DNA from: Flavobacteriales bacterium
Lineage (GTDB): Bacteria > Bacteroidota > Bacteroidia > Flavobacteriales > CAJXXR01
Reading direction: 5' to 3'
Length of the DNA stretch: 62,772 nt
Assembly: GCA_025210805.1 (NCBI GenBank)
Contig: JAOAQX010000012.1
Span: forward strand, 1-62,772
The notes below the pieces were generated by a model, which was not told the origin of the DNA, ran no database searches, and worked only from the letters and a program-made list of their open reading frames with translations. Numbering within the stretch: the first letter of the stretch is position 1; each line of letters begins with the position of its first letter. Positions 1 to 62,772 of the stretch are shown here, piece after piece. A program made the translations under genes and the position numbers.

Positions 1-1
1 T

Positions 2-151
2 ATACAAATTATTGATGCATTAGGAAGGGTGGTTTTACACTCAAATACGCAACAGCAAATTGATATTTCTACTTTGAAAAAAGGGATTTACTCCGTTCAA
101 ATCTTAAATAAATCCGAAAGGAGAATGAGTAAAAAAATGGTGGTTCAGTAA
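2..151 (+). CDS. C-terminal tail of a T9SS cargo protein (partial)
   Basis: Only the last 49 codons of this gene are in the window; the 5' part lies before base 1. The reading frame starts at base 2 and ends at TAA 149-151. The residues read IQIIDALGRVV, then ISTLKKGIYSVQI and a basic end, KKMVVQ. This is the beta-sandwich pattern of the type A T9SS C-terminal sorting domain: a 'G+xv' strand, then 'L..GiY.v.i', then a basic tail. The protein is therefore probably exported across the outer membrane and processed at the surface. Its function cannot be told from this fragment. The stop codon is only 11 bases from the inverted-repeat element that fills the gap to mtaB. Confidence 0.8.
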   Translation: MQIIDALGRVVLHSNTQQQIDISTLKKGIYSVQILNKSERRMSKKMVVQ

Positions 152-162
152 GGTATAATATG

Positions 163-309
163 ATACCATTTATGATGTTCATTGACTCACTGGTATAAGC
201 CCTCTTTGAATAGCTTGTCCCGATTTTTCGGGAGGGAAAGGAAGATGTTCCACAACGAGTTACTTCGAAAAAGAAACTAATATGGGTAAACTAACAATGT
301 AAATGGTAT
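163..309. repeat. Inverted-repeat intergenic element, copy A (MITE/REP-like)
   Basis: The ends are imperfect inverted repeats: ATACCATTTATGATGTT at 163-179 on the left, and the reverse complement of ATACCATTTACATTGTT ending at 309. The core is a stem with arms CCCTC and GAGGG around AGCTTGTCCCG. A second copy (B) is at 18567-18740. Both share GATGTTCCAC and AAAGAAACTA on the same side, but the segment between the CCCTC and GGGAG arms is inverted between them. The element fills the whole gap between the T9SS tail gene and the mtaB stop codon, so it may also act as a terminator for both. No ORF or transposase is present. Confidence 0.65.
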
Positions 310-1628
310 TACTGGAGAACTCCAATAACCGTTCCATCATTTTCATCAATTTCTTTAAGAAGAACCGAAACGATCTGGTTTCTTAACCCTGGATCATAAT
401 CTACTTTTACTTTTACATAATTGTTAGAGAATCCCGTGATAAATCCATTTTTATTCTCTTGTTCAAAAAGAACAGGAACCACTGTTCCTAATTGAGATTC
501 ATAAAAAGAATGCCGTTTTTTGGCAGAAAGAATCCTGAGCATCTTTGAGCGTTTACTTTTGGTTGCTTTGGGAATCTGGTTTTCCATTTGATCAGCAATT
601 GTATTGGCTCTTTGAGAATAAGAAAACACATGGAGGTAAGAAATATCTAAAGAAGATAAGAAGTCATAAGTTTCGAGGAATATTTCCTCAGTTTCACCTG
701 GGAATCCAACGATTACATCAACACCAATACAGGCGTGAGGCATAGTGCTTTTTATTCGTTTCACTCGCTCTAGATACAGCTCTTTGCGATACCTTCTTCT
801 CATAGCTCCCAAAATTTCATTGGATCCAGACTGAAGTGGAATATGAAAATGGGGAACAAAAGTTCTTGATTTTGAAACCAAATCAATGGCCTCATTTTTA
901 AGTAAGTTGGGTTCTATAGATGAAATTCTGATTCTTTCTATTCCTGCAACTTCATCTAGATAAGTAATGAGATCCAAAAAAGTATGTTCATGCCTTTTGT
1001 TTCCAAATTCCCCTTTTCCGTAATCCCCAATATTTACACCTGTAAGTACAATTTCTTTGATATCCTGTTGGGCAATTTCTTGAGCTTTTTGAATGATACT
1101 CTCCATATCATCGGAACGAGAAATTCCCCTAGCTTGTGGAATGGTACAATAGGTGCATTTATAATCACACCCATCCTGTACTTTGAGAAAAGCCCTTGTT
1201 CTATCTCCAATAGAATAGGCAGACTCAAACTGATTAGCCTCTTCTACATCGCAAGAATATACAGAATCTAAGACTTCGTCTTTTACTAAAGAGTTGAGGT
1301 AAAAAGGAAGTTTGAATTTCTCTGTAGCACCCAAAACTAAATCCACTCCATCTATTTGAGCAATTTCTTTAGGTTTTAGTTGCGCATAACAACCAATAAT
1401 AACAACTAAAGAATCAGGTTGAGCTTCCTTTTTCTTCCTGATCATTCTATTGCATTCTTTGTCGGCATTTTCCGTTACAGAGCAAGTATTAATGACATAG
1501 ATATCTGCTTTTTCTTGAAAAGGGACTTTTTCATAACCTTCGTCCACACATTTTCTAGAAATAGTGGAAGTTTCAGAAAAATTGAGTTTACAACCCATTG
1601 TATGAAAAGCTACTTTTTTGGCTATCAT
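309..1628 (-). CDS. mtaB: tRNA threonylcarbamoyladenosine methylthiotransferase MtaB
   Basis: This radical-SAM enzyme adds a 2-methylthio group to N6-threonylcarbamoyladenosine at position 37 of ANN-decoding tRNAs. Visible features in order are the N-terminal UPF0004 domain with cluster cysteines (MGCKLNFSET, NTCSVT, IIGCYAQ), the radical-SAM motif CDYKCTYCTIP (CxxxCxxC), and a C-terminal TRAM-type tail. The length of 439 aa is normal. In-frame starts exist at TTG 1640, ATG 1634 and ATG 1628. I chose 1628 because the protein then begins MIAKKVAFHTMGCKLNF, as in relatives, and there is no Shine-Dalgarno site to decide. The stop codon touches the end of repeat element A. The gene is convergent with the T9SS tail gene and divergent from the DOMON-like gene. 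Confidence 0.93.
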   Translation of the reverse strand: MIAKKVAFHTMGCKLNFSETSTISRKCVDEGYEKVPFQEKADIYVINTCSVTENADKECNRMIRKKKEAQPDSLVVIIGCYAQLKPKEIAQIDGVDLVLGATEKFKLPFYLNSLVKDEVLDSVYSCDVEEANQFESAYSIGDRTRAFLKVQDGCDYKCTYCTIPQARGISRSDDMESIIQKAQEIAQQDIKEIVLTGVNIGDYGKGEFGNKRHEHTFLDLITYLDEVAGIERIRISSIEPNLLKNEAIDLVSKSRTFVPHFHIPLQSGSNEILGAMRRRYRKELYLERVKRIKSTMPHACIGVDVIVGFPGETEEIFLETYDFLSSLDISYLHVFSYSQRANTIADQMENQIPKATKSKRSKMLRILSAKKRHSFYESQLGTVVPVLFEQENKNGFITGFSNNYVKVKVDYDPGLRNQIVSVLLKEIDENDGTVIGVLQ

Positions 1629-1812
1629 TGTCATAATCAATAGAATTTAGGAGGGCAAATTTACCGTAAAATATCAGAATTATTACACTATTTTTATTCG
1701 AATCATCTTGTGCAAATTATCATTAATAGAACTTTATTAAACAATAACGATAATTTTTATTTGTTTTCATATTTAATTTTTTTATTGTAAATTGACACAA
1801 AAATCATTGATT

Positions 1813-3066
1813 ATGAGAAATATATATCTTTTTCTTTTTATGTTATCTTTTTCTTTTGTTTCTAATGCTCAAATCAAATATGCTACAGGAACATTTGGAA
1901 CAGGAAATACCATGACCGCCAAAGTTGAAATAAACAGTATAAAGGATTCGGTCTTTTTTGAAATATCAGGGCCTAGTAATATCTGGTTCGCAATGGGTTT
2001 TAATACTACCGTCATGTCTGGTTATGCCATTGTTTGTAACAATGGGGGAGGAAATCCAGCCGAATATCAAATGAACGGAAATGGAGCTCCAGCCATCCAT
2101 ACAAATCAAAACTTAAAAAATATCACCTCATCAACTGTTGGAAGTACTAAGACATTTAAGTTTAGTAGAAAAATGACGACTTCAGATGCTCAAGATTACG
2201 CTTTTAGCATATCTACAGGTACGTTGTCTATCGCTTATGCTATTGGAAATGGAAGTACTTTAGCACAGCATGGAACAAATAGAGGATCGGGGTCTTTATC
2301 ATTTACAGAACTTTGTCCGAGTTTAATGCTTGATACATTGCCCGCTTTTCATATTTGTGAGGGTGATTCTGTAGAAATATTTGGAGAATACACTTCGAGT
2401 ACAGGTTTTTATAATGATACCTTGCATTCATATTTAGGATGTGACTCTATAATCTCTACTCAACATTTATTAGTCAATAATTTGACAGATACAAATTATT
2501 CCGCAGATCTTTGTAATGATGAGACTTATGATTTTTTTGGAACAATATTGAGTCAGGGAGGTACGTATTCAGATACTGTAGATTGTAAAATTCACAATTT
2601 GACACTCATAAAATACAACCCTGTTTCTACTATGGTTTGGAATCCAAACACCAAAACTTTAGATGCACAAATAGCCTTTGTGGAACACCAATGGTATAAT
2701 TGTGATACAAAAATGGAAATATCAGGTGCAACGTCTATGGGTTATCAGCCATCAAGTCCAGGGAATTATGCATTGATCGTTTCTATAGGTTCTTGTAAGG
2801 ATACTAGCGAGTGTCTTGAGGTTACAGATGATATGCTTGAGGTTTTAGAAAACAATAACTCAGTAGAAATTTGGCAAGATGATCAGCGTATATATTTAAA
2901 AGGAATAACTGTGAAAAGAATTACAGTATATAATAGTCTTGGAGCGGAGATTAATAAAACATTAGAAACTTCATGGTTAGATAAAAAGAGCTGGAATAAG
3001 GGTATTTACTTTTTAGAAATTGAAAGTGAAAAAGGAATTTACAAAACAAAAATTGCTGTGAAATAG
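1813..3066 (+). CDS. Secreted T9SS protein with DOMON-like N-terminal domain
   Basis: The signal peptide runs MRNIYLFLFMLSFSFVSNAQ. Residues of about 25-165 resemble a DOMON domain, a beta-sandwich that can bind heme or sugar: a strand DSVFFEISGPSNIWFAMGFN, then MSGYAIV, and later ISIAYAIGNG-like strands. Residues of about 180-330 hold Cys- and Asp-rich segments such as ICEGDSV and LGCDSI, common in gliding-associated surface proteins. The last ~70 residues form a T9SS sorting domain (YNSLGAEI, WNKGIYFLEI, KTKIAVK). I start at ATG 1813 rather than the in-frame TTG at 1792, because only the former gives a clean signal peptide. The DOMON call is by residue pattern only, and the ligand is unknown. 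Confidence 0.6.
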   Translation: MRNIYLFLFMLSFSFVSNAQIKYATGTFGTGNTMTAKVEINSIKDSVFFEISGPSNIWFAMGFNTTVMSGYAIVCNNGGGNPAEYQMNGNGAPAIHTNQNLKNITSSTVGSTKTFKFSRKMTTSDAQDYAFSISTGTLSIAYAIGNGSTLAQHGTNRGSGSLSFTELCPSLMLDTLPAFHICEGDSVEIFGEYTSSTGFYNDTLHSYLGCDSIISTQHLLVNNLTDTNYSADLCNDETYDFFGTILSQGGTYSDTVDCKIHNLTLIKYNPVSTMVWNPNTKTLDAQIAFVEHQWYNCDTKMEISGATSMGYQPSSPGNYALIVSIGSCKDTSECLEVTDDMLEVLENNNSVEIWQDDQRIYLKGITVKRITVYNSLGAEINKTLETSWLDKKSWNKGIYFLEIESEKGIYKTKIAVK

Positions 3067-3092
3067 ATAAAAGTTTAATCACAAACTTTTTT

Positions 3093-3139
3093 AAAGTGGT
3101 TTTCGAAATCGTATTTTGAAAATCACTTTATTTTTTTTT
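3093..3139 (+). terminator. Rho-independent terminator after the DOMON-like gene
   Basis: AAAGTGGTTTTC (3093-3104) pairs with GAAAATCACTTT (3118-3129) with one G-U pair and is followed by a T-run at 3131-3139. It lies 26 bases after the stop codon. Confidence 0.75.
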
Positions 3140-3416
3140 CATTTTTTTTCAAAGATGATTTTTTGAATCTTTAAAACAAACATATAATAAAATATTGATA
3201 TAATAGTATATTTATTTTTTGAAAAATATTTTTCTCAATAGATAGTTTGTTAGTTAATTAACTTGATAATAAGGAGAAAGCTCTTTATGAGATACCAACG
3301 GTTCTTTATTCGTTCTTTATAACAAAGCACAATTCCGTTGAAATTGCTTGAAAGGAGTTTTTTCCCTTTTGGCAATATCCTTGTAAAACTCTCATCAAAT
3401 TTTTAAACAACAGACT
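3140..3416. other. Intergenic stretch before the TSP3 lipoprotein gene
   Basis: This is the rest of the 350-base gap after the terminator. It is very AT-rich. I see no ORF, no RNA gene and no clear TAnnTTTG box. A weak stem, GAAAGG...CCCTTT, lies near 3350-3370 with no assigned role. Confidence 0.4.
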
Positions 3417-5456
3417 ATGAAAAATTTATCTAGAATTTGGACAGCTGCGGCTGTTATTGGTTTGTTTACGGCATCTTGTACAAAGGATGTTTTAAACACC
3501 AAAACAAACGATTCTGTTACAGAAGCAGAATTGTCTATTTTTAATACGGAGAAAATAAAAGTCTCCGCTATTGGTGGAGTGGTCACCGACGAAGAAGGAA
3601 TGGCTTTATCTGGTGCCACGGTAAGCTTAGGAACGGCAAGTGTTCAAACAGATTCAAAAGGGCTTTTTTCATTTGAAGATGCTATGGTTTCTAAAAACCA
3701 TGGAGTGGTAAAGGTGAAAAAAACGGGTTATTTTGATGGTTCGCGAGCCTTTGGAGCTTCTGAAGCAGGTGTTGATCTTGCAATTTCTATGACTAAAAAG
3801 AAAAAGGTAGGGACTTTTGATGCCGCTGCTGGGGGAGTAATTACTATGACTTCTGGGGATGTCATCACATTTGGTGAAAATAGCATTAAGAGCGAAGCAT
3901 CAAATAATGCTTATTCAGGAGCCGTAGATGTTTTTGCAAAGGCAATTGATGTTGAAAGTGAAGATCATTTGGAGCAAATGCCAGGAGACCTCGTTGGAGT
4001 TACTACAGATGGAACAGATGGATCGCTTTATTCTTATGGGATGCTATACATCGAGCTGGAGTCTCCATCTGGAGAAAAATTAAATATTGCTGATGGAAAA
4101 ACAGCTCATATCAAACACCCTATTCCTGCTTCTATGACTGCCTCGGCACCCAATGATGTAAAGTTTTGGTACTTTGGTGAAGAAGAAGGTTACTGGAAAG
4201 AATACCAAGAATCTTCAAAAAGAAAAGGAAATTTCTATGAAGTAAACGTTCCCCATTTTACAAAACTTAATTGGGATGATTGGAAGAAACCATGTTGGGT
4301 AATCGGAATCATTGTTATACCATGTAATTGTGCACCCATTGATACCTGTAAAGGAGATGGACCTGATATCGGAGAACCAGATGATGAAGATAAAGATAAT
4401 GACGGAATACCAGATGATGAAGATAACTGTATCAATAAACCAAACCCAGGTCAAGAAGATGCTGATGGAGATGGTATAGGAGATGTGTGTGATGGTGGAA
4501 TTATTTTACCACAAAGCATTCCTATGCAAGGAGCTTATGTAAGAATAAGACTAGATTCTCCAAATGGTAGAATTATTGCTAAAGCGAAAACAAATTCTCA
4601 AGGAAAATTCAAAATTAAAGTACCAAGAGAATTTACCAATAAATATTATGTAGAGGTGGTGAATAAGCCAAATAGATCTGCAACAGCTGAAGTCTTGAAA
4701 AAATTCAAACTTACAGAACAAACATGGATAAAACAATTGAATATTGGTGAAAAACAAGTAAATACACCGACTACCAATTTTGTAAAATCTTATGGTATTG
4801 TAACGGATTGTGATGGACAACTCATGAATAATAAAACGGTACAGTTGACTTACAGAAATTGGAATCGTTTTAAGATAAAGACAAAAAATGGTTTCTATGC
4901 AATGGGGTACGCAACTTCAAGCAACTGGTATAACACCATTAAAACTAAGGTGAAAGTAGGAAATGCAACTGTTTCCAACACGTATTCTGCACCATGGAAC
5001 TACCGTACGGATTTTGCCTTGGATGCCAATAACAATCCTTGTGCTATTACCAATCCTAACCCAGTGCCACAAGATAGTATCCAGATAATTATTAACGGAG
5101 ATACAGCGGTGTATAACCATGTTATAGCGAATAAAAAAGCTTCTTATCAAGGTGGAATATACCTGAAATCAAGTAAAACAGCTGCAGGACTTTCTAATTC
5201 TAGCCAAGGAGCCTATTTCTTACTTCCAAACTTTAATGGTTTAGGGACTTATAATGTAAGTACATTGGTCATTAAAAATGTATCAGGGATTAATGAAACT
5301 ACTCAGGCAGGGATTTCTATTCCTGTGACAATTACAGAGTTTACAGGAGACAATGGATACTTAAAAGCAAATGCTTTTGGAACATTTACTTCTGGTGGAA
5401 ACAATGTTTCGATTTCATTTAGTTGTAAAATGCCTTATGTGGATGAAACGAACTAA
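3417..5456 (+). CDS. Surface lipoprotein with carboxypeptidase-regulatory-like domains and a TSP3 repeat
   Basis: The N-terminus MKNLSRIWTAAAVIGLFTASC is a lipoprotein signal with lipobox TASC, so the mature protein starts at a lipidated Cys. Residues of about 45-115 form a carboxypeptidase-regulatory-like beta domain (VGGVVTDEEGMALSGATVSL, then TDSKGLFSF). Residues of about 320-365 are a calcium-binding thrombospondin type 3 repeat (DKDNDGIPDDEDNC, DADGDGIGDVCD). A second beta domain follows (VRIRLDSPNGRI, TNSQGKFKIKVP). The length is 679 aa and there is no T9SS tail. The structure suggests a cell-surface lipoprotein, possibly for binding or adhesion, but the function is unknown. It is followed by a terminator shared with the convergent yeiH locus. 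Confidence 0.7.
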   Translation: MKNLSRIWTAAAVIGLFTASCTKDVLNTKTNDSVTEAELSIFNTEKIKVSAIGGVVTDEEGMALSGATVSLGTASVQTDSKGLFSFEDAMVSKNHGVVKVKKTGYFDGSRAFGASEAGVDLAISMTKKKKVGTFDAAAGGVITMTSGDVITFGENSIKSEASNNAYSGAVDVFAKAIDVESEDHLEQMPGDLVGVTTDGTDGSLYSYGMLYIELESPSGEKLNIADGKTAHIKHPIPASMTASAPNDVKFWYFGEEEGYWKEYQESSKRKGNFYEVNVPHFTKLNWDDWKKPCWVIGIIVIPCNCAPIDTCKGDGPDIGEPDDEDKDNDGIPDDEDNCINKPNPGQEDADGDGIGDVCDGGIILPQSIPMQGAYVRIRLDSPNGRIIAKAKTNSQGKFKIKVPREFTNKYYVEVVNKPNRSATAEVLKKFKLTEQTWIKQLNIGEKQVNTPTTNFVKSYGIVTDCDGQLMNNKTVQLTYRNWNRFKIKTKNGFYAMGYATSSNWYNTIKTKVKVGNATVSNTYSAPWNYRTDFALDANNNPCAITNPNPVPQDSIQIIINGDTAVYNHVIANKKASYQGGIYLKSSKTAAGLSNSSQGAYFLLPNFNGLGTYNVSTLVIKNVSGINETTQAGISIPVTITEFTGDNGYLKANAFGTFTSGGNNVSISFSCKMPYVDETN

Positions 5457-5537
5457 TATCTTTATGATGTTCATTTACTTATAGATATAAATCAATTTAT
5501 TGATATGTATTAAAGTAAATTAATTTTAAGACAAGAC

Positions 5538-5566
5538 AAAAGCTCTCAATTTTTTGAGGGCTTTTG
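5538..5566. terminator. Bidirectional terminator between the TSP3 lipoprotein and yeiH
   Basis: AAAAGCTCTCAA (5538-5549) pairs with TTGAGGGCTTTT (5554-5565) with one G-U pair. The A- and T-rich flanks let it work in both directions between these convergent genes. Confidence 0.7.
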
Positions 5567-5571
5567 TTGTA

Positions 5572-6542
5572 TTATAAAAGTTTTAAAAGTAAAAGGATTG
5601 CCAAAAGTTGAGTAAGAAAAATAATACCACCGAAAACAAGACCTTTTTTACCCGAGGTAATCAAAGTTTTGAAATGGATCTTTAGACCAATGGCTGCCAT
5701 AGCTATTGCCAAAAGAAAAGAACTGATGTTGCTAGCAAGCTTTGTAAAAGATAGAGGTAGATCAATCAAAGACGTGAGGATGGAAATAAGAATGAATACA
5801 ATTAAATACCAAGGTATTTTAAATGCAGATTGCTTTTTTTGAGGAGTCTTATTCTTAATAAATAACTGAAAAATTAACAATGCGGGCGTTAATAATGCGA
5901 CTCTACCAAGTTTACCGTAATTGCTAGTTCTCCAATATGTTTATTCATCCCAAAACCTGCACCTGCCACATTTCCTACAGAATGCAGAGAAGCACCCAAG
6001 AAAATACCACTTTGATATTCATTATAAAAATACAGAAGAATAAAAGGGAGGATAATCATTCCTAAAAGACCATAAAAATTAACCACAGCTAGGGAAATTC
6101 CTAAATCTTCTTTTTTATGAGGAACCACTGAAGATAAGGCTGCAATAGCAGAAGAACCACATATTGCAGTCCCAAAACCAATCAAATGACTGGACCCCGA
6201 AGTGTATTTCATTTTTTTTGCCAACCAAACAGTCATGATTAATACGAGTGCCATTGTACTTGTTATAATAAAAATGGTTTTCCATCCTAAGTCTAAGAGT
6301 TTATTATAATCAATGCTAAATGCGATAAAAACAATTGCGAGCTCCAAAAATATTTTACTAGATTTTTTGATACCAGAATTATAGCTTTCGGGAACTCTTA
6401 TCATATTTCCTGCAAAAACACCCAAGATTAAAGCTAACAACACTACGCTTAATCCAAGTACAGGTTTAAGAGCAAAGGCAAGTAATGTAATAAGGAGTGA
6501 TAATAAAATTCCTTTATATAAAGATTCTTGAGTGTGTTTCAT
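5572..6542 (-). pseudogene. yeiH: YeiH/UPF0324-family membrane protein, frameshifted
   Basis: YeiH-family proteins are ~320-350 aa inner-membrane proteins with about ten helices, annotated as putative sulfate exporters. Here the gene is in two pieces. An N-terminal piece of 217 codons runs from 6542 to 5889, and a C-terminal piece in another frame runs to 5572. The family signatures FGTAICGSSAIAA and LHSVGNVAGAGFGMNK are present. The first frame ends wrongly as ITVNLVESHY. One extra T in the run TTT at 5911-5913 (plus strand) would give ITVKLGRVALLTPALLIFQL, the expected family sequence, joining both pieces into about 323 aa. Nothing else looks decayed, so this is either a very recent mutation or a single-base sequence error. 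Confidence 0.85.
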
Positions 6543-6873
6543 TTGCCTAATTTTTTACAAATGTAAAACGGCTTTTTTTAATGTTGATTGAGAAATGATA
6601 CATAAAATATCGTTTTTAGGGAAGAGAGAAGAATCCCATTGAGCGACAGTTTAATGGAAGGATTTAAAATTTTAGGTTTCTCCATTCGTGTTTTTTTAGA
6701 AAAACTCAAAACTTCCCTAAATTCATGACAAACTTAACATTAATTGTGTTTTCCGTTTTTTAAAAAACACCGAAGAAATCTTATGACATACTTTTGGTAA
6801 AAGATACCGGTGATAGGTCGCTAGGGTCTGTATTTATTATAAAACAAATAATTCAAACCAAAAACAAATAAGT
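6543..6873. other. Intergenic region between yeiH and the first AQVGIGT gene
   Basis: This region separates divergent genes. The right half holds the composite promoter at 6710-6796. The left part (6543-6709) shows no ORF and no clear terminator or RNA. Confidence 0.5.
6710..6796 (+). promoter_or_regulatory. Composite promoter: 21-bp-spaced direct repeats plus -7 box
   Basis: Direct repeats AACTTCCCT (6710-6718) and AACTTAACA (6731-6739) start 21 bp apart. After 49 bp comes the -7 box TACTTTTG (6789-6796), 77 bp before the start codon of the 6874 gene. Two ~9-bp direct repeats with a ~21-bp period are the known layout of LytTR-regulator operators, and a LytTR gene lies 3 kb downstream. No clear -33 box is visible, which would fit a promoter dependent on an activator. 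Confidence 0.55.
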
Positions 6874-7872
6874 ATGAAAAAGCACCTTTTCGTGATTTAT
6901 TTATCTGCTTCTATGTCTTTATGTGCTCAAGTCGGGATAGGAACAGTTAGTCCGGATAATTCTGCAGCGCTCGAACTGAACAGTATAGAAAAAGGGTTCT
7001 TACCTCCAAGACTTAGCGAGGCAGAACGAGATGCAATAGTTGACCCTGCAGAAGGGTTAATAGTATATAACTTTACTAGTAAATGCTTAGAAGTGTATAC
7101 AGGAGTTGCTAATGGAAACAATGCATCTGATTGGAAAAATTTCTGCGTTGCACTTGCACCACCTACACCACCTGTTGGACCAATTGGTCAATTGAGCTGT
7201 GAAGGTGAGTTAGGGAGTTATACCTTTACAAATCATGCAGAATGGACGGATGGAGCAAGAGTGGTTCAGATGATAAGTGTTTCCCAATCAACAGTGTGGC
7301 CATCAGGTGAGAGTGATATTAAGGGTACACAAAGTGTATTGTCTAGTGCTCCAGATGCTAATTGGACTCCACAAGGTGTACTTTATTCTTTGGCAGATCA
7401 GGATTTTCCTTGTTTTTCTACAAAATTTAATGTTAATTCTGCGATCACCTGGAATAACGATGGGGTCAATAATAATGGTTCGGGAGGTTTTGTTATTGAT
7501 TTGCAAAGCACGAAAACGGTCGATTTTATTTCAGCATTTAATACGCCATCAGACGGAAGTTTTACACATTTAGAAATCAAGAGCCATTCTTCCACATCAG
7601 GTACTCCTCCAGATTACTCTGATGCTGGCTGGTCTAATGTGATTACAAAAACAGCGGTAGAGGGGTACCTGTTAGATTCTGTATGGTATGCTACTGTGGG
7701 GACAACGACGGACTCTTTAAGAAGGTATACATCAGCTTTTACTTATTCATTGCAAACACCAGTGAATGCTAGATACTGGCGAGTGGAAGTGTGGAACGAT
7801 GCAGCCTTACTACCTAATCACCCAAAAAGCTATATTGAAATGAGGCAATTAAAATTGATGAAAAGAGACTAG
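6874..7872 (+). CDS. Secreted AQVGIGT-module protein with discoidin-like C-terminal domain
   Basis: The signal peptide MKKHLFVIYLSASMSLCAQ leads directly into the shared module QVGIGTVSPDNSAALELNS, then GFLPPRLSEAERDAI and EGLIVYNFTSKCLEVY (residues ~19-80). A Pro-rich linker (APPTPPVGPIG) follows. The rest (~110-332) looks like an F5/8 type C (discoidin-like) beta-sandwich: GGFVIDLQSTKTVDFI, FTHLEIKSHSS, and NARYWRVEVWND. Such domains commonly bind carbohydrate or surfaces. There is no T9SS sorting domain and no lipobox, so the export or anchoring route is unclear. The module is widespread in Flavobacteriia, often on proteins annotated as hypothetical. The discoidin call is by pattern only. 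Confidence 0.65.
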   Translation: MKKHLFVIYLSASMSLCAQVGIGTVSPDNSAALELNSIEKGFLPPRLSEAERDAIVDPAEGLIVYNFTSKCLEVYTGVANGNNASDWKNFCVALAPPTPPVGPIGQLSCEGELGSYTFTNHAEWTDGARVVQMISVSQSTVWPSGESDIKGTQSVLSSAPDANWTPQGVLYSLADQDFPCFSTKFNVNSAITWNNDGVNNNGSGGFVIDLQSTKTVDFISAFNTPSDGSFTHLEIKSHSSTSGTPPDYSDAGWSNVITKTAVEGYLLDSVWYATVGTTTDSLRRYTSAFTYSLQTPVNARYWRVEVWNDAALLPNHPKSYIEMRQLKLMKRD

Positions 7873-7962
7873 TTAGGATCTTTATAGATTTCTAAGCTGT
7901 TGGGTTCTAATTTTTTTTCAATTTTTGAATAAAATTTGCATCATTAGAACTTCACATGGTTT

Positions 7963-7990
7963 AAAACGCTCGCAAATTGAGAGCGTTTTA
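7963..7990 (+). terminator. Terminator after the discoidin-like AQVGIGT gene
   Basis: AAAACGCTC (7963-7971) pairs perfectly with GAGCGTTTT (7981-7989) across a 9-base loop. Confidence 0.65.
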
Positions 7991-8005
7991 TCTTTAAAGA
8001 ATATA

Positions 8006-8091
8006 ATCTTCACAAATTGCTTAGAAAACTTCACATTCGAATCAGAATTTATTTTTTACAACATAATCAACGTTGTAAAATATTACTTTTG
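8006..8091 (+). promoter_or_regulatory. Composite promoter of the 8156 gene
   Basis: Direct repeats ATCTTCACA (8006-8014) and AACTTCACA (8027-8035) start 21 bp apart. The -7 box TACTTTTG (8084-8091) follows after 48 bp, 64 bp before the ATG. The two repeats differ at a single base, making this one of the clearest sites of the set. Confidence 0.6.
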
Positions 8092-8155
8092 ATGCGGAAT
8101 TCACCTTAATATCAGCGAGGTGTTTTTGTGATTTTATAAACGATAATTAACAACT

Positions 8156-9436
8156 ATGCACCAAATTCATTTTTTAATAATTTTTTCACTATTGTTCAAT
8201 CTTACAATTGCTCAAGTGGGTATAGGAACAGTTTCTCCAGATGAATCGGCGATTTTGGATGTGAAGGCAACAGCAAAGGGATTCTTGTTACCTCGATTAA
8301 CCGAAATGCAAAGAGACGCGATCAATAATGGAAATATTGCTGAGGGTTTATTGATTTACAACTTAGACAAAAAATGTATCGAAGTATTCAATGGAACTGT
8401 GTGGAAAAGCACCTGTGGAAGTAGTGTAAGTAATGCAATATCTGCTCTACGATGTGATTCCATACTTCTGCCAAGTGGTAATCCTGTGATAAATACAAAT
8501 CACACAGGAACTCTTCAAATTCCGTATGAAAATGGTGATGGATCTGTATATACTGCTGGATCTGTAATTCAATCTACAGGAATAACTGGGTATCAACTTG
8601 AGTTGCAAGCCGGAACCCTTAATAGTGGAAATGGTAATTTGATTTTTAATTTATCAGGGACATCTCCAACTACTGGAATAGCCACTTTTGCCGTTGATTT
8701 CCAAGGTCACACCTGTAATCTAGATGTCAACATTATTGAAGACCAAATTAGAATAGCAATTGTCGCGGGGGGAAATGCTGCGGATTTAGCTTGTTATGAC
8801 TCTAAAAACGTGAATGAATGGTGTAGTGTTTCTAATGCAACATACCAAGCGGTTGCTAATAATTTGCAAAATGCCTCAAAGACGGGAAGAACAGATGGAT
8901 TTATGAGTGGAACTCCAGTGCATGGAAAAGGAGTTGCTCCGCAGGTTCCTGGTCAGAATGCATTATATTTACATAGTTATTCAAGTGTAAGTTTTCCAAG
9001 TTATCCAAATGGTAATGATTATATAGTAGCATTTACCCATAAATCTAAAGCATCAAACGGAAATATAATGCATTATAGAATGGCTTGGGGGAATTCTGTT
9101 GCGCCTCATCAAGGACAATTCAATGGTAGAAATTATTATGGTGAGACTTTTCCGAACATTGCAATCAATAGTTTTAGTCAATATTACTATGTGTTAAAAA
9201 GACCTACTTTGAGTATACCTGCAAATCCAATTCTTATATTAGAAAATGTTTCTACTATCTCTGCCAATGCTTCAAATCCACAAGATATTATTGGAGCAGC
9301 AGGAGGTGGACAAACATCATTTATGGGATATTGCACGTCGCAAAATTCGCCAAATTGTACGAACCAAGAGAGTGCTTATAGTCAGAATGAACCTCCTTAT
9401 ATTCAGATGATTTCAACGAGTACTAAAAGTTGGTAG
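8156..9436 (+). CDS. Secreted AQVGIGT-module protein, unknown C-terminal domain
   Basis: The signal peptide MHQIHFLIIFSLLFNLTIAQ is followed by VGIGTVSPDESAILDVKA, GFLLPRLTEMQRDAI and EGLLIYNLDKKCIEVFNG (residues ~20-82). Residues of about 95-195 form a predicted beta domain (YENGDGSVYTAGS, then TGYQLELQAGTLNSG, then TFAVDFQGHTC), resembling an inter-module domain seen in other flavobacterial surface proteins. Residues ~200-426 (starting near RIAIVAGGNAADLACYDS) match nothing I recognise. No T9SS tail or lipobox is visible. It has its own composite promoter and no operon partner. The LytTR regulator gene follows after a long gap. Confidence 0.6.
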   Translation: MHQIHFLIIFSLLFNLTIAQVGIGTVSPDESAILDVKATAKGFLLPRLTEMQRDAINNGNIAEGLLIYNLDKKCIEVFNGTVWKSTCGSSVSNAISALRCDSILLPSGNPVINTNHTGTLQIPYENGDGSVYTAGSVIQSTGITGYQLELQAGTLNSGNGNLIFNLSGTSPTTGIATFAVDFQGHTCNLDVNIIEDQIRIAIVAGGNAADLACYDSKNVNEWCSVSNATYQAVANNLQNASKTGRTDGFMSGTPVHGKGVAPQVPGQNALYLHSYSSVSFPSYPNGNDYIVAFTHKSKASNGNIMHYRMAWGNSVAPHQGQFNGRNYYGETFPNIAINSFSQYYYVLKRPTLSIPANPILILENVSTISANASNPQDIIGAAGGGQTSFMGYCTSQNSPNCTNQESAYSQNEPPYIQMISTSTKSW

Positions 9437-9881
9437 AAGACGGGCTTAATAGTTACTAAATAGAGGAGTGAACTTCACAAAAAACACGCAAAACTTAACA
9501 TATTTTTGTTTTTGTAATGCAAGGCTCAATAGTTCGAATTACAATTTCCTTATTTTTGTTATATAATTAGTTTTTTTCAATAAAAACATAAATCAAGGTA
9601 TATTACTTATCTTATGTTCAAGACGAACGAAGTTTTTAAGATAGATATAAGCCTTTGATTATTTTGAAGCGATGTAAGTTATTTGTTTATTACGGATTGA
9701 TAAGGTATCATGGTGTTCTGATTGAAAAAAGAGGCTCAGAGGGTTCGTTTTTTAAAAGTAGTTTAAACGTGATGTTTTCTTTCTGAGAATAATTAATTTT
9801 GTAATTCTTCAAACGGATAACATACTAAACTTAAGTGAAAAATAAAATTATTTTCATTTCTTGTATAAAACGCATTTGAGA
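9437..9881. other. Long intergenic leader of the LytTR regulator gene
   Basis: This 445-base gap holds a composite promoter (9471-9558) and a second possible -7 box TAATTTTG at 9794-9801, closer to the gene. No ORF or recognised RNA lies in 9559-9793. If the first promoter is used, the regulator mRNA has a leader of over 300 bases. Confidence 0.45.
9471..9558 (+). promoter_or_regulatory. Composite promoter upstream of the LytTR regulator
   Basis: Direct repeats AACTTCACA (9471-9479) and AACTTAACA (9492-9500) start 21 bp apart. The -7 box TATTTTTG at 9551-9558 follows after 50 bp. An alternative TATTTTTG at 9501-9508 directly abuts the second repeat. The site suggests that the LytTR regulator controls its own gene. 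Confidence 0.55.
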
Positions 9882-10619
9882 ATGAATTATATGAAAAATC
9901 GCACCATTCTAATTATTGAAGATGACCCAATATTAGCTTTAAAGTTAAAAATATTGTTGGAATCTCAGCACTTTCATGTGCTGCCTGTTTATCATTCTGG
10001 AGAACATGTTTTAAAAGATATAAATCAAATCTTTTTTGATTTGGCAATTGTCGATATTAAACTAAAGGGAGAACTTTCAGGTATTGATACAGTTAAAAAA
10101 ATCAAAGAAATTGATGCTAGTAGAAAAATAATTTTTTTAACAGCATGGAGTGACTTAAAAACATTTTCTGAAATAGATTCATTTGAGTACGATTGCTATA
10201 TAAGAAAGCCTTATGATGACTCTACTCTTTTGGTAAATATTCGCTTGGCTTTACGTGATAGAGAACAAAATGAAGAGAGAAATCAATTTTCAGGAATTAA
10301 AGAAAAAGAATTTTTGTCATTAGAAGATGGGGGTAAAGCATATCGAATCCCAATAAGTCAAATTCTCTACTTCAAGAGTGAGGGGAATTATGTGAATATT
10401 TACTCTAATAACTTTGCGACTATAGTTGTACGTAGAAAGCTAACTTATTTTGAGGAACAAATTAAGGGACACTTTTTTTTGAAAACTCATAATAGATACT
10501 TAGTTAACTTTAGCAATGTAGTAAGCATTGGTAAAAATGAGTTATTTATAGGAGAAATAAAAATACCGATCTCAATGTCTCATCAGAAATCTTTAAGAGA
10601 GTTATTTTTAAAACATTAG
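9882..10619 (+). CDS. LytTR-family response regulator
   Basis: This is a cytoplasmic DNA-binding regulator of the LytR/AlgR class. The receiver domain (~1-120) shows the acidic pair in ILIIEDDP, the phospho-acceptor Asp in LAIVDIKLKG, a Thr in FLTAWS and the conserved Lys in YIRKPY. The LytTR domain (~145-245) shows YFKSEGNYVNIY, VRRKLTYFEEQ and FLKTHNRYLVN. I start at ATG 9882; ATG 9891 is also possible, while an in-frame TTG at 9861 is unlikely. A sensor kinase follows 45 bp downstream, which makes the two a probable pair. LytTR proteins bind two ~9-bp direct repeats about one 21-bp period apart, the pattern found upstream of this gene and of the neighbouring AQVGIGT genes. Confidence 0.92.
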   Translation: MNYMKNRTILIIEDDPILALKLKILLESQHFHVLPVYHSGEHVLKDINQIFFDLAIVDIKLKGELSGIDTVKKIKEIDASRKIIFLTAWSDLKTFSEIDSFEYDCYIRKPYDDSTLLVNIRLALRDREQNEERNQFSGIKEKEFLSLEDGGKAYRIPISQILYFKSEGNYVNIYSNNFATIVVRRKLTYFEEQIKGHFFLKTHNRYLVNFSNVVSIGKNELFIGEIKIPISMSHQKSLRELFLKH

Positions 10620-10664
10620 GTATTATTGTCAATGTCTTTTTTATGACTTGAAACCCTGCTTAAA

Positions 10665-12539
10665 ATGATATTTCGTTTTTTGAATTTTGTACAGTTATTA
10701 TTTTATTTCCAGTTAATGTTTTTATCTACATTATCTTATGCTAAATATGTAGATCTGGAGCAATTTGTAGAGTCAGACTATTATGTCTTAATTGGGGAAT
10801 TAAATAAAGATAAAAAACGCCAAAATGAGTCATCCATTAGAAAAAAAATGGCTAGGATAATTCAACATGATTCAAACAACTTTACGAAAATCTATAATAA
10901 TTATTTAAAAACGTTAGTAGAAATACATTATAGCGTTGGTGATATTGAGAATATTGAGGGTAGGATAGGTAATTTGATTAAAGAATCAAGTGAAAAAAAG
11001 TCAGTTGTTACTCGGTTGATTATAGAAGCCGCATTGGTGTATTATAAGTCTAATAATCAAAGGTTTAGACTTTTAAATATTTTACGATTTTTGAATGATA
11101 AAACTGTTTACCTCATAGAAAGAGAAAGATTAGCATTTAAATCCTCTATTTATTATGAAACATATCAGTTTGAAAAAGCTATCGAGGTATATGAGGAGCA
11201 AATGAAACTAGATAAATGTTTGATTCACAAATCGAGTATGCATAACAATATTGGATTGTCGTATAAAAGTTTGGAACAATATGAGATGGCTGAAGTTCAA
11301 TTTGAACGTTCAATAATTTTGTTACAAAAATGTATCGAGGATTCTTTAAAGATTGATCCCAATTTTGATAGATTAAATTATCTACTTTATGTATATGAGA
11401 ATAATCTTCTTGATCTTCTGGGGATAGATGTGTCTAAGGAAAAGCAAATAGAAGATCTAACAAGATATATAAATTGGTTTAAAAAGGCAGGTCATTTTAA
11501 ACCAGAACTTATATATAGAAAGGCTAAATTATTTTCTGATATTAAAAAATATAAAGAATCGAATAATATATTGGATAGCCTCGGAAAGAACATCGGTAGA
11601 AATCCATACTTGCCAGATATCAAAGCCAAAGTAAATGGGTTAAAAGTTTTTAACAATTTGAAATTAGGGAATACAAAAGCTGTTATTCAAAATTTATCAG
11701 AAAACACTAATTATCAACACTTTGATAACTTAAGTACTAATATTCGAGTACATAATTTTTATAATAAAATTCATAAAGAAGAAAAAAAGAAACAAAAAAA
11801 TAATTTACATAGTATAAAGGATAAAAATAAGGTGTTATCACAGACACTTGTTATTATTTTTACATTATTGCTATTTAGTTTTTTAATATGGATTTTGAGG
11901 AAAAAACATTTGGAAAAAAAAGTGCTGGATTTTGAGAATAAACTGTTAAAAGTAAAAGAAGAGTCTGAATTATTTCTTGCGGAGTCCAATCATAGAATCA
12001 TGAATAATATTCAATTGGTTAGTGATTTAGCAACAATAGAGTTTTTAGAGGATAAAGAATTCGATTTAAAATCATTTCAGCATAAAATGAATACTATGGC
12101 AGATATTCATGAGTTACTCTATAAAAATGAAAATCAAAATGAAATTTCTGTCAAAAATTATTTATCAATGTTGATAAAACATCTTAAAGGTTTTGATGGG
12201 GAGGATGTCAGTATTCAAATTTTAGTTGATAAGAAAAGTGCTTTACCTCCTGAAATACTTAAATATATTGGTATACTAACTGTAGAATTCTTCATGAATT
12301 CTATAAAGCATGGTTTTGAGAATACGAATGAGAAATTAATAATAATAAAGTTTACAGAGAAGGATATTAAACAATGGAGGTATAGTTATAAAGATAATGG
12401 TAATTTTAAAATAAAAAATCTAAATAAAGAAGAAAGATTTGGAAATCAAATGATTTCGAAAATAATTTCATTGCTTGGTGCTAAATATAAAATAGAAGAA
12501 AAATATGGTTTTCTAGTTACTATTGAAAAGCACGAATAG
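10665..12539 (+). CDS. TPR-containing sensor histidine kinase (HisKA_2-like)
   Basis: The protein has an N-terminal signal peptide (FQLMFLSTLSYAK), a periplasmic sensor part with TPR-like helices (~40-380, e.g. YEEQMKLDKC and NIGLSYKSLEQYEMAEVQFE), one transmembrane helix (~390-412, VIIFTLLLFSFLIWILRK), a coiled segment, then a kinase core. The phospho-acceptor His is in ESNHRIMNNIQLV, matching HisKA_2/HWE-like kinases. The ATPase domain keeps an N-box (TVEFFMNSIKHGF) and DNG (YKDNGNF), with a short and somewhat degenerate G2 region (GNQMISKIISLLGAKY). It is very AT-rich, more so than its neighbours. It should phosphorylate the LytTR regulator just upstream. The signal sensed is unknown. Confidence 0.85.
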   Translation: MIFRFLNFVQLLFYFQLMFLSTLSYAKYVDLEQFVESDYYVLIGELNKDKKRQNESSIRKKMARIIQHDSNNFTKIYNNYLKTLVEIHYSVGDIENIEGRIGNLIKESSEKKSVVTRLIIEAALVYYKSNNQRFRLLNILRFLNDKTVYLIERERLAFKSSIYYETYQFEKAIEVYEEQMKLDKCLIHKSSMHNNIGLSYKSLEQYEMAEVQFERSIILLQKCIEDSLKIDPNFDRLNYLLYVYENNLLDLLGIDVSKEKQIEDLTRYINWFKKAGHFKPELIYRKAKLFSDIKKYKESNNILDSLGKNIGRNPYLPDIKAKVNGLKVFNNLKLGNTKAVIQNLSENTNYQHFDNLSTNIRVHNFYNKIHKEEKKKQKNNLHSIKDKNKVLSQTLVIIFTLLLFSFLIWILRKKHLEKKVLDFENKLLKVKEESELFLAESNHRIMNNIQLVSDLATIEFLEDKEFDLKSFQHKMNTMADIHELLYKNENQNEISVKNYLSMLIKHLKGFDGEDVSIQILVDKKSALPPEILKYIGILTVEFFMNSIKHGFENTNEKLIIIKFTEKDIKQWRYSYKDNGNFKIKNLNKEERFGNQMISKIISLLGAKYKIEEKYGFLVTIEKHE

Positions 12540-12579
12540 TGATTTAATAATTTGACAAGTTTAGTCATTTATGAATCAA

Positions 12580-12666
12580 TAAATAACATTTTATAGAGCA
12601 AACTTATCAATTTTAAACGAGGTCTTAACATCTAGTGAATTATTAATTTTTTAATTACTAATTTTG
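12580..12666 (+). promoter_or_regulatory. Composite promoter of the 12762 gene (three repeats)
   Basis: Repeats TAAATAACA (12580-12588) and AACTTATCA (12601-12609) start 21 bp apart. The -7 box TAATTTTG (12659-12666) follows after 49 bp. A third repeat, GTCTTAACA (12622-12630), continues the same 21-bp period, the only triple site seen. Confidence 0.5.
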
Positions 12667-12761
12667 AAGCGATAATGAATCCAAGTGACGGTTTTTCAGT
12701 GTGTTATGTCGTTGAAAATAGGGTTTAATTAATTATAAATGCTAAAAACTAAGAGAATCGC

Positions 12762-13979
12762 ATGTTACGGAATTTTATAATTGTTTCATTAGCCTTTTTT
12801 ATATCCGCATCAGCGCAGGTGGGTATTGGTACGGTTACTCCTCATGAGTCTTCGATACTAGAAGTGAAAGCCACCGATAGAGGTTTTTTACCTCCAAGAA
12901 TGACAGCTTTGGAAAGGTCCACAATCGCTAATCCTGAGGAGGGATTAATCGTTTATTGTACAAATTGTTGTGGAGATGGGAGTCTTACATTTTTTAGTGA
13001 TGTCAAATGGGTGAATACACCAGAATGTCCTAGTTTGGATTGGGATAATGATGGGGTTGTAGATTCCGTTGATATTGATGATGATAATGATGGACTTACT
13101 GATTTTTGGGAGAAAGTAAATAATAACTTCATTGTTCAACAATTTCCATTTTTTCCTAATGATTATATAAGTACTGCGCCTTATGCTTGTTATATTAATA
13201 ACATACCATTTGATCGAGTAGTAGTGAATTATTTTTCGTTTGTACAGGCGATCAATGTTGATTTTCAAAGTGGATCAACTGGAACAGTTCATAATGTTTT
13301 AGTTGGTGGAAGAAATTATCTTGAAACTCAAAATAGACCAATTACTGGACTTGGAAATGGATTCACGGGGGACTACCTTACAACAGATGGTAATCCTATA
13401 AACAACAATACAACTACGCCAAATTATATTGTGAATCCAAATATCGAAAATGTGAATCAGTTGCCAAGGTTAAGGATTGTTTTACAGGTAGATAGTGTAG
13501 CGAAAGTTTATGCGACTCTAAAATCAACAGACTCAGAATTTGTTCGTCTTCAGCCCGTAAATGGATCATTCAGTACATTTTTGAGTTCAATGATTACAGC
13601 TAATGCAGGTAATTTTACAAACCCTCCTGATCTTGTAAGAGCTTCTGTTGCTAAGAATGTATTTACTACGACTACTCAAAGAAAAATGAATATGCAAGTT
13701 TTTTATAAAGAAGATATAGATGGAGATGGAATTCCAAACTGGAAAGATGCTGATTCTGACGGAGATGGTTGTCCAGATGTTCGAGAAAATGGTTACTCAT
13801 TAACAAATCCGACACAAGGAGATTTTATTCTTAATAAGTCAGTTGGTGTAAATGGGATGATTGATGAAATGGAATCTGCAAACGATTCTGGAGAAAGATT
13901 AACCCCAGTTCCTCACCCTTTAGAAAATACAACCTTAGGTTTTGCATGGGCAATTAGTTCGGTGAAAATTTGTAACTAA
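12762..13979 (+). CDS. Secreted AQVGIGT-module protein with TSP3-type calcium repeats
   Basis: The signal peptide MLRNFIIVSLAFFISASAQ is followed by VGIGTVTPHESSILEVKA, GFLPPRMTALERSTI and EEGLIVYC (to ~residue 70). Thrombospondin type 3-like Asp-rich loops occur at ~90-120 (DWDNDGVVDSVDIDDDNDG) and ~325-350 (DIDGDGIPNWKDADSDGDG). They flank a ~200-residue middle region that I do not recognise. Such loops bind calcium and often act as rigid spacers in surface proteins. There is no T9SS tail or lipobox. It lies downstream of the kinase but has its own promoter, so it is probably not co-transcribed. The total length is 405 aa. Confidence 0.65.
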   Translation: MLRNFIIVSLAFFISASAQVGIGTVTPHESSILEVKATDRGFLPPRMTALERSTIANPEEGLIVYCTNCCGDGSLTFFSDVKWVNTPECPSLDWDNDGVVDSVDIDDDNDGLTDFWEKVNNNFIVQQFPFFPNDYISTAPYACYINNIPFDRVVVNYFSFVQAINVDFQSGSTGTVHNVLVGGRNYLETQNRPITGLGNGFTGDYLTTDGNPINNNTTTPNYIVNPNIENVNQLPRLRIVLQVDSVAKVYATLKSTDSEFVRLQPVNGSFSTFLSSMITANAGNFTNPPDLVRASVAKNVFTTTTQRKMNMQVFYKEDIDGDGIPNWKDADSDGDGCPDVRENGYSLTNPTQGDFILNKSVGVNGMIDEMESANDSGERLTPVPHPLENTTLGFAWAISSVKICN

Positions 13980-14324
13980 TTTTTATAGTCACTCATAAAT
14001 TTCTCTTAAAATAAATTTTATTCATGAAAAGTCTGTTGTAGATGAGTTTTTTATGATTATAAGACATTCATATAGCACCTGTTTTATTTTGTAATTTATT
14101 ACAACAGATTTTTTTTTTTTTTGATAAGCCCCAAACGTGTCTCTCTGTAGTGTTTTGTTGTAACAACCTCATAAAGAGTAGTTTATAAAATTGCAGCATG
14201 TAATTATCTATTAATTTTTGAGGATTATCCGTTTGTAAATGGGTTTCTTTTATAAGTTCTCCAAAACATAACAAAATATCAATCTTACATATCAATTCGT
14301 ATCAATCACCAAATAACTTTATTC
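13980..14324. other. Intergenic region with a 14-T tract
   Basis: This 345-base gap contains a run of 14 T at 14109-14122. It does not contain a full composite promoter: an imperfect 21-bp-spaced pair, AACATAACA (14265-14273) and TACATATCA (14286-14294), is present, but it lies only 30 bases from the ATG with no proper -7 box after it. The only near-match -7 candidate is TAATTTTT at 14212-14219. I do not believe a minus-strand frame across 14068-14295 is a gene. Confidence 0.45.
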
Positions 14325-15377
14325 ATGATGAAAAGAATACTAATCTGTACATTTTTATTAATGTCTATTGAAGGATTTTCACAAGTGGGAATCGGAACAA
14401 TATCTCCAAGTAACTCCGCTATTTTAGAATTGGAAAGTATCACAAGAGGGTTTTTACCACCAAGATTATCTAAAGCGCAAAGAGATGCTATAAGTAATCC
14501 AGCAACCGGTCTTATGATTTATAATACAACTTCCAAGTGTGTTGAATGGAATAATGGATTGAATGGGACTCATGATTGGTACTTTCCATGTGGTTATTCT
14601 TTGCCTGCAATAAACACTGTTTTTGATTCTATATCAATAAAAATGAATTCTATAACGAGTTCTAGACTTTTAACTTCTGATGCTGATGAACCAGAAGTAT
14701 CGGCACCTGCAGGAAGAGTGGGAACGGGTATTTCAAATTGTTTTGTAGATTGGGTTTCTGATGCCTTAGATTATGGAGGTTGGATTTTTATTGATCAACC
14801 AAATCTAAATAATATTGCTTCAGCAAATTTACTGCCTTATATGACCAATGTGGCATCAACAGGTGGAAGCATTTCTACGCATCCACTATTAAGTGGGAAA
14901 CAATATTTCACCAATTTTTCAACGAACAGGAAACTGTTTAGTTTTTACGCTCAAGTAGAAAACAATACTTCCATAAAAATTATATCAGATTCTGGTATCG
15001 ATACTGATTCTGGTCCTTCTGTTCAGGGTAATAGTGTCTCAACAAATGGAAAGTATCATATGTATTATCAATCAGCAAGCAGAAATGCAAATATAGGAGA
15101 TGCGTTTCTTACACATATGTTTTTTGTTAGAAGTGAAGAGTCATCAACTATTACATTCGAGACTTATAATACAGACTTAGGAGCATCCATAGGTAACCAA
15201 ACTCCGGCTTCTGATGATTATTCAGCTATATTAAAATGGCAAAACTCTGGAGAGGTGAATGAAGTGTATGGTTTTATGATGGTTTTAGGTCAGAATGACA
15301 CTCAAGCTGGACCAAATACAACTGTATCAGAATTAGAAACTATTGCTAATAATATTGTTGAAAATGTACTGCCTTAA
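14325..15377 (+). CDS. Secreted AQVGIGT-module protein, tandem paralogue 1
   Basis: The signal peptide is MMKRILICTFLLMSIEGFSQ; ATG 14325 or the next ATG could start it. The module reads VGIGTISPSNSAILELES, GFLPPRLSKAQRDAI and TGLMIYNTTSKCVEWNNG. The remaining ~260 residues form an unrecognised domain shared with the next gene. Shared blocks include DYGGWIFIDQPN, STHPLLSGKQYFTNFSTNRK, GKYHMYYQSAS and VYGFMMVLGQND. The two proteins are clearly tandem duplicates, 350 and 347 aa. This copy lacks the clear composite promoter found before its sister. There is no T9SS tail or lipobox. Confidence 0.65.
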   Translation: MMKRILICTFLLMSIEGFSQVGIGTISPSNSAILELESITRGFLPPRLSKAQRDAISNPATGLMIYNTTSKCVEWNNGLNGTHDWYFPCGYSLPAINTVFDSISIKMNSITSSRLLTSDADEPEVSAPAGRVGTGISNCFVDWVSDALDYGGWIFIDQPNLNNIASANLLPYMTNVASTGGSISTHPLLSGKQYFTNFSTNRKLFSFYAQVENNTSIKIISDSGIDTDSGPSVQGNSVSTNGKYHMYYQSASRNANIGDAFLTHMFFVRSEESSTITFETYNTDLGASIGNQTPASDDYSAILKWQNSGEVNEVYGFMMVLGQNDTQAGPNTTVSELETIANNIVENVLP

Positions 15378-15414
15378 TTACATTGATCCTTATGTTTTTA
15401 TAGCTAGAACTTCA

Positions 15415-15501
15415 AACTTCACAGATTCGACGCATTTGTTACCAAAAAAATACGCTTCTATTATTTTAATACGGGTTGATTATGTGAATTAAATATTTTT
15501 G
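15415..15501 (+). promoter_or_regulatory. Composite promoter of the 15573 gene
   Basis: Repeats AACTTCACA (15415-15423) and TTGTTACCA (15436-15444) start 21 bp apart; the second is divergent. The -7 box TATTTTTG (15494-15501) follows after 49 bp, 71 bp before the ATG. Confidence 0.45.
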
Positions 15502-15572
15502 AAATATTATCAATGTTGTAAAGAAGATAAACTTCATTGATGTAATTACTCAAAAAAAATATAATTGAACGC

Positions 15573-16616
15573 ATGATTAGAAAAAGTATTTTAGTCATTT
15601 TAATGGCTACAACAGTGTCTTATGCTCAGGTGGGTATAGGAACATTAACTCCCCACGCATCATCCATTTTAGACGTAGAAAGCTCTACTCAAGGGTTTTT
15701 ACCTCCAAGATTGACCGAGGCACAAAGGGATGCAATTACGAATCCAGCAGCTGGTTTAATGATTTATAATCTAACTTCTAATTGTTTAGAATGGAATAAA
15801 GGGAATGGAACACATGATTGGCATCATCCATGTACGTATACACCACCAGCACCAGCAGCTGTATTTGATTCCTTAACTGTAAAAATGAACGCTATAGCTG
15901 GTTCTAGGTTTTTAACTTCTACCGTTGACGAACCTAAAGTCTCTCCACTTGATAGAGTGGGGGCGAACCTTACTAACTGTTTTGAAAATTGGCTTCAAGA
16001 TGCATACGATTATGGAGGATGGATTTTTATTGACCAACCGAATGTGAATGATATTGCTTCTGCTAATATACTGCCCTATTCGACCAATGTCGGATCAACA
16101 GGGGGAGTGCTTTCAACACATCCTCTATTGAACGGTAAACAGTATTTTACAAATTTCTCAACCAATAGAAAAATATTTAGTTTTTACGCTCAAACCGAAA
16201 ATAATACTTCTATAAAATTTGTCTCAGACTCAGGTATTGACGGTCATAGTACATCGTCTATTTATGGAGATAACGTTTCAGCAAATGGTAAATACCACAT
16301 GTATTATCAATCTGCAAATACTAGTGCAGCAGGGAACGATGCATTTGTAACTCATTTATTTTTTGTTCGTATAGCTGAATCATCAACAATTACATTTGGA
16401 GCTCATAATACTGATTTAGGTCTAACAATTGGAAATCAATCTCCAGCTGCGGATGATTACTCTGCAATACTTAGTTGGCCAAATGCTGGAGACGTGCTTG
16501 AGGTGTATGGTTTTATGATGGTTTTAGGACAAAATGATATCGATCAAGGTCCAGTAGCTACAGTTGCTGAACTTGAGGCAATAGGTAATCAAATAGTGAA
16601 TGATGTCTTGCCATAA
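15573..16616 (+). CDS. Secreted AQVGIGT-module protein, tandem paralogue 2
   Basis: The signal peptide MIRKSILVILMATTVSYAQ is followed by VGIGTLTPHASSILDVES, GFLPPRLTEAQRDAI and AGLMIYNLTSNCLEWNKG. The C-terminal ~260 residues are the same unknown domain as in paralogue 1: DYGGWIFIDQPNVND, STHPLLNGKQYFTNFSTNRK, GKYHMYYQSAN and VYGFMMVLGQND. The middle loop (VDEPKVSPLDRVG) is the most variable part. It is closed by its own terminator, so it is monocistronic. The repeated Tyr/Trp/Asn-rich strands suggest an extracellular beta-sandwich, but I cannot assign a function. Confidence 0.65.
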   Translation: MIRKSILVILMATTVSYAQVGIGTLTPHASSILDVESSTQGFLPPRLTEAQRDAITNPAAGLMIYNLTSNCLEWNKGNGTHDWHHPCTYTPPAPAAVFDSLTVKMNAIAGSRFLTSTVDEPKVSPLDRVGANLTNCFENWLQDAYDYGGWIFIDQPNVNDIASANILPYSTNVGSTGGVLSTHPLLNGKQYFTNFSTNRKIFSFYAQTENNTSIKFVSDSGIDGHSTSSIYGDNVSANGKYHMYYQSANTSAAGNDAFVTHLFFVRIAESSTITFGAHNTDLGLTIGNQSPAADDYSAILSWPNAGDVLEVYGFMMVLGQNDIDQGPVATVAELEAIGNQIVNDVLP

Positions 16617-16665
16617 GTAAAGGTACAGATATGACTTTAAATCGAAACGAAATCCATCAAAAAAA

Positions 16666-16696
16666 AGCATCTTCCTTTTAGGATGGTGCTTTTTTT
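16666..16696 (+). terminator. Terminator after AQVGIGT paralogue 2
   Basis: AGCATCTTCC (16666-16675) pairs with GGATGGTGCT (16681-16690), with one mismatch and one G-U pair, followed by six T. Confidence 0.65.
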
Positions 16697-16760
16697 GTCT
16701 AAAACGCACTAAAGTCTAAAAATTCCAAAACAATCGTTAGAGAAAGCAAAAGTGATTTTT

Positions 16761-16768
16761 TATCTTTG
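16761..16768 (+). promoter_or_regulatory. Possible -7 box of lysS
   Basis: TATCTTTG matches the Bacteroidota -7 pattern TAnnTTTG and lies 26 bases before the lysS ATG. No clear -33 box is seen. There are no 21-bp repeats at the place expected for the AQVGIGT promoters. Confidence 0.4.
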
Positions 16769-16794
16769 TGGGATTTCGTAATTAAATAATAGTG

Positions 16795-18498
16795 ATGAGA
16801 GTATTTTCAGATCAAGAAAGAGAAAGGAGAGAGAAGCTCCAAAAGATTTTGGATATGGGTATAGAGCCTTATCCTGCGGCAGAATATCCTGTCAATACTT
16901 TTTCTGTGGATATCCTTGAGAATTTTTCGGAAGAAAAAAACAATTTTCAAGAGGTATGCCTTGCAGGGCGTTTAATGTCTGATAGGCTTCAAGGAAAAGC
17001 AGGTTTTGTGGATCTTCAAGACTCCAAAGGGATTATTCAACTGTATTTCAATAGAGATACGATCTGTCCAGATGAAAATAAAGATTACTATACAAAATTT
17101 GTTACAAAACTTTTAGATAGAGGTGATTTTATAGGTGTAAAAGGGCACACTTTCGTTACAGGAAAAGGCGCTACTACCATTTGGGTTTCCGAGATTACTC
17201 TACTAAGTAAAACATTACGTCCACTACCGGTAGTAAAGACCGATAAAGACGGAAAAGTACATGATGCTTTTACAGATCCCGAATTGAGATACCGTCGTCG
17301 TTATGTAGATTTAGTGGTAAATCCACATTTTAAAGAAGTTTTTGTAAAGCGTACGAAACTTTTCCAAGCGATGAGAAATTTCTTCAACGATGCTGGATAT
17401 CTAGAGGTAGAAACCCCTATTTTGCAACCCATTCCAGGTGGAGCAGCTGCCCGTCCTTTTGTTACGCATCATAATTCTTTGGATATCCCATTGTATATGA
17501 GAATAGCCAATGAGTTGTATCTTAAGAGATTGATTGTAGGTGGTTTTGATGGAGTTTATGAGTTTTCAAAGAATTTCCGAAACGAAGGAATGGATAGAAC
17601 ACATAATCCAGAGTTTACCGCTATGGAAATCTATGTAGCCTACAAAGACTACAACTGGATGATGGAGTTTACAGAAAAACTTTTAGAGCATTGTGCTGTT
17701 GCCGTAAATGGAACAACAAAAGCTACCTTTGGTGACTATGAAATCGATTTTAAAGCACCGTATAAAAGAGTCACAATGCGTCAAGCAATTATAGACTTTA
17801 CTGGTTTTGATATCCATGGAAAATCGGAAGATGAACTAAGAGCTGCGGCAAAAGAAATGGGGCTTGAGGTGAATGAAACAATGGGTAAAGGAAAGCTTAT
17901 TGATGAGATCTTTGGTGAAAAATGTGAAGGGAATTATATCCAACCAACCTTTATTACAGATTATCCAAAATCGATGTCTCCATTGACAAAAAAACATCGT
18001 GAGAACCCAGAATTAACAGAGCGTTTTGAGTTGATGGTTTGTGGAAAAGAAATAGCCAATGCCTATTCTGAACTTAATGACCCAATTGATCAATTAGAGC
18101 GTTTTGAAGATCAGTTAAAACTTTCTGAAAAGGGAGATGATGAAGCCATGTTTATTGATCAAGACTTTGTGAGAGCTTTGGAGTACGGAATGCCTCCTAC
18201 ATCAGGATTAGGAATTGGTATGGATCGTTTGATTATGTTTTTGACAAATAATCCTTCTATTCAAGAAGTACTTTTCTTTCCGCAAATGAAACCAGAGCGA
18301 GTACAAATTCCACTCTCTGATGAAGAAAAAGTGATCGTAGAGATCTTAAAGAAAGAACAAAAAATGTCTCTTCCAGAATTAAAGACTCAAAGTGGACTTT
18401 CAAATAAAAAATGGGATAAGTCTATCAAATCCTTAAATAAAAATAATATCACTAAAGTAGAAAAAACAGAGGAAGGACTCATTGTAGAAATGCTTTAG
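16795..18498 (+). CDS. lysS: Lysyl-tRNA synthetase, class II
   Basis: This enzyme charges tRNA-Lys with lysine in the cytoplasm. Features in order are the N-terminal OB-fold anticodon-binding domain (~50-150, e.g. VCLAGRLMSDRLQGKAGFVD), then the class II core with motif 2 (FRNEGMDRTHNPEFTAME) and motif 3 (GLGIGMDRLIMFL). After the core there is a ~65-residue C-terminal extension starting near VQIPLSDEEK that looks like a small winged-helix domain, common in Bacteroidota LysS. ATG 16795 is chosen over the in-frame GTG at 16792. The gene is flanked by terminators on both sides and stands alone. Confidence 0.97.
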   Translation: MRVFSDQERERREKLQKILDMGIEPYPAAEYPVNTFSVDILENFSEEKNNFQEVCLAGRLMSDRLQGKAGFVDLQDSKGIIQLYFNRDTICPDENKDYYTKFVTKLLDRGDFIGVKGHTFVTGKGATTIWVSEITLLSKTLRPLPVVKTDKDGKVHDAFTDPELRYRRRYVDLVVNPHFKEVFVKRTKLFQAMRNFFNDAGYLEVETPILQPIPGGAAARPFVTHHNSLDIPLYMRIANELYLKRLIVGGFDGVYEFSKNFRNEGMDRTHNPEFTAMEIYVAYKDYNWMMEFTEKLLEHCAVAVNGTTKATFGDYEIDFKAPYKRVTMRQAIIDFTGFDIHGKSEDELRAAAKEMGLEVNETMGKGKLIDEIFGEKCEGNYIQPTFITDYPKSMSPLTKKHRENPELTERFELMVCGKEIANAYSELNDPIDQLERFEDQLKLSEKGDDEAMFIDQDFVRALEYGMPPTSGLGIGMDRLIMFLTNNPSIQEVLFFPQMKPERVQIPLSDEEKVIVEILKKEQKMSLPELKTQSGLSNKKWDKSIKSLNKNNITKVEKTEEGLIVEML

Positions 18499-18524
18499 TA
18501 ATTATTCATTTAGAAAACCCAAAA

Positions 18525-18559
18525 AAAACCTCCAAGAATTTTTCCTTGGAGGTTTTTTT
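18525..18559 (+). terminator. Strong terminator after lysS
   Basis: CCTCCAAG (18529-18536) pairs with CTTGGAGG (18545-18552). The stem is extended by A-T pairs and followed by seven T. Confidence 0.85.
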
Positions 18560-18566
18560 GTTTAGA

Positions 18567-18740
18567 AGTAATACCGTAAATGGTATTATACGGCTTACGT
18601 TCTTAATTTTCCCAAATGCAAAAGCCCTCCCGAAATGTCGGGACAAGCTATTTGAAGGGAGAAAGGGGGATGTTCCACTACGATAGCACTCCAAAAGAAA
18701 CTAAAACTTATGGATAAATTAACACCATTTATGGTATCAT
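18567..18740. repeat. Inverted-repeat intergenic element, copy B
   Basis: The left end carries TAATACCGTAAATGGTATTA (18569-18588), itself a small palindrome. The right end carries CACCATTTATGGTATCATAT (18723-18742), whose reverse complement matches the left end at most positions. The core reads GCCCTCCCGAAATGTCGGGA then CAAGCTATTTGAAGGGAG, which is copy A's core with its inner part inverted. The 3' part shares GATGTTCCAC and AAAGAAACTA with copy A. It lies between lysS and paaJ, in the untranslated region before the thiolase ATG. Confidence 0.65.
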
Positions 18741-18818
18741 ATGATATTTCTTAACGACTCAATTCCTAAAAAAAATCTCGTAAATTGCTCTGCAATAAAA
18801 AATCTAAGAAACAAAGAC

Positions 18819-20027
18819 ATGAAAACCACTTATATCATAGATGCCATAAGAACACCAATTGGAAATTTTGGAGGAACACTTTCAAAGGTGAGAGTCGATG
18901 ATTTGGGAGCTTTGGTAATCAAAGAGCTTATCAAAAGAAACCCAAGTATCGATACCGAAAAAATAGGAGATGTAATTATGGGTTGTGCGAACCAAGCAGG
19001 AGAAGATAACCGCAATGTAGCACGTATGTCCGCTCTTATGGCTGGCTTACCAATTTCTGTTCCTGGTGAGACCATTAATAGACTTTGCTCTTCGGGAATG
19101 GCTTCTGTTATCAATGGTCATAGAATGATTGCCATGGATGATGCCGAAATGGTGATTGCCGGTGGAATGGAGAATATGACTCGTGGTCCTTGGGTGATTT
19201 CTAAGGTTTCAAAACCTTTTGGGCGTGATGCTCAAATGCATGATTCTAGTTTTGGATGGCGTTTTACCAATCCTAAATTACACAATATGTATGGTTCTGA
19301 CGGAATGGGGGTAACTGCTGAAAACTTGGCAGAAATGTATAATTTATCTCGTGAAGATCAAGATCTTTTTGCATACAAAACTCAGATGAAAGCTACGAAA
19401 GCTAGAGAAAATGGGCGATTGGCAGAAGAAATTGTACCTGTAGAAATTCCACAAAGAAAAAAAGATCCAATTATTTTTGATCAAGATGAGTTTATTAGAC
19501 CAACAACCACAACAGAAATATTGGCAAAACTAAGACCTGCATTCAAAAAAGAGGGAGGAACGGTTACTGCCGGAAATGCCTCTGGTTTAAATGACGGTGC
19601 AGCAGCCATGCTGTTAGCTTCAGAAGAAGCTGTAGAAAAATATGGACTAAAACCAAAAGCTAAAATCATCGCCTCGGCAGTAGTGGGAGTTGAACCAAGA
19701 ATTATGGGAATAGGTCCTGTAAAAGCCTCTCTTAAAGCTTTAGAAAAAGCAGGATTAAGTCTAGAAGATATGGATATCATTGAGCTTAATGAAGCCTTTG
19801 CTGCACAGTCTTTAGCATGTATTAGAGAATTTGGATTAGCAGATGATGATCCCAGAATTAACCCAAATGGTGGAGCAATTGCTTTAGGGCATCCATTAGG
19901 TGTTTCAGGAACAAGAATTCTTCAAACTGCTGCGATAGAATTAGAAAAACAAAACAAAAAATATGCACTTTGTACGATGTGTATAGGAGTAGGACAAGGA
20001 TATGCAACCATTATAGAGAGAGTATAA
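18819..20027 (+). CDS. paaJ: Acetyl-CoA C-acyltransferase (thiolase, PaaJ/PcaF type)
   Basis: This thiolase cleaves a 3-oxoacyl-CoA with CoA. It shows the nucleophilic Cys90 in INRLCSSGMAS, the catalytic His in GGAIALGHPLGVSG and the second Cys in TMCIGVGQG. The length is 402 aa from ATG 18819. An upstream in-frame ATG at 18741 lies against the end of repeat element B and gives a non-homologous leader, so I reject it. The paaY gene overlaps it at TAATG, and paaZ is 1.7 kb away on the other strand. A role as 3-oxoadipyl-CoA/3-oxo-5,6-dehydrosuberyl-CoA thiolase in phenylacetate breakdown is therefore likely, but a general fatty-acid thiolase cannot be excluded. Confidence 0.85.
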   Translation: MKTTYIIDAIRTPIGNFGGTLSKVRVDDLGALVIKELIKRNPSIDTEKIGDVIMGCANQAGEDNRNVARMSALMAGLPISVPGETINRLCSSGMASVINGHRMIAMDDAEMVIAGGMENMTRGPWVISKVSKPFGRDAQMHDSSFGWRFTNPKLHNMYGSDGMGVTAENLAEMYNLSREDQDLFAYKTQMKATKARENGRLAEEIVPVEIPQRKKDPIIFDQDEFIRPTTTTEILAKLRPAFKKEGGTVTAGNASGLNDGAAAMLLASEEAVEKYGLKPKAKIIASAVVGVEPRIMGIGPVKASLKALEKAGLSLEDMDIIELNEAFAAQSLACIREFGLADDDPRINPNGGAIALGHPLGVSGTRILQTAAIELEKQNKKYALCTMCIGVGQGYATIIERV

Positions 20028-20611
20028 TGATTTACGAATTTAACGGATACAAACCCATCATTCACGAAAGTGCCTTTATTCACCCTCAAGCCAATGTTAC
20101 AGGAAATGTGATTATTGGAAAAGATGTTTATATCGGTCCTGGAGCGGTCATTCGTGGAGATTGGGGAAGAATAATTATCGAGGACGGCTGTAATGTACAA
20201 GAAAATTGTACGATTCACCTTTTTCCTGGAGAAACTACTTACCTTAGAAAAGGAGCCCATATAGGACATGGAGCGATTATTCACGGTGGAGATATTGGAG
20301 AAAATTGTCTTGTGGGAATGAATGCCGTAGTGATGGATCAAGTAAAAGTAGGAATGGGTTGTATTATAGGTGCACTCTGTTTTGTTCCTGCTAAAAAAGA
20401 GATTCCTGAAAGAAAAATAGTGGTAGGAAACCCAGCCAAAATTGTTAAAGATGTTTCTGATGAAATGTTGGCTTGGAAAACAGAAGGAACGAAACTCTAT
20501 CAAAAACTCCCACAGGATTGCAGAGACAGCCTAAAAGAATGTGAGCCCCTAAGAGAATTGCCCGAAGATTATAAAATGCAAGAGGCAGATTATAAAATTT
20601 GGAAAAAATAG
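20027..20611 (+). CDS. paaY: PaaY-like gamma-carbonic-anhydrase-fold hydrolase
   Basis: This is a left-handed beta-helix protein of hexapeptide repeats (VTGNVIIGKDVYIGPGAVIRGD). It has the three zinc-ligand-type histidines in CTIHLFPG and GAHIGHGAIIHGG. PaaY is described as a thioesterase that rescues dead-end CoA thioesters in phenylacetate catabolism. The start ATG overlaps the last base of the paaJ stop (TAATG), so the two genes are translationally coupled and form an operon. The length is 194 aa, normal for PaaY. The C-terminal tail (~165-194) is charged. A general gamma-carbonic anhydrase is the alternative, but the neighbours favour PaaY. Confidence 0.85.
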   Translation: MIYEFNGYKPIIHESAFIHPQANVTGNVIIGKDVYIGPGAVIRGDWGRIIIEDGCNVQENCTIHLFPGETTYLRKGAHIGHGAIIHGGDIGENCLVGMNAVVMDQVKVGMGCIIGALCFVPAKKEIPERKIVVGNPAKIVKDVSDEMLAWKTEGTKLYQKLPQDCRDSLKECEPLRELPEDYKMQEADYKIWKK

Positions 20612-20645
20612 TTGTTGACTCCTTTTTAATTCTCTTTAACGTATT

Positions 20646-20680
20646 TAGCCAATCATAAATAAAGATGATTGGCTATTTTT
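20646..20680 (+). terminator. Terminator of the paaJ-paaY operon
   Basis: TAGCCAATCAT (20646-20656) pairs perfectly over 11 bp with ATGATTGGCTA (20665-20675) and is followed by TTTTT. Confidence 0.85.
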
Positions 20681-20707
20681 ATACCCATAAATCAAAATAT
20701 CTTACTC

Positions 20708-21103
20708 ATGAAGTATTTCTTATTCCCAATAATTACACTATTTTTTATACTGAGCTCTTGTTCTAAACCAGACTTACAAGAAGAAATAGTAGGAAAATGG
20801 AATTTAATTTCTGTAGAGTCAAACTCTGTGGCTGTAGAAGCTGATGCTTGTATTTCACAAACAAATTGGACATTTTCTGATAACGGAAATCTAGATATAG
20901 CTCTTTTCATACCTCTAAGTCCAGAAAATTGTGTGGAACAAAAACAAAATACTTCTTGGATACTAGATGCCGAAGATAAAAAGCTTTCCACTACCATTAA
21001 TCAAGAAGCAACGGATTTCTATATTTTTATAGAAAATGATGTTCTTACTATAAATGGTGAACTTTTTGGGAATATTGGTGAGTTTAAGTTTAAAAGGAAT
21101 TAG
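20708..21103 (+). CDS. Small lipocalin-like lipoprotein, copy 1
   Basis: The signal MKYFLFPIITLFFILSSC ends in a lipobox (LSSC), so the mature protein is a ~113-residue lipoprotein. The mature part begins EEIVGKWNLISVES, then NWTFSDNGNLD, and ends with a FKFKRN strand. This resembles the lipocalin-like domains (DUF4923/lipocalin_4-like) frequent in Flavobacteriia. I start at ATG 20708 because the upstream in-frame ATG at 20669 falls near the paaY terminator and hides the lipobox. The next gene is a paralogue. The ligand is unknown. Confidence 0.7.
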   Translation: MKYFLFPIITLFFILSSCSKPDLQEEIVGKWNLISVESNSVAVEADACISQTNWTFSDNGNLDIALFIPLSPENCVEQKQNTSWILDAEDKKLSTTINQEATDFYIFIENDVLTINGELFGNIGEFKFKRN

Positions 21104-21185
21104 AATTCTTAAATGCTCTTATTCAGAAAGTAATGATTATCTTAGCTCAAATTAATTTTCATTTTTTTAAAAAAACACACATATT

Positions 21186-21587
21186 ATGAAAAAACTATTA
21201 TTTTCCACATTCGTTATTATTCTAACACTCGTGTCATGTTCTAAAGATATCAGTGATGATATTGTAGATACTTGGTTTTTAAAATCAATTGCAGTGGATG
21301 AGTTGACTATTAATGCCAATGAATGTATGAAAAAAACGAATTTCACATTTAATGACAATGGAGCTTTTCAATCAGTTTTCTATGATGATGACTTTGGGGA
21401 CGATGAATGCGAAAGCGATTCAGAATCTGGAAACTGGTCAGTAGATGATGATTCTGAAAAATTGACACTAACTATTAATGGTGAAGCGATAGTGTACGCA
21501 ATCAGTATTGAAGATGATGAGCTAACGATGACTCTTTCTGGATCACAAGTAGATGCTGCACAGAAAATTGTTCTTGAAAGAAAATAA
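21186..21587 (+). CDS. Small lipocalin-like lipoprotein, copy 2
   Basis: The signal MKKLLFSTFVIILTLVSC carries lipobox LVSC. The mature part follows the same plan as its neighbour: DDIVDTWFLKSIAVDE, a TNFTFNDNGAF strand with a Cys just before it (NECMKKTNF), and a terminal KIVLERK. It is strongly acidic (DDDFGDDECESDSESG), unlike copy 1. It looks like an old tandem duplicate. It is closed by a strong terminator shared with the convergent paaZ. Confidence 0.7.
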   Translation: MKKLLFSTFVIILTLVSCSKDISDDIVDTWFLKSIAVDELTINANECMKKTNFTFNDNGAFQSVFYDDDFGDDECESDSESGNWSVDDDSEKLTLTINGEAIVYAISIEDDELTMTLSGSQVDAAQKIVLERK

Positions 21588-21655
21588 AACCAATAGCCAG
21601 AAATCTGTATAGCGGTAATAGCTAGTTCTTTTACTGCAATGATATCGTTAAGAAT

Positions 21656-21696
21656 AAAAAACCCCATCAAAAAGTAATTTTTGATGGGGTTTTTTC
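21656..21696. terminator. Bidirectional terminator between the lipoproteins and paaZ
   Basis: ACCCCATCAAAAA (21661-21673) pairs perfectly with TTTTTGATGGGGT (21678-21690) around loop GTAA, with A- and T-runs outside. Confidence 0.9.
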
Positions 21697-21714
21697 ATTT
21701 TATTTAAAAAAAAT

Positions 21715-23760
21715 CTACTCTTGATTTCTTTTCTTAACCATCGTTAGAATTGTCGCTACAGCAACAGTTTCTCCCGTTTCGTCATAAACATCTACATAGA
21801 ATTTTACAATTCCTTTGGCGATATCATCTTCAGAGCGTTTTTCTTGTTCTACTTTTTCTTTAACAGTAAATTTTACTCCAATTGTCATTCCTGGATATAC
21901 AGGCTTCGTGAATCTTGCTTCTTCTAAACCGTAGTTTAATAAAACAGGACCTTTCTTGGGATCAACAAATAAACCAGCTGCTTTTGAGAGTACAAAATAC
22001 CCATGAGCTACTCTTTGTTCAAAAATGGTTCCTTCAAGAGACGTAGCATCCATGTGTGCATAGAAATTGTCTCCGCTTACATTGGCAAAATTGGTAATAT
22101 CGGTTTCTGTTACAGAATGCTTGTGTGTAAATACCGTTTCACCCACTACTAAGTCTTCAAAATGCTTTCTAAAAGGATGAATTTCTGTTTCTTTATATTC
22201 AGAACCAGGTTGGAATACACCGGTGATTTCTGTAAGCATCGTAGGTGAGCCTTGAATGGCAGTTCTTTGCATATAATGCATTACACCTCTTTTTCCACCC
22301 ATTTCTTCTCCACCACCTGCTCTACCAGGTCCTCCGTGTGTAAGAAGAGGCATTGGTGAACCATGCCCCGTACTTTCCTTGGCACAATCGGCATTGAGGA
22401 TTAAAATTCTCCCGTGGAAAGCAGCAGCTCCCATGACAAAATCACTCGCAATTTTATCATCATTGGTTACGATTGAACATACTAATGATCCTTTTCCGAG
22501 TTGAGATAATTCAATGGCTTCGTCGAGGTTTTTATAAGGAATTATTGTCGATACTGGTCCAAAGGCTTCTACATTGTGAACATCAGTATTTTGGAAAGGA
22601 TTTTCGTTTATAAATAATAAAGGTGAAACAAAAGATCCTTTTTGGTAACTTGCTCCCTGTACTTCTATTTCATCAAAAGAACCGTAAACTAAAGTTTGGC
22701 TTTGAGCCAATATTTGAGCTTTCTCAAGTACTTCTTTTCTTTGATCTTGTCCTGCTAAAGCTCCCATTCGTACGCCCTCCACAGATGGATCTCCAATGAT
22801 CGTTTTTGCTAGGCGAGTAGAAAGTGCTTTTTGAACATCGTCCACTAAATTTGCAGGAACAATAATTCTACGTATTGCGGTACATTTCTGACCACATTTA
22901 ACGGTCATTTCTCTGGCAACTTCTTTAATGAAAATATCAAATTCTGCGGTTCCAGGTACGGCATCTTCTCCCAAAATACACGCATTCAAAGAATCGGCTT
23001 CCATATTAAAAGGAACAGATTCTTCAGAGATTTTTGGGTGAGATTTCAGCATCTTACCTGTTTCGGCAGAACCTGTAAATGTTACAATGTCTTGTAGTGT
23101 TACATGGTCCAAAATTCCACGTGCCGAACCACAAATCAATTGTAAAGTACCTTCGGGTAATATTTTAGAATCAATGATTTCTCTAACCATCATTTCTGTA
23201 AGGTAACTACTCACTGTAGCTGGCTTTACAATAGCCGGCACACCTGCCAAAAGGTTTACGGCAATTTTTTCTAGCATTCCCCAGATCGGAAAATTGAAAG
23301 CATTTATATGAATGGCAACACCTTGTTTTGGAGTGCAAATATGATGACCGATAAAGCTTCCTCCACGAGATAGCGGCGCATGTTCCCCATCTACATAAAA
23401 GGGCTGATTAGGGAATTGTTTTCTCAAGCTTGCATAAGCAAAAAGATTCCCAATTCCTCCTTCAATATCAATCCATGAGTCAATGGTTGTCGCTCCCGTT
23501 TTTGCCGACATTTCATAGAAAGCGTCTTTACGAGCCACAAGGTGTAGTGCGAGTTTTTTTAGCATTAACCCTCTTTCTTGGAAAGTCATTTTTCTTAATA
23601 CCGTTCCTCCAACTTCACGAGCATATTTCATCATTTCGGCAAAGTCTAGTCCTGTACTATCGGCTACTGCAACAACTTCTCCGTTAATCGCATTATAAAG
23701 TTCTTGTCCTGAACCTGTTCCTTCTACCCATTGACCTTGGGCGTAGTTTTTTAATTTCAT
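21715..23760 (-). CDS. paaZ: PaaZ: oxepin-CoA hydrolase / aldehyde dehydrogenase fusion
   Basis: This bifunctional enzyme opens the oxepin-CoA ring and oxidises the resulting semialdehyde in aerobic phenylacetate degradation. The N-terminal ~520 residues are an NAD(P)-dependent aldehyde dehydrogenase (TFTGSAETGK, general base Glu in FNMEADSLN, catalytic Cys in VKCGQKCTAIRRI). The C-terminal ~150 residues are a MaoC-like hotdog hydratase (FANVSGDNFYAHMDATS, RVAHGYFVLSKAAGLFV). The length of 681 aa matches the family. It is transcribed toward the paaJ-paaY operon and closed by a shared terminator. The paaABCDE ring epoxidase genes are not in the window. Confidence 0.93.
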   Translation of the reverse strand: MKLKNYAQGQWVEGTGSGQELYNAINGEVVAVADSTGLDFAEMMKYAREVGGTVLRKMTFQERGLMLKKLALHLVARKDAFYEMSAKTGATTIDSWIDIEGGIGNLFAYASLRKQFPNQPFYVDGEHAPLSRGGSFIGHHICTPKQGVAIHINAFNFPIWGMLEKIAVNLLAGVPAIVKPATVSSYLTEMMVREIIDSKILPEGTLQLICGSARGILDHVTLQDIVTFTGSAETGKMLKSHPKISEESVPFNMEADSLNACILGEDAVPGTAEFDIFIKEVAREMTVKCGQKCTAIRRIIVPANLVDDVQKALSTRLAKTIIGDPSVEGVRMGALAGQDQRKEVLEKAQILAQSQTLVYGSFDEIEVQGASYQKGSFVSPLLFINENPFQNTDVHNVEAFGPVSTIIPYKNLDEAIELSQLGKGSLVCSIVTNDDKIASDFVMGAAAFHGRILILNADCAKESTGHGSPMPLLTHGGPGRAGGGEEMGGKRGVMHYMQRTAIQGSPTMLTEITGVFQPGSEYKETEIHPFRKHFEDLVVGETVFTHKHSVTETDITNFANVSGDNFYAHMDATSLEGTIFEQRVAHGYFVLSKAAGLFVDPKKGPVLLNYGLEEARFTKPVYPGMTIGVKFTVKEKVEQEKRSEDDIAKGIVKFYVDVYDETGETVAVATILTMVKKRNQE

Positions 23761-24197
23761 CTTTCTTTAGATTTTAATTGACGGAAAAAGCTTTCATCAA
23801 ATTTGGCTATGAAATTAAGAAAAAATAATGGAGGATGCATGCTATTTTTTTCTTGTGTTTTGCTTCTAATTGGTTTAAAAGTGCTTTAATTTTAAATCTA
23901 ATAGAGAAAACTTTTTTTATTTAAAGAGCTTTTTCTTCTTGAGTTGATAAATATGTTAATCACTTATTTCATTAAGAAAAGAATGTTACACTAATAGAAT
24001 GAAATGCAGTACAAAAAAAGCATATTTTACAGAAAAATGGCTTTATTTACCATTTTTTTTATAAAAAGTAAATTATGTACACACATAATAAATATTGTAC
24101 CTATTTTTGCCGCAAATAATTCAACTATTGAGTTTGTGACAGATGAAACATCAATTGTCATAATATCAAATTGTTGAAAAGAAATAATTCTAATCGC
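23761..24197. other. Intergenic region between paaZ and the RCC1-like AQVGIGT gene
   Basis: This 437-base gap between divergent genes contains the composite promoter at 24023-24109. Nothing else that I recognise lies in 23761-24022 except AT-rich sequence that should include the paaZ promoter. Confidence 0.45.
24023..24109 (+). promoter_or_regulatory. Composite promoter of the RCC1-like AQVGIGT gene
   Basis: Repeats TATTTTACA (24023-24031) and TATTTACCA (24044-24052) start 21 bp apart. The -7 box TATTTTTG (24102-24109) follows after 49 bp. The repeats are weaker at positions 1-3 than the others but keep the TT and CA core. This site is 7 kb from the main cluster. Confidence 0.45.
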
Positions 24198-26213
24198 ATG
24201 CTTAAAAAAACACTTTTGTCCATATTTATGGTCACAGCGGGAGTATCTATTTGTGATGCTCAAGTGGGGATAGGAACAACTACCCCGAATAATTCATCTA
24301 TTCTAGAAGTATCCAGTACAAATCGTGGTTTTTTGCCACCTAGAATGACTGAAATAGAACGAAACGCCATAACGAATCCAGCTTTAGGACTTCTTATTTA
24401 CAATTCCACCAGTAAATGTATAGAAACATACAACGGAACTGGAGGCGGTAATAATGCTGCAGATTGGAGTAATCTTTGTGTAGGAGGAGGATCTGGGAAT
24501 TCTGGAACAGGTGCAGGTGTCGTCATTACGCCACCAACAAACCCAACTGGGAATCTTACGGTAAATACACGAACTTGTTTTGATATTGCTGAAAGTAATG
24601 ATTTTGATAATGGATGTGGATCTTTGGCTTTAAGAACAAATTCAAAGTCTGATTTTTCTCAACAAGCTACATACGAGCAAACGGTTAACATTAGTACAAC
24701 TATTGCTGTTACCGATCTTGCTTTAGTTGCTTACAATACTGAGGGGACGGTAATCCATAGTATTACACAGCCTGCTTTAACAAGCCTTACGGCGAGTGGT
24801 AATACGTCTAAAACTACGGCTACAGTAACTTATAAACAAAATCTAAACACAACTGCATTAGGAAAAAGTGTTGCTGATGCTTTAGGTGCAGAAATCTATT
24901 TAACCTATAAAGAAGGAGGAGTTGACAAACAGAATAAAATAAACATCACGGTAAAAGATTGTGAATGTTCTAGTCCTTCATCTACCACCGGATGGACATC
25001 TGTTTATACGAACGTAAAAGGAGAGGTGTTTACGGCTGGTTGGAGTTTTCACGGATCTTTGGGGCGAACACCTGGGAATACAGGCGATTTTACTAAAATA
25101 ACATTCCCAAATAATAGCACAGGGAATCAACCAAAAATCATAAGAACCTCGAGTGGTTATCATCATACTATTGCTTTAGATGATCAAGGAAATGTATATG
25201 GTTTTGGAGGAGGTAGTTACGGGCAATTAGGGGGTCAAACTAGTGCACTTGCTAACCCAACTCCATTTAAAATTACGGATATACCTGCCAATGAAAAAGT
25301 GGTTCAAATAAGTGCAGGTCACTATATATCTTATTTGCTCACGGATAATAATAAAATTTATCGAACAGGGTATGGTATTAGAGGACAATTAGGAAATAAT
25401 TCCACTTCAAATCTTTCTACTTTTACCTATTTAGATTTATCGGGGACTTTTTATACAAATCAAAACAATGGAGTAGTACCCATTCCTAAATATATATATG
25501 CCACAACGGAAAGAGCATTTTTTATTGATCAGAATAAAAAATTATGGGTAACAGGTTATAAAAAGCACGGAGCACTCGGAATAGGTTCTTCTGCAGATGT
25601 TAGAAGATTTACAAAAGTGGTAGGTGATATTAATTCGGTAACAAATAAAAGACTCCCTCAAAATTATCAAGTAGCTCAAATAGTAGCGACACTTTTCAAT
25701 ACAGCTATTTTTCTGACCGATGGTACTGTTTTTATTGCGGGACAAACATATAATTCACTAATTGGAGAAGTTACAACATCAGGTAATATTACCCATTTTG
25801 AAAAATTAAAGATTGATGGAGATCTTGATTTAACCTCTACTAATATTGCACAAATCTATCTAGCAAACTCGGGTTCTACAGCTTCTCGTTTGTTTATTTT
25901 AACCGCCGATAATAAATTGTTTACAAAAGGTTTTGATATCCAATACTCAATGGGACTAAATGCTCCGATATATAACACTGTTTTTTCAACCTTTAAAGAA
26001 GTCTCTTTAGCCAACTTGAATGGTGAATCAATTAGTACTCTTAAAACATTGGATTATACGACAGGAATTATCACTACAAGTGGGAAAATTTATTTGGCGG
26101 GTACTAATACATACTATAACTTATTGAAAAATAATTCTGTGGGTAGTGATATTTATAAGGTGTTTACACCAGCAAACAAGTCCAATGCCGTAAATAATTT
26201 TTGGTTGAACTAG
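24198..26213 (+). CDS. Secreted AQVGIGT-module protein with seven RCC1-like repeats
   Basis: The signal peptide MLKKTLLSIFMVTAGVSICD is followed by AQVGIGTTTPNNSSILEV, GFLPPRMTEIERNAI and GLLIYNSTSKCIETYNG. Residues ~115-270 form an immunoglobulin-like region with paired Cys (RTCFDIAESNDFDNGCG, KDCECSS). Residues ~275-671 hold seven RCC1-type units: GEVFTAGWSFHGSLG, GNVYGFGGGSYGQLG, NKIYRTGYGIRGQLG, KKLWVTGYKKHGALG, GTVFIAGQTYNSLIG, NKLFTKGFDIQYSMG and GKIYLAGTNTYYNLL. Seven units are what is needed to close one beta-propeller. ATG 24198 is chosen over TTG 24171. The partner bound by the propeller is unknown. Confidence 0.75.
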   Translation: MLKKTLLSIFMVTAGVSICDAQVGIGTTTPNNSSILEVSSTNRGFLPPRMTEIERNAITNPALGLLIYNSTSKCIETYNGTGGGNNAADWSNLCVGGGSGNSGTGAGVVITPPTNPTGNLTVNTRTCFDIAESNDFDNGCGSLALRTNSKSDFSQQATYEQTVNISTTIAVTDLALVAYNTEGTVIHSITQPALTSLTASGNTSKTTATVTYKQNLNTTALGKSVADALGAEIYLTYKEGGVDKQNKINITVKDCECSSPSSTTGWTSVYTNVKGEVFTAGWSFHGSLGRTPGNTGDFTKITFPNNSTGNQPKIIRTSSGYHHTIALDDQGNVYGFGGGSYGQLGGQTSALANPTPFKITDIPANEKVVQISAGHYISYLLTDNNKIYRTGYGIRGQLGNNSTSNLSTFTYLDLSGTFYTNQNNGVVPIPKYIYATTERAFFIDQNKKLWVTGYKKHGALGIGSSADVRRFTKVVGDINSVTNKRLPQNYQVAQIVATLFNTAIFLTDGTVFIAGQTYNSLIGEVTTSGNITHFEKLKIDGDLDLTSTNIAQIYLANSGSTASRLFILTADNKLFTKGFDIQYSMGLNAPIYNTVFSTFKEVSLANLNGESISTLKTLDYTTGIITTSGKIYLAGTNTYYNLLKNNSVGSDIYKVFTPANKSNAVNNFWLN

Positions 26214-26264
26214 TTTATTTTTTTTGAACAAGCACCATAGACTAAGGTGAATAACCAATCATTG

Positions 26265-26295
26265 AGCATCTCCTGAAAAGGAGGTGCTTTTTTTG
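26265..26295. terminator. Terminator between the RCC1-like gene and the patatin gene
   Basis: AGCATCTCCT (26265-26274) pairs with AGGAGGTGCT (26279-26288) with one G-U pair, followed by a run of T. It lies between convergent genes, but the T-run favours the plus strand. Confidence 0.75.
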
Positions 26296-26317
26296 TATCT
26301 AAAATTTAGCGAGTTTA

Positions 26318-27124
26318 CTAATGATGACTCATTTGTTTGATATCTTCCATAGCAATTTGTAAAATTTCATGGATATGTTTAAAATCAAAAACATGAAAAC
26401 GCCCTACATTATGCATAAAAGTAAACTGTGTATGGTGAAATTTAGGTAACTCAGCGGAATGACTGTTTAAGCTCAAAGAACGCCTTGCAAGTCTAATGGG
26501 GTTTTTTAGCTCTTTTGCGGTAATCTCTTTGGGCTTTTCCACATAAGAGCCAATGATATATCCTTTACTTTGGTAAAAGGGGAAAATGGGGAAATTGTCC
26601 ATAATTCCACCATCGGCATAGAGTGTGTTTTCTATAGAAATGGGAACAAAAACACCAGGGAAAGCACAAGAGGCGAGAACAATTTCTCTCAATTCTCCTT
26701 CATTTCTATATTCTGCCAACCCTGTTTCTAAATTGGTGATCGATACATACAAAGGAATCTCTAATTCTTCAAAGGTGGGTTTGATATAATCTTGCAAGGT
26801 TTCTAAATACCTATGCGGTTCAAAAAGACCAGGTTTTGTAGTCTCTAGCCAGCTCCATCGGAAAAGTTGACTATTGGCAAAAAAATCAAAGATATCATCC
26901 ACAGAAGTTCCCGAAGCATACATTGCCCCTACCAAAGCCCCTGCACTAGAACCTGAAATAGATTCAATTTTGAGGCCCAATTCTTCTATTTTTTTTAATG
27001 CGGCTAAATGAGCAACACCCTTTACTCCGCCTCCGCTAAGAACGAGGTTGATAGGGCTTCCTTTGGGTAAGTGTACTAAGTCTTCTATACATGGTGTATA
27101 AGATGGTTGCAGAATATGACTCAT
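26318..27124 (-). CDS. Patatin-like phospholipase
   Basis: This is a serine acyl-hydrolase of the patatin family. Visible elements are the oxyanion-hole motif LSGGGVKGVAHLAAL, the nucleophile elbow GSSAGALVGA (GxSxG) and the catalytic Asp motif DGGIMDNFP. The length is 268 aa, a compact bacterial patatin with no signal peptide, so it is probably cytoplasmic. It is the last gene of a minus-strand operon and starts 31 bp after the menE-like gene. The substrate is unknown, and co-transcription with menaquinone genes need not mean shared function. Confidence 0.9.
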   Translation of the reverse strand: MSHILQPSYTPCIEDLVHLPKGSPINLVLSGGGVKGVAHLAALKKIEELGLKIESISGSSAGALVGAMYASGTSVDDIFDFFANSQLFRWSWLETTKPGLFEPHRYLETLQDYIKPTFEELEIPLYVSITNLETGLAEYRNEGELREIVLASCAFPGVFVPISIENTLYADGGIMDNFPIFPFYQSKGYIIGSYVEKPKEITAKELKNPIRLARRSLSLNSHSAELPKFHHTQFTFMHNVGRFHVFDFKHIHEILQIAMEDIKQMSHH

Positions 27125-27155
27125 TTATATGGGTTTTTCAAGATAAAAATAAGGA

Positions 27156-28175
27156 TTATTTCCAATTCTTTTGAGAACAAATGTTCCAATCAATAAGGTT
27201 TCTCTGTATCTTCCCTGAGGCTTTGGTTCTAGGGAGTTTATTGCAAAACCAGAGTTCTTTTGGATGATGATATTTTGGGAGAAAATTAAAAATAGATCGT
27301 GAAAGATCTTTGGGTTCAGATTCTATGAGAATCACTATTTTGTTTTCCAATATGGCATCAGGAAGTGCCGTGATTATAAATTCATCTTTAAGAATGCCTT
27401 GAGTTTTGATAAGGTTTTCAATATACTCTGGATGAATGAGTACACCACCTGTTTTAATCATAAAATCCGATCTACCAAGCCAAATAAAACCTTCATTTTT
27501 GAGTTCAATATGATCATTGGTGATTAAATTCCTGATTTCCATTTTAGGAACAGAGATACACATTTTGTTGTCGGGAGTTTTAGAAATTTCTACACCATTT
27601 AGCGTTTGATAAACATCTGTTTTTTGTAGATCTCTTATGGCAAAATGAGAATAGGTTTCCGTCATTCCAAAGCTATGAAAACAACGGTTGTTGAGGTTTT
27701 TTAGCTTTTTTTCTAAACTTTGATGAATACTTCCACCACCTATTAGTAGTTGTTTTATCTTGTGGATAAAATCAAAATATTTTTCTACTTGAAGCGGAAC
27801 AAGGGGAGCGAAATCAAAAGATTCTTTTTCAAGAATAGAAAGATCATTGGGCGGACAAACGGTCAGTTTGAGACCCGAAACCATTGCCCGAATAAGCATC
27901 ATTTTTCCTGCCACAAAATCAAGAGAAAGTGGTAACAAAGCCGAATCACCTTTTTGATAACCAAAATATTCTTGTGTCATTAAGACACTGGTTTTTAAAT
28001 GTTTTTTCGGAGCCAAGATTTCCTTGGATTTCCCCGTAGTTCCCGATGTCTTAAAAAGCATATTCTCCTCATTATTTTGCCATTGTAAAATAAAATCAAT
28101 AAACTCTTTTGGAATGTTTAAAGAGTAGAGATCAATATTGGTAGAAAAATCTAGAATAAATGTTTGAGTATGCAT
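27156..28175 (-). CDS. menE: O-succinylbenzoate-CoA ligase-like AMP-binding enzyme
   Basis: This is an adenylate-forming ligase, short at 339 aa as in Bacteroidota MenE. It shows the phosphate-loop LFKTSGTTGKSKEI, SFGMTETYSHFA (core A5-like) and the hinge LGRSDFMIKTGG, with the C-terminal Lys in RTKASGKIQRN. MenE activates O-succinylbenzoate to its CoA thioester in menaquinone synthesis. Directly upstream are an isochorismate synthase-like gene and a hotdog thioesterase, which together give three menaquinone-type steps. menD, menC and menB are not in the window. Confidence 0.85.
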   Translation of the reverse strand: MHTQTFILDFSTNIDLYSLNIPKEFIDFILQWQNNEENMLFKTSGTTGKSKEILAPKKHLKTSVLMTQEYFGYQKGDSALLPLSLDFVAGKMMLIRAMVSGLKLTVCPPNDLSILEKESFDFAPLVPLQVEKYFDFIHKIKQLLIGGGSIHQSLEKKLKNLNNRCFHSFGMTETYSHFAIRDLQKTDVYQTLNGVEISKTPDNKMCISVPKMEIRNLITNDHIELKNEGFIWLGRSDFMIKTGGVLIHPEYIENLIKTQGILKDEFIITALPDAILENKIVILIESEPKDLSRSIFNFLPKYHHPKELWFCNKLPRTKASGKIQRNLIDWNICSQKNWK

Positions 28176-28205
28176 TTTATGCCATTTATAGTGGTGTAAT
28201 CAGTA

Positions 28206-29207
28206 TTAAAGACAAGAAATAATTGTTTTGGATTTCGAGATGGTTTCTTCCCATTCTTTTTCAAAATCAGAATCAGAAAGTAATCCGCCACCCACAAATA
28301 CCTCGGCAGTTTCGTTTTTAAGCATCATACAACGGAGATTTACAAAATAATGTGCTTCATTCTCCTGTTCTATTCCCACATAGCCTGTGTAAAACCTTCT
28401 GTTTAGTTGTTCTTTTTCTAGGATAAAATCATACGCTTCTTTCATGGGAGTTCCACAAACCGCAGGAGTGGGATGAAGTTTTTGAGTGAGTTTGTTTAAA
28501 TCAAAAGCATCGGGAATGTCACATTCAATAGGCGTTTTTAAATGCCACACAAAACCTGCTTTCACTGTTTGAGGTTCTTTTTGAAAGCTCGGCTTGAGCT
28601 TCACCTCTTGAAGTTTTTGTGTAATATAATCCACCACCAATTGATGCTCTCGAAACTCTTTTGAAGTCCAGTGAATCTGTTCTTTTTTTTCTTCAAATGA
28701 AGTCCCAGCAAGCGCCATGGTTTTTAGTTTAGAATCTTTTTTACTTAAAAGAATCTCAGGAGTAGCTGCTAGCCAATATTCAGTTCCATCAAAAAATAGG
28801 TACACAAAGGCATCGGGAAATTTTTGCTGAAGTTTTGCAAAAATATGTTCTGCTTTGGCAGTGGTTTTTATTTGGATACTTCTAGCTAAAACCAATTTTT
28901 GAACAGGAGAGGAAGACTGTAGCTCCGTTAAAAATTTTTCAAAATCTTGTGAATAAACCTCTTTTTGTTCCTCCTTTTTATGAAATCTTCTCTCAGCATT
29001 TAACCAAGAATTTATCTCATTATCCGAAACTTCTTCAATGATATTTGCAGAAATTACCAGTCTTTTTTGCTCCTTTTTTTCAAAAGGTGCCATTACAAAA
29101 CGATAATTTCCCGAGGATTCTTGACAAATCTTAAAAACTTTACTTTCATTGGGCATTCGCCAAAGAGCAAAAGATTTAGAATGGATATTTCGGTTTATTT
29201 CAGGCAT
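28206..29207 (-). CDS. menF: Isochorismate synthase-like chorismate-binding enzyme
   Basis: This is a chorismate-utilising enzyme that would make isochorismate, the entry step of menaquinone synthesis. It shows LVLARSIQIK, FLFDGTEYWLAATPEIL-like strands (FFDGTEYWLAATPEILLS), the motif LHPTPAVCGTPMKEAY, and RRFYTGYVG followed by YFVNLRCMML and the terminal GGGLLSDSDFEKEWEET. The length is 333 aa, shorter than E. coli MenF and typical of Bacteroidota. Its start overlaps the preceding hotdog gene by 8 bases, indicating one operon. EntC-like siderophore use is the alternative, but menE as next neighbour favours MenF. Confidence 0.88.
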   Translation of the reverse strand: MPEINRNIHSKSFALWRMPNESKVFKICQESSGNYRFVMAPFEKKEQKRLVISANIIEEVSDNEINSWLNAERRFHKKEEQKEVYSQDFEKFLTELQSSSPVQKLVLARSIQIKTTAKAEHIFAKLQQKFPDAFVYLFFDGTEYWLAATPEILLSKKDSKLKTMALAGTSFEEKKEQIHWTSKEFREHQLVVDYITQKLQEVKLKPSFQKEPQTVKAGFVWHLKTPIECDIPDAFDLNKLTQKLHPTPAVCGTPMKEAYDFILEKEQLNRRFYTGYVGIEQENEAHYFVNLRCMMLKNETAEVFVGGGLLSDSDFEKEWEETISKSKTIISCL

Positions 29208-29658
29208 TATTTTTTGGAATATCCATGATGATATTAGTCATTTTACCATAGGTAATTTTTCTTCCATCTTGGTTATAGATTTCCACTTCAAAAATGTGAG
29301 TAGTTCTTCCAATATGGATGGGCTTGGCAGTGGCGGTAAGAATTCCTGATTTTTCGCTATGAAGATGGTTAGCAGATATTTCTAGTCCTTTCGCTATTTG
29401 CTTATTTGGATCTATAAAAAGAAAAGAGGCAGCTGATCCCACCGTTTCAATTAAGGCAGCCGAAGCTCCTCCGTGTAAAATACCCATTGGTTGAAGAACC
29501 TTAGTATCTACGGGCATTGTAGCAGAAAGCGTGGTGGCAGTCATATTAGAGAATTTGATAGAAAGAGTTTCCATGAGTGTATTGCCACACATAGAATTGA
29601 GCAATGCCAAAACCTCATTTTTGTGCATTGTTTTTATATCGGGAAAAGTAAGTTCCAT
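29200..29658 (-). CDS. PaaI-family hotdog thioesterase (possible DHNA-CoA thioesterase)
   Basis: This is a 152-aa single-domain hotdog protein with the signature MGILHGGASAALIETVGS, followed by ISANHLHSEKSGILTATAKP and GRTTHIFEVEIYN. The family hydrolyses aryl- or acyl-CoA thioesters. As the first gene of the operon with menF-like and menE-like genes it is a good candidate for 1,4-dihydroxy-2-naphthoyl-CoA thioesterase (MenI). A PaaI role is possible given paa genes elsewhere in the window. ATG 29658 is preferred to an in-frame TTG at 29679. Confidence 0.82.
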   Translation of the reverse strand: MELTFPDIKTMHKNEVLALLNSMCGNTLMETLSIKFSNMTATTLSATMPVDTKVLQPMGILHGGASAALIETVGSAASFLFIDPNKQIAKGLEISANHLHSEKSGILTATAKPIHIGRTTHIFEVEIYNQDGRKITYGKMTNIIMDIPKNNA

Positions 29659-29837
29659 TTTCTTATATCTTTTGAACAAAGGTAAGAGATATCAAGTAGA
29701 TTGGGATTTCGTTTGAGAATTATTGTTTGAAACACCCGTATTTTTAGAAACGAATAGGTTTTTAATAAATGTATTAAGGTTCGTGATAAAACTCCGACTA
29801 AAGCTCATTGAAAACTCACAAACATCCATTTTTTCTG

Positions 29838-29845
29838 TAAATTTG
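29838..29845 (+). promoter_or_regulatory. Possible -7 box of the choice-of-anchor B gene
   Basis: TAAATTTG fits TAnnTTTG and lies 69 bases before the ATG. No clear -33 box is seen. Confidence 0.35.
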
Positions 29846-29914
29846 GCTTAATCAGTTAATAAATAGCACTTTTGTGAAGTTATATTTATTATCACAAAAT
29901 TTTTGATTTTTTTT

Positions 29915-31483
29915 ATGAAACTATTTCTATCTTTATTCCTTATTCTCTGTATGAATATTGGAGCTTTTAGTCAGGCATTAAATGTGACACATTTGGCAAA
30001 TATGGATTATGATGATTTACCTTTTGGTCAAAAACTAAACGATATCTGGGGTTACGCTTCACCAAGTGGTAGAGAATATGCTTTGGTAGGGCTTCGAAAT
30101 GGGATTTCGGTTGTGAGAATCAATGACGATAATTCACTCACAGAAGTAAAAAGATTTCCAGGACCAATGAGCGTGTGGAGAGATATTAAGACTTTCGGTC
30201 ATTATGCTTACATTACTCATGATAACTGGAATGGAGGAAATCCTGAAGGTTTAGTTATTTTAGATTTATCACAAGTGGATAATAATGTGGTAACCAAAAC
30301 GAATTATACCCAAGGAGGACAATTACATAGAGCACACAATATTTATATAGATGAAAATGGAGTTGCTTATCTCACGGGAGCGAATATAGGAATAGGAGGA
30401 GCTTTGATGTTGGATGTTACAGGCGGTGCAAATGTGCAAATGCTCGGGAATTATAACGATTATTATTTGCACGACTGTGTTACCAGAGGAGACACCATGT
30501 TTGGTGGAGCGATAAACGATGGTCTTCTTGTTGCGGTAGATGTAAGCGATAAATCAAATCCTGTAGAGCTAGGGAATATTACTACACCAAATTCTTTTAC
30601 TCACAACTGCTGGTTTTCAGATGACAATCACTATGTTTTTACCACCGATGAAACTTCAGGTTCTTATGTCACTTCTTATGATGTTTCGGATCCTGCAAAT
30701 ATGGTAGAGTTAGATAGAATTCAGTCTTTTTATAGCGATTCTACAATTCCACATAATGTACATTATATCAATAATTTTTTAGTGAACTCATACTATCGTG
30801 ATGGATTGCAAATCCTAGATGTTACTCACCCAGACAATATGATAGATGTTGGGCATTATGATACCTCTCCAGATTTTGAAGGAAATGGATTTAACGGAGC
30901 TTGGGGAACTTATCCATACTTTCCTTCAGGAAAAGCTATTGTATCAGACATGGAAACAGGACTTCACCTTTTTGAGGTAGATTATAAACAAGCTGGATAT
31001 CTTCATATTCATGTCACCGATTCTCTTTCGGGTAATGATTTAAGCGGAGCACAAGTTTTGTTTAACAATACCATGGAAGCGGCAAACTTACAAGGGAAAC
31101 TAAAAACAGGTCACGCTATTTCGGGTACTTACTCCGTAAAAGTCATTTCACCAGGTTATACCGATAAAACTGTTTCTGTAACCTTAACAAACGGACAGAT
31201 TACCCAAGCTGATATCAAAATGCTTCCTATAGGTTTTAGTGTAGAAGAAAACGAAAAACTCAATAATATCGCAGTACTTACCCACAAAAAAGAACTTAGA
31301 ATTTTATCTAAAGAACTCACTCTTGAACAACTCACTATTTTTGATGGAGCAGGAAGAAAAGTATTTGCTAAAAATCATCTTGATACAGAAAATATCACTT
31401 GGCAAGCCCCAAAAACAGGTGTTTATTTTGTGCTAATGCAAACAGAGAACTTTAGTAGGGTAGCGCGTGTAAGTATTAGGTAA
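29915..31483 (+). CDS. T9SS choice-of-anchor B family protein (LVIVD-like propeller)
   Basis: The signal peptide MKLFLSLFLILCMNIGAFSQ is followed by a ~330-residue beta-propeller with repeats such as YALVGLRNGISVVRI, AYITHDNWNGGNPEGLVILD and NFLVNSYYRDGLQILDVT. This is the pattern of choice-of-anchor B proteins. Conserved His and Asp pairs (HRAHNIYIDENG, YYLHDC, THNCWFSDD, IPHNVHYI) line the repeats. A carboxypeptidase-regulatory-like domain follows (~370-430), then a T9SS sorting domain (LTIFDGAGRKVF, TGVYFVLMQT, VARVSIR). ATG 29915 is chosen over the in-frame TTG at 29903. It should be a secreted or surface protein; no enzyme activity is evident. Confidence 0.78.
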   Translation: MKLFLSLFLILCMNIGAFSQALNVTHLANMDYDDLPFGQKLNDIWGYASPSGREYALVGLRNGISVVRINDDNSLTEVKRFPGPMSVWRDIKTFGHYAYITHDNWNGGNPEGLVILDLSQVDNNVVTKTNYTQGGQLHRAHNIYIDENGVAYLTGANIGIGGALMLDVTGGANVQMLGNYNDYYLHDCVTRGDTMFGGAINDGLLVAVDVSDKSNPVELGNITTPNSFTHNCWFSDDNHYVFTTDETSGSYVTSYDVSDPANMVELDRIQSFYSDSTIPHNVHYINNFLVNSYYRDGLQILDVTHPDNMIDVGHYDTSPDFEGNGFNGAWGTYPYFPSGKAIVSDMETGLHLFEVDYKQAGYLHIHVTDSLSGNDLSGAQVLFNNTMEAANLQGKLKTGHAISGTYSVKVISPGYTDKTVSVTLTNGQITQADIKMLPIGFSVEENEKLNNIAVLTHKKELRILSKELTLEQLTIFDGAGRKVFAKNHLDTENITWQAPKTGVYFVLMQTENFSRVARVSIR

Positions 31484-31567
31484 CAAGGTGATTGTCTTTT
31501 GTTTTTTTTGGATATGTGATATTTATTTCATAGCTTTAACTCATATTTAACAATAAATAACTATAAT

Positions 31568-34250
31568 ATGAGAAAGTTTTTTAAAGCATTTGGAGGAGTT
31601 GTGGCTATATCTGCAACACTCTTTTTTCTTCAAAGTTCTGATGAAAACTTGGTCGCTGAGAACCAAGAGTATTACAAGCAACACCCTCCAATTCCCACTG
31701 AATTTTGGGTGCAAAAAATTAAAACACCTCCCGAAGTTGTAGGGGGGGGGAGAGCACTCCATAGTTCTTTCTGTAGCCTTCGAGCATGATAATCCACTTC
31801 CGCAAATGATACAATTATATGGAAATGATGGAAGTGAATTGGTTCAGTTAAAAGATGATGGAGTTAAGCCAGACAAAAGGGAAGCAGACGGAATTTATTC
31901 TGTTGTATTGCCACAGAGTCCTTCTTCTTTTATTGATCAAATTACGGAACGAGTAAGTTTTGTGAATAATCAAGGGCATATTATTAAATACACAGGGCAT
32001 TCTGGTGAGATGTTGACCAATGAAAGACTTCCTCGTTTTGATTTTCGTGGATTTAACATGTTCCAGAAAGTAAGTTTACACTCTTCTCTTTTGGATGTGC
32101 TAACAGCTTGTCAAGACGGAACAGACATTGCTAAAGAAAAATCCCTTCTGATTACAGAGTTAAAAGTTGTTGAAGATCCTGCAAGAACCTATAATGTGGT
32201 AACAGGTACAGGTGCTCCACAAGGTGCATGGACATTTGGGCAGATGATGAAAAATATTGCAGGAGGTTTTGCTGATGAAGCCAATCCTACACCAGCTGAA
32301 ATTACTAAAGTAAGAGAGTGTATTAAAAGTTGGATAAAAAGTATTGGTTCTCTTAATAATTCGTCAACATTAACGAATGCCACTTATGCTCATATAGTTG
32401 GGCCTTGGATAAAAAAGGCTAATATTTTTAAAAATTATCATATTACTAATGCTTCTGGTGCTTGGGAGGCTCAATGGGATAGTTTTATAACCAAAGATGA
32501 TATTAATGCATTATTAGCCAATGCACCCTTTAAGCTTACGGCAATTGTTAATAGATTAGATTTGCGAGAAAATATGGGCTATTCGAACAGTCCAGTATCT
32601 AATGCAGGGGAAACTCGATTTATCTTTTCATTAGTGCAGACTCTAGATCATCAACCCTTTAAAGCGAGTTTCAACAGTAGTATGAACATCAGCTCAAATA
32701 AAGGTAAACCGCCTTATCAAGAAGATAATAACTGGAATAATGATGTGTTTCAGGCTGAAGATTGGAGAGGTCTAAATGTTATTTTGGAATATAAAAACCC
32801 TTTTGCAAATAGATGCGCAATAAAAGATTTCGCAATCGATTGGAAAAATTTATCAAGTTATACATGGGATCCCACTGATGTCCAGAATGGACTACAAAAG
32901 TATTTGGAAGAATTACAAAGCATTACTGATCAAGTGACGGCTAGAAATGTGATGCCTAATAGAACAAATGGAAGTGCTATTTCTCAAGTGCGTACAAATG
33001 ATAGGTTATTAGGTGATTTTGTTCTAAATTTTTGGGGTCACCATAAGTGGAAGTTAAGACAGTTTGAACTAAATAATAATGGTTATTTGGTAAAAACAAA
33101 ATTAACGAATATGCCTCTGCAATATGATCAACATCCACATGCTATTGCTCAAGGATATAGTAAAAACTATGTTAATTTTCCTAGAAACAGTGTGATAAAA
33201 CCATCTGAAGAAGGCTTTTTAGGAACTTTTTCTGAAGATCATTCTTCTAAGGTAATTGTGGATTGGATTTACGGATTGAACGGAAATACTTCCCATTTGA
33301 CTTCTGTAAAATTTGGTAACCATAGTTTACCTAGTCATTTATTACCTCTTGAAGGAGAAATGAAGCAAGAACTAGGAACTTATTATGGGATAAATTATTG
33401 GGCTCATGATTTTCCTAACAATATATACGATAATGATAACTATAACGGAGCGTCTTCTCTTTCTACTAAGAGAGTAAGGAGGCAGCTGTCTCTCAATTCA
33501 TGTATTGGCTGTCATGGTGCAGAAACCAAAACAACTTTTACAATGATTAAACCACGTGGATATGGTGAGCCAGCTATTTATTGGGGACCAACTCCAAGTG
33601 TAGTTGATGGGCCTGGGCATACAGATACTAGAGAGGAAGGGGGTAATCAATTTGGTGTTATTGTAAACACCCATAGAGGAGAGACACACGATCCTGATCA
33701 CTTTACTGCTGTTCAAAATAGTGTAGAAACAGTACCAACTTATCCTGCGGATTTCTATAGCTCTAATAAAAAAATACCAGTAGTTGCTCCTTTTTTAACT
33801 GGAAGAAATTATAGAGGGAGTAATTATCCATTAGAACGAAGATATGATGATGATAAAGAATTTTACTATCAAAATGATAAAGAGAACTCAGAGGATGAGA
33901 ATGGAAATTTATTACCAATAAGTATAGATGATAAATCAACTAATGGGCTTTTTTATGTAAACGACCCATCAAATGAATATAATACTGAGGAAAATTTCCA
34001 CACGAATTATGTCCATTACCGTGATAATCCAATATGGGGAGGAAGTGACCAACGTATATTTCCTCAATATCACTATGACCGACCTGGTTTTAATGATTTA
34101 GATAGGCGTATGAAGCATCTTTGTAGATTAGCAATTTGTACACAATGTTCTTTCAGTACGCTGTCTGCAAGTGATCCTTGTAGTCCAATTTCTGTATTAC
34201 AAGTGGCAGAAGCAATAAAACATGTTCCACTTCCACAAAGTGGACACTAA
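31568..34250 (+). pseudogene. Secreted single-CxxCH protein, frameshifted at a G9 run
   Basis: Two frames belong to one gene. The first (31568-31789) has a signal peptide-like start (FFKAFGGVVAISATLFFLQ) and is knocked out of frame at the run of nine G at 31742-31750. With eight G it continues as VGGGEHSIVLSVAFEHDNPL into the long frame (ATG 31806 is internal), giving about 893 aa. The joined N-terminus resembles a choice-of-anchor X-type domain (LKDDGVKPDKREADGIYS). Near residue 655 is one c-type heme motif, SCIGCHGAE (CxxCH). The C-terminus holds CTQC. The rest is unrecognised. It may be a sequencing error, a true frameshift or a slippage switch. The gene ends 11 bases before the next. Confidence 0.75.
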
Positions 34251-34261
34251 ACGCTCTTATT

Positions 34262-35971
34262 ATGAGGAATATAAAATACAAGTATTATTTTATTTATATA
34301 CTGTTATTTCCATTTTTCGCTTTTTCTCAATCTTATGATTGGGAAAAAGTAAGCTTGTTAGCTTCACCGCAAACTGAAGCGAATTATTGGGATTCAGATT
34401 CAGATGATGACGGAAATATTTATGTGGTAAACAATTTTTTTCGTCAAGGAAATCTTTTAACTCAAAAGTATGGAGGTTACTTTAGAAACAATATTTATCT
34501 AAAAAAGTATGATGCCGAGTTTAACCTCATTTGGGAGAAAGAAATTGCTCATTCTTTAGAATATAAAGATACAGAAGTTTTTCTCACAACATTGAAGGTT
34601 CAAAATGGTCGAGTTTATTTGAAAATACAATCCAAAGACTCAATTGTCATTCAAGGTGTATTGCATAGTGTGATTTGTGATTATGATGAATATTGCAATA
34701 AAAGTTTTGAAATTGAATTCGATTTAGAGGGATTTTCTAATGAAATTTTAAGAGCAAAAGGACCTGCGAACTATGATGTTGTTTCTAATCATTCAGACTC
34801 AACATCCTTACTTTCCGTGAGAGTAAAAACACCACTGTCTAGCTTTAACCAACCCGAAGATTCTAGTTTTGTTGTTTTTAAGGGAGATACTTTATGGACT
34901 CCGAAAGCAATAAATTACCTCATGAAATATAACAGTTTAAATGACAGTTTATTATGGAGGTATTCCACTTCTTGGATAAATGAAATAGTGATGGATAAAG
35001 ATGGAAATAGTTATCTTTATGAAGTTGAATCTGCTTGGGGTTGGCAAAATTTACGGAAAGTAGATAAAAATGGTAATACACTTTGGATACAGAAAATTAG
35101 AGCAGAAGATCATCCTGTTCAATTACAAAACCTTGTGAATTACACAGCATCTCATATCTCCAAAAGTGGAGATATTGTAAGTACGTATAGATTTCGTAAT
35201 CCAAATGGCTCAGGTATTCCCGGAGGTAATGGTTATCGCGTAATACTCTTTGATGGATTTAATTACAGGACTTTAACAGGGATAGGTGATGAGAATTATA
35301 TAATCGTTGTTTATAAGTCTGATGGTTCTTTCAAATGGGCTAAAATGTCGCAAAGTGAAGGCTATGAAGGGTTATCAGCTATAGAAAGTGATGAAAATGG
35401 AAATACGTTTTTTGCAGGCTACCATTATCATGAGATTTTAGAGGATGAAGACACTATTGTAAATATTGATTATGAGAACGGCAGTGAAATATTATTGATT
35501 TCTTACGATTCCTTAGGTAATTATCTATGGCATAAGTCTGAAGGCGGAACGGGTTTTGATAAAGCAAGTAATTTATTCCGTCATTCAGATGGGGCAATGA
35601 TTTTAGTTGGAGGAGTTCGGTCAAATCCTTGTATTTTCGGGAATATTGAAACAGAACATTCGGGAGGAACAAAGACAGTGTTTGCCAAACTCAAAAAAAT
35701 CCCTTTAAGTGTACCAATTTTAGAGAATAACATCAACTTGAGTATCTATCCCAATCCTACGGAGGGATTGCTATATCTGTCATTTATGGAAGAAGATAGC
35801 TATGATGTATCGGTATTTAATAGTTTAGGGGAGGAGTTGATACAAAAGAGGGTTCAAGGTAATGACTCACAGCTGGATTTATCTACTTTAAGTACTGGAT
35901 CCTATTTTGTAGTAGTAAAAAATACTCAAAATATTCGGGCAAGTCAGCAAGTTATAATAACATATAATTAG
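34262..35971 (+). CDS. T9SS secreted propeller-like protein, tandem copy 1
   Basis: The signal peptide ends FPFFAFSQ and is followed by SYDWEKV. The body has repeated strands such as NIYLKKYDAEFNLIWEKEI, NGNTLWIQKI and IIVVYKSDGSFKWAKM, ending in ISYDSLGNYLWHKSEGG. This is the pattern of a beta-propeller of the SBBP or delta-60 kind. The last ~80 residues are a T9SS sorting domain (LSIYPNPTEGLLYLSF, VFNSLGEELIQKR, TGSYFVVVKN). It is the first of a tandem pair with the gene at 35982; the gap is 10 bp and the two probably form one transcript. Copy number, not function, is what the sequence shows. Confidence 0.75.
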   Translation: MRNIKYKYYFIYILLFPFFAFSQSYDWEKVSLLASPQTEANYWDSDSDDDGNIYVVNNFFRQGNLLTQKYGGYFRNNIYLKKYDAEFNLIWEKEIAHSLEYKDTEVFLTTLKVQNGRVYLKIQSKDSIVIQGVLHSVICDYDEYCNKSFEIEFDLEGFSNEILRAKGPANYDVVSNHSDSTSLLSVRVKTPLSSFNQPEDSSFVVFKGDTLWTPKAINYLMKYNSLNDSLLWRYSTSWINEIVMDKDGNSYLYEVESAWGWQNLRKVDKNGNTLWIQKIRAEDHPVQLQNLVNYTASHISKSGDIVSTYRFRNPNGSGIPGGNGYRVILFDGFNYRTLTGIGDENYIIVVYKSDGSFKWAKMSQSEGYEGLSAIESDENGNTFFAGYHYHEILEDEDTIVNIDYENGSEILLISYDSLGNYLWHKSEGGTGFDKASNLFRHSDGAMILVGGVRSNPCIFGNIETEHSGGTKTVFAKLKKIPLSVPILENNINLSIYPNPTEGLLYLSFMEEDSYDVSVFNSLGEELIQKRVQGNDSQLDLSTLSTGSYFVVVKNTQNIRASQQVIITYN

Positions 35972-35981
35972 GGAACAAGCT

Positions 35982-37670
35982 ATGAAAGTACAAAAAAAAA
36001 TATTTTGTTTTGCTCTTTTACTCACGCTTCCATTTTTCGCTTTTTCTCAATCTTATGATTGGGAAAAAGTGGAAATTATTGAAATTGCTCAAAAAACATT
36101 TTCTCAATCCTATTCTGCAATGGATGAAGATGGTAATTTCTATACGAGTGATAATGCGAGTTATGCTGGAGATTTAAATTCCTGGACTGATGGCGATTAT
36201 CAAAAGAATAATATTTTTATTCGGAAATATGATTCAGAATTTAATTTGATTTGGACAAAAAAAATTGCCAATTCTATTCCTTACAAAACAAATACTTCTA
36301 GACCTACAGCAAGTATTTGGTATGATCAAGGTCTTCTAAAAGTATTCATTACCATTCGTGATTCAATGTATGTAAATAATCAACTTTATAAAACAAATTG
36401 TTTTGATGATGCGTATTGTTGGAAGAAAGTGGAGTTGCAATATGATAAAAGTGGAAATTTGTTGAATACAATCTGGGCAGAAGGATCAGCTAATTTTAGC
36501 TTTGAAACAGTTGGAGATGATCATTTCGATTGGTATGGATTAAATATCTCTACGCCTTATGCTGGCTTTAATATTCCAGATACATGTTATTTGAAATTTA
36601 AAGACGATTCACTAACAACTTATCATTATAATTCTTTTCTTCAAAAATATTCTAAAGGAAATGATAGTCTGTTATGGCGAATTCCTGCAATTTCTATTGA
36701 AAGATTGTTAACAGATGGTTTAGGGAATGTTTATGTCTTTGAAACAGTTTCGAGGTGGGGTTGGAGAACCATAAAAAAAATTGGTGCAGATGGCTCTCTT
36801 ATCTGGGAACGAAAAATTATGGCAACTATTTCACCTTCATTAGATTTATTATCTTTAACTAATGCGAAAATAGCGAAGAATGGAGATATCATTACATTAT
36901 ATAAGACATTCTATAATGGAAATGATAGAAGTGTAACACTCTATGATGGGAACAATTATAGTTACTTATCAGGTTTAGGTAAAGAGAATTTTGTTATAGT
37001 TGTATATAAGCCAAATGGAGATAAAAGGTGGGCTAGGATGTCAAAGAGTAGTGGTTATGAAGGTCTAAGTGGAATAGAGAGTGATGAAGATGCTAATGTA
37101 TATTTTACAGGATATCATTATCACCAAATACTGGACGGAAAAGATACAATTGTGCATATTGATTATAACAACGGCTCAGAGATTTTAGTTATATCTTACG
37201 ATTCCTTGGGTAACTACCGCTGGAGTAAATCTGAGGGAGGATCCGGAAAAGACGCTGGAGGTAATATACATTTAGATAGTATGGGGAATATTATTGTTTT
37301 TGGTTCTGTGGGCTCCAATCCTTGTGTTTTTGGAGATATTGAGACCAGTTTTTCTTTAGGTGCTAAAATGTTTTTCGCCAAACTCAAAAAAATCCCTTTA
37401 AGTGTACCAATTTTAGAAAATAACATCAACTTGAGTATCTATCCCAATCCTACGGAGGGATTGCTATATCTGTCATTTATGGAAGAAGATAGCTATGATG
37501 TATCGGTGTTTAATAGTTTAGGGGAGGAGTTGATAAGAAAGCGGTTTCAAGGTAACGACTTACAGCTGGACTTATCTACTTTAAATGCTGGATCCTATTT
37601 TGTAGTAGTAAAAAACTCTCAAAATATTCAGGCAAGTCAGCAAGTTATAATCACATCAAAAAAGAAATAA
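35982..37670 (+). CDS. T9SS secreted propeller-like protein, tandem copy 2
   Basis: The organisation is the same as in copy 1: signal peptide ending LPFFAFSQ, then SYDWEKV, then strands NIFIRKYDSEFNLIWTKKI, LIWERKIM and IVVYKPNGDKRWARM, then the T9SS domain LSIYPNPTEGLLYLSF. The central ~450 residues have diverged a lot from copy 1. By contrast, 43 bases at the signal peptide (36028-36070) are identical to copy 1, and the ~280 bases at the 3' end are almost identical. The next gene starts 2 bases after the stop, so the three genes are an operon. Confidence 0.75.
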   Translation: MKVQKKIFCFALLLTLPFFAFSQSYDWEKVEIIEIAQKTFSQSYSAMDEDGNFYTSDNASYAGDLNSWTDGDYQKNNIFIRKYDSEFNLIWTKKIANSIPYKTNTSRPTASIWYDQGLLKVFITIRDSMYVNNQLYKTNCFDDAYCWKKVELQYDKSGNLLNTIWAEGSANFSFETVGDDHFDWYGLNISTPYAGFNIPDTCYLKFKDDSLTTYHYNSFLQKYSKGNDSLLWRIPAISIERLLTDGLGNVYVFETVSRWGWRTIKKIGADGSLIWERKIMATISPSLDLLSLTNAKIAKNGDIITLYKTFYNGNDRSVTLYDGNNYSYLSGLGKENFVIVVYKPNGDKRWARMSKSSGYEGLSGIESDEDANVYFTGYHYHQILDGKDTIVHIDYNNGSEILVISYDSLGNYRWSKSEGGSGKDAGGNIHLDSMGNIIVFGSVGSNPCVFGDIETSFSLGAKMFFAKLKKIPLSVPILENNINLSIYPNPTEGLLYLSFMEEDSYDVSVFNSLGEELIRKRFQGNDLQLDLSTLNAGSYFVVVKNSQNIQASQQVIITSKKK

Positions 37671-37672
37671 CT

Positions 37673-38545
37673 ATGAAAAAAATATTAGTCACACTATTTA
37701 TTTTAACTGGAACGCCAATGTTGGCTCAGAGTGAATTAGATTTCGCCAAGGAAAAAGCGTATATTCCTCAGACCAATTATTTTCAGACAGCAAGTTTTCA
37801 AGTAGAAGATCGAGCATTTTTAGAAGTATATGGTACGCATCCTAATTCCACCGTAAGATGCTATAGTAAACCTAGTGGAGGAAAAATGCTTCAAGCGGGA
37901 AAGCTTGATAAGAAAGGACATCTACTTTTAGAGTTCGAAGCAGGTGAAGCGCCTTCTTTTGTACTCAATGAAAAGAATCCAGTTTTGGGAGCTTCCGAAG
38001 GTTCAGGTTTTGTACAATACTTAGATCGTATGGATTTTATCATACAGGATGTACTCTTACTAAAAGAGGGCGAAAAGCTACATTTGAGTTTTCAGTCCTT
38101 AACTAATAACGACCACACTGTGATTTACCGATTAATTAGTCATTCTCCAGATGATGGAGAACAACTGATGGAAGCGTTTACACCAAATGAAAATGAAGAT
38201 TGGGATGCGGTAGATTTTGAAATTGATTTAAAGAAAGAAACTACTTATACTTTTGAAATTTATAGTCAAGGAAAACTCCGTTATCAACGAAAACTTTATG
38301 GAGGGGATAAAATCAAAGAATTTGAAGTCTTTCCTAAAGTGACAAGTAGTGTTGTTCATCTCAAATTCATTGAAGCACTCACAAAAACAAATTACACTTT
38401 GATAGATATTTTTGGAAATCAAAGACTAAATGGAAGAGTCAATGAAATGGAAACGCAGATCGAATTAGGGAACTTGACATCTGGAACCTATTTTCTTAAA
38501 CTGGATAAATTTCCCAATGAAGTAATCCAGATAGAAAAAATATAA
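37673..38545 (+). CDS. Small T9SS cargo protein, unknown function
   Basis: The signal peptide MKKILVTLFILTGTPMLAQ is followed by ~200 residues of predicted beta structure (FLEVYGTHPNSTVRCYS, KKGHLLLEFEAGEAPSFVLN, VIYRLISHSPDDGEQLM) that I do not recognise. The last ~75 residues form a degenerate T9SS sorting domain (EVFPKVTSSVVHLKF, YTLIDIFGNQRLNG, SGTYFLKL). It lies at the end of the operon with the two propeller-like paralogues and may act with them, but only the location says so. No terminator is seen before the rimP promoter. Confidence 0.65.
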   Translation: MKKILVTLFILTGTPMLAQSELDFAKEKAYIPQTNYFQTASFQVEDRAFLEVYGTHPNSTVRCYSKPSGGKMLQAGKLDKKGHLLLEFEAGEAPSFVLNEKNPVLGASEGSGFVQYLDRMDFIIQDVLLLKEGEKLHLSFQSLTNNDHTVIYRLISHSPDDGEQLMEAFTPNENEDWDAVDFEIDLKKETTYTFEIYSQGKLRYQRKLYGGDKIKEFEVFPKVTSSVVHLKFIEALTKTNYTLIDIFGNQRLNGRVNEMETQIELGNLTSGTYFLKLDKFPNEVIQIEKI

Positions 38546-38601
38546 GCGTATAATTTTCAATGTTTTTTTAAGGAAAATCATCGAAACCAAATAAAAATCA
38601 C

Positions 38602-38609
38602 TAATTTTG
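38602..38609 (+). promoter_or_regulatory. Possible -7 box of the rimP-nusA-infB operon
   Basis: TAATTTTG matches TAnnTTTG. A start site just after it would give a leader of about 60 bases that includes the hairpin at 38634-38662. The -33 box is not clear. Confidence 0.4.
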
Positions 38610-38633
38610 TAGCGAAAATTGGTAATGAGCAAG

Positions 38634-38662
38634 AAGAGGGGACAGGCAAGTCCCCTCTTTTT
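38634..38662 (+). promoter_or_regulatory. Leader hairpin before rimP (attenuator-like)
   Basis: AGAGGGGAC (38635-38643) pairs perfectly with GTCCCCTCT (38650-38658) around loop AGGCAA and is followed directly by TTTT. It has the form of an intrinsic terminator but lies inside the presumed leader, 15 bases before the rimP GTG. It could end transcription from the T9SS operon upstream, or attenuate rimP-nusA-infB. Since NusA acts on terminators, autoregulation through this hairpin is a reasonable guess. Confidence 0.6.
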
Positions 38663-38677
38663 ATAAGGCAATCAAAC

Positions 38678-39148
38678 GTGAAGAAAGAGCAGATAGAAAA
38701 TCTTATAGAAGCCTATGTGGAATTATTCCCACACCTGTTTTTGGTAGAGCTCAGAATGAGTCCGAGCAATGCCATAGAAGTCCTTATGGATTCTGATAAA
38801 GGAATCACCATAGGAGAGTGTAAACAACTCAGTCGTAAGATAGAAAACCATGCAGAGGAAAACGAATGGGATATTTCTATTTTAGTTTCTTCACCAGGAA
38901 TTGATTACCCATTGCGATCAGAAAGACAATTTAGAAAAAACCTAAACCGAAAACTGAAAGTACAACTCAAAACCGAGAACAAACCTGTGGAAGGGAATTT
39001 AGTAGCCGTGGAGGAACATCAAATAGTTCTTAAATGGAAAGCGAGAATTCCTAAAGAAATAGGAAAAGGAAAACAAACCGTAGAGATGACCAAAGAAATC
39101 TCTCTAGAAGATATAGATAAAGCAAACGTAGTATTATCTTTCAAATAA
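38678..39148 (+). CDS. rimP: Ribosome maturation factor RimP
   Basis: RimP helps 30S subunit maturation. The N-terminal alpha/beta domain shows ELRMSPSNAIEVLMDSDKG, then the family-typical SSPGIDYPLRSERQFRKN block and a C-terminal SH3-like half (GNLVAVEEHQIVLKWKAR). The length is 156 aa, normal. The start is GTG 38678, 15 bases after the leader hairpin; no in-frame ATG lies nearby that would keep the N-terminus KKEQIENLIEAY. It is the first gene of the conserved rimP-nusA-infB operon. Confidence 0.95.
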   Translation: MKKEQIENLIEAYVELFPHLFLVELRMSPSNAIEVLMDSDKGITIGECKQLSRKIENHAEENEWDISILVSSPGIDYPLRSERQFRKNLNRKLKVQLKTENKPVEGNLVAVEEHQIVLKWKARIPKEIGKGKQTVEMTKEISLEDIDKANVVLSFK

Positions 39149-39156
39149 TCTAAATT

Positions 39157-40386
39157 ATGGATAAAACTTCTTTAATAGATTCTTTTTCAGAGTTTAAAGA
39201 TGACAAAAATATTGACCGAGTAACACTCATGAGTATCCTCGAAGAGGTGTTTCGTTCTATGCTGATCAAAAAGTATGGATCTAGTGATAACTTTGATATT
39301 ATTGTAAATCCTCAGAAAGGAGACCTTGAGATATGGAGAAACCGTATAGTAGTAGAAGACGGAGCGGTGGAAGATCCAAATACAGAAATTCCTTATAGCG
39401 AAGCGATTAGGATAGAGCCTGATTTTGAGATTGATGAAGAAGTATCAGAAGAAGTAAAAATTGAATCTTTTGGAAGAAGAGGAATTATGGCAATGCGTCA
39501 AAACCTAATTTCTCGTATCCAAGAACATGATAACTCAAACCTCTTTAAGCAATATAAAGATATGGTAGGAGAAATCATTACAGGAGAGGTTCACCATATC
39601 CGTAGAAGAGAAATCATTATTTATGATGATGATCACAACGAATTAATCCTTCCAAAAGAAGAGCAAATTCGTTCAGATTATTTCCGAAAAGGAGAAACCG
39701 TACGAGCGATTGTAAAAGAAGTAAAGATTGCAGGAACAAAACCGAGAATTATTCTTTCGAGAACATCAAGTGTATTCTTAGAAAAATTATTCGAACTAGA
39801 AATTCCAGAAATCTTAGATGGACTGATTACCATAAAAGCAGTACAAAGAATTCCTGGAGAAAAAGCAAAAATTGCCGTAGAATCTTATGACGAAAGAATC
39901 GACCCAGTAGGAGCTTGTGTAGGAATGAAAGGATCTAGAATCCACGGAATAGTAAGAGAACTTGGGAACGAGAATATTGATGTAATTAACTACTCTATTA
40001 ACAAAGAGTTGTTCATCAAACGAGCTTTGAGCCCAGCAAAAATAACTTCCATGAATATCAATATGGAAGACCAAAAGGTAGATATTTATCTTAAACCAGA
40101 CCAAGTATCATTGGCAATCGGTAAAAGTGGTAGCAATATCAAACTTGCCGCAGCCATTACAGGTTTTGAGATAGATGTTTATAGAGATATCGAGGATGAA
40201 GATGTATTACTATCTGAATTTAGCGATGAGATTGACGGATGGATTATCGACCAATTCAAAGAAATCGGGTGCGATACTGCCAAGAGTGTACTGGAATTAT
40301 CAGTAGAATTCTTGGTAAATCGAACAGATCTTGAGGAAGAAACCATCATAGAGGTGCAAAATATACTACGTTCTGAATTTGAATAA
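39157..40386 (+). CDS. nusA: Transcription termination/antitermination protein NusA
   Basis: This RNA-polymerase-associated factor affects pausing, termination and antitermination. Features in order are the N-terminal polymerase-binding domain (~1-130), an S1 domain (~135-205, GEIITGEVHHIRRREIIIYD) and two KH domains with signature GACVGMKGSRIHGIVRELG and the later SLAIGKSGSNIKLAAAITG. There are no C-terminal acidic repeats beyond a short tail (~355-409), so the 409-aa length matches Bacteroidota NusA. It starts 8 bases after rimP. Confidence 0.96.
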   Translation: MDKTSLIDSFSEFKDDKNIDRVTLMSILEEVFRSMLIKKYGSSDNFDIIVNPQKGDLEIWRNRIVVEDGAVEDPNTEIPYSEAIRIEPDFEIDEEVSEEVKIESFGRRGIMAMRQNLISRIQEHDNSNLFKQYKDMVGEIITGEVHHIRRREIIIYDDDHNELILPKEEQIRSDYFRKGETVRAIVKEVKIAGTKPRIILSRTSSVFLEKLFELEIPEILDGLITIKAVQRIPGEKAKIAVESYDERIDPVGACVGMKGSRIHGIVRELGNENIDVINYSINKELFIKRALSPAKITSMNINMEDQKVDIYLKPDQVSLAIGKSGSNIKLAAAITGFEIDVYRDIEDEDVLLSEFSDEIDGWIIDQFKEIGCDTAKSVLELSVEFLVNRTDLEEETIIEVQNILRSEFE

Positions 40387-40464
40387 GTATATTTGACAAA
40401 CCCGATCACAAAGCATTTTCAGAGCGAATACCTCTAAATTTAAAGGAAAAAGAAAAAAAGGTTA

Positions 40465-43400
40465 ATGAGTACCAGATTAAGTAAAGCTGCAAGAGAATTT
40501 AACGTAAGTATCGACAGACTTGCGGAAACACTGGCTTCAAACGGTCATGAGATTGTTGCACGTCCGACTACAAAAATATCGGATGAGCAATACAATATCC
40601 TCGTGGAAAAATTCCAGTCTGACCTCGCCCAGAAAAAGAAATCTGTGGCAGTTTCTAATAAAATAAAGGAAGAGAAAGAAGTTCTGAAGAATGCTAGAAA
40701 AGCATCGGAAAAAGCAAAGGAAGAACCCGTTGCGAAAGAACCCGCTCCTAAAACAGAAACTCCAGCAGCTGAAGAAACTCCAAAAAAGGAGGAAAAAACT
40801 CCCGAAACTCCTGCTCCTAAAGTAGAAGAAAAACCTGCACCAGTAGTAGAGAAGAAGGAAGAGCCAAAAGTGGAAGAAAAGAAAGAAGAGCCAACCAAGG
40901 AAACTCCAAAGGAGCAAGAAATGGTGAGTAATTCTAAAAAACTTCAAGGGCCTAAGCAAGTAGGAAAAGTAGATCTTGAGCCTAAAAAGCCTAAGAAAAC
41001 TGCCCCTAAAAAGGAGGAGCCTGTGGCTAAAAAAGAAGCCCCTAAAAAGGAAGAGGTAAAACCTGAGCAAAAAGAAGCTCCTAAGAAAACCACTAAGCCA
41101 GCTAAGGTGAAAAAGGATGTGGAGCTTATTAAAGCAAGAGGAAATAAACTTCAGGGTCTCAAAACTGTTGGAACAATTGATGAAATCAATGCAAGCAACA
41201 AAAAGAATGGAGTAAGCTCAAAGGATGAAGAGTTGATTAAAAAACAGCTCCAATCTAAGCTAAAAACTGCCAAAAAAGAAGCCCCTAAGACTGAGGAAAA
41301 GCCAGAAGCTAAAACCCCAGAAAAAGCCCCTGAGCCAGAATTAATCAAAGCCAAGGCGGCAACACTTTCTGGTCCTAAGATGACGGGACAAAAAATTGAC
41401 CTAAGTCAATTTAATAAACCCAAGAAAAAAGTTGCTTCATCAGCTGGTAAAACAGACGATAAAAACAAGAAGAAAAAGCGTAAACGTATTAGTAAACCTG
41501 GAGAAAACAACCAGAAGAATAATGCGAACCCGAACAATCGTAACCAGAGAAACAACAGAAATACCCAAGGTGGAGGTCGTAATAATAACCAAAACCGAAA
41601 CAATAACAATCGAAAAGGAAAAAAGCCTGCAGCAAAAGCTGAAGAGCCTACAGATGCAGAAATCCAAAAGAGAATTTCGGATACGTTAAGCCGATTGACC
41701 AATAAGAGCAAGAATAAAGGAGCTAAATATCGTCGTTCTAAGCGTGATGAAAGACGTGAGAAAGAAGAAATAGCACAACAAGAACTTGCTGCACAAAGTA
41801 AAGTTATCAAGGTTACAGAATTCGTTACAGTAAACGAATTAGCAACCATGATGGATGTAAGCATTACCGAAGTAATTTCTTCTTGTATGATGCTGGGTCT
41901 TATGGTAACTATGAACCAAAGACTTGATGGAGAAACACTCCAAATAGTTGCTGAAGAATTTGGATTTACCGTAGAATTTGTATCTGCAGATGTGCAAGAA
42001 GCCATCGAAGAAGAAGTAGATAACGAAGATGATTTACTAGAAAGAGCACCAATAGTAACCGTAATGGGGCACGTAGATCACGGTAAAACATCACTTCTGG
42101 ATCATATCCGTGAGGCAAATGTAATTGCGGGTGAAGCAGGAGGAATAACACAACATATTGGTTCTTATCACGTAGAGCTAGAGTCTGGTAAAATGATTAC
42201 CTTTATTGATACACCAGGTCACGAAGCCTTTACTGCCATGAGAGCACGTGGAGCCAAAGTAACCGATGTAGTAATAATTGTAATCTCTGCTACAGACAGA
42301 ATCATGCCTCAAACTAAGGAAGCCATTGCTCACGCACAGGCTGCCGAAGTACCAATGATTTTTGCAATCAACAAAGTGGATCTTCCAGACGCTAATCCTG
42401 ATAAAATTAAAGAAGAATTAGCAGGAATGAATCTCTTAGTTGAAGATTGGGGAGGAAAATTCCAGTCTCAAGAGGTATCAGCTAAAACAGGTCTTGGTGT
42501 ATCAGATTTATTAGAAAAAGTACTTCTAGAATCAGAACTCTTAGAACTAAAAGCAAATCCTAAGCGTAAAGCCAAAGGAGCTATTATAGAAGCTTCTCTT
42601 GATAAAGGAAAAGGTTATATTACGAATATATTAGTACAAAACGGAACACTTTCAATAGGAGACTTTATCCTTTCAGGACAGTATTATGGAAAAGTAAAAG
42701 CAATGCAAGACGAAAGAGGTCAGCTTGTGAAAACCGCTGGACCATCTGTACCTGTGAGTATCTTAGGATTAAACGGAGCACCACAAGCAGGTGATGATTT
42801 CCATGTAATGTCAGACGAAAAAGAAGCAAAATCTATTGCTACAAAACGTACACAATTACAACGTGAACAAGCCATCAGAACACAGAAGCACGTAACACTA
42901 GAAGTTCTTGCTCAGCGTATGGCAATTGGAGATTTCCAAGAGTTGAACTTAATTGTAAAAGGAGACGTGGATGGTTCTATCGAAGCATTGGCAGACTCTT
43001 TACAAAAACTTTCAACAGAATCTATCCAAGTGAATATTATTCATAAAGCAGTAGGACAAATCTCAGACTCTGACGTATTGTTAGCATCAGCATCTAATGC
43101 AATTATCGTAGGATTCCAAGTAAGACCTTCTGGATCGGCACGTAAGATCGCTGAAAACGAGGATGTAGAAATCCGTACTTACTCAATCATCTATGATGCA
43201 ATCAATGAGATTAAGGAAGCGATGGAAGGAATGCTTGCACCGAAATTTAAAGAGGAAATTATTGGTCAAATAGTTATCCGTGAAACGTTCAAGATTTCTA
43301 AAGTTGGAACGATCGCAGGTTGTTATGTAATGACAGGTAAAATCACACGTAATAGTAGCGTAAGACTCATCCGTGATGGAATCGTGAAATACGATGGAAA

Positions 43401-43551
43401 ACTTGGTTCTCTAAAGCGTTTTAAAGACGATGTAAAAGAAGTAACTAAAGGATTCGAATGTGGATTGAATATCGAAAACTATAACGATATCATCGTTGGA
43501 GATGAAATTGAAGTGTATGAGCAAGTAGAAGTAAAGCAAAAGCTTAAATAA
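40465..43551 (+). CDS. infB: Translation initiation factor IF-2
   Basis: This GTPase brings initiator tRNA to the ribosome. The N-terminal IF2_N domain ([20 protein letters not shown]) is followed by a ~380-residue low-complexity Lys/Glu/Pro/Ala-rich linker with repeated EEKKEEP-type motifs and an Asn/Arg-rich tract ([10 protein letters not shown]). A second IF2_N-like helix precedes the G domain, which shows [25 protein letters not shown] and NKVDLPDAN. Domains II-IV complete the protein ([27 protein letters not shown]). The total of 1028 aa is within the Bacteroidota range. It is last in the operon and ends at a terminator. Confidence 0.97.
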
Positions 43552-43581
43552 CATTTAAGATTTCGTAAACCGAAATATTGA

Positions 43582-43612
43582 AGCCCATTCTTTTTAAGGA
43601 TGGGCTTTTTTT
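43582..43612 (+). terminator. Terminator of the rimP-nusA-infB operon
   Basis: AGCCCATTC (43582-43590) pairs with GGATGGGCT (43598-43606) with one G-U pair, followed by a run of T. Confidence 0.8.
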
Positions 43613-43696
43613 ATGCAATTTTCACTTTTTTATAGCAATAAAACAGGATGTACATTAACAATTACAGTAGATGTTCTATTTAATAATGTTTATTGT

Positions 43697-43704
43697 TACA
43701 TTTG
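43697..43704 (+). promoter_or_regulatory. Possible -7 box of the second sensor kinase gene
   Basis: TACATTTG fits TAnnTTTG, 85 bases before the kinase start. No -33 box or 21-bp repeats are evident. Confidence 0.35.
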
Positions 43705-43789
43705 TAAGAGTAATCTTTAAGTTTCGAGAATGAAAATCGCACATTTTAAGATCTTACATTTCTTGTTTCCTATTCAATAATATGTAGTA

Positions 43790-45433
43790 TTGTTACATAA
43801 TGTCTATATAGTACTCTTTTTTTTAGCATCGAATATTCTCTGGGCGAATGAAAAAGATAAAGTAAACGTTTTTTATCAAGCAGGAAAATTTGATAAAGCC
43901 ATGGAGGTGGTTTTTAAAGAATTGGAAAGAACAGATATAGAGCCATCTGATGCATATTTTTTTTTAAATGTTTTGGGTGAAATCCATCGTACAAAAGAAG
44001 ACTTTCCTAAGGCTTTAAAATATCTTAAACAGTCGCAAAAATTTATTGATAATCGTAGAAATCAAGTTCATTTTCACAATAGAATAGGAGCTGTTTATTA
44101 CCAATGGGCATTTTGTGATGTAGAAAAAACAGAAAAAGCATTTCAATATTTGTATAAATCAATTGAGGAATCTGATGGAGCCTTTTTGGAAATGGAACTA
44201 AATTCTTGGAATCTGATCGCTACTTTAGAGTCGCAGGTGAATAATAATCACTCAAAATCTATTAACATTTTTGCAAAAGCTATTGAACAGGCTCTTTTAA
44301 ATAATTTTATTGATATCGAGACCCAATTGCTCATCAACAGTACAACACCATTAACGGCTATGGAAAAGTGGCAAAAGGCGGAGCATAATCTTTGTAAAGC
44401 ACTTTCTATATCCAATACTTTAAAAATTCCTATTTATCAACTCACTATCTATCAAAAATTATCCAATATTTATCAAGCTATTGGCAATGATATTTTGCAA
44501 GTGCAATCCTTGCGGAGAGAAATAGACTATACCTATCAAATATTTGATACTAAAAAGATTGCTTTAGAGAAAAAACTAGAAAAAGTTTTTCAAGTTCATA
44601 AAAAGGAAAAGGAAAATGCCAAATTATTGGTTGAAAATAAGTTTAAATCTTGGATCATAGCCGTTTCTGTTTTGGTATTATTTGTTTTTATGATACTGAT
44701 AGCTAGAGTGATAAAATTGAAAAATAAATTATCCATAAAAAACAAAGCATTAGAGGAATCTGATACACTCAACAAAAAAATATTCACCATTATTTCTCAT
44801 GACCTCAAAAGTCCAATGATGTCTTTAGAATCAATGATTTTTCTACTAGATGAAAACTGGATAGGTAAGCAGGAAATTGCACAGTATAAAAAGGAATTAT
44901 CAATAAAAATCTCTCAAGCTAAGAGTTTTATTGACGATTTATTGCTTTGGTCTTATAGCGAAATCAACCAAGAAGTTATTTTAGAACAGTTGGAAATTTC
45001 TAAAATAATCGAACAAATCGAGCAGCTTTATAAAGAATCATTAGTTGAGAATAGACAAAAAATTCTCTATACACAGAAAACAACAGAAATTCCAGTAGGA
45101 CATAGAATGTTGATTTTTTTAGTACTTAAGAATTTGATTCTAAACGCTATAAATTATGCGGAGAAAAATTCCACTATTAACGTTCTAACAGAAGAATCAA
45201 AAGAGGGGAGATCAATTATTTCGGTAAAGAGTACAGGAGAGAGTATTTCACCAGAAATTTCAAAGAAAATTTTTGATTTAAGCCGTGCCATTGATTTGGA
45301 TAAAGTTACTAGCAATGGAGGATATGGAATTGGTCTAAATATTTTATCGAGGTTGCTGGATAAACATGGTGCCAAAATATGGATTGATGATTCATTTAGT
45401 AAAGGTGTTTTAGTAAAATTTGAAGTATGTTAA
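43790..45433 (+). CDS. TPR sensor histidine kinase with degenerate ATP-binding box
   Basis: A short signal peptide (LHNVYIVLFFLASNILWAN) leads to TPR-like helices (~25-270, e.g. KVNVFYQAGKFDKAMEVVF), a transmembrane helix (~285-305, SWIIAVSVLVLFVFMILIA), a HisKA domain with phospho-acceptor His (TIISHDLKSPMMSLES) and an HATPase domain. The N-box (LVLKNLILNAINYA) and G2 box (GGYGIGLNIL) are present. The G1 box, usually DxGxG, reads KSTGESI and lacks the Asp. TTG 43790 is the only sensible start, since a stop lies just upstream and the next Met is inside the TPR region. It overlaps the LuxR-type regulator gene by 7 bases. Confidence 0.87.
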   Translation: MLHNVYIVLFFLASNILWANEKDKVNVFYQAGKFDKAMEVVFKELERTDIEPSDAYFFLNVLGEIHRTKEDFPKALKYLKQSQKFIDNRRNQVHFHNRIGAVYYQWAFCDVEKTEKAFQYLYKSIEESDGAFLEMELNSWNLIATLESQVNNNHSKSINIFAKAIEQALLNNFIDIETQLLINSTTPLTAMEKWQKAEHNLCKALSISNTLKIPIYQLTIYQKLSNIYQAIGNDILQVQSLRREIDYTYQIFDTKKIALEKKLEKVFQVHKKEKENAKLLVENKFKSWIIAVSVLVLFVFMILIARVIKLKNKLSIKNKALEESDTLNKKIFTIISHDLKSPMMSLESMIFLLDENWIGKQEIAQYKKELSIKISQAKSFIDDLLLWSYSEINQEVILEQLEISKIIEQIEQLYKESLVENRQKILYTQKTTEIPVGHRMLIFLVLKNLILNAINYAEKNSTINVLTEESKEGRSIISVKSTGESISPEISKKIFDLSRAIDLDKVTSNGGYGIGLNILSRLLDKHGAKIWIDDSFSKGVLVKFEVC

Positions 45434-46014
45434 AAGTTGGTTTTTTGGATGATCACCAGGTAGTGTTAAATGGGTTGAATCATTATTTTGAATCTCGTTT
45501 TGAGATTGTATTTACTTTATCAAATCCACAAAAGTTAGATGCATATATCCAAAAATACAAACCAGAGGTCTTAGTGATGGATATAGTGCTGCCAGAGGTC
45601 AATTTTTTGGACCTTTATAAAGATACCCTTGAAAAGTATCCAAAGTTGAGAATCATTGCCTATTCTAGTCTAACGGATACTATTGTTGAACAAACACTCA
45701 AAAAAATAGGAGTAGAAGCCATGATTTCTAAAAATGCTCCTATAGAAACGTTGTATTCGGCAATACTGAAAAAAGATTTAGCAGAAGCTAAGGAAGAGCA
45801 GGAGGTCATTCCAGAGCTGTTAAAACTTACCAAAACAGAAATTAAAATTATTGAATATCTAGCAGACGGGAAATCCTCTAAAATGATGGCGATAAAAATG
45901 ATGCGGAGCTACAAAACAATAGATAATCACAAGCAAAATATCTTTAAAAAAATGCAAGTTTCTAATATAGGAGATTTAATCTCTAAAGCTTATAAATGGG
46001 GTGTTTTGAAATAA
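45427..46014 (+). CDS. LuxR/NarL-family response regulator
   Basis: The receiver domain (~1-118) has the acidic pair in VGFLDDHQVVLNG, the phospho-acceptor Asp in VLVMDIVLPE, the Ser switch in IIAYSSLTD and Lys in MISKNAP. A GerE/LuxR helix-turn-helix (~130-195) follows: LTKTEIKIIEYLADGKSSK, MRSYKTIDNHKQNIFKKM. It overlaps the upstream kinase gene, so the two are a translationally coupled pair. A palindrome 10 bases after its stop codon may be its binding site, before the giant T9SS gene. Confidence 0.93.
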   Translation: MLKVGFLDDHQVVLNGLNHYFESRFEIVFTLSNPQKLDAYIQKYKPEVLVMDIVLPEVNFLDLYKDTLEKYPKLRIIAYSSLTDTIVEQTLKKIGVEAMISKNAPIETLYSAILKKDLAEAKEEQEVIPELLKLTKTEIKIIEYLADGKSSKMMAIKMMRSYKTIDNHKQNIFKKMQVSNIGDLISKAYKWGVLK

Positions 46015-46024
46015 ACTTTTGATA

Positions 46025-46040
46025 TAGGGAAAATTCCCTA
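46025..46040. promoter_or_regulatory. Palindrome between the LuxR-type regulator and the DUF285 gene
   Basis: TAGGGAAAATTCCCTA is a 7-bp inverted repeat around AA. There is no long T-run and the loop is too short for a terminator. LuxR/NarL proteins bind such inverted repeats, so it is a possible operator for the downstream 46120 gene. Confidence 0.35.
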
Positions 46041-46119
46041 TTTTTCACCCAAAATACCGTTTTATCTATATTTTTTCTTTCTTTTTGCATGATAAAAACT
46101 CATTGCAAAAAAAAATAAA

Positions 46120-49100
46120 ATGAAAAAACTATTTGTTTTTCTTGGTTTGCTCTTACTTGCAAGTCAAACAACAAGGGCTCAGCAACCTGTTTCAAATGTG
46201 TCAGATTATTTTATCACCAAGTGGGTGCCTACAAGCCAAAACCAAACGATAAATTTTCCTTTTTACCCAGAAACTAACAAATCCATTGAGATAGATTGGG
46301 ATAACGATGGGGTATTTGATCAAACAGTAAGTACTCATAGTGGTGTAAATCATAGTTTTATTTCAATGGATACCATAACTGTTGCAGTAAAAGGAAAAAT
46401 CCGTTATTTTGGATATCTCTTTTCTGGGAATCTGGTTGATCGTAATGAATTAGTGGAGATTGCTCAATGGGGAAATAATAAGTGGAAAAGTTTCAGATTT
46501 TCTTTTGCTAAGTGTCATAATTTGAAAATTACCGCTACCGATACACCAGATTTTTCTGAATTGACCAGTTTAGAAAGTGCTTTTTATGAAGCTTCGGGAT
46601 TTAATTCACCAGTAAACAATTGGGATGTTTCTAAGGTTGAGCGGTTTGATGGATGCTTTTACCGTACTAAGTTTGATCAATCTTTATCAAATTGGAACAC
46701 CGCCTCTGCTAAGAATATGTCATTAATGTTTTGTAATACCCCGTTTAATAAACCAATAAACCACTTTAAAACTTCAAAAGTGGAGAATATGGCATTTATG
46801 TTTAGTGATGCGAAAAAATTTAATCAGCCAATAAATAGTTGGAATGTTTCAGAGGTAACTGATTTTAGAGAGATGTTTAGAAGTGCTAGTAAATTTAACC
46901 AATCGCTATTGGGTTGGAATACGCAAAGTGCTACTAGTATGAAAAGAATGTTTCAGGGAGCATTAGATTTCAATCAACCAATCAGTCATTTTGATGTAAA
47001 GAACGTAACAAGTTTAGAGTATATGTTTTCTAGTGCCAAAAAATTCAATCAAGATTTGAATAATTGGAATGTTGGAAATGTAACGGATATGACAGGGGTT
47101 TTTTATCAAACAGATTCTTTTAATCAAGATATCAGTAGTTGGAATTTATCCAAAGTTGAAAATACTCAAAGTATGTTTGGACATGCCAAAAGGTTTAATC
47201 AACCTATTGGTGGTTGGGATGTCTCAAGAGTAAAGAACATGAATGGAATGTTCTATAATGCCACAGTTTTTAATCAACCTTTAAATAGTTGGAGAGTTGA
47301 TAGCGTTACCAATATGTCTACAATGTTTAGAGATGCCACATCCTTTAACCAGCCTTTGGACAAATGGAATGTATCCAAGGTCGAAAATATGTGGTTTATG
47401 TTTCTGTCAGCCAATGCTTTTAACCAGAACATTGGAACCTGGCGTTTTGATGCCATAAATGATAGTCATGATTTAGAACATTTTGTTACTTATACTTCAA
47501 TATCGAAGGATTATTATGACAAATTATTAATGGGTCTTTTTGAGCAAAGGGCTTCACTGCCTACTGGGGTAAAGATCAATGTACATGGAAAATATTGTTA
47601 CGGAGCAGGTGAAAAAGATAGCTTGATTTCTCAGCTCAATTGGAATATTAATGACTATGGACAAGAGTGTCCTGATACAACTGTTTATTTTGTAACCACT
47701 TGGGATTTAAGTAAGTCAGAGATGGATAATAATGACATTAAGCTTCCTCTTATTGCTCATACAGACTCCAGTGGCTATGATATTGACTGGGATGGAGATG
47801 GTCTTTTTGATGAATTTGGAATAAAGTCACCAGTTACCCACACATATCCTAATACAAACGGGGTTTATACGATTAAGGTAAGAGGGGCTTTCAGTTTGTT
47901 TGACAACGATTCACTACCCTGGCAGGATAAAGAAGCATTGGTAAGTGTAGATCAATGGGGAAGCAACCAATGGGAAACAATGAAAAGTGCTTTTAATGGA
48001 TGTAGTAATCTTCAAGTTCTTGCAACAGATGCTCCAGATCTTTCTAAGGTAAAGGACTTATCTGGGATGTTTGAAAGTGCACGTAAAATGAATTCAGATA
48101 TATCTTCTTGGGATGTATCCAATGTAGAGAATATGTCTAAGCTCTTTGCCTATACAGAAGCCTATAATCAGGACTTAAATTCTTGGGATGTCTCCAATGT
48201 AACCAATATGGAGAAAATGTTTGAAGGAGCCAAGAAATTTAATAAACCCTTAAACTCTTGGAATACTTCAAAGATAACCAGTATGACAGGTATTTTTAGA
48301 AGTGCTTCAGATTTTAATCAGCCCTTAGATTCTTGGGATGTATCGAGAGTGAAAAATATGGATTTCTTGTTTCAAGGAGCTACAAAATTTAATCAAGATA
48401 TTGGCAATTGGAAAGTAGATAGTGTTACAAGTATGTACGGTACTTTTGGAGGAGCAACTAATTTTAATAAAGATCTGAATAACTGGAACGTATCTAATGT
48501 GACCAAAATGAGTGGAATTTTTAGGTATGCCACATCTTTTAATCAACCATTAAATGATTGGGATGTGAGTAATGTAACTGACTTCTATGAAGCATTTGCT
48601 GGTGCAAATTCTTTTAATAAACCACTCAATAACTGGGATGTAAGTAATGCTAATGGTTTAGGTTTTATGTTTTCTGGAGCGAGCTCTTTTAATCAGCCAC
48701 TTGATTCTTGGGATGTAAGGAATGCTCAGTTTTTCATCTATATGTTCGAAAACTGTACAGATTTTAATCAATCACTGAACAGTTGGGATCTTTCAAATGC
48801 TAAATACATGGATGGAATGTTTTGGGGGGCAAGTTCTTTTAATGGGAATATTAATGATTGGGATTTAGCAGGAGTTATTGCGGTTGCAAATTTGCTAAAT
48901 AATGCCACATCTTTTAATCAGAGCTTGGAGAATTGGAACTTCAATTCATCTAACCAGATAATAAATTTAGATGGGTTTATAAACAATACTGCCATTACAG
49001 GAGATAATTATGATAAATTATTAAAAAACCTTTATTCTCAAAGGGATTCTCTTCCTAGTGCTGTGCCTTATAATATTCAAGGAACTTTTTGTCATGCCAG

Positions 49101-50556
49101 CGAAGAAAGAGATTCTTTAATTGCAAGAGGTTGGCAAATTGCAGATGGAGGGCAAAAATGTCTTGAAATGACATTGGTGGATAACAATCCTACATGTTTT
49201 GGGGCTTCTAACGGATCTATAGATACACTCAATGTGAGTGGGCAAGTAGGTGCGGTTACCCTAAAATATATCTCAGGAATAGACACATTGCTAAGTGGAG
49301 AGAATTTAAAAGCAGGACAATATACTGTTTTGGCCTCTGATGAAGGAAGCAAGACTTATAGAGATACAATTATACTGAATCAGCCAGCAAAAGAGAATGC
49401 TTCTTTTTCTTATACTAATGCTGAATATTGTCAAGGTGAGGAGATAGGAACACCAGTAGTTTCGGGTGTTGCTGGAGGAAGTTTTTCATCGCCTACGCTT
49501 TCAGGTATTAATGGGACTTCAGGATATTTAGGTAATAATCAAAGTCCAGGAACACATAAAGTGTATTATACCTCAGGAGGGAGTTGTCCAAATACAGATA
49601 GTACCGTAGTTACCATTTTACCTATTAAATACGATACCGAAACCTTGAATAAAGTTGCGGATGATTTCTTATGGAATGGAACGCTTTTTACAGAATCTGT
49701 TACAGGGTTTAAAGACACGCTTACTTCTTCAAATGGTTGTGACAGTATCGTAACTCTTAATTTGACATTAACACCTCCTTTCGTTTGTCCAGAAAATGTG
49801 AGTTATTGTAATGGAACCAGTATGTCCACTTATTACGAGTATTTATCAGAATTCAAATTAGGTACTATGACAAATGTTACCACTCAAGATATGCAAGGTT
49901 ATCATGATTATAAAGAAGATGAGCAAAAACAAATAGAAAGTACTCCTGGAGCAGTCCTTAATTTGTCTATAGACGAATCAGGTGTATTTGCAAATAATTT
50001 CCTTACTGCTTATCAAATTTATGTTGATTGGAACCAAGATGGAACTTTTGGAGACTCTGGAGAACTTATGTTTCAAGCCAAGAATAATACGGCAGTAAGC
50101 GGAAGTTTTCAAATACCAACAACGACTCAGCCAGGATGCTATGCGGTTAGAGTAATAGACTCGTGGGCAAACTATGTTTCGCCTTGTAGTATTTTCTATT
50201 TTGGAGAAGTAGAAGATTATAAATTGAATGTAAGAAGTAGCAATGGCGTTCTCCCTAAAATGAAGCCACAAGAACCACTTACAATCCAGTACACAAATTA
50301 CGATAATGAAATAGTAGCCAGAGGAAGCACTCTTTTGAAAGTAGGTGAATCATTTGAAGTATTCTTAAGAACGATGGAATCAGGAACGACAACATTCCAA
50401 ATCACCGATGCCTTAGGTCGTGTATACAAAACCCTAGATTTTGCCCACGAAAAAGGAATCAACGAAATAGAAATCACTACCGAAGGACTACCAAAAGGGG
50501 TGTTCTTTATAGGAAACAGCCTTTCGGTAAAAGCATTGAGATTTGTAGTTCAGTAG
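46120..50556 (+). CDS. Giant T9SS protein with 24 BspA-like (DUF285) repeats
   Basis: The signal peptide MKKLFVFLGLLLLASQTTRA is followed by two parallel halves. Each half begins with a DWDNDGVFD/DWDGDGLFD calcium-like loop and a PKD-like domain. Each then runs through 12 units of ~24 residues of the form FNQPLNSWDVSNVTNM (DUF285, leucine-rich-like surface repeats) and ends in a Cys-containing cap (KYCYGAGEKDSL; TFCHASEERDSL). Residues ~1050-1240 hold Cys-rich gliding-type segments. A GEVED domain follows (DWNQDGTFGDSGELMF, YFGEVEDYKLNV) and then a T9SS sorting domain (FQITDALGRVYKTLDFAHEK). At 1478 aa it should be a surface adhesin. It follows the LuxR-type two-component pair. Confidence 0.85.
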   Translation: MKKLFVFLGLLLLASQTTRAQQPVSNVSDYFITKWVPTSQNQTINFPFYPETNKSIEIDWDNDGVFDQTVSTHSGVNHSFISMDTITVAVKGKIRYFGYLFSGNLVDRNELVEIAQWGNNKWKSFRFSFAKCHNLKITATDTPDFSELTSLESAFYEASGFNSPVNNWDVSKVERFDGCFYRTKFDQSLSNWNTASAKNMSLMFCNTPFNKPINHFKTSKVENMAFMFSDAKKFNQPINSWNVSEVTDFREMFRSASKFNQSLLGWNTQSATSMKRMFQGALDFNQPISHFDVKNVTSLEYMFSSAKKFNQDLNNWNVGNVTDMTGVFYQTDSFNQDISSWNLSKVENTQSMFGHAKRFNQPIGGWDVSRVKNMNGMFYNATVFNQPLNSWRVDSVTNMSTMFRDATSFNQPLDKWNVSKVENMWFMFLSANAFNQNIGTWRFDAINDSHDLEHFVTYTSISKDYYDKLLMGLFEQRASLPTGVKINVHGKYCYGAGEKDSLISQLNWNINDYGQECPDTTVYFVTTWDLSKSEMDNNDIKLPLIAHTDSSGYDIDWDGDGLFDEFGIKSPVTHTYPNTNGVYTIKVRGAFSLFDNDSLPWQDKEALVSVDQWGSNQWETMKSAFNGCSNLQVLATDAPDLSKVKDLSGMFESARKMNSDISSWDVSNVENMSKLFAYTEAYNQDLNSWDVSNVTNMEKMFEGAKKFNKPLNSWNTSKITSMTGIFRSASDFNQPLDSWDVSRVKNMDFLFQGATKFNQDIGNWKVDSVTSMYGTFGGATNFNKDLNNWNVSNVTKMSGIFRYATSFNQPLNDWDVSNVTDFYEAFAGANSFNKPLNNWDVSNANGLGFMFSGASSFNQPLDSWDVRNAQFFIYMFENCTDFNQSLNSWDLSNAKYMDGMFWGASSFNGNINDWDLAGVIAVANLLNNATSFNQSLENWNFNSSNQIINLDGFINNTAITGDNYDKLLKNLYSQRDSLPSAVPYNIQGTFCHASEERDSLIARGWQIADGGQKCLEMTLVDNNPTCFGASNGSIDTLNVSGQVGAVTLKYISGIDTLLSGENLKAGQYTVLASDEGSKTYRDTIILNQPAKENASFSYTNAEYCQGEEIGTPVVSGVAGGSFSSPTLSGINGTSGYLGNNQSPGTHKVYYTSGGSCPNTDSTVVTILPIKYDTETLNKVADDFLWNGTLFTESVTGFKDTLTSSNGCDSIVTLNLTLTPPFVCPENVSYCNGTSMSTYYEYLSEFKLGTMTNVTTQDMQGYHDYKEDEQKQIESTPGAVLNLSIDESGVFANNFLTAYQIYVDWNQDGTFGDSGELMFQAKNNTAVSGSFQIPTTTQPGCYAVRVIDSWANYVSPCSIFYFGEVEDYKLNVRSSNGVLPKMKPQEPLTIQYTNYDNEIVARGSTLLKVGESFEVFLRTMESGTTTFQITDALGRVYKTLDFAHEKGINEIEITTEGLPKGVFFIGNSLSVKALRFVVQ

Positions 50557-50584
50557 TTTCATTACTGAGATATTTTTGTACGCT

Positions 50585-50617
50585 AAAAGAGCCTCAATTT
50601 TGAGGCTCTTTTTTTAT
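50585..50617 (+). terminator. Terminator after the DUF285 protein gene
   Basis: AAAAGAGCCTCAA (50585-50597) pairs with TTGAGGCTCTTTT (50600-50612) and is followed by T. The same terminator is repeated after the next gene. Confidence 0.85.
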
Positions 50618-50627
50618 GGTCGTACAT

Positions 50628-50657
50628 TTCGTAACATCATTTCGACCTTTCGTAACA
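50628..50657 (+). promoter_or_regulatory. 21-bp-spaced direct repeats upstream of the FG-GAP gene
   Basis: TTCGTAACA occurs at 50628-50636 and 50649-50657, identical copies whose starts are 21 bp apart; the T before and the T after each copy are shared too. A near-match -7 box TATTATTG (50688-50695) follows after 30 bp, not 49. The period matches LytTR-type operators, but the repeat sequence and -7 distance differ from the AQVGIGT promoters, so another regulator may act here. Confidence 0.45.
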
Positions 50658-50726
50658 TTTTTTTGTAATAAAACGAATGATTTGTAATATTATTGTCGAA
50701 GTACAAAAAAATAAACTCTAAACAAA

Positions 50727-53700
50727 ATGAAAAGAAAAACAATTAGCCTATTAGTAGGTTTATTTATCGGTGGTTTTTCCATAGCACAAACACCAGAATT
50801 TACAAGAGTATTACCACCTGGACAAACAGCATTCGAGAATTTTACGGATGTGAGGTATGGAACAACCAATTTTACCGATATCGATGGCGATAATGACCAA
50901 GATGTTCTGATAACAGGTTGGAGTAATATAGGACAAATAAGTGAGCTTTATAGCAATGATGGAAATGGAGTATTTACTAAGGTAAGTAATACGCCTTTTA
51001 CGGGTGTTCGCCATAGTTCCGTCTCTTTTGCAGATATTGATGGCGATAATGACCAAGATGTTCTGATAACGGGTAATAATAGTAATAATCAACCAATAAG
51101 TGAACTTTATACCAATGATGGAAGTGGAGTATTTACTAAGGTAAACAATACGTCTTTTACAGGTGTTTATCATAGTTCAGTGTCTTTTACGGATATCGAT
51201 GGCGATAATGACCAAGATGTGCTGATAACAGGTTCTAATAACAGCAATGTACGAATAAGTGAGCTTTATACCAATGATGGAAATGGAGTTTTTACTAAGG
51301 TAAATAATACACCTTTTATAAGTGTGAATGTTGGTTCAGTCTCATTTGTAGATATCGATGGTGATAATGATCCCGATGTTCTGATAACGGGTTATAGTAA
51401 TGTAGGACGAATAAGTGAGCTTTATACCAATGATGGAAATGGAGTATTTACTAAGGTAAACAATACACCATTTGCAGGTGTGGGTAATAGTTCAGTCTCC
51501 TTCGCAGATATTGATGGGGATAACGACCAAGATGTTCTGATAGCGGGTATTAGTGCTGGAGGAGTAATAAGTGAGCTCTATACCAATGATGGTAATGGTG
51601 TATTTACAAAGGTTAACAATACGCCTTTTACAGGTGTTTTTAATGGTTCAATCTCCTTTGCGGATATCGATGGAGATAATGATCAAGATGTGCTGATAAC
51701 GGGTAGGCTGGATTATAGTAATGCTGAGCGAATTAGCGAGCTTTATAGCAACAATGGTAGTGGAGAATTTTCCAAAGTAAGCAATACGCCTTTTACAGTC
51801 GTTACACAAAGCTCAGTTTCTTTTGCCGATATCGATGGTGATAATGATCAAGATATTTTGATAACGGGTTGGAGTATTATAGGACGAATAAGTGAGCTTT
51901 ATACCAATGGTGGTAATGGGGTATTTGTCAAGGTAAGCAATAAATCTTTTACAGGTGTTAATGGTAGTTCAGTCTCTTTTGCTGATATCGATGGAGATAA
52001 TGATCAAGATGTTTTGATAACTGGTTCTAGTAATGGAGAACGAATAAGTGAGCTTTATACCAATGATGGGAATGGAGTATTTGCAAAAGTAAACAATACA
52101 CCTTTTACGGGTGTCAGTTCGGGTTCAGTCTCTTTTGCGGATATCGATGGTGATTACGATCAAGATGTGTTGATTACGGGATATAATAGTAATAATCAAG
52201 GAATAAGTGAGTTTTATACCAATGATGGAAATGGAGTATTTACCAAGTCTGATAGTACCACTTTTACAGATGTGTATATTGGTTCAGTTTCTTTTACCGA
52301 TATTGATGGTGATAATGACCAAGATGTGTTGATTACGGGATATAATAGTAATAATCAAGGAATAAGTGAGCTTTATACCAATGATGGAAATGGAGTATTT
52401 ACAAAAGTAAACAATACACCTTTTACGGGTGTCAGTTCGGGTTCAGTCTCTTTTGCCGATATCGATGGAGATGATGACCCAGATGTACTGATAACGGGGT
52501 ATAGTCAAGCAGGGCTCATAAGTGAGCTTTATACCAATAATGGAAATGGGGTATTTACCAAGTCTGAAAGCACTCCTTTTACGGATGTTAGTGGTGGTTC
52601 AGTCTCTTTTGCCGATATTGATGGAGATAATGACCAAGATGTACTGATAACGGGTTATAGTAATGGAGGGCCAATAAGTGAGCTTTATGAAAATAATGGT
52701 TTTGGAGAATTCACCAAATCAGACAGCACCACTTTTACGGGTGTTAATTTTAGCTCAGTTTCTTTTGCCGATATCGATGGTGATAATGATCAAGATGTTT
52801 TGATAACGGGTTATGGCAATGGAGGACAAGTAAATGAGCTTTATACCAATGATGGAAATGGTTTATTCGCAAAAGTAGACGACACGCCTTTTACAGGTGT
52901 TTATATAGGTTCAGTCTCTTTTGCCGATATCGATGGGGATAATGACCAGGATGTGTTAATTACTGGGTATTCTAATGACGGTTCAGTAGCAGAACTATGG
53001 AGAAACGGTTCGGCAACGACACCAAGTTTTACCTGCCCAGATTCTGTAATATTTTGTAATTCATCTTCATACTCATCTTTCTATGAATATATCAGCCAAG
53101 TGGATTTAGGGTCTAGCTCCAATGCCAGTAGCCAAGATTATCTAGGTTTTCATAATTATAAAGAAGATGCTACTAAGCATATTACAGGTTCGGTAGGGCA
53201 AAGCTTACCATTGGAAATCCAAGAAAGTGGATATTATGCCAATTATTTCCTAACGGCTTACCAAGTATATATCGATTGGAACCAAGACGGAACATACGGA
53301 GATGCAGGGGAACTGGCTTTCTATGGAAAGAGTTATAACGGAGTTACGGGTAATATTCAAATACCAGTTTCTACTTTGCCTGGATGTTATGGTGTGCGAG
53401 TCATCGCCTCTTGGGCAAACTATACCCTACCTTGTTATAATTTCTATTACGGAGAAGTAGAAGACTATAAACTCAACGTGGAAGCAGGAAATGGAAATAT
53501 TCCAAAACTAATGGGACCACAACAGCAGTTGGAAGTAGCATACACCGAGTTTGATAATGAACTTGTGACTTTAGGAAACACCGTTTTAAAATCAGGTGAA
53601 ACTTTTGAAGCATTGCTAAGAACCAAAGAAACAGGAATAACAACATTCCAAATCACCGATGCCTTAGGTCGTGAGCACAAAACCTTAGATTTTGCTCACG

Positions 53701-53807
53701 AAAAAGGAATCAACGAAGTAGAAATCACCACCGAAGGACTACCAAAAGGGGTGTTCTTTATAGGAAACAGTCTTTCGGTAAAAGCATTGAGATTTGTAAT
53801 TCAGTAG
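50727..53807 (+). CDS. Giant T9SS protein with 14 FG-GAP/VCBS-like repeats
   Basis: The signal peptide MKRKTISLLVGLFIGGFSIA is followed by 14 nearly identical ~50-residue repeats of the form SVSFADIDGDNDQDVLITG, then ISELYTNDGNGVFTKV. DxDGDxD loops bind calcium, and such units form blades of beta-propellers; 14 units would make two seven-bladed ones. After ~770 residues a GEVED domain (DWNQDGTYGDAGELAF, YYGEVEDYKLNV) and a T9SS sorting domain follow. The C-terminal part is nearly the same as in the 46120 protein, including the DNA of the terminator. The high repeat identity marks recent unit duplication. Confidence 0.88.
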   Translation: MKRKTISLLVGLFIGGFSIAQTPEFTRVLPPGQTAFENFTDVRYGTTNFTDIDGDNDQDVLITGWSNIGQISELYSNDGNGVFTKVSNTPFTGVRHSSVSFADIDGDNDQDVLITGNNSNNQPISELYTNDGSGVFTKVNNTSFTGVYHSSVSFTDIDGDNDQDVLITGSNNSNVRISELYTNDGNGVFTKVNNTPFISVNVGSVSFVDIDGDNDPDVLITGYSNVGRISELYTNDGNGVFTKVNNTPFAGVGNSSVSFADIDGDNDQDVLIAGISAGGVISELYTNDGNGVFTKVNNTPFTGVFNGSISFADIDGDNDQDVLITGRLDYSNAERISELYSNNGSGEFSKVSNTPFTVVTQSSVSFADIDGDNDQDILITGWSIIGRISELYTNGGNGVFVKVSNKSFTGVNGSSVSFADIDGDNDQDVLITGSSNGERISELYTNDGNGVFAKVNNTPFTGVSSGSVSFADIDGDYDQDVLITGYNSNNQGISEFYTNDGNGVFTKSDSTTFTDVYIGSVSFTDIDGDNDQDVLITGYNSNNQGISELYTNDGNGVFTKVNNTPFTGVSSGSVSFADIDGDDDPDVLITGYSQAGLISELYTNNGNGVFTKSESTPFTDVSGGSVSFADIDGDNDQDVLITGYSNGGPISELYENNGFGEFTKSDSTTFTGVNFSSVSFADIDGDNDQDVLITGYGNGGQVNELYTNDGNGLFAKVDDTPFTGVYIGSVSFADIDGDNDQDVLITGYSNDGSVAELWRNGSATTPSFTCPDSVIFCNSSSYSSFYEYISQVDLGSSSNASSQDYLGFHNYKEDATKHITGSVGQSLPLEIQESGYYANYFLTAYQVYIDWNQDGTYGDAGELAFYGKSYNGVTGNIQIPVSTLPGCYGVRVIASWANYTLPCYNFYYGEVEDYKLNVEAGNGNIPKLMGPQQQLEVAYTEFDNELVTLGNTVLKSGETFEALLRTKETGITTFQITDALGREHKTLDFAHEKGINEVEITTEGLPKGVFFIGNSLSVKALRFVIQ

Positions 53808-53835
53808 TTTTATTACTGAGATATTTTTGTACGCT

Positions 53836-53866
53836 AAAAGAGCCTCAATTTTGAGGCTCTTTTTTG
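53836..53866 (+). terminator. Terminator after the FG-GAP protein gene
   Basis: The same stem as the terminator at 50585-50617: GAGCCTCAA pairs with TTGAGGCTC, followed by a T-run. Confidence 0.85.
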
Positions 53867-54171
53867 TTTTTAAAGTGTTTGGAAAGTTTGTTTTTGACAA
53901 TTCGAGTGATTTTTGGTGGAATGTAATGGAGTCAAAAATTGTATCGAGAACGACTTTTTTAAACCGTTTCTTTAACCAATTTCTCTTTAGATCTTATCAC
54001 TTTAATTGTGTAAATTTTAATCTCAATTTTGGTTTGAGATTTATAATGAGGTGCAACTTACAAAAAAGAATAAATCACTAGTCATTATCGCTATAAATCA
54101 CCTATGTTTGACAACTGTAAATTCTCTAAATTTATTTTATGATTTATATCATATTTCACAGCATTATTTGT

Positions 54172-54179
54172 TAAATTTG
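54172..54179 (+). promoter_or_regulatory. Possible -7 box of the suf operon
   Basis: TAAATTTG fits TAnnTTTG and lies 27 bases before the sufA ATG. The -33 box is not clear and no IscR/SufR-type site is recognised. Confidence 0.4.
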
Positions 54180-54206
54180 CAGATTGAACACCAGCCAAAA
54201 GAAACT

Positions 54207-54536
54207 ATGATAACCATAACCGAAAAAGCTAAAAGTAGGCTAATTAATTTGATGCAAGAGGATGATATGAATCTTCAAGAGCATTTTGTTCGTGTAGGTG
54301 TCACTACAGGCGGTTGCTCAGGATTATCTTATCAGCTTGATTTTGATAGAGAAAAAAAAGAGAATGACCATTTGATAGAAGTAGAAGGTATCAAAATAGT
54401 TGTTGATAAAAAATCGGTACTCTATCTTGCAGGTACCTCATTAAACTATTCAGGAGGATTGAATGGAAAAGGATTTGTTTTCGAAAACCCAAATGCATCC
54501 CGCACTTGTGGATGTGGTGAGAGTTTTTCGCTTTAA
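54207..54536 (+). CDS. sufA: A-type iron-sulfur carrier (SufA/IscA family)
   Basis: This is a 109-aa carrier that receives Fe-S clusters from the SufBCD scaffold and passes them to target proteins. The three conserved Cys are in TTGGCSGLSY and RTCGCGESF near the C-terminus. I use ATG 54207 (MITITEKAKSRL), the normal family start. A longer in-frame reading from 54051 adds 52 non-conserved residues over the promoter region. It is followed after 41 bp by sufB, so it is the first gene of the sufABCD operon. Confidence 0.92.
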   Translation: MITITEKAKSRLINLMQEDDMNLQEHFVRVGVTTGGCSGLSYQLDFDREKKENDHLIEVEGIKIVVDKKSVLYLAGTSLNYSGGLNGKGFVFENPNASRTCGCGESFSL

Positions 54537-54577
54537 TTAGATAAAAAAAGTCCGAAAACCACCTTAGAAAAATTAGC

Positions 54578-56050
54578 ATGAACGAAGAAAATACGCAAAA
54601 CCAAAATATGTCTGAAGAAGACAAATTACTTCACGAGGTAACCACTTCTGAATACAAATATGGTTTTTATACAGATATAGAATCGGATACGATTCCCAAA
54701 GGATTGAATGAAGAGGTTATTCGTTTGATTTCTGAAAAGAAAAATGAACCACAATGGTTGCTGGATTGGAGATTGAAATCATTTAAAATCTTCCAAAAAA
54801 TGGAAGAAAAACAATGGGCAAACGTAGAGTATGAAAAGCCGAATCTTCAAGATATTTCCTATTATTCTGCCCCAAAACAGAAAAAAGAACTAGAAAGTTT
54901 GGATGAAGTAGATCCAAAGCTTTTGGAAACTTTTGAAAAACTTGGAATCTCACTAGAAGAACAAAAAAGACTTTCAGGAGTGGCTGTTGATATTGTAGTA
55001 GATTCTGTTTCCGTAGGAACTTCTTTTAAGGAAAAACTAGGAGAATTAGGGATTATTTTTTGTTCTATTTCTGAAGCAATACATGAACACCCAGAATTGG
55101 TTCGTAAGTATTTAGGAACCGTAGTTCCGCCAGCCGATAACTATTATGCCGCCTTAAATTCGGCAGTATTTACAGACGGATCTTTTTGTTATATACCAAA
55201 AGGGGTGAGATGCCCAATGGAACTATCCACCTATTTTAGAATCAACCAAGCAGGAACAGGACAGTTTGAAAGAACACTTCTAGTTTGTGATGAAGGAGCT
55301 TATGTTTCATATCTTGAAGGATGTACAGCACCACAAAGAGACGAGAATCAACTTCATGCAGCTGTTGTAGAATTAATTGCCTTGGACGATGCTGAAATCA
55401 AATATTCTACTGTTCAAAACTGGTATCCTGGTGACGAAAAAGGAAAAGGAGGCGTATTTAATTTTGTAACCAAAAGAGGAATTTGTTATAAAAACTCCAA
55501 GATATCTTGGACACAAGTAGAAACAGGTTCTGCTGTTACATGGAAATATCCATCGTGTATTCTAAGAGGTGATAATGCCATAGGAGAGTTTTTCTCTGTT
55601 GCGGTAACCAATAATCATCAACAAGCCGACACGGGTACCAAGATGATTCACGTAGGGAAAAACACCAAATCAACAATTATTTCTAAAGGAATTTCGGCAG
55701 GACATTCAAATGCCAGTTACCGAGGATTAGTTAAAATAGCTAAATCAGCGGAAAATGCCAGAAATTTTTCAGAATGTGATTCACTTTTGATGGGAGATAA
55801 ATGTGGTTCACACACTTTTCCATACATAGAAGTAGATAATAAAACAGCCATGATAGAACACGAAGCCACAACTTCAAAAATTGGAGAGGAGCAAGTGTTT
55901 TATTGTAACCAAAGAGGAATTGGAGAGGATGAAGCAATTGGACTTATTGTCAACGGATATTGTAAAGAAGTCCTAGATCAGTTACCAATGGAATTTGCCG
56001 TAGAGGCAAGAAAATTACTGAGCATTTCATTAGAAGGATCAGTAGGATAA
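54578..56050 (+). CDS. sufB: Fe-S cluster assembly protein SufB
   Basis: SufB is the scaffold subunit of the SufBC2D complex on which Fe-S clusters are built. The family signatures are visible: [56 protein letters not shown], and the C-terminal [11 protein letters not shown] and [17 protein letters not shown]. The length of 490 aa is normal. ATG 54578 gives an N-terminus with an acidic extension ([15 protein letters not shown]). It lies between sufA and sufC in the operon. Confidence 0.97.
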
Positions 56051-56096
56051 TTATCGATGATAATACAATCATCAAAAACACAGAAAAGAAAGAACC

Positions 56097-56834
56097 ATGT
56101 TAGTCATTAATAATTTACACGCCAAGATAGAAGAGACTGAAATCCTAAAAGGAATTAATCTCGAAATAAAACCAGGTGAAGTTCATGCCATAATGGGACC
56201 CAACGGAGCTGGGAAATCCACGCTTTCATCCGTTATCGCAGGAAGAGAAGAGTATGAAGTAACAGAAGGAACGATCAATTTTGATGAAGAAGACCTTTTG
56301 GAACTTGATCCTACAGAAAGAGCCCATGCCGGAGTGTTTATGTCTTTTCAATACCCTGTTGAAATACCAGGAGTAAGTGTTTCAAATTTTATCAAAACAT
56401 CGATAAATGAAACAAGAAAAGGGCAAGGCTTAGAGCCAATGTCGGCAAAGGAATTGCTTAAAGAAATGAGAGAAAATCAAAAACTTTTGGAAATGGATCC
56501 AAAGTTCTTGTCTCGTTCTATGAATGAAGGATTCTCGGGTGGTGAAAAAAAGAGAAATGAGATTTTCCAAATGGCAATGCTCAAACCTAAATTATCGATA
56601 CTTGATGAGACAGATTCAGGACTAGACATTGATGCACTTAGGATTGTGGCAAATGGTGTGAATAAAATGAAAAACGAAAATAATGCCGTTTTATTAATTA
56701 CCCATTACCAAAGACTATTGGATTATATCGTGCCAGATTTTGTACATGTCTTGGCAGATGGTAAGATAGTGAAATCAGGAGGAAAGGAATTGGCTCTTGA
56801 ATTAGAAGAAAAAGGATACGACTGGATCAAATAA
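56097..56834 (+). CDS. sufC: Fe-S cluster assembly ATPase SufC
   Basis: SufC is the ABC-type ATPase that drives the SufBCD complex. It shows Walker A ([16 protein letters not shown]), the signature [14 protein letters not shown], Walker B with the SufC-specific [10 protein letters not shown], and the switch His in [10 protein letters not shown]. The length of 245 aa is typical. Its stop overlaps the start of sufD (TAATG), so the two are translationally coupled. Confidence 0.97.
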
Positions 56835-58075
56835 TGGGAATTAAGATGGATACATTTTCAACAAAAGAAAATACATCGGCAAACGACCATTGGTCTGACT
56901 ACCGAAAAGCATGGAAAAAAGAGTTTGATAAAACAGGATTTCCCACAAGGAAAGATGAGAATTATCGCTATACAGATATTGCAAAAATTTTTGAGCAAAA
57001 ATGGGATAGAAACACGGCTTCATTGACGGATATTTCTCTTGAGGATACCATTTGTGAGAAAGCTGTAAGGCTCGTATTTATAGACGGAATTTACCGAGTA
57101 GATTTATCGGATACTTTTAGTAATATCAGCCCTTGGACAAGTGAAAATGATTTAGGAGATATAGACTTTATTGCTCCCAAAAATGATGGAGTAGTTAATT
57201 ACCATCGTTCACAAAACGAACAATTATACCTAATAGAACTTTCTGATAAAGAAATTATAGAAAACAGAGTAGAAATCCATCACTATTTTACCCATGAGGA
57301 AGGAGCTTCTTCTCTAAGATTTATTACTAAATTGGGTAATCGAGCCGAATTGAAGATTACCGAACGTTACTTTAATATAGCAGGTAAAAGATATTTACAT
57401 CATAGCTTATCTGAGGTAAAGGTAGAAAAAGAAGCACACCTAGAATGGGTGAAAATTCAAGATCAATCAGAAGTCTCTATTGTAGAACATACCCATATCG
57501 CTCAAGAAGAAAAATCTAATGCCAAGTATCTAACCATTTCTTTGGATGGATCGATAGTTAGAAATAACCTATACTTTTATCATCAAGGAGAATATTTGGA
57601 GAGCGAATTAAAAGCCATCACACTCTTAAAAGGAATGTCAAAAGTTGACCATAACACATTGGTTTATCACGGAAAAGCCAATGGATACTCAAACCAATTA
57701 TATAAATCGGTTTATGATGAAAAATCAAAAGGAGTATTCAACGGGAAAATCTTTGTGGAGAAAGATGCACAGAAAACCAATGCTTTTCAGCAGAATAACT
57801 CGATTATTTTAGATAGAAATGCCAGTCTTGACACAAAACCACAATTAGAAATCTTTGCTGATGATGTAAAATGTTCGCATGGATGTACGGTGGGTGAATT
57901 AGATGAAAAAGGTTTATTCTATATGAAGCAAAGAGGAATTCCTGAAAAAGAAGCGAAAGCCATACTTACATATGCGTTTTTGAGTGAGGCACTTGAAACT
58001 CAAAAGGATGATAAATTATTGAGATTGATTAGAACAAAAGTTGCAAAGAAATTAAATGTAGAGATAGATTTATAA
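56834..58075 (+). CDS. sufD: Fe-S cluster assembly protein SufD
   Basis: SufD is the SufB-related partner that joins SufB in the complex and helps iron entry. Visible are an N-terminal helical region with TRKDENYRYTDI, the beta-helix core (GNRAELKITERYFNIA, AITLLKGMSKVDHNTLVYH) and the C-terminal block VKCSHGCTVGELDEKGLFYM with the conserved Cys and His. The length is 413 aa from ATG 56834, and ATG 56846 is an alternative. It is last in sufABCD; sufS and sufE are not in the window. Confidence 0.95.
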   Translation: MGIKMDTFSTKENTSANDHWSDYRKAWKKEFDKTGFPTRKDENYRYTDIAKIFEQKWDRNTASLTDISLEDTICEKAVRLVFIDGIYRVDLSDTFSNISPWTSENDLGDIDFIAPKNDGVVNYHRSQNEQLYLIELSDKEIIENRVEIHHYFTHEEGASSLRFITKLGNRAELKITERYFNIAGKRYLHHSLSEVKVEKEAHLEWVKIQDQSEVSIVEHTHIAQEEKSNAKYLTISLDGSIVRNNLYFYHQGEYLESELKAITLLKGMSKVDHNTLVYHGKANGYSNQLYKSVYDEKSKGVFNGKIFVEKDAQKTNAFQQNNSIILDRNASLDTKPQLEIFADDVKCSHGCTVGELDEKGLFYMKQRGIPEKEAKAILTYAFLSEALETQKDDKLLRLIRTKVAKKLNVEIDL

Positions 58076-58106
58076 AAATCTAAATTTCAGTATTCAACAA
58101 AAAAAA

Positions 58107-58139
58107 AGAGTTTTAGAGTTTTCTAAAACTCTTTTTTTA
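58107..58139 (+). terminator. Terminator of the suf operon
   Basis: AGAGTTTTAGA (58107-58117) pairs perfectly with TCTAAAACTCT (58122-58132) and is followed by a T-run. Confidence 0.85.
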
Positions 58140-58471
58140 TATCATGATTTGAATACATTATTCAAAAAATAACTAACGTATTTTGCCTGTCCTAAAAAAA
58201 TGGACGAAATGCGAGTTTTCTATTTAACATAAATAATAAGACTGTTATGTTCTTGTGCTGTCATAACGGAATTTTATTATAATAAAATTAAAACAATTGT
58301 ATATAGAGCCTTTGGAATAAGGAGATGAAGTGATTTTTGATTTATAAATTTATAGTGAATTTTCTTTCTAAAATTTTTTCTTTACGAAACTTAATATTAC
58401 TTTTGCTAACTGAACAGGGTAAACTATGCCTTGTTCTTAAAGGGTTTTAAATCTATTAATTAACTGTTTTT
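58140..58471. other. Intergenic region before the HYR-like adhesin
   Basis: This is the remainder of the 396-base gap after sufD. It holds a possible -7 box at 58398-58405 and otherwise nothing that I can identify. Confidence 0.4.
58398..58405 (+). promoter_or_regulatory. Possible -7 box of the HYR-like adhesin gene
   Basis: TACTTTTG fits TAnnTTTG and lies 66 bases before the ATG. There are no 21-bp-spaced repeats at the expected upstream place. Confidence 0.4.
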
Positions 58472-61400
58472 ATGAGAAATGCTTATTTGATTAGGCGGTT
58501 GAAAATACTAGTGATTCTAGTGTTTTCTTCCATGATTTCAAATGATCTCTTAGCTCAGGATACACTACAAGTAGTTTATCGTCAGAGTTTTGAAAGAGGT
58601 CAAGAGTATTGTGGTACTACACCACAGTACGACAGCTGGACGAAAACAATAGACTCACTTCGCACATTACAAGATGCGGGTGTCTATGGTTTCGTAAAAG
58701 TTGAGTTTAAGGCGGTAACCGCTACAGACTCAGTTTCATTTATGGCGTCAACTGCGTCGGATGTCCAACAAATCGTTACACAGATTACAGATACCGCTAC
58801 CACGGCAGCTGATAATAATGTGTTAATCGGTGGGAAACTTTGGCATTTTGACCGAAATTGTTCACCACTTGGTACCCCAAGTGCTGGATGTCTTGGAGTT
58901 GATGTTGCTTTACGTTCTACATTAGCGATAGACATCACTGATCCAATCTTATCAGGATGTTCTCCACAAGCTGAATTTGCCATTAGACCACATTCTCGTG
59001 TAAAAGCATGGGGTGGAGCTTTTGGTACAGATATGCTAGGGACAAATCCAATTCCTTCTGCATCAGCAAATGGTCCAGATGAAGAATTGGTAATGATCGT
59101 AAGCTATGTGGATATCAAACCTCCAATACCAGTTTGTATGGATACATTCGATATCTATATTGGTAATTCAGGAACGGAGCCAATTGATCAGGTAAAGATT
59201 GATTCAATGATTAAGAAAAGTTTTGATGAATTCTTGAACCCAGGTTTATTAGCAGGTAATGCTGCCGATTCAGGATGGGGAATTCACACAGCAACTTCTA
59301 ATATTGCTTCAATGAACTGTGATTCAGTTGGTAAAACTCCAACTGCTACTATTACTTTGATGGATATCGCAGGAAATGATACAACATGTGGTGTAGTTTT
59401 AAGAGTATTAGATACAATTCCTCCTCAAGCAATTGCTAAGGATACAATTAGACTTTATCTTGCAGCAGATACTACAGCATATATTGATGTAGCTACGATG
59501 GATGATGGATCTATAGATAACTGTACATCCGCAGGATTTACAAGAATTATTTCAGATACATTATTTACATGCCCAGGAGAGTATAAAGATACACTTTGGG
59601 TATCCGATGGATTTGATAAATCTCAATTTGTCGTTGTAGGAACAGATACAGTATGGGGTAACTATGCATTTGACGTTACGACTATTATTGTATTAGATAC
59701 GGTACCACCGGATGCGATAATCACAGCAGGAGTAGATACTTTCTACTTAGATTCAATGGGATCAGTAACTATTGTAGCGGATTCGTTTAATAACAATTCT
59801 GGAGACAATGATACTTGTGGTACGCTAACATTTACCCTTGCTGATTCAGTATATGACTGTATGGAAGTGGGTGATCAAAGTACTCAGTTCTATGCTACAG
59901 ATGCTTCTGGAAATGTTGATTCAGTAACGTTGAATATCCATATTAAGGATACACTTGCTCCAGTTGCAGTGCTTAGACCACTTATTATTGCATCTCTTGA
60001 TTCCTTTGGGGTTTTTGTTTTAGATAGTGCTCAAGTGGATTCAGCTTCTTTTGATAATTGTAGTCTGGTAAGTTTAACGCTTGACATGGATACGTTTACA
60101 TGTTCTCATACAGGTATGACAGGTCCAGGTTCAGTTCCTGATACCCATACAGTAATTGTAACGTTAACAGATACGAATAGTAATATCACTACAGATTCTA
60201 TTAGAATTGTTGTAAAAGATACGCTAGCACCAGTTATGGAAGTGCTTGCAGTAGATACTGTTTACTTGGATAATACAGGAAACTTTACTTATCCAACTGC
60301 AGTTCTTATATCACCAATGGATTCAATGGCTTATCCAGATTATATCTATGATATTATTGATACAGCTAACTCAGTAAGCTGGTCAAATGGAAATAGATAT
60401 GACAACTGTATGATCACTCCAAATTTCCCAGCTCTTCCTCCACCAGCACCAGCTATAGATCAAGGAATCACTATTAAAAACCTCAGCTTCGACTGTTCAG
60501 ATATAGGTTCTTTAGTACAAGATTCAATTTTCTTTAGAGATAATTCTGGAAATACGAGTAAACATGGATTTAAAGTTCTAGTACTCGATACTTTTGCTCC
60601 TAATCCTATGGTACTTGCAGTGGATACAGTTTTCCTTGATGCAAATGGAGCTGCTGGAGTTGATAGTAATGCTTTCGATAATGGTTCAACAGATAATTGT
60701 GCAGTAGGTTCATTCTCACTAAGTGTAGATTCTTTCTTCTGTGCAAGCGCTGATTCTACTATTAAGGTGTTTACTACAGTAATGGATACAAACGGTAACT
60801 CAGCAATTGACTCAACAATGGTAACTGTTCTCGATACAGTAGCACCAGAAGTTATGTTAAGTTTTATCGACACAGTTTATCTTAATGCAGATGGATTTGT
60901 ATTATTGGACAGCAATACGATGGATAGTGCCTCAATGGATAACTGTACAATTGCATCGTTCGAACTTTCTATCGATAGTTTTGCTTGTGATGCATTGAAT
61001 GCTACAAATGATAGCTTGATTCCAGTTCAGACAAAAGTAACTGACCTAAGCGGAAATGCAGATTCAGCTACAGCATTCATTATGGTAAGAGATACATTAG
61101 CGCCAGTTGTTGAATGTGTTACAGATACTTTCGTTCATTTGAATGCTAATGGATTTGCTCTTATTGATTCTTCATTCCTATTCAGATCAATCACAGATAA
61201 CTGTCCAGCCAACTTAACATTTACGGTTAGCGAAGACACACTTTTCTGTTCAGACTTAGATAGCCTAAATGTAACTCTTACTGTTGCAGATGATTTTGGA
61301 AACACAAGTACTTGTGTGGTAAATGTTAAGGTAATCGATACCATTGCACCAGTTGCTATGGCTAAGAATGCTACGGCATACCTTGATACAAATGGAATTT

Positions 61401-62772
61401 TGAAATTAGATTCGGCTTTCTTATGGAGTCAGGTTAATAACGGTTCTTCAGATAATTGTGATTTCGATTTATTCGCAGTTGATTCTATTTTCGATTGTTC
61501 TAAAGAAGGATTAAACATTGTGACCTTAATCGCCAGAGATAAATCTGGAAATGAAGGAACAGCAGAGTTCTTCTTGACAGTAGATGATACGATCAAACCA
61601 ACAGCTATTGGTAAAAACATCATCGCTGTATTGAATGATAATGGAACGGTTTCTATTGATCCTTCACAAGTGGATAGTGCATCATTTGATAACTGTATGG
61701 ATAACTTAACATTTGATTTAAGCCAAACTAATTTTGATTGTTCTCATGTTGGAACTGCTCAAATGGTTGACTTTATTGTAAATGATGGAAATGGACAAAC
61801 AGATACTGCACAAATTACAGTAACTGTTTTAGATAAAACAGTACCAACTGCTATTGCTCAAAATATTACCGTATATCTAGATGCAATGGGTAATGTAGCA
61901 ATTACAGCGGCTCAAGTGAACAATAACTCAATGGACATTTGTGGTATAGACACAATGTTTATTAGTAAAGATAGCTTGAACTGTGCTAATATTGGAACAA
62001 ATCCAGTATCGCTTACAGTTGTAGATCATAGCGGAAATACAAACTCTGCTAATGCAATAGTTACTGTTATGGATACATTTGGACCAGTTGTTCACGTAAC
62101 ACCAGGAACTGTAGAAGTATTCCTAGATCAAACAGGACATGTTGTAATCAATTCTTCTAATGTAGTAGATTCAGTTGTTGATAACTGTGGAGGATCATCT
62201 TCTTCAGCTACTTTGGATATTGATGTAACAGACCTTACTTGTTCGTCACTTGGAATGCAAACTATTACAATTACAGCTACAGATCAAGGTGGTAATGTAA
62301 CTACTACTACTAAAATGGTTGAAGTTAAAGATACGATTGCTCCTGTACTGATTGCAAAAGATACTTTCTTTGTAGATCTTGGAAGTAATGGTATAGCGAA
62401 TGTCGATGCTGAAGATTTAGTAGTAACTACTTCAGATAATTGTTCACAAGTAGATAGCTTGGTATTTGGATACGATGGTACATTCAACGGAATGGTTGAT
62501 TGTTCTGATGTTTCTACTCCAAAAACTGTTAAGCTTAACATCACAGATCTTAGTGGAAATACTGCTTTATCAAACGATGTAGTTATTGTAACAAAAGATG
62601 TAACGGCTCCAACAATTTCATCAACAAGCATAAGTACAACAGTACAATTGAATGCTTCTGGAATGGGAACAGTTGATACTTCTAACTTTGGACTTCAAAA
62701 TATGGACGCTTGTGGAATTGCTTCACAAATGTTGAATAAAACATCTTTTGATTGTTCGAATGTAGGAAACAA
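58472..62772 (+). CDS. Giant HYR-like repeat adhesin (partial, runs off the window)
   Basis: An open frame of 1433 codons runs from ATG 58472 to the window edge without a stop, so the 3' end is missing. The signal peptide includes LKILVILVFSSMISNDLLA, then QDTLQVVYRQSF. The first ~300 residues are a unique head with Cys residues (EYCGTTPQYD, HFDRNCSPLG). From ~310 onward there are 13 units of ~80-110 residues with the plan DTIAPVAMAKN, YLDxxG, an S.DNC core, a CS..G Cys, DxSGN and V.V.D. This is an HYR-like immunoglobulin fold with one conserved Cys pair per unit. Such arrays form long surface stalks. A T9SS domain is likely at the missing end, but this is inference. Confidence 0.85.
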   Translation, partial: MRNAYLIRRLKILVILVFSSMISNDLLAQDTLQVVYRQSFERGQEYCGTTPQYDSWTKTIDSLRTLQDAGVYGFVKVEFKAVTATDSVSFMASTASDVQQIVTQITDTATTAADNNVLIGGKLWHFDRNCSPLGTPSAGCLGVDVALRSTLAIDITDPILSGCSPQAEFAIRPHSRVKAWGGAFGTDMLGTNPIPSASANGPDEELVMIVSYVDIKPPIPVCMDTFDIYIGNSGTEPIDQVKIDSMIKKSFDEFLNPGLLAGNAADSGWGIHTATSNIASMNCDSVGKTPTATITLMDIAGNDTTCGVVLRVLDTIPPQAIAKDTIRLYLAADTTAYIDVATMDDGSIDNCTSAGFTRIISDTLFTCPGEYKDTLWVSDGFDKSQFVVVGTDTVWGNYAFDVTTIIVLDTVPPDAIITAGVDTFYLDSMGSVTIVADSFNNNSGDNDTCGTLTFTLADSVYDCMEVGDQSTQFYATDASGNVDSVTLNIHIKDTLAPVAVLRPLIIASLDSFGVFVLDSAQVDSASFDNCSLVSLTLDMDTFTCSHTGMTGPGSVPDTHTVIVTLTDTNSNITTDSIRIVVKDTLAPVMEVLAVDTVYLDNTGNFTYPTAVLISPMDSMAYPDYIYDIIDTANSVSWSNGNRYDNCMITPNFPALPPPAPAIDQGITIKNLSFDCSDIGSLVQDSIFFRDNSGNTSKHGFKVLVLDTFAPNPMVLAVDTVFLDANGAAGVDSNAFDNGSTDNCAVGSFSLSVDSFFCASADSTIKVFTTVMDTNGNSAIDSTMVTVLDTVAPEVMLSFIDTVYLNADGFVLLDSNTMDSASMDNCTIASFELSIDSFACDALNATNDSLIPVQTKVTDLSGNADSATAFIMVRDTLAPVVECVTDTFVHLNANGFALIDSSFLFRSITDNCPANLTFTVSEDTLFCSDLDSLNVTLTVADDFGNTSTCVVNVKVIDTIAPVAMAKNATAYLDTNGILKLDSAFLWSQVNNGSSDNCDFDLFAVDSIFDCSKEGLNIVTLIARDKSGNEGTAEFFLTVDDTIKPTAIGKNIIAVLNDNGTVSIDPSQVDSASFDNCMDNLTFDLSQTNFDCSHVGTAQMVDFIVNDGNGQTDTAQITVTVLDKTVPTAIAQNITVYLDAMGNVAITAAQVNNNSMDICGIDTMFISKDSLNCANIGTNPVSLTVVDHSGNTNSANAIVTVMDTFGPVVHVTPGTVEVFLDQTGHVVINSSNVVDSVVDNCGGSSSSATLDIDVTDLTCSSLGMQTITITATDQGGNVTTTTKMVEVKDTIAPVLIAKDTFFVDLGSNGIANVDAEDLVVTTSDNCSQVDSLVFGYDGTFNGMVDCSDVSTPKTVKLNITDLSGNTALSNDVVIVTKDVTAPTISSTSISTTVQLNASGMGTVDTSNFGLQNMDACGIASQMLNKTSFDCSNVGN

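Follow-up and report, generated by a model that had tools for sequence, protein, structure and literature searches.

Is a long gene with a run of nine G near its start caught in its off state, misread in the assembly, or already lost? This question is raised by a homopolymer in the window, by which we mean the whole stretch of 62,772 nucleotides that was analysed. The earlier note had suggested that the run switches the reading frame of a long secreted protein, and we assessed this suggestion through the frames around the tract, the homologues of the protein, and the behaviour of homopolymers across the genome.

Two reading frames joined at a G9 tract

The letters of the window bear out a run of nine G (G9) at 31742-31750 on the + strand. 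Its length is as read from the assembled contig, and no other G/C run in the 3.12-Mb genome is as long. ORF1 (31568-31789, + strand) has 73 codons, 58 ahead of G9 and 15 from G9 to a TGA, in agreement with the earlier statement that nine G stop the protein after 73 codons. The downstream open frame (31743-34250, + strand) has 835 codons plus TAA; it is bounded 5' by a TAG at 31740-31742 and 3' by the TAA ending at 34250, its first ATG is at 31806, and it has no further stops in its 835 codons. At the tract, codons start at 31742 in ORF1 and at 31743 in the downstream frame, which places the latter at +1 of ORF1. Eight G instead of nine would give a single frame of 58 + 835 = 893 codons, which agrees with the length of about 893 aa proposed before; in this joined gene the tract falls at codon 59 of 893, early in the coding region as had been claimed, and behind an export-signal-like N-terminus. 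The frame is set by the length of a homopolymer inside a coding region, as is expected of a phase-variable locus.

We scored the frames on both sides of the tract for coding potential. The 58 codons of ORF1 before G9 scored 14.1 and its 12 codons after G9 scored -1.4. Over the 18 codons from G9 to ATG 31806 (31752-31805), the downstream frame scored between 0.8 and 1.3; the two remaining frames scored -25 and -22, with two stops in each. Homology to three unbroken proteins starts beside G9, upstream of ATG 31806; the residues aligned there (EHSIVLSVAF with NSHILIMAF) are encoded ahead of that ATG, and by homology the downstream frame is the rest of the same protein. Because homology runs up to the tract, ahead of ATG 31806, ORF1 and the downstream frame are, judged from the sequence, a single gene interrupted only at G9. 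The idea of one long protein split by a G tract is thereby upheld, the homology of the three unbroken proteins reaching the tract and the downstream frame being otherwise intact. We also considered a separate gene starting at ATG 31806 and rejected it: the residues ahead of this ATG are homologous to the relatives, and only the downstream frame is stop-free there. When the 58-aa upstream piece was aligned alone to the homologues, it found no sensible placement; its VQKI resembles LVQKI or LVQRI in the homologues, a short match seen by eye. Its assignment to this gene rests on the coding score and on this by-eye VQKI match.

The encoded protein, its neighbours and its homologues

The N-terminus is hydrophobic and, by eye, resembles an export signal, and the protein is probably exported or secreted. 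Of the earlier description as a long secreted CxxCH protein, the length of about 893 aa stands, and secretion is what the hydrophobic N-terminus would predict. The CxxCH motif is confirmed as a single CIGCH (33501-33515, + strand), invariant in 4/4 sequences (the window protein and three homologues), and is a possible heme-binding site. Pfam at E 0.01 yielded no family and no recognisable cytochrome domain in this protein. Residues 14-36 from ATG 31806 match the model of choice-of-anchor X proteins (NCBIfam NF041940) with 19.2 bits, below the curated cut-off of 25, and the remaining roughly 780 residues matched no named family. A literature search for choice-of-anchor X found no papers. Against solved structures the best match had E 0.082, structure prediction from two sequences gave an unusable model (mean pLDDT 28.3), and an Rfam scan of the window returned no match.

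The G9 gene is the first of a tight four-gene run with successive gaps of 11, 10 and 2 bp, inside which a scan found no terminator-like sites on the + strand. The second gene (34262-35971, + strand, 569 aa) lies 11 bp behind it and carries a T9SS C-terminal sorting domain (PF18962, 48.7 bits, cut-off 27); the third (35982-37670, + strand, 562 aa), after a gap of 10 bp, carries a T9SS sorting domain as well (PF18962, 47.9 bits) and is 53% identical to the second. The fourth (37673-38545, + strand, 290 aa), 2 bp further on, has a T9SS-tail-like end whose PF18962 score of 23.9 bits is below the cut-off of 27. The protein of the G9 gene has no T9SS sorting domain, which is found in two of the genes behind it.

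Next, we searched for homologues. In a relatives set of 60 genomes, the only match was in the window's own genome, where a paralogue with another tract length was looked for and none was found; the genomes searched held no close orthologue and showed no other genome of the same species or genus. A phylum draw of 395 genomes gave one other genome (G177), holding two relatives, and a profile built from three sequences detected a further relative in a class draw of 395 genomes (G666). The same three-sequence profile added three short matches in the phylum draw (E 1.1e-5 to 6.1e-4), all in the choice-of-anchor-X-like part. A first scan of named genomes confirmed no relative; a second scan gave a match in Limnovirga soli, probably the same species as G177, and a match in a Comamonadaceae MAG to residues 36-109 only. 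A phage or plasmid origin was considered and rejected, as phage and plasmid records gave no tblastn match and viral contigs no confirmed relative.

Both G177 relatives (662 aa, and 664 aa from the likely ATG or 715 from the first start) and the G666 relative (607 aa) are unbroken, and at 31, 29 and 31% identity, respectively, they are distant from the window protein. The frame break is absent from all three, as it would not be under conserved recoding. At the G9 site the two G177 genes have mixed codons and the G666 gene has a longest G run of 2; the longest G runs anywhere in the three genes are 4, 4 and 5. The expectation that orthologues keep a G tract at the same codon thus failed for the three homologues found, which are too distant at 29-31% identity to speak for the species, close orthologues being absent from the genomes searched.

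The scarcity of homologues, with one other genome among 395 of the phylum and one more among 395 of the class, suggests that the gene may be dispensable. This would suit a fixed recent loss-of-function indel, in which the gene would be a pseudogene at the beginning of its decay and no switching would take place; the same genome also has a RibD_C-like gene that is broken without any tract. However, no second lesion is seen in 835 codons, and a G9 is slippage-prone in itself. We consider a fixed loss improbable.

Rarity of the tract and accuracy of homopolymers

To describe how unusual a G9 is here, we counted G/C runs across the genome: one reaches nine bases and two reach eight, and a further six and 75 are exactly seven and six bases long, respectively. 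This makes 9, 3 and 1 runs of at least 7, at least 8 and at least 9 bases; a first-order Markov model built on the base composition of the 1.25-Mb sample expects 54.5, 10.9 and 2.2. There is no genome-wide excess of G/C runs, rather a lack; tract enrichment, which is usual though not strictly required where tracts act as switches, is absent. Among 694 ORFs with a length of 200 aa or more, a set to which the G9 tract itself does not belong, exact G6, G7, G8 and G9 occurred 11, 1, 0 and 0 times, against 32.2, 8.0, 2.3 and 0.3 in 60 synonymous shuffles, and the G run in or beside 129 Gly-Gly-Gly sites was never longer than 5. The coding sequence of this genome avoids G runs. By simple arithmetic, extending the drop from G6 to G7 (6/75) to G9 gives about 0.04 expected. 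G9 is unusual for this genome's genes, yet within base composition. Some of the G6 runs sit in a repeated intergenic element with AAGGGGGGAAGGGGGATG and its inverted copy about 100 bp away (for example L027 9930-10262, at the end of G000:C1). Several copies of this element lie near contig ends, and it may break assembly.

A sequencing or assembly error, with a true tract of eight G and an intact gene, was put forward by the earlier note as the plain alternative. We assessed homopolymers in a sample of 61 stretches (1,253,034 bases) containing 1827 tracts (A/T of at least 7, G/C of at least 6), and found that 988/1827 lie in one unbroken coding-like open frame. A tract-centred screen of the 1827 tracts returned 54 rows, three of which we recognised as genes broken at the tract: the G9 gene, L046 (T8) and a dnaX, L071 (A10). 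Translations were read where the downstream frame already scored as coding before its first ATG, plus a few others; the remaining rows, in which an ATG stood next to the tract or the stretch before the ATG scored next to nothing, were taken untranslated as ordinary neighbouring genes. Frame-break screens of this kind are not exhaustive: the first version missed the G9 gene, a hexamer version finds the G9 gene and misses L046, and the tract-centred screen finds both. Since 988/1827 tracts are in frame and only three breaks were recognised, general homopolymer miscalling in the assembly is unlikely.

The two G8 tracts of the genome both lie in frame. Four of the six G7 tracts lie well inside open frames of 281 to 561 codons, a fifth is followed by a stop two codons later, and the sixth (L024, by a contig end) is in no frame longer than 100 codons. 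One in-frame G8 (L004 1501-1508, G000:C32:110297) belongs to an exported-type gene of about 530 aa, whose frame a change in length would break.

On the whole the homopolymers are called reliably, and this makes an error at G9 less likely, though G runs are poorly represented in the control. The few tract breaks recognised in 1.25 Mb and the two in-frame G8 tracts argue against an error, but G9 is the sole tract of its kind. In favour of an error, the G9 gene is otherwise undamaged and is conserved up to the tract; the authors of one survey expect most single breaks validated by homology to be sequencing errors (PMC3711429), and another report describes that databases can give wrong G-tract lengths (PMC9187656). 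We therefore regard a sequencing error as a serious rival, weakened by the largely in-frame homopolymers of the sample and on balance somewhat unlikely.

Among the other breaks, L046 (775-1904, T8 at 1074, G000:C34:51073) has a signal-peptide-like start and a T9SS tail that are out of frame at the T8, and it is a second slippage candidate by its sequence features. Beyond its own genome, only the T9SS tail of its downstream piece was matched, in 1/296 genomes, and the break is without homology support. The RibD_C-like gene (L086 6130-5598, - strand, G000:C4) consists of two overlapping frames with no long homopolymer, and is either a pseudogene or a read error. L071 (10746-8959, - strand, G000:C34, A10 near 19653) is a dnaX whose ATPase ORF and downstream tail lie in different frames on either side of the A10.

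The split dnaX bears on a further explanation, that RNA polymerase or the ribosome slips on G9 and some full-length protein is made. In bacteria, slippage of this kind is best known on runs of A or T, which counts against it here. We rejected ribosomal -1 frameshifting, which would not reach a downstream frame lying at +1 of ORF1; a transcript losing one G would serve. The three unbroken homologues speak against a conserved recoding. On the other side, PMC3711429 describes a two-ORF dnaX with ten As, the type that L071 matches, for which transcriptional slippage was inferred, so the genome does hold a two-ORF gene of this type. Recoding at G9 seems to us highly improbable.

A possible slippage switch and its known counterparts

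The best explanation, to which we give an even chance, is that the window carries an OFF-length allele, reversible in principle, produced by replication slippage at codon 59 of a gene whose product of about 893 aa is probably exported. Strand slippage in replication would have altered the G-tract length by one base. With this one-base offset, translation would stop 15 codons past the tract start and the gene would be OFF; a long stretch past the stop at codon 73 would go untranslated, which could silence the three genes behind. In cells with an in-frame length, the whole protein would be made, and relief of polarity would yield more of the three genes behind. We infer four elements of this account: the presence of all nine G in the DNA itself, a tract length that differs from cell to cell, the action of polarity, and export of the protein. 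Both mutS (925.6 bits, cut-off 641.7) and mutL (494.4 bits, cut-off 180) are present in the genome, so slippage should be held down, which counts against switching at G9.

The proposal of an on/off switch by slippage thus came through in part. It is favoured by a single gene broken only at an early tract, after an export-signal-like start, and placed first in a run with T9SS-type genes; the three homologues without a tract and a genome not enriched in G tracts count against it. A stronger version, in which a selected G-tract contingency switch in a member of the Bacteroidota with mismatch-repair genes would control a CxxCH exported protein together with T9SS-type genes by polarity, appears unlikely. 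We make no claim of selection for switching, given homologues without the tract and no set of G-tract genes.

Known switches in Bacteroidota are mostly DNA inversions. Our full-text literature search, judged by titles and abstract starts, found no Bacteroidota homopolymer on/off switch, which is not proof of absence in print. Variation of tract length in the population would make the locus a case of homopolymer on/off switching within a Bacteroidota lineage; if the T8 of L046 varied too, slippage would amount to a genuine, though small, switch system in Bacteroidota. The G9 gene would need annotating as one 893-aa protein; if the ninth G is a read error, an annotation correction would result and nothing more.

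Three known systems invite comparison. The poly-G/C contingency loci of Campylobacter jejuni share a frame-changing G tract in an AT-rich genome; strain NCTC11168 has 29 loci with tracts of at least 7 (PMC4965091), whereas the 3.12 Mb of the present genome contain 9 runs of this length, of which one coincides with a frame break. The two-ORF dnaX with poly-A slippage likewise has a homopolymer joining two frames of one gene, but there the tract is A10 in an essential gene and is conserved across genera (PMC3711429), whereas the homologues of the G9 gene are unbroken. The third is the sortase-dependent pilus switch of Bifidobacterium breve UCC2003 (bbr_0113, bbr_1889), in which replication slippage sets G-tract length, with polarity on the genes behind (PMC9187656). 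The layout is shared: a G tract separates a short signal-bearing upstream ORF from a long downstream one, the interrupted gene heads a cluster, and polarity on the genes behind is predicted at the G9 locus as well. In B. breve, mixtures of tract lengths were measured and pili were observed with the tract in frame, and further Bifidobacterium strains have equivalents (PMC9187656); the tract here is a G9 and is not kept in distant homologues. By analogy, the G9 locus would work like the B. breve pilus G-tract switch, and would at best be another case of an already known kind of switch.
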